NCBI GenBank assembly: GCA_937926105.1 | Contig: CALANS010000179.1 | Span: 1-10,447 of the forward strand | DNA length: 10,447 nt | From: an uncultured Actinomycetes bacterium | GTDB lineage: Bacteria; Actinomycetota; Actinomycetes; Mycobacteriales; Nakamurellaceae | Direction: 5' to 3' | Shown: piece by piece, positions 1 to 10,447 of the stretch | Layout of the letters: every line of letters starts with the position of its first letter | Position numbering within the stretch: the stretch's first letter is position 1 | The notes under the pieces: model-generated | Seen by the model: only the letters and a program-made list of their open reading frames with translations | Database searches by the model: none | Told to the model about the DNA's origin: nothing | Translations under genes and position numbers: made by a program

Positions 1-85
1 ACCCGCGCTCGGTCGAATCTCCCGCGGCAACCTGGCGGGTCAGGTACGTATACCCATCCCCGGCGGTGAGCTTATGCAGCCCCAT
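1..85 (-). CDS. MobF-family (TrwC/TraA-like) conjugative relaxase, N-terminus only
   Basis: Reading the minus strand from an ATG at 85-83 gives 28 codons, open to the window edge. The protein starts MGLHKLTAGDGYTYLTRQVA and continues AGDSTERG. I recognise this as the conserved opening of actinobacterial MobF relaxases, the plasmid-transfer proteins that nick oriT through N-terminal tyrosines and usually carry a C-terminal helicase. Tyrosines 12 and 14 are visible; which one is catalytic cannot be told from this fragment. A GTG directly upstream (88-86) is an alternative start, and no strong ribosome binding site is seen. The rest of the gene lies outside the window. The gene is divergent from the IS110 transposase, so its promoter must lie between them, in DNA now next to the insertion sequence. 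The identification rests on a short motif recalled from the family. Confidence 0.72.
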   Translation of the reverse strand, partial: MGLHKLTAGDGYTYLTRQVAAGDSTERG

Positions 86-131
86 CACACTGGTAGCGGG
101 TGTCAGGTCCGGCCGTTCCCTGCCACGGCGT

Positions 132-188
132 TATCGGATCGTTACCGTAGTGCAAGAGGTGTATCGGATTGCGATCTTGAACGATCGC
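132..188. repeat. Direct repeat plus dyad upstream of the relaxase
   Basis: TATCGGAT occurs at 132-139 and again at 162-169, exactly 30 bp apart (about three helical turns). It is followed by a perfect dyad, GCGATC (171-176), six bases, GATCGC (183-188). The cluster lies 45-105 bp upstream of the relaxase start. In conjugative elements this position usually holds the relaxase promoter, its autoregulatory operator, or part of oriT. The function is inferred from position only. Confidence 0.4.
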
Positions 189-204
189 TCCGTCTGGGGA
201 TGAG

Positions 205-400
205 AATGCGGGAGTCGTCCGGCGACGCCGGAACACACTGGTGCGGGTCGTTGAGCCCGGTGAGGCGTATGGCGCGGGGTCTTCGGGTGCCGTTTGATTG
301 CTGCCGTTGAGCGCGTGGGTCTGTGTCCTGGCAGAAGACCTTCCGGACGACGCCGCCGGCCCGATCCCGGGCCTGCGCCGGCTGCAGAAGGGAGCTGGTC
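205..400 (+). ncRNA. Candidate IS110 bridge RNA (seekRNA) region
   Basis: IS110-group elements transcribe a guide RNA from the non-coding DNA upstream of the transposase; it pairs with donor and target DNA. This interval holds a run of hairpins. TCCGGC/GCCGGA spans 218-232. CGGG/CCCG arms lie at 244-247 and 256-259. GGTCT (318-322) pairs with AGACC (336-340) around a 13-nt loop. GGCCC (358-362) pairs with GGGCC (369-373). The 11-mer GGGTCTGTGTC at 317-327, in the 318-340 stem-loop, recurs at 1713-1723 near the right end of the element, as expected for a donor guide. Exact ends are unknown. No second guide (target or right donor) could be matched by eye. Confidence 0.38.
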
Positions 401-403
401 GCG

Positions 404-1645
404 ATGGAAGTGATGTTCGACCGTGTCGCCGGGCTCGATGTCGGCAAGGCGTCGATCACGGCGTGCGTGCGGACCCCCGGCGAGAGTGCGGGTCGGCGGC
501 GGGCGGTGACGCGGGCGTTCTCGACGATGACCCGCTCGTTGGGCGTGATGCGGGACTGGCTGGTGGCCGAGGGCGTGACGATCGCCGCGATCGAGTCGAC
601 CTCGACGTACTGGAAGCCGCCGTTCTACTGCCTGGAAGAGGTCATGGACGTTTGGCTGCTCCACGCGCAGCACATGAAGGCGGTGCCGGGCCGCAAGACC
701 GACGTCAAGGACGCGGAGTGGATCGCGCAACTGCTCGAGCACGGGCTGTTGCGGCCGTCGTTCGTGCCGCCCCCGCCGATCTGCCGGCTTCGGCTGCTGA
801 CCCGCTACCGCGACCAGCTGCTGGCCGACCGGACCCGGGAGATGATCCGGTTGGAACTGATGTTGGAGGACGCCTCCATCAAGCTGTCCGCGGTCGTGTC
901 CAGCCTGAAGACGGTGTCGGCGCGGGCGATGCTCGCGGAGCTGATCGCCGGCGAACGTGACCCGCGCAAGCTCGCCGAGCTGGCGAAGGGAAGGCTGCGC
1001 AGCAAGATCCCGGAACTGGCCGAGGCGCTGACTGGCAGCTTCGATGAGCACCGCGCCCGGCTGGCCGGGTCGATCCTGCGCCGGCTGAACCTGGTCGAGG
1101 CGGCGTTGATCGACCTGGATGACCTGGTCGAGCACGCGACCGAACCGTGGGCGCACCAGATCAGCCTGCTGCAGACCATCCCCGGTGTCGGGCTGAAGGT
1201 CGCGCAGGTCATCATCGCCGAGACCGGCGGTGATATGTCGCGGTTCCCGTCGGCGTCGCATCTGGCAGCGTGGGCCGGCCTGGCACCGGCGATCTCCGAG
1301 TCGGCCGGGAAACGCACCCCGGTCGGGGCCCGGCACGGCAACAAGTGGCTCAACCACATGCTCGCCGAGTCCGCCGGGTCGGTGGGCAGGATGCGGGGCA
1401 AGAACTACCTGGCCGTCCAGCACGCCCGGCTGACCAAGCGGCGCGGACACGGACGGGCCCAGGTCGCGGTCGCGCACTCGATCCTGGTCTCGGCGTACTG
1501 GATGCTCAAACGCGACGAGCCCTACCACGACCTCGGTCCGGACTGGCGCGTCAAACGCGACGCGCAGGCCCACACCCGTCGCCTGGTCACCCAGCTGGAG
1601 CGGCTCGGGCACACCGTCGTCCTGGACCAACCACCGGCCGCCTGA
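404..1645 (+). CDS. IS110-family DEDD transposase/recombinase
   Basis: The 413-residue protein is full length for the family. The N-terminal RuvC-like DEDD domain begins GLDVGK (D12). It continues with AAIEST (E64) and the motif KTDVKDAE, giving D100 and D103, which completes the acidic tetrad. A helical linker follows. The C-terminal Transposase_20 domain starts near LLQTIPGVG and contains AAWAGLAP followed by SESAGK, the region of the catalytic serine, then RHGNKWL. These enzymes recombine DNA at a site specified by a bridge RNA from the element's own flank. I chose the ATG at 404 because AAGGGAG (388-394) lies nine bases upstream and the family homology starts immediately. An in-frame GTG at 323 would add 27 residues read from the bridge-RNA-like region, which is unlikely. 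No frameshift or lost catalytic residue is seen. Confidence 0.95.
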   Translation: MEVMFDRVAGLDVGKASITACVRTPGESAGRRRAVTRAFSTMTRSLGVMRDWLVAEGVTIAAIESTSTYWKPPFYCLEEVMDVWLLHAQHMKAVPGRKTDVKDAEWIAQLLEHGLLRPSFVPPPPICRLRLLTRYRDQLLADRTREMIRLELMLEDASIKLSAVVSSLKTVSARAMLAELIAGERDPRKLAELAKGRLRSKIPELAEALTGSFDEHRARLAGSILRRLNLVEAALIDLDDLVEHATEPWAHQISLLQTIPGVGLKVAQVIIAETGGDMSRFPSASHLAAWAGLAPAISESAGKRTPVGARHGNKWLNHMLAESAGSVGRMRGKNYLAVQHARLTKRRGHGRAQVAVAHSILVSAYWMLKRDEPYHDLGPDWRVKRDAQAHTRRLVTQLERLGHTVVLDQPPAA

Positions 1646-1659
1646 CCCCACGATCAACA

Positions 1660-1700
1660 ACCGTCGCGGCGGGCACGACGGTGACCGGTGTGCCCACCGG
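1660..1700 (+). terminator. Two tandem hairpins after the transposase
   Basis: Fifteen bases after the transposase stop, ACCGTCG (1660-1666) pairs with CGACGGT (1676-1682) around a nine-base loop. CCGGTG (1685-1690) then pairs with CACCGG (1695-1700) around a four-base loop. There is no T-run, so this would be a high-GC terminator without a U-tract. It could instead be structured DNA at the right end of the IS110 element. Confidence 0.35.
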
Positions 1701-1712
1701 CCACCTATTCAC

Positions 1713-1723
1713 GGGTCTGTGTC
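1713..1723 (+). repeat. 11-bp repeat shared with the IS110 left non-coding region
   Basis: GGGTCTGTGTC here is identical to 317-327. The hexamer GGGTCT recurs at 1724-1729. One copy sits in the putative guide-RNA hairpin and the other close to the expected right end of the element. This is the pairing layout expected for a donor-binding guide and its DNA target. Confidence 0.45.
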
Positions 1724-1793
1724 GGGTCTGACCTAGGCGGATGTCCGATTTGCGCTGCGCATCTGATGTCTGTCTGTCCCGGTCTCACCGAAC

Positions 1794-1838
1794 CTTGCGA
1801 AATCTCAAGACAGGTTGCGAGTGATCTTGCGAAGTCTC
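1794..1838. repeat. TTGCGA-type direct repeats
   Basis: CTTGCGAAATCTC (1794-1806) and CTTGCGAAGTCTC (1826-1838) match at 12 of 13 bases with starts 32 bp apart. A third TTGCGA lies between them at 1815-1820. Related copies appear in the inverted repeat downstream: CCTTGCGAAT on the minus strand at 1937-1928, and CCTTACGAAT at 1976-1985. Spaced short repeats like these are typical of recombinase arm or core sites, transposon ends, or oriT protein-binding sites. Which applies cannot be decided from sequence alone. Confidence 0.6.
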
Positions 1839-1927
1839 GCTACACATATTTTGCGTGCAGTGCGCGGCTGCCCAGCGATTGGCAGGCGGTCGTCGTCGGC
1901 GACCTGCGGCATCGGCAGGCCCCACCG

Positions 1928-1985
1928 ATTCGCAAGGTGTGTTGAGACGCTCCAGTGCTGAATGGTCTCAACACACCTTACGAAT
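1928..1985. repeat. Large inverted repeat (21-bp arms, 16-bp spacer)
   Basis: The left arm 1928-1948 begins ATTCGCAAGG and ends TTGAGAC. The right arm 1965-1985 begins GTCTCAACAC and ends ACGAAT. Twenty of 21 positions pair; the exception is C1933 opposite A1980. The spacer is 1949-1964. As RNA it would form a long hairpin. There is no T-run and no coding gene ending just before it, so a simple terminator is unlikely. Candidate roles are oriT of the nearby MobF relaxase, an operator, or paired ends of vanished mobile DNA. Confidence 0.75.
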
Positions 1986-2139
1986 GGCGCGGGGCAGCGG
2001 CAGCCTGATCGCAACCTTCGATGCCGGAGCGTTGTCCTTGTACTATGGCTGATAGTGGAGCCGATCGGTAGCCGGCATCTAGCCGGGTCTAGCCAGCGGT
2101 TTCACAGCTGCCACCTCCTACGCGCATGTCAAGGAAGCA

Positions 2140-3459
2140 ATGACTACGATCTCTCGCCGCCAAGCGCTGTTCGGTGGCCTGGGTTTGGCGGCTACCGCCA
2201 GCCTTGCCGCCTGCTCCACGCAGGGCACAGGTGCCGTAACCAGGACGGTAACCGTTCCTCCGACCACCGACCCCGCCAGCCCGGCCGGACAGACGTCCAG
2301 CCGAGATGCAACCCCGCGTGCCGCCACGGACCCGTCGCGCAGTGGTCCGGTGAGCTCGGTTACGACCGTGCGGATGACAATGAGCCCGCCGGCTGGTGCC
2401 GCCGACGTCGCCCCCGCCGACGCGATCATGGTGACTGTGTTCAACGCCGAAATCGACGAGGTCACGCTTACCGGCGCCGACGGCTCGATCATTCCCGGCA
2501 CGATCGCTGCCGACAAACACACCTGGACCGCGACCGACCGCCCGAAATATGGGGTCAGATACACCCTGACCGGAACCGCCACATCTGCCGACGGCGTGCG
2601 TCAACCAATCGCCGGCGCCTTCACCACCGTTCAACCAAAAGAAACTATGCGGGCAGCGATCCAAATCCCCAACGGCCACACCGTCGGGATCGCGGCTCCG
2701 ATCGTCGTGACCTTCGCCGGGCAGGTCGCCAACAGGCCTGCGGCCGAGAGGAACCTTCATGTCACCGCCATCGACGCCAAAGGCAAACCCGTCCACATCG
2801 AAGGCTCGTGGGGCTGGATGCAAGACGAGGACATCCAAGGGAACGGCACCAAACAATCCCGCGTGCACTTTCGACCTAAGGACTACTGGCCCGCCGGGAC
2901 CAAGGTGCACCTGGAAGCAAATCTGTACGGAGTAAACTACGGCCGCAACTGGGGCCGGGACGACATCTCCCGGGACTTCACTATCGGACCTGCTCTGAAA
3001 GTCGTTGCGAACGTTTCCTCCCACCGCCTCCTCGTCGTAGAAGACGACAAGGTCATCAAGAACTTTCCCGTCTCCTACGGCGTACCAAAATCGGTTGACG
3101 ACGGGCGCACCACGGTCAGCGGAATTCACGTCATCACTGAGAAACTCGACCTCAAAGTCATGTGCAACCCGAAATACGGCTACTGCGGGTTCAAAGCCTA
3201 TTGGGCGGTGCGCATGAACAACAATGGCGAATTCATCCACGCCAACCAGGAAGTCGCTGACAAGGGTCTGCTCGGAAAGGAGAACGTCTCCCACGGCTGC
3301 GTCAACATGAGTTTGAAGGACGCGGAGGCCTTCTACAACATGGTCTACTACGGCGTGCCTGTCGATGTCGAAGACACCGGCGTGCCCATGACACAAGCCG
3401 ACTACATCTGGGACTGGGCTGTCCCCTACAGTCAATGGGAAACTTTCTCCGCCCTGTAA
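2140..3459 (+). CDS. L,D-transpeptidase, Tat-exported lipoprotein
   Basis: The 439-residue protein begins with a twin-arginine signal (SRRQALFGG, R6-R7), a hydrophobic stretch and the lipobox LAAC with Cys25, so it should be a Tat-exported lipoprotein. A Thr/Pro/Ser-rich linker runs to about residue 75. Two Ig-like domains follow (about 80-165 and 170-283), then a YkuD catalytic domain (about 284-412). The catalytic motif is SHGCVN (384-389, nucleophile Cys387) with H367 in FIHAN upstream. This matches the mycobacterial LdtMt2/LppS architecture, which makes 3-3 peptidoglycan cross-links outside the membrane. The family's usual HSAPWS-like segment is replaced here by HANQEV. Two extra cysteines (C342, C349) flank a short loop and could form a disulfide. 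The start at 2140 has AAGGAAG at 2131-2137, close by. By eye the gene is less GC-rich at third codon positions than the genes to its right, suggesting separate origin. It converges on the pseudogene downstream. Confidence 0.92.
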   Translation: MTTISRRQALFGGLGLAATASLAACSTQGTGAVTRTVTVPPTTDPASPAGQTSSRDATPRAATDPSRSGPVSSVTTVRMTMSPPAGAADVAPADAIMVTVFNAEIDEVTLTGADGSIIPGTIAADKHTWTATDRPKYGVRYTLTGTATSADGVRQPIAGAFTTVQPKETMRAAIQIPNGHTVGIAAPIVVTFAGQVANRPAAERNLHVTAIDAKGKPVHIEGSWGWMQDEDIQGNGTKQSRVHFRPKDYWPAGTKVHLEANLYGVNYGRNWGRDDISRDFTIGPALKVVANVSSHRLLVVEDDKVIKNFPVSYGVPKSVDDGRTTVSGIHVITEKLDLKVMCNPKYGYCGFKAYWAVRMNNNGEFIHANQEVADKGLLGKENVSHGCVNMSLKDAEAFYNMVYYGVPVDVEDTGVPMTQADYIWDWAVPYSQWETFSAL

Positions 3460-3550
3460 AAGGTACCGATGGAGCACTCCAGTGTGCCAGCTCATCGGGA
3501 GGCGTGAGGGCGCTGCACGGCGGACGGCAAGGCTGGTCACGGCGGGCCGG

Positions 3551-4411
3551 ATACACCACCTCACGGGCGCTGTCGTGGGAGAAGTCGGGATGCTCGCGTA
3601 CGAAGTCGTCGATCATCGGCATGACGTCGTACGGGCCTTCGTGGGTCGTGCCCTGCGCGTCGGCGTAGTGGTTGAGCACCCGCCCGTCCTTCGCGACGAA
3701 CAGTTCCGTCGCGAATCCGTCACCTTCCATGTATTCGTAGTAGGAGACATCGTCGACGGAGATCACCAGGGGCTTATTGCCTTCGGGGAGCCGCAGGGCC
3801 TTCGGCTTCACTTGCCCGGCCGCCTCCACGGTGGCCAGCTGATGGGTACTGACGAGGACTTACCCGTTGCGATACAACTGCGGAAGAATCTTGGCGAACT
3901 CCGACTGGGTGACCATGTAGTCCAGGTAACCGGAACCGGATTCGACGTCGCTGAACGCGCGCTTCGGGTCGATCACCAACGAGTGAAAGAACAGGTGGGG
4001 CACCATCGAGTTGTCTGCCCAGACCACGGTGTCCTTCGACGTATCGATGGCGGGCACGCCGGAGGGAGCGGGTGAACTGGTCGACGCCGTGGTCGGAGTC
4101 GGCCCGACCGGGTCCCTGGCTGTCGGTGCCGAACCAGCCGGTGTGTGCGTTCCTGTGATCCCGGACGGATGCCCGACCGGCGAACTCTCCGTACCCCGTC
4201 CGCCGGCCGAAGGGCTCGGTGGACTCGTCGGTTTCTCGGAGCCGCTCCAAGCGGACGAAACCGTCGATGTCACCGTCACGGTCACGTCACTCGATCTCGC
4301 GCTCGAACACCCGGCCGCCATGACCATGGCGCCGGACACCAATAGGGCGACGGTCGCGCCGACAGCGGGCCGCTTGACCACTTCGACATGACTCCCGGAT
4401 CCGGTCGGCAC
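3551..4411 (-). pseudogene. Lipoprotein polysaccharide-deacetylase-like gene, nonsense-mutated and 3'-truncated
   Basis: Read on the minus strand from a GTG at 4411, the protein has a signal peptide with lipobox MAAGC (Cys35), a Ser/Thr/Pro-rich linker to about residue 115, then conserved sequence around VVWADNSMVPHLFFHSL and YLDYMVTQSEF. An in-frame TAA at 3862-3860 follows LPQLYRNG. Reading resumes in the same frame as VLVSTHQLATVEAAG, then PLVISVDDVSYYEYM, YDVMPMIDDFV and HPDFSHD, all recognisable family sequence. The stop is one base from TAC (Tyr), the residue expected in the related proteins I recall. Homology ends near 3551, where the family would continue into the rest of the NodB-like catalytic domain; unrelated sequence follows. 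The functional parent would be a secreted, lipid-anchored carbohydrate deacetylase. Two independent lesions indicate a dead gene, although a sequencing error at 3860 could explain the first. Confidence 0.8.
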
Positions 4412-4581
4412 CGGCCGGCGATCCCGACAACCCCGAACGACACGCTACCGGTAAGGCACGGTCAAAGGGCGAAACGACCGGAACATCCGCAGGTCAGCCC
4501 ACGCCTCCGGGATGCGCCGCCCGCCCGCGCCGCCGGCCGGCCCCAGCCGAGGATCGTCCAGGAGTCATCAGGCGTGCACTT

Positions 4582-4609
4582 CTTACAGGATACGGTAGGG
4601 GGGTATAGT
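4582..4609 (+). promoter_or_regulatory. Promoter of the copper operon
   Basis: CTTACA (4582-4587), a 16-bp spacer and TATAGT (4604-4609) form a sigma-70-type promoter with a near-consensus -10. Transcription would start near 4616, leaving a leader of about 28 bases before the csoR ATG at 4644. The -10 overlaps the candidate CsoR operator, which fits direct repression. Confidence 0.6.
4590..4607 (+). promoter_or_regulatory. Candidate CsoR operator
   Basis: ATACGGTAGGGGGGTATA contains the ATAC...GTAT dyad and the G-tract typical of CsoR sites (family pattern TATACCCC...GGGGTAT). The right half is well conserved and the left half (GGTA in place of CCCC) is degenerate. It lies across the spacer and -10 of the only promoter seen for csoR-copZ-copA. 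Family knowledge: apo-CsoR binds such sites and Cu(I) releases it. Confidence 0.62.
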
Positions 4610-4643
4610 GTCGGCATTGTTCAAGGACGGGTTGGAGGACAGC

Positions 4644-4952
4644 ATGGGCACGGAGTCTGTGGCGGCTGGACCGCCGAGTTACATCAACCGCAAGGACGAC
4701 TATCTGCGGCGGCTGCGCCGCATCGAGGGTCAAGCCCGGGGGCTGCAGCGCATGGTGCAGGAGGAGCAGTACTGCATCGACATCCTGACTCAGGTGTCGG
4801 CGATGACCAGGGCGTTGCAGGCGGTGTCGCTGGGCCTGCTGGAGGAGCACCTGAGCCACTGCGTCGTCGACGCGGCAGCCAGGGGAGGAGCGGAGGCTCA
4901 GGAGAAGGTCCGGGAGGCCTCGGCCGCGATCGCCCGCCTGGTGCGGGCGTAA
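4644..4952 (+). CDS. csoR: CsoR-type copper-sensing transcriptional repressor
   Basis: The 102-residue all-helical protein of the DUF156/CsoR family carries the Cu(I) ligand set Cys44, His69 and Cys73. The spacing (25 and 4 residues) is identical to C36-H61-C65 of Mycobacterium tuberculosis CsoR. The basic segment YLRRLRRIEGQARGL (20-34) is the family's conserved DNA-contacting helix. I chose the ATG at 4644 because GGAGG (4634-4638) lies five bases upstream. The in-frame GTG at 4608 overlaps the promoter's -10 and would lie upstream of the predicted transcript start. It is the first gene of a copper operon, with its operator directly upstream, so it should be autoregulated. The downstream chaperone and P1B-1 ATPase make copper the likely signal rather than the formaldehyde, nickel or persulfide sensed by relatives. 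Confidence 0.93.
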   Translation: MGTESVAAGPPSYINRKDDYLRRLRRIEGQARGLQRMVQEEQYCIDILTQVSAMTRALQAVSLGLLEEHLSHCVVDAAARGGAEAQEKVREASAAIARLVRA

Positions 4953-4976
4953 CAACCGGAACCGTGAGGCAATCGC

Positions 4977-5002
4977 AGGTGCGCGGAAGAGTCCGCGCAC
5001 CT
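4977..5002 (+). promoter_or_regulatory. Perfect 11-bp hairpin between csoR and the chaperone gene
   Basis: AGGTGCGCGGA (4977-4987) pairs perfectly with TCCGCGCACCT (4992-5002) around the tetraloop AGAG. It sits 24 bases after the csoR stop and 12 bases before the chaperone's ribosome binding site (GGAAGGA, 5014-5020). There is no T-run, so it is more likely a partial terminator, attenuator or mRNA-stabilising element than a full stop. Confidence 0.65.
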
Positions 5003-5028
5003 AAACGACAAGTGGAAGGAATCACATC

Positions 5029-5246
5029 ATGAACACCAGCACCTACGCGGTTACCGGGATGACGTGTGAGCACTGCGTCCACGCGGTCACCGAGGAGTTG
5101 ACGGCTCTGCCCGGGGTCACCGGGGTGCACGTCGATCTGGCCCCGGGTGGGGCGTCGGCGGTGACGGTGACCAGCGAGGGGCCGCTCGGCGTCGAGGCGG
5201 TCGCGGGAGCCCTGGACGAGGCCGGGGACTATCACCTGGAGATGCG

Positions 5247-5250
<4 letters not shown>
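5029..5250 (+). CDS. copZ: CopZ-like copper chaperone (single HMA domain)
   Basis: The 73-residue protein is one heavy-metal-associated domain with the Cu(I)-binding motif GMTCEHC (Cys13, Cys16) in the usual first loop. It then follows the standard ferredoxin-like pattern, with GVTGVHVDL and a C-terminal strand ending YHLEMR. It has no signal peptide or membrane segment, so it is cytoplasmic. Such chaperones bind Cu(I) and hand it to the cognate ATPase and often to CsoR. GGAAGGA (5014-5020) is a good ribosome binding site. Its last codons overlap the ATPase start (ATGA, 5247-5250), implying translational coupling. The His between the two cysteines (CEHC) occurs in many actinobacterial chaperones. 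Confidence 0.92.
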
Positions 5251-7526
<2,276 letters not shown>

Positions 7527-7620
7527 AGCATCGACCGGGTCACTGTCGGGTCCGCGGCAGCGCATATGACTACGCCGCTTGTCGGAGCGGGCGGGTGACG
7601 CGAGGAAGGCGGTGCATTGG

Positions 7621-7968
7621 ATGGACGGCTTTGCCGGCATGGTCGCCGCGATCGCGACGGGCCTGGTGGTCGCTGGGATCGTGTGGGCCGCCCACCGGAT
7701 GTCCGCGGTGGGCGGCCGCGCCGAGGTGCCGGCCTTCCTGTCGGGCGAAATCCCGTCGGAGCATGCGCTGTCCCGGTTTCACGTCCGCTGGTATCCGGTG
7801 ACGTTGCTGTTCTTGGCGTTCGACGTGGAGATGCTGTTCATGTACCCGTGGGCGTTGGTCGTCGCCTCCATGGGCGGGGCGGCGGTGACCGAGATGTTCA
7901 TCTTCCTGGCGCTGTTGATGGCCGGGGTCATCTACGCCTGGCGGGAGGGCGCGCTGCGATGGACATGA
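7621..7968 (+). CDS. NuoA-like membrane subunit (complex-I-like)
   Basis: The 115-residue protein has three membrane helices and the NuoA/ND3 core FDVEMLFMYPW (67-77), with Asp68 and Glu70, then EMFIF (91-95) and the C-terminal YAWREGALRW. In complex I, NuoA sits beside NuoH and its first loop shapes the quinone channel. That loop normally carries YECG; here the aligned residues read FLSG (39-42), so both Glu and Cys are gone. I chose the ATG at 7621, with GAGGAAGG at 7602-7609. An upstream TTG (7579) or GTG (7612) would add a short N-terminus with no family match. It begins 94 bases after copA and overlaps the next gene by ten bases. It is probably part of a membrane ion-translocating complex; the lost loop argues against ordinary NADH:quinone chemistry. 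Confidence 0.88.
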   Translation: MDGFAGMVAAIATGLVVAGIVWAAHRMSAVGGRAEVPAFLSGEIPSEHALSRFHVRWYPVTLLFLAFDVEMLFMYPWALVVASMGGAAVTEMFIFLALLMAGVIYAWREGALRWT

Positions 7969-9347
7969 GGCTCGCCGCCCAAGCCCGGCTGGCGCGGTGG
8001 GCGGCGCGCCGGCCGCACGTGCTGCTGGTCACCGCCCCCGGCGGCACCCGGCAGCGGCTGGCAGTCGAGGCACATCTGCCCGTGTCGGGTGGGGTGCTGG
8101 CTCGCAGTCCGGCCGACGCTGACCTGCTCGTGGTGGCCGGCACGCCGTCGACGGAACTGGGCGCGGCGATCGAGCGCGTGTGGGAACAGATTCCGGCGCC
8201 CCGGGCGCGTCTGGCCGTGCTCGATCCGGCGGCGGCCCCGGCTGTCCTTGAGGCGGGAGTGCGCCAGCTGACACAGGGGCCAACACTGGGCGCGCGGTGC
8301 GGCCGGCAGAGCGGCGCCCGGCACGCACCGGGCAACGCGACAGAAGATGGCGAGCACCCGGACCATCGCCCGGGGCACAGTCACACCGCGCCGGATCAGC
8401 ACGGGCACGACGGCGACCACGACGCTGACGCAGCCGGACACGACGACCATGCGAGGCACGGTGATCACACCGCACCCGCGGGGCGGGAGGACGTCGCCGG
8501 GGCGGGCGGGCATGCGGGTGGCGGCGCGGATCACGTCGGGCATGTGGCAGAAGACGGTAATCACGGTGGCCACGGTGGCGGGCATGGGGAGCATGCGGGC
8601 CACGCCGGACACGGCGGGATGCAGATGCCGGGCGGGCTGATGATGGCCGATCGGGCACCGGACCGGGACGGGTTGAAGCTGGACGTGCTGCACGTCCCGC
8701 TGGGCCCGGTGCTGCCGGCGTGGCCGGCCGGTCTGCTCGTGGACACCGAGATGCAGGGCGACGTGCTGCAGTCCGCCTCCGCCCGGGTCTTGACCGCCGC
8801 TGACGGGCTGGGGCCGGGCTTGTGGGCGGATCCGGAGCCGCCGCGCCGCGCCGCCGCCCACCTGGATTCTCTCACGCGGCTGCTGGAGGTGGCCGGTTGG
8901 TCGGCGGCGGCCGCGGAGGCCCGCCGGCTGCGCGACCAACTCCTGGCCAGCGGGTTCGACCCGGGCGGCGCGGCCGCGCGGGGGCGGGCATTTGCCAGGT
9001 TCGCCGGGCGGGTGCGCCGGTCCTGGGGGCTGCGTCGCTGCTTGGCCGGCGTGGGCCAACTGGATGCCCGCGAGGTGGCCCGGCTGGGGCTGTCCGGTCC
9101 GGCGGCCCGCGCGACGGCAGGGGGTGGTGACGCGTGGGCCCGGACGCTGACCTGGCTGTCCGAAACCGCCGCCGCCCTGGACGGCGAGGTGATCGCACCC
9201 GCGGAGACCTCGCGAGGGACACCGGCCGAGGGGTCGGCCGCGTTGCTGCGGGCCGCGACCCGGCTGATGCCGGGCCTGCACGTGGCCGACGCCCGCCTGG
9301 CGGTGGCAAGCCTCGACCCCGATACTGACGAACTGGGGCCGACATGA
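7959..9347 (+). CDS. Fused NuoB-like/NuoD-like protein with a His-rich linker and no Fe-S cysteines
   Basis: The 462-residue protein falls into three parts. Residues 1-107 resemble NuoB: ARSPADADLLVVAG (48-61) and ERVWEQIPAPR (72-82) match the NuoB pattern ASPRQADLMIVAG and RRVYDQMPEP. There is no cysteine in this part, so all four ligands of cluster N2 are missing. Residues 122-218 are a low-complexity Gly/Asp/His segment with 21 histidines, many spaced H-x2-H or H-x3-H, followed by Met221, Met223 and Met228-229. Residues 235-462 resemble a NuoD-type large subunit: LDVLHVPLGP (241-250), WPAGLLVD, then LDSLTRLLEVAGW (302-314), but without the HPSTHG quinone motif. No membrane segment or signal peptide is seen. 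The ATG at 7959 has GGGAGGG at 7943-7949; ATG 7965 is an alternative. It overlaps its neighbours on both sides. Identity of the NuoD-like half is less certain than the NuoB-like half. Function unknown. Confidence 0.75.
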   Translation: MDMRLAAQARLARWAARRPHVLLVTAPGGTRQRLAVEAHLPVSGGVLARSPADADLLVVAGTPSTELGAAIERVWEQIPAPRARLAVLDPAAAPAVLEAGVRQLTQGPTLGARCGRQSGARHAPGNATEDGEHPDHRPGHSHTAPDQHGHDGDHDADAAGHDDHARHGDHTAPAGREDVAGAGGHAGGGADHVGHVAEDGNHGGHGGGHGEHAGHAGHGGMQMPGGLMMADRAPDRDGLKLDVLHVPLGPVLPAWPAGLLVDTEMQGDVLQSASARVLTAADGLGPGLWADPEPPRRAAAHLDSLTRLLEVAGWSAAAAEARRLRDQLLASGFDPGGAAARGRAFARFAGRVRRSWGLRRCLAGVGQLDAREVARLGLSGPAARATAGGGDAWARTLTWLSETAAALDGEVIAPAETSRGTPAEGSAALLRAATRLMPGLHVADARLAVASLDPDTDELGPT

Positions 9348-10285
9348 CCGCCGTGCAGGTAGCGGCGGGATGGTCGGTCGTCGCGGCGGCGCTGATGGTC
9401 ATCGGCGCGGCTGTGGCGGCCGGGGCCCTTGATGCCGCGGTCGATCCGCGCAGCCGCACGGTGTCGCTGTCGGCCCGGCTGCTGCGCCCCGTGTGGGAGA
9501 CCTCGCGGCTGCTGCTGGCCCAGCGCCGGGCCACGACCGCCGCGGATGGGCTGCTCGCGACGGCCGGGTCGGTGCTGCCGCTGCTGATCGCACTCGCGAT
9601 GGTCGCCGTCGTCCCGCTGGGCGATCGTGTGGTGGCCGCACCGACCGTGGGTCTGGTGTGGTTCAACGCGATGGACGTGGTGCTGTGGGTTGCGTGGTGG
9701 CTGGCCGGCTGGGGCCCCAACAGCGTGCATCCGCTGGTGGGCGGGTATCGGTTCCTCGCGCAGGCGTTGGCATATGAGCTGCCGTTGATGTTCGCGCTGA
9801 CCGCGCCGGCGGTCGCGGCCGGGAGCCTGTCGGTGACCGACATCGTCACCGCCCAGAAACAGCTGTGGTTCGTGGCGCAGATGCCGATAGCGGCGGCGGT
9901 GTTCATCGGCGCGGTGGGCGCGTTCAGCCTCTGGGGGCCGTTCGCCCACCCGGCCGGGACGGACATCGCCGGCGGCGTGCTGGCCGAGCAGCCGGGGCCG
10001 GCCCGGCTGCTGGTGCGTCTTGGTCAATACGCCCTGCTGGTGGTCGGGTCGGCGATGGCGGTCGCCCTGTTCTTCGGCGGCGGCGCCGGCCCGGTGCTGG
10101 CGCCGTGGGCATGGACAGTGATCAAGACCGCGGTGATCCTGGCGGCGCTGGTATGGCTGCGCCACCGGATTCCGGTGTGGCGGCCGGAGAAGTTGATGCG
10201 AGCCGCATGGCTGGTTGTGCTACCGGTGACATTGCTGCAGCTGCTGGCCGTGTCGATCCTCGCGGCGGCCGGGGCGGCGGCGTGA
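9344..10285 (+). CDS. NuoH-like membrane subunit (complex-I-like)
   Basis: The 313-residue integral membrane protein has about eight helices and NuoH landmarks: WGPNSVHPLVGGYRFLAQ (123-140), LAYELPL (142-148), PFAHPAGTDIAGGVLAEQPG (199-218), WAWTVIKT (255-262) and RPEKLMRAAWLVVLP (280-294). NuoH anchors the membrane arm of complex I to the quinone-reducing module. The usual early cytoplasmic motif (ERR...ARxQ.RxGPN) is absent; residues 32-48 read DPRSRTVSLSARLLRPV or similar, so the quinone-side loop is not conserved. The ATG overlaps the previous stop (ATGA, 9344-9347) and its own stop overlaps the next GTG (10282-10285), so translation is probably coupled. Hydrogenase-4 subunit D (HycD/HyfC) is a distant alternative, but the sequence is closer to NuoH. 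Confidence 0.85.
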   Translation: MTAVQVAAGWSVVAAALMVIGAAVAAGALDAAVDPRSRTVSLSARLLRPVWETSRLLLAQRRATTAADGLLATAGSVLPLLIALAMVAVVPLGDRVVAAPTVGLVWFNAMDVVLWVAWWLAGWGPNSVHPLVGGYRFLAQALAYELPLMFALTAPAVAAGSLSVTDIVTAQKQLWFVAQMPIAAAVFIGAVGAFSLWGPFAHPAGTDIAGGVLAEQPGPARLLVRLGQYALLVVGSAMAVALFFGGGAGPVLAPWAWTVIKTAVILAALVWLRHRIPVWRPEKLMRAAWLVVLPVTLLQLLAVSILAAAGAAA

Positions 10286-10447
10286 GCGCGGCCGGGATCG
10301 CGGTGTTCGCCGCGCTGGCCGTGATCGCTGTCGCGGCCGGCATCGCGGTCTTCGTGGTTGATTCGATGGCCCGGGCGACCTTCGCGCTGGCCCTGTCGTT
10401 CGTGGCGGTGGGCGGGGAGTTGGTGCTGCTCACTTTGGCCTACCTGG
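10282..10447 (+). CDS. NuoJ-like membrane subunit, N-terminus only
   Basis: Fifty-five codons run from GTG (10282), overlapping the NuoH-like stop, to the window edge. The fragment holds one full membrane helix and most of a second. It ends ATFALALSFVAVGGELVLL, the pattern of NuoJ helix 2 (RNPVxSALxLxLxFxxxAxxYxLL). A NuoI (two 4Fe-4S) gene would normally lie between NuoH and NuoJ but is absent. NuoK is a less likely identity. The operon presumably continues with antiporter-like subunits, which cannot be seen here. Confidence 0.7.
   Translation, partial: MSAAGIAVFAALAVIAVAAGIAVFVVDSMARATFALALSFVAVGGELVLLTLAYL

What the first reader, a model, noticed from the sequence alone, without database searches (positions are those of the whole stretch)
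7621..10447. Complex-I-like operon that has lost its redox and quinone signatures
Three adjacent subunits show the same kind of loss. The NuoB-like domain has no cysteine at the N2 cluster positions, the NuoA-like loop reads FLSG in place of YECG, and the NuoH-like protein lacks the ERR...RxGPN loop. NuoI is missing between the NuoH-like and NuoJ-like genes. The membrane core signatures (FDVE in A, YE/GG/AGG in H) are retained. This suggests an ion-translocating membrane module coupled to something other than electron transfer to quinone. I know of complex-I-derived modules such as Mrp antiporters and membrane-bound hydrogenases, and of partial second nuo clusters in actinobacteria, but no described role for one of this form.
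Basis: partly seen in the sequence, partly recalled or inferred. Interest (0 to 1): 0.88.

Follow-up and report, generated by a model that had tools for sequence, protein, structure and literature searches.

The report
Complex-I-like membrane pump linked to copper
A stripped-down relative of the respiratory proton pump complex I, with its electron-carrying parts gone and metal-binding methionines and histidines in their place, sits inside bacterial copper-resistance gene islands and is probably a copper pump of a kind not described before.

Summary
In 79 actinobacterial loci the cluster reads nuoA–[B/D fusion]–nuoH–J–K–L–M–N as far as the held DNA reaches, with no hit for NuoC, E, F or I in it or its flanks. 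Of 71 fusions aligned, none keeps the N2 cysteine set; the NuoD quinone histidines and the NuoH ERR loop are lost; most proton-channel residues are kept. In the window the genes follow csoR–copZ–copA; relatives lie in copper islands, also in alpha- and gammaproteobacteria. A CsoR/RicR-like box precedes nuoA in 15 of 77 loci (0.9 expected). The B–D linker is His/Met/Asp-rich. Most telling, NuoJ has eleven methionines, a new Glu and a His identical in 196 of 196 family sequences and almost absent from 120 canonical NuoJ. I conclude that this is a complex-I-derived, proton-coupled Cu(I)-handling complex, most likely an exporter; transport and direction are inferred. The gene order is in print as a 'partial NDH-1 operon' credited with marine/osmotic adaptation; the papers I saw do not link it to copper.

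The parts
4590..4606 (.). Candidate copper-repressor box ATACGGTAGGGGGGTAT just upstream of csoR (imperfect palindrome)
   Evidence: Read by eye; the exact and one-mismatch scans found no site in the window, so weak by itself
4608..4952 (+). csoR/ricR-type copper-sensing repressor (start may be the ATG at 4644)
   Evidence: PF02583 E 1.4e-28; NF052430 RicR 139.9 bits, below its cut-off of 175
5029..5250 (+). copZ-like HMA copper chaperone
   Evidence: PF00403 E 3.5e-11; translation
5247..7526 (+). copA-like P1B-type heavy-metal ATPase
   Evidence: TIGR01525 583.7 bits and TIGR01511 521.7 bits, both over cut-off
7621..7968 (+). NuoA-like subunit; keeps FDVE; M71 and M74 in 77 of 77 family rows
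   Evidence: PF00507
7965..8300 (+). NuoB-like domain of the fusion, without N2 cysteines
8310..8627 (+). His/Asp-rich (in relatives His/Met/Asp-rich), predicted disordered linker, putative Cu-binding
8628..9344 (+). Truncated NuoD-like domain without the HPxxHG histidines
9344..10285 (+). NuoH-like subunit; ERR loop deleted; E157 equivalent kept; M149 and M180 in 78 of 78 family rows
   Evidence: PF00146
10282..10447 (+). NuoJ-like subunit, first 55 residues only; the Met-rich TM3 begins just beyond the window and is seen in L001 (2715-3350)

Best explanation
It is a proton-coupled Cu(I) (possibly also Ag(I)) translocating complex derived from the complex I membrane arm. Shown by sequence: the B/D fusion and NuoH have lost the iron-sulfur and quinone residues; the three antiporter-like subunits, NuoK and the charged axis through A and H keep most proton-path residues; NuoJ above all, and NuoK and NuoA, have gained invariant methionines; the B-D linker is His/Met/Asp-rich; the cluster is enriched next to copper genes and behind a copper-repressor-like box. 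Inferred: cytosolic Cu(I), perhaps handed over by CopZ, is caught by the linker, passes the Met/His mouth of NuoJ (M85, M87, M89, H91) into a thioether ladder along TM3 (M79 to M62) and on through J TM5 and K, and leaves on the outside, where multicopper oxidases, frequent neighbours, oxidise it. Proton entry through L, M and N drives the step, coupled through the new J Glu66 and the conserved NuoK glutamates in place of quinone chemistry. Export is the more likely direction.
For: NuoJ M29, 62, 63, 67, 70, 74, 78, 79, 87, 89, 142, E66 and H91 identical in 76 of 76 actinobacterial rows plus 120 of 120 best matches of a Roseivivax NuoJ; in 120 canonical actinobacterial NuoJ the eleven Met columns hold Met in 0 of 120, except column 70 with 2 of 120 (in that realignment M142 reads 74 of 76 in the actinobacterial rows). 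16 of 43 invariant NuoJ columns are Met. Met content is raised in J, K and A, not in H, L, M, N. Five or more His+Met in 68 of 71 linkers. At least one of six copper-gene families in the held flanks of 41 of 79 loci; CsoR-type genes within 15 kb at 10 of 43 copies against 0.95 expected, multicopper oxidases at 11 of 43 against 0.81. TACCC-N5-GGGTA within 400 bases upstream of nuoA in 15 of 77 against 0.94. Copper or heavy-metal efflux genes beside it on 9 of 11 readable plasmid stretches, including alpha- and gammaproteobacteria. Most proton residues kept. One clade apart from canonical and nuo2 in three trees. No NuoC in 15 of 49 host genomes.
Against: No measurement of transport, copper binding or phenotype. 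38 of 79 loci show none of the six copper families in the flanks held, and 62 of 77 have no exact box; of 11 plasmid stretches scanned 3 have it within 400 bases of nuoA (L101, L102, L107), none of the three proteobacterial ones. Three of 71 linkers have fewer than five His+Met (L014, L036, L078). NuoM E144 is D, NuoN E133 and H305 and NuoH E216/E218 are lost, NuoL K169 is mostly T, so coupling differs from complex I. Met-rich helices could be structural. The 120 proteobacterial-type and the 120 canonical NuoJ are each close kin. No multimer model was made, so a continuous ladder through A/H/J/K is not shown. Many islands have a CopA-type ATPase already. NuoJ orientation rests on the positive-inside rule and recall.
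Confidence: 0.6

Rival explanations
1. Copper importer: the same Met-lined path works inward, delivering Cu to cytosolic or membrane acceptors, with the linker as the receiver.
For: The Met/His ladder and linker do not fix a direction; the linker would be on the receiving side.
Against: Neighbours are efflux and detoxification genes (CopA, CopZ, CsoR, MCO, DUF305, CopC/D); a CsoR/RicR-type box would mean induction by copper excess (regulator logic from passages).
Confidence: 0.12
2. Copper-gated or copper-protected ion pump: an Fe-S-free proton or Na+/H+ antiporter that stabilises pH or ion gradients under copper stress; copper binds as a regulator and is not carried.
For: Most L, M, N proton residues are kept; the Fe-S ligands are gone; the linker could be a sensor.
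Against: Eleven identical Met along one transmembrane helix, its mouth and TM5 seem more than a sensor needs.
Confidence: 0.17
3. Marine/osmotic adaptation: an extra partial NDH-1 that maintains the proton or sodium gradient in seawater (published view).
For: Same gene order reported in Salinispora, Kocuria and sponge Streptomyces (passages); many proteobacterial relatives with a name are marine genera (my reading of the names).
Against: Plasmid hosts include sputum, soil, sediment and glacier samples; copper context and Met ladder stay unexplained; the papers themselves list carriers from a copper mine and from copper-rich mine fluid.
Confidence: 0.05
4. Decaying duplicate of complex I.
For: Loss of catalytic residues; one visibly broken copy on a plasmid, L075, and a fusion in two frames in L041.
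Against: Open frames and conserved order in nearly all loci; many invariant columns; newly gained invariant Met in two phyla; presence where no NuoC was found.
Confidence: 0.02

Closest known systems
Respiratory complex I (NDH-1, Nuo)
   Same: NuoA, H, J, K, L, M, N and the folds of NuoB/NuoD; most proton-path residues
   Different: No N2 cysteine set, no NuoC/E/F/I in the locus, NuoD truncated without quinone-site His, NuoH ERR loop deleted, Met-rich NuoJ/K, His/Met linker
Partial second nuo cluster of actinobacteria (called nuo2 here: A-B-C/D-H-I-J-K-L-M-N; L093, L095, L097)
   Same: No hit for the NADH module E/F/G
   Different: Has Cys-bearing NuoB and NuoI; separate clade in three trees
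'Partial 2' NDH-1 operon of Penn and Jensen 2012 and its follow-ups
   Same: Seven membrane nuo genes in scattered actinobacteria with proteobacterial kin (passages); order nuoA, hypothetical, nuoH-J-K-L-M-N (passages)
   Different: Read there as marine adaptation; in the passages seen the hypothetical gene is not identified; the word copper occurs 0 times in the 2012 text
Mrp antiporters, membrane-bound hydrogenases, MBS, Ehr, DAB (recalled)
   Same: Complex-I-type ion-translocating modules coupled to other things
   Different: None known to me has this subunit set with a Cys-free B/D fusion, or carries copper
Cu(I) carriers CTR1, CusA, P1B ATPases (recalled)
   Same: Transmembrane methionines as soft-metal relay
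   Different: Unrelated folds

Membership tests
Respiratory complex I | Four Cys ligands of cluster N2 in NuoB | tested here: not met
   C in 1, 0, 0 and 0 of 71 fusions at the four positions
Respiratory complex I | NuoI, NuoC and NADH module E/F/G in the operon | tested here: not met
   phmmer of E. coli subunits against 79 loci: none for C, E, F, I; one NuoG hit outside the cluster in L037; gene order
Respiratory complex I | Quinone-site residues: NuoD HPxxHG; NuoH ERR loop | tested here: not met
   First His 0 of 71, second 1 of 71; ERR loop gapped in 78 of 78
Respiratory complex I | Proton-channel charged residues in A, H, K, L, M, N | tested here: met
   Most identical in every row; exceptions NuoN E133 and H305, NuoH E216/E218, NuoL K169, NuoM E144 as D, NuoN K217 as K or E
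Actinobacterial nuo2 cluster | Redox-competent NuoB plus NuoI; grouping with nuo2 in trees | tested here: not met
Published partial NDH-1 ('partial 2') operon | Gene order nuoA-hypothetical-nuoH-J-K-L-M-N | tested here: met
   Order equals that in the passages; the Salinispora sequences themselves were not compared
Mrp antiporter | MrpA-G subunit set without NuoA, NuoH, NuoB/D | tested here: not met
   The eight-gene set has A, H and B/D; Mrp subunits were not searched for by profile
Energy-converting hydrogenase / Ehr | Cys-bearing small subunit beside the large subunit | tested here: not met
   Small-subunit-like domain has no cluster cysteine set; NiFe-site cysteines of the large subunit were not tested
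Cu(I) transporter (function) | Cu(I) binding and transport | not testable with these tools
   needs experiment; sequence signs
CsoR/RicR regulon member | Repressor box at the promoter | tested here: inconclusive
   15 of 77 loci; box form recalled, binding not shown; only an imperfect site in the window

The most novel reading that the evidence does not exclude
A new class of metal pump: complex I's membrane arm re-tooled so that Cu(I) moving along a methionine ladder in NuoJ/K/A replaces quinone reduction as the partner reaction of the proton antiporter chain, with a His/Met-rich B/D plug as the metal loader. It spreads as a cassette in copper islands of Actinomycetota and Pseudomonadota.
Probability: 0.5. 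Interest if true: 0.95.

Novelty: new variant of a known kind. Interest (0 to 1): 0.87.

Why it matters
It would add transition-metal transport to what the complex I architecture can do and give a natural test of complex I coupling: a proton-pumping arm whose quinone chemistry is replaced by something that can be titrated, Cu(I). It would also reassign gene clusters now annotated as NADH-quinone oxidoreductase, and credited with marine or osmotic adaptation, to copper handling, and add a component to mobile copper islands.

Tried and rejected

Limits of counts. The 120 proteobacterial-type NuoJ are the best 120 of 1587 matches of one Roseivivax fragment (67-87% identical to it, most without an organism name). 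The 120 canonical NuoJ are the best 120 matches of one Flexivirga protein (64-100% identical). Seven of 78 fusions were left out of the 71-row alignment for length; L001 and L075 were left out of the family sets; two NuoJ rows (L047, L056) and two NuoL rows (L013, L025) were dropped for length. Of 49 genomes, 42 were used for the copper-neighbour test, an arbitrary cut to lessen output; positions were copied by hand into; related genomes are not independent, so its Poisson values overstate certainty. L005 and L006 are near-identical loci counted twice. In one search, 24 of 296 genomes matched; I count 19, because five are 40-residue matches at E ~1e-6 that I take for canonical NuoB; one of the 19 is the query genome; only six candidates per genome were scored. 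The Tyr of the NuoD quinone site falls in a deletion in the alignment but opposite other residues (H, A, Q and others, Tyr not among the six commonest) in that. E. coli NuoJ has a Met opposite M76 or M78, by alignment.
Full report
What is in the window. The stretch 7621-10447 holds a NuoA-like gene, a B/D fusion, a NuoH-like gene and the first 55 residues of a NuoJ-like gene, each overlapping the next. Directly upstream on the same strand lie a CsoR/RicR-type repressor (4608-4952), a CopZ-like chaperone (5029-5250) and a CopA-like P1B ATPase (5247-7526), ending 94 bases before nuoA. The nearest relative, L001 (Nakamurella MAG, NuoH 97% identical), continues J-K-L-M-N and has a multicopper oxidase further on, at 9112-10908.

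One scan of GTDB species genomes with the window NuoH gave 79 loci. phmmer with the window and L001 proteins found the order A-BD-H-J-K-L-M-N in them; L013 and L025 are cut within L, L072 has no A on the held DNA, L041 has the fusion in two frames, L011 matched only in the B part, and L075 is broken. E. coli NuoC, E, F, I and B find nothing in these loci at E 1e-3; NuoG finds one hit in L037, outside the cluster. At the four N2 ligand positions C occurs in 1, 0, 0 and 0 of 71 fusions; of the two NuoD HPxxHG histidines the first is kept in 0 and the second in 1 of 71 (alignment shown). NuoH E36/R37 aligns to a gap in 78 of 78 and NuoJ Y59 is Met in 76 of 76.

What is kept. At E. coli positions: NuoA D79/E81 77 of 77; NuoK E36/E72 78 of 78; NuoL E144, R175, D178, K229, H254, H338, K342, K399 76 of 76; NuoM K234, H241, K265, H322, H348, E407 76 of 76, with E144 as D in 76 of 76; NuoN K158, K247, K395 76 of 76, K217 as K in 55 and E in 21; NuoH E157 78 of 78. 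Lost or changed: NuoN E133 (L in 73 of 76) and H305 (Q in 76 of 76), NuoH E216 (gap) and E218 (G in 70 of 78), NuoL K169 (T in 61 of 76), NuoL H334 (H in 47, Q in 29). Which residues matter is recalled from the complex I literature.

It is a clade of its own and need not depend on complex I. Trees of NuoH, M and L (12 of 79 loci plus the window, with canonical and nuo2 rows) each put the family on one branch with 100/100 support, apart from canonical Nuo and from the redox-competent nuo2 cluster. NuoC was not detected in 15 of 49 host genomes and NuoF not in 2 of 9; drafts may be incomplete. The fusion is found in 19 of 296 genomes of the class, the query genome included, five weak NuoB-like matches set aside. 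A search of 5.8 billion proteins gave 444 relatives of the fusion; of the 120 listed, those that bear a source's name are called hypothetical or uncharacterized.

Copper around it. In the held flanks (at most about 8.6 kb before and 4.5 kb after the cluster) 41 of 79 loci have at least one of CsoR, CopA, multicopper oxidase, DUF305, CopZ or Csp; 38 have none. For two families I have a genome-wide background: within 15 kb of the fusion, CsoR-type genes lie at 10 of 43 copies (0.95 expected) and multicopper oxidases at 11 of 43 (0.81 expected), in 42 of the 49 genomes. Plasmid searches gave 16 records with the window NuoH and five with the Roseivivax NuoH, two of them shared. I opened 12 of these 19. 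Copper or heavy-metal efflux genes are annotated close by in nine: Arthrobacter FB24, pMAH135, Roseivivax, two Pseudonocardia, Curtobacterium, Acuticoccus, Halomonas KO116, M. paragordonae; for pMAH135 and P. autotrophica the labels say heavy metal or metal-sensitive, not copper. None is seen in Rhodococcus DNHP-S2 or Pseudarthrobacter E5; Vreelandella is annotated almost only as hypothetical. The proteobacterial members sit with CueR, a P-type ATPase and multicopper oxidases (Roseivivax, Acuticoccus), or with CopB/C/D, a copper-resistance multicopper oxidase and a two-component system (Halomonas).

Regulation. The palindrome TACCC-N5-GGGTA, the form I recall for RicR, occurs within 400 bases upstream of nuoA in 15 of 77 loci against 0.94 expected from its density in the loci as a whole. 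Eight of these (L015, L020, L025, L037, L043, L045, L054, L066) have no copper gene in the held flanks, which fits control from elsewhere in the genome. Some loci are close kin. Of 11 plasmid stretches scanned, three have it within 400 bases of nuoA (L101, L102, L107; in L102 38 bases before the annotated start); the three proteobacterial ones have none. The window has only an imperfect site, at 4590-4606 before csoR. The M. tuberculosis CsoR box quoted in PMC10141476 is longer and different (passage).

The methionine ladder. Comparing the family with E. coli, three canonical and three nuo2 sets, mean Met content is higher in NuoJ (0.099 against 0.026), NuoK (0.100 against 0.043) and NuoA (0.052 against 0.022), but not in H, L, M or N. 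Of 43 invariant NuoJ columns 16 are Met. Adding 120 proteobacterial-type NuoJ, M29, 62, 63, 67, 70, 74, 78, 79, 87, 89, 142, E66 and H91 are the same in 196 of 196; M76 is Met in 169 of 196; M65, 85, 138, 145 are actinobacterial only. In 120 canonical actinobacterial NuoJ the eleven Met columns hold Met in 0 of 120, except column 70, 2 of 120; M76 is Met in all 120 and is not counted; E66 is Ala in 120 of 120. In that realignment three TM5 columns drop to 74 of 76 in the family, which I take for an effect of trimmed ends. Met is easily replaced by Leu or Ile in membrane helices, so this invariance argues for thioether chemistry, that is, a soft metal. TM3 of NuoJ is, as I recall the complex I literature, the helix beside the channel that joins the quinone cavity to NuoK.

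The linker. Between the B- and D-like parts lies a stretch of median 53 residues (12-183), median 23% His+Met and 27% Asp+Glu, with five or more His+Met in 68 of 71 and an M[DGS]H motif in 49 of 71, often repeats such as MDHGDMDHG. NuoJ of Roseivivax has a long His-rich tail on the presumed cytosolic side, and L001 a short one.

Mechanism. Shown by sequence: loss of redox parts, retention of most proton parts, gain of metal-type ligands, copper context. Inferred: Cu(I) is the transported ion, protons drive it, and it goes out. Export fits the neighbours (CopA, CopZ, multicopper oxidases, CsoR) better than import. A copper-gated ion pump is the main rival. I put 0.6 on a proton-coupled Cu(I) translocator and about 0.9 on a function tied to copper in some way.

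What is in print. Penn and Jensen 2012 (PMC3314556, passages) described a 'partial 2' NDH-1 operon of seven membrane genes in Salinispora, scattered actinobacteria and proteobacteria, as marine adaptation genes; the word copper does not occur in that text. PMC6002675 and PMC6676996 (passages) repeat this for Kocuria and Streptomyces; the former tabulates nuo in a Kocuria from a copper mine, the latter gives the order nuoA, hypothetical protein, nuoH-J-K-L-M-N and mentions a carrier strain from copper-rich mine fluid, read as osmotic stress. I did not compare the Salinispora sequences themselves. In ten full-text searches no listed title or abstract start joined this cluster to copper; several lists were capped (for instance 20 of 249 papers, 12 of 93), and subscription papers are mostly not held.

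Noticed in passing
window 2140-3459: L,D-transpeptidase (YkuD) on the same side of the copper genes; L,D-transpeptidases also stand in the Acuticoccus and Pseudonocardia alni copper islands and upstream of the cluster in L040 and L070. Possibly copper-tolerant cell-wall enzymes.
   Followed up: partly
window 323-1645: IS110-family transposase upstream of the copper genes; an IS110-like ISMav6 also lies about 0.8 kb before nuoA on pMAH135.
   Followed up: no
L093, L095, L097: A second, different partial nuo cluster (A-B-C/D-H-I-J-K-L-M-N, no E/F/G hit) with Cys-bearing NuoB, on the same contig as the canonical nuo operon in some hosts.
   Followed up: partly
L075: Copy on plasmid pINDO-MA30-4 is split over several frames and looks broken.
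   Followed up: no
L005 and L015: Arthrobacter echini carries two copies of the cluster, one with DUF305/CopA neighbours and one without, in a genome with no NuoC hit.
   Followed up: no
L104 11653-12057; L108 9822-10700: A potassium-channel-family gene directly upstream of nuoA in the Acuticoccus and Pseudarthrobacter plasmids.
   Followed up: no
L001 8545-9048; L101 18303-18737: A small protein gene just after nuoN; no Pfam match in L001, annotated DUF6153 in Pseudonocardia.
   Followed up: no
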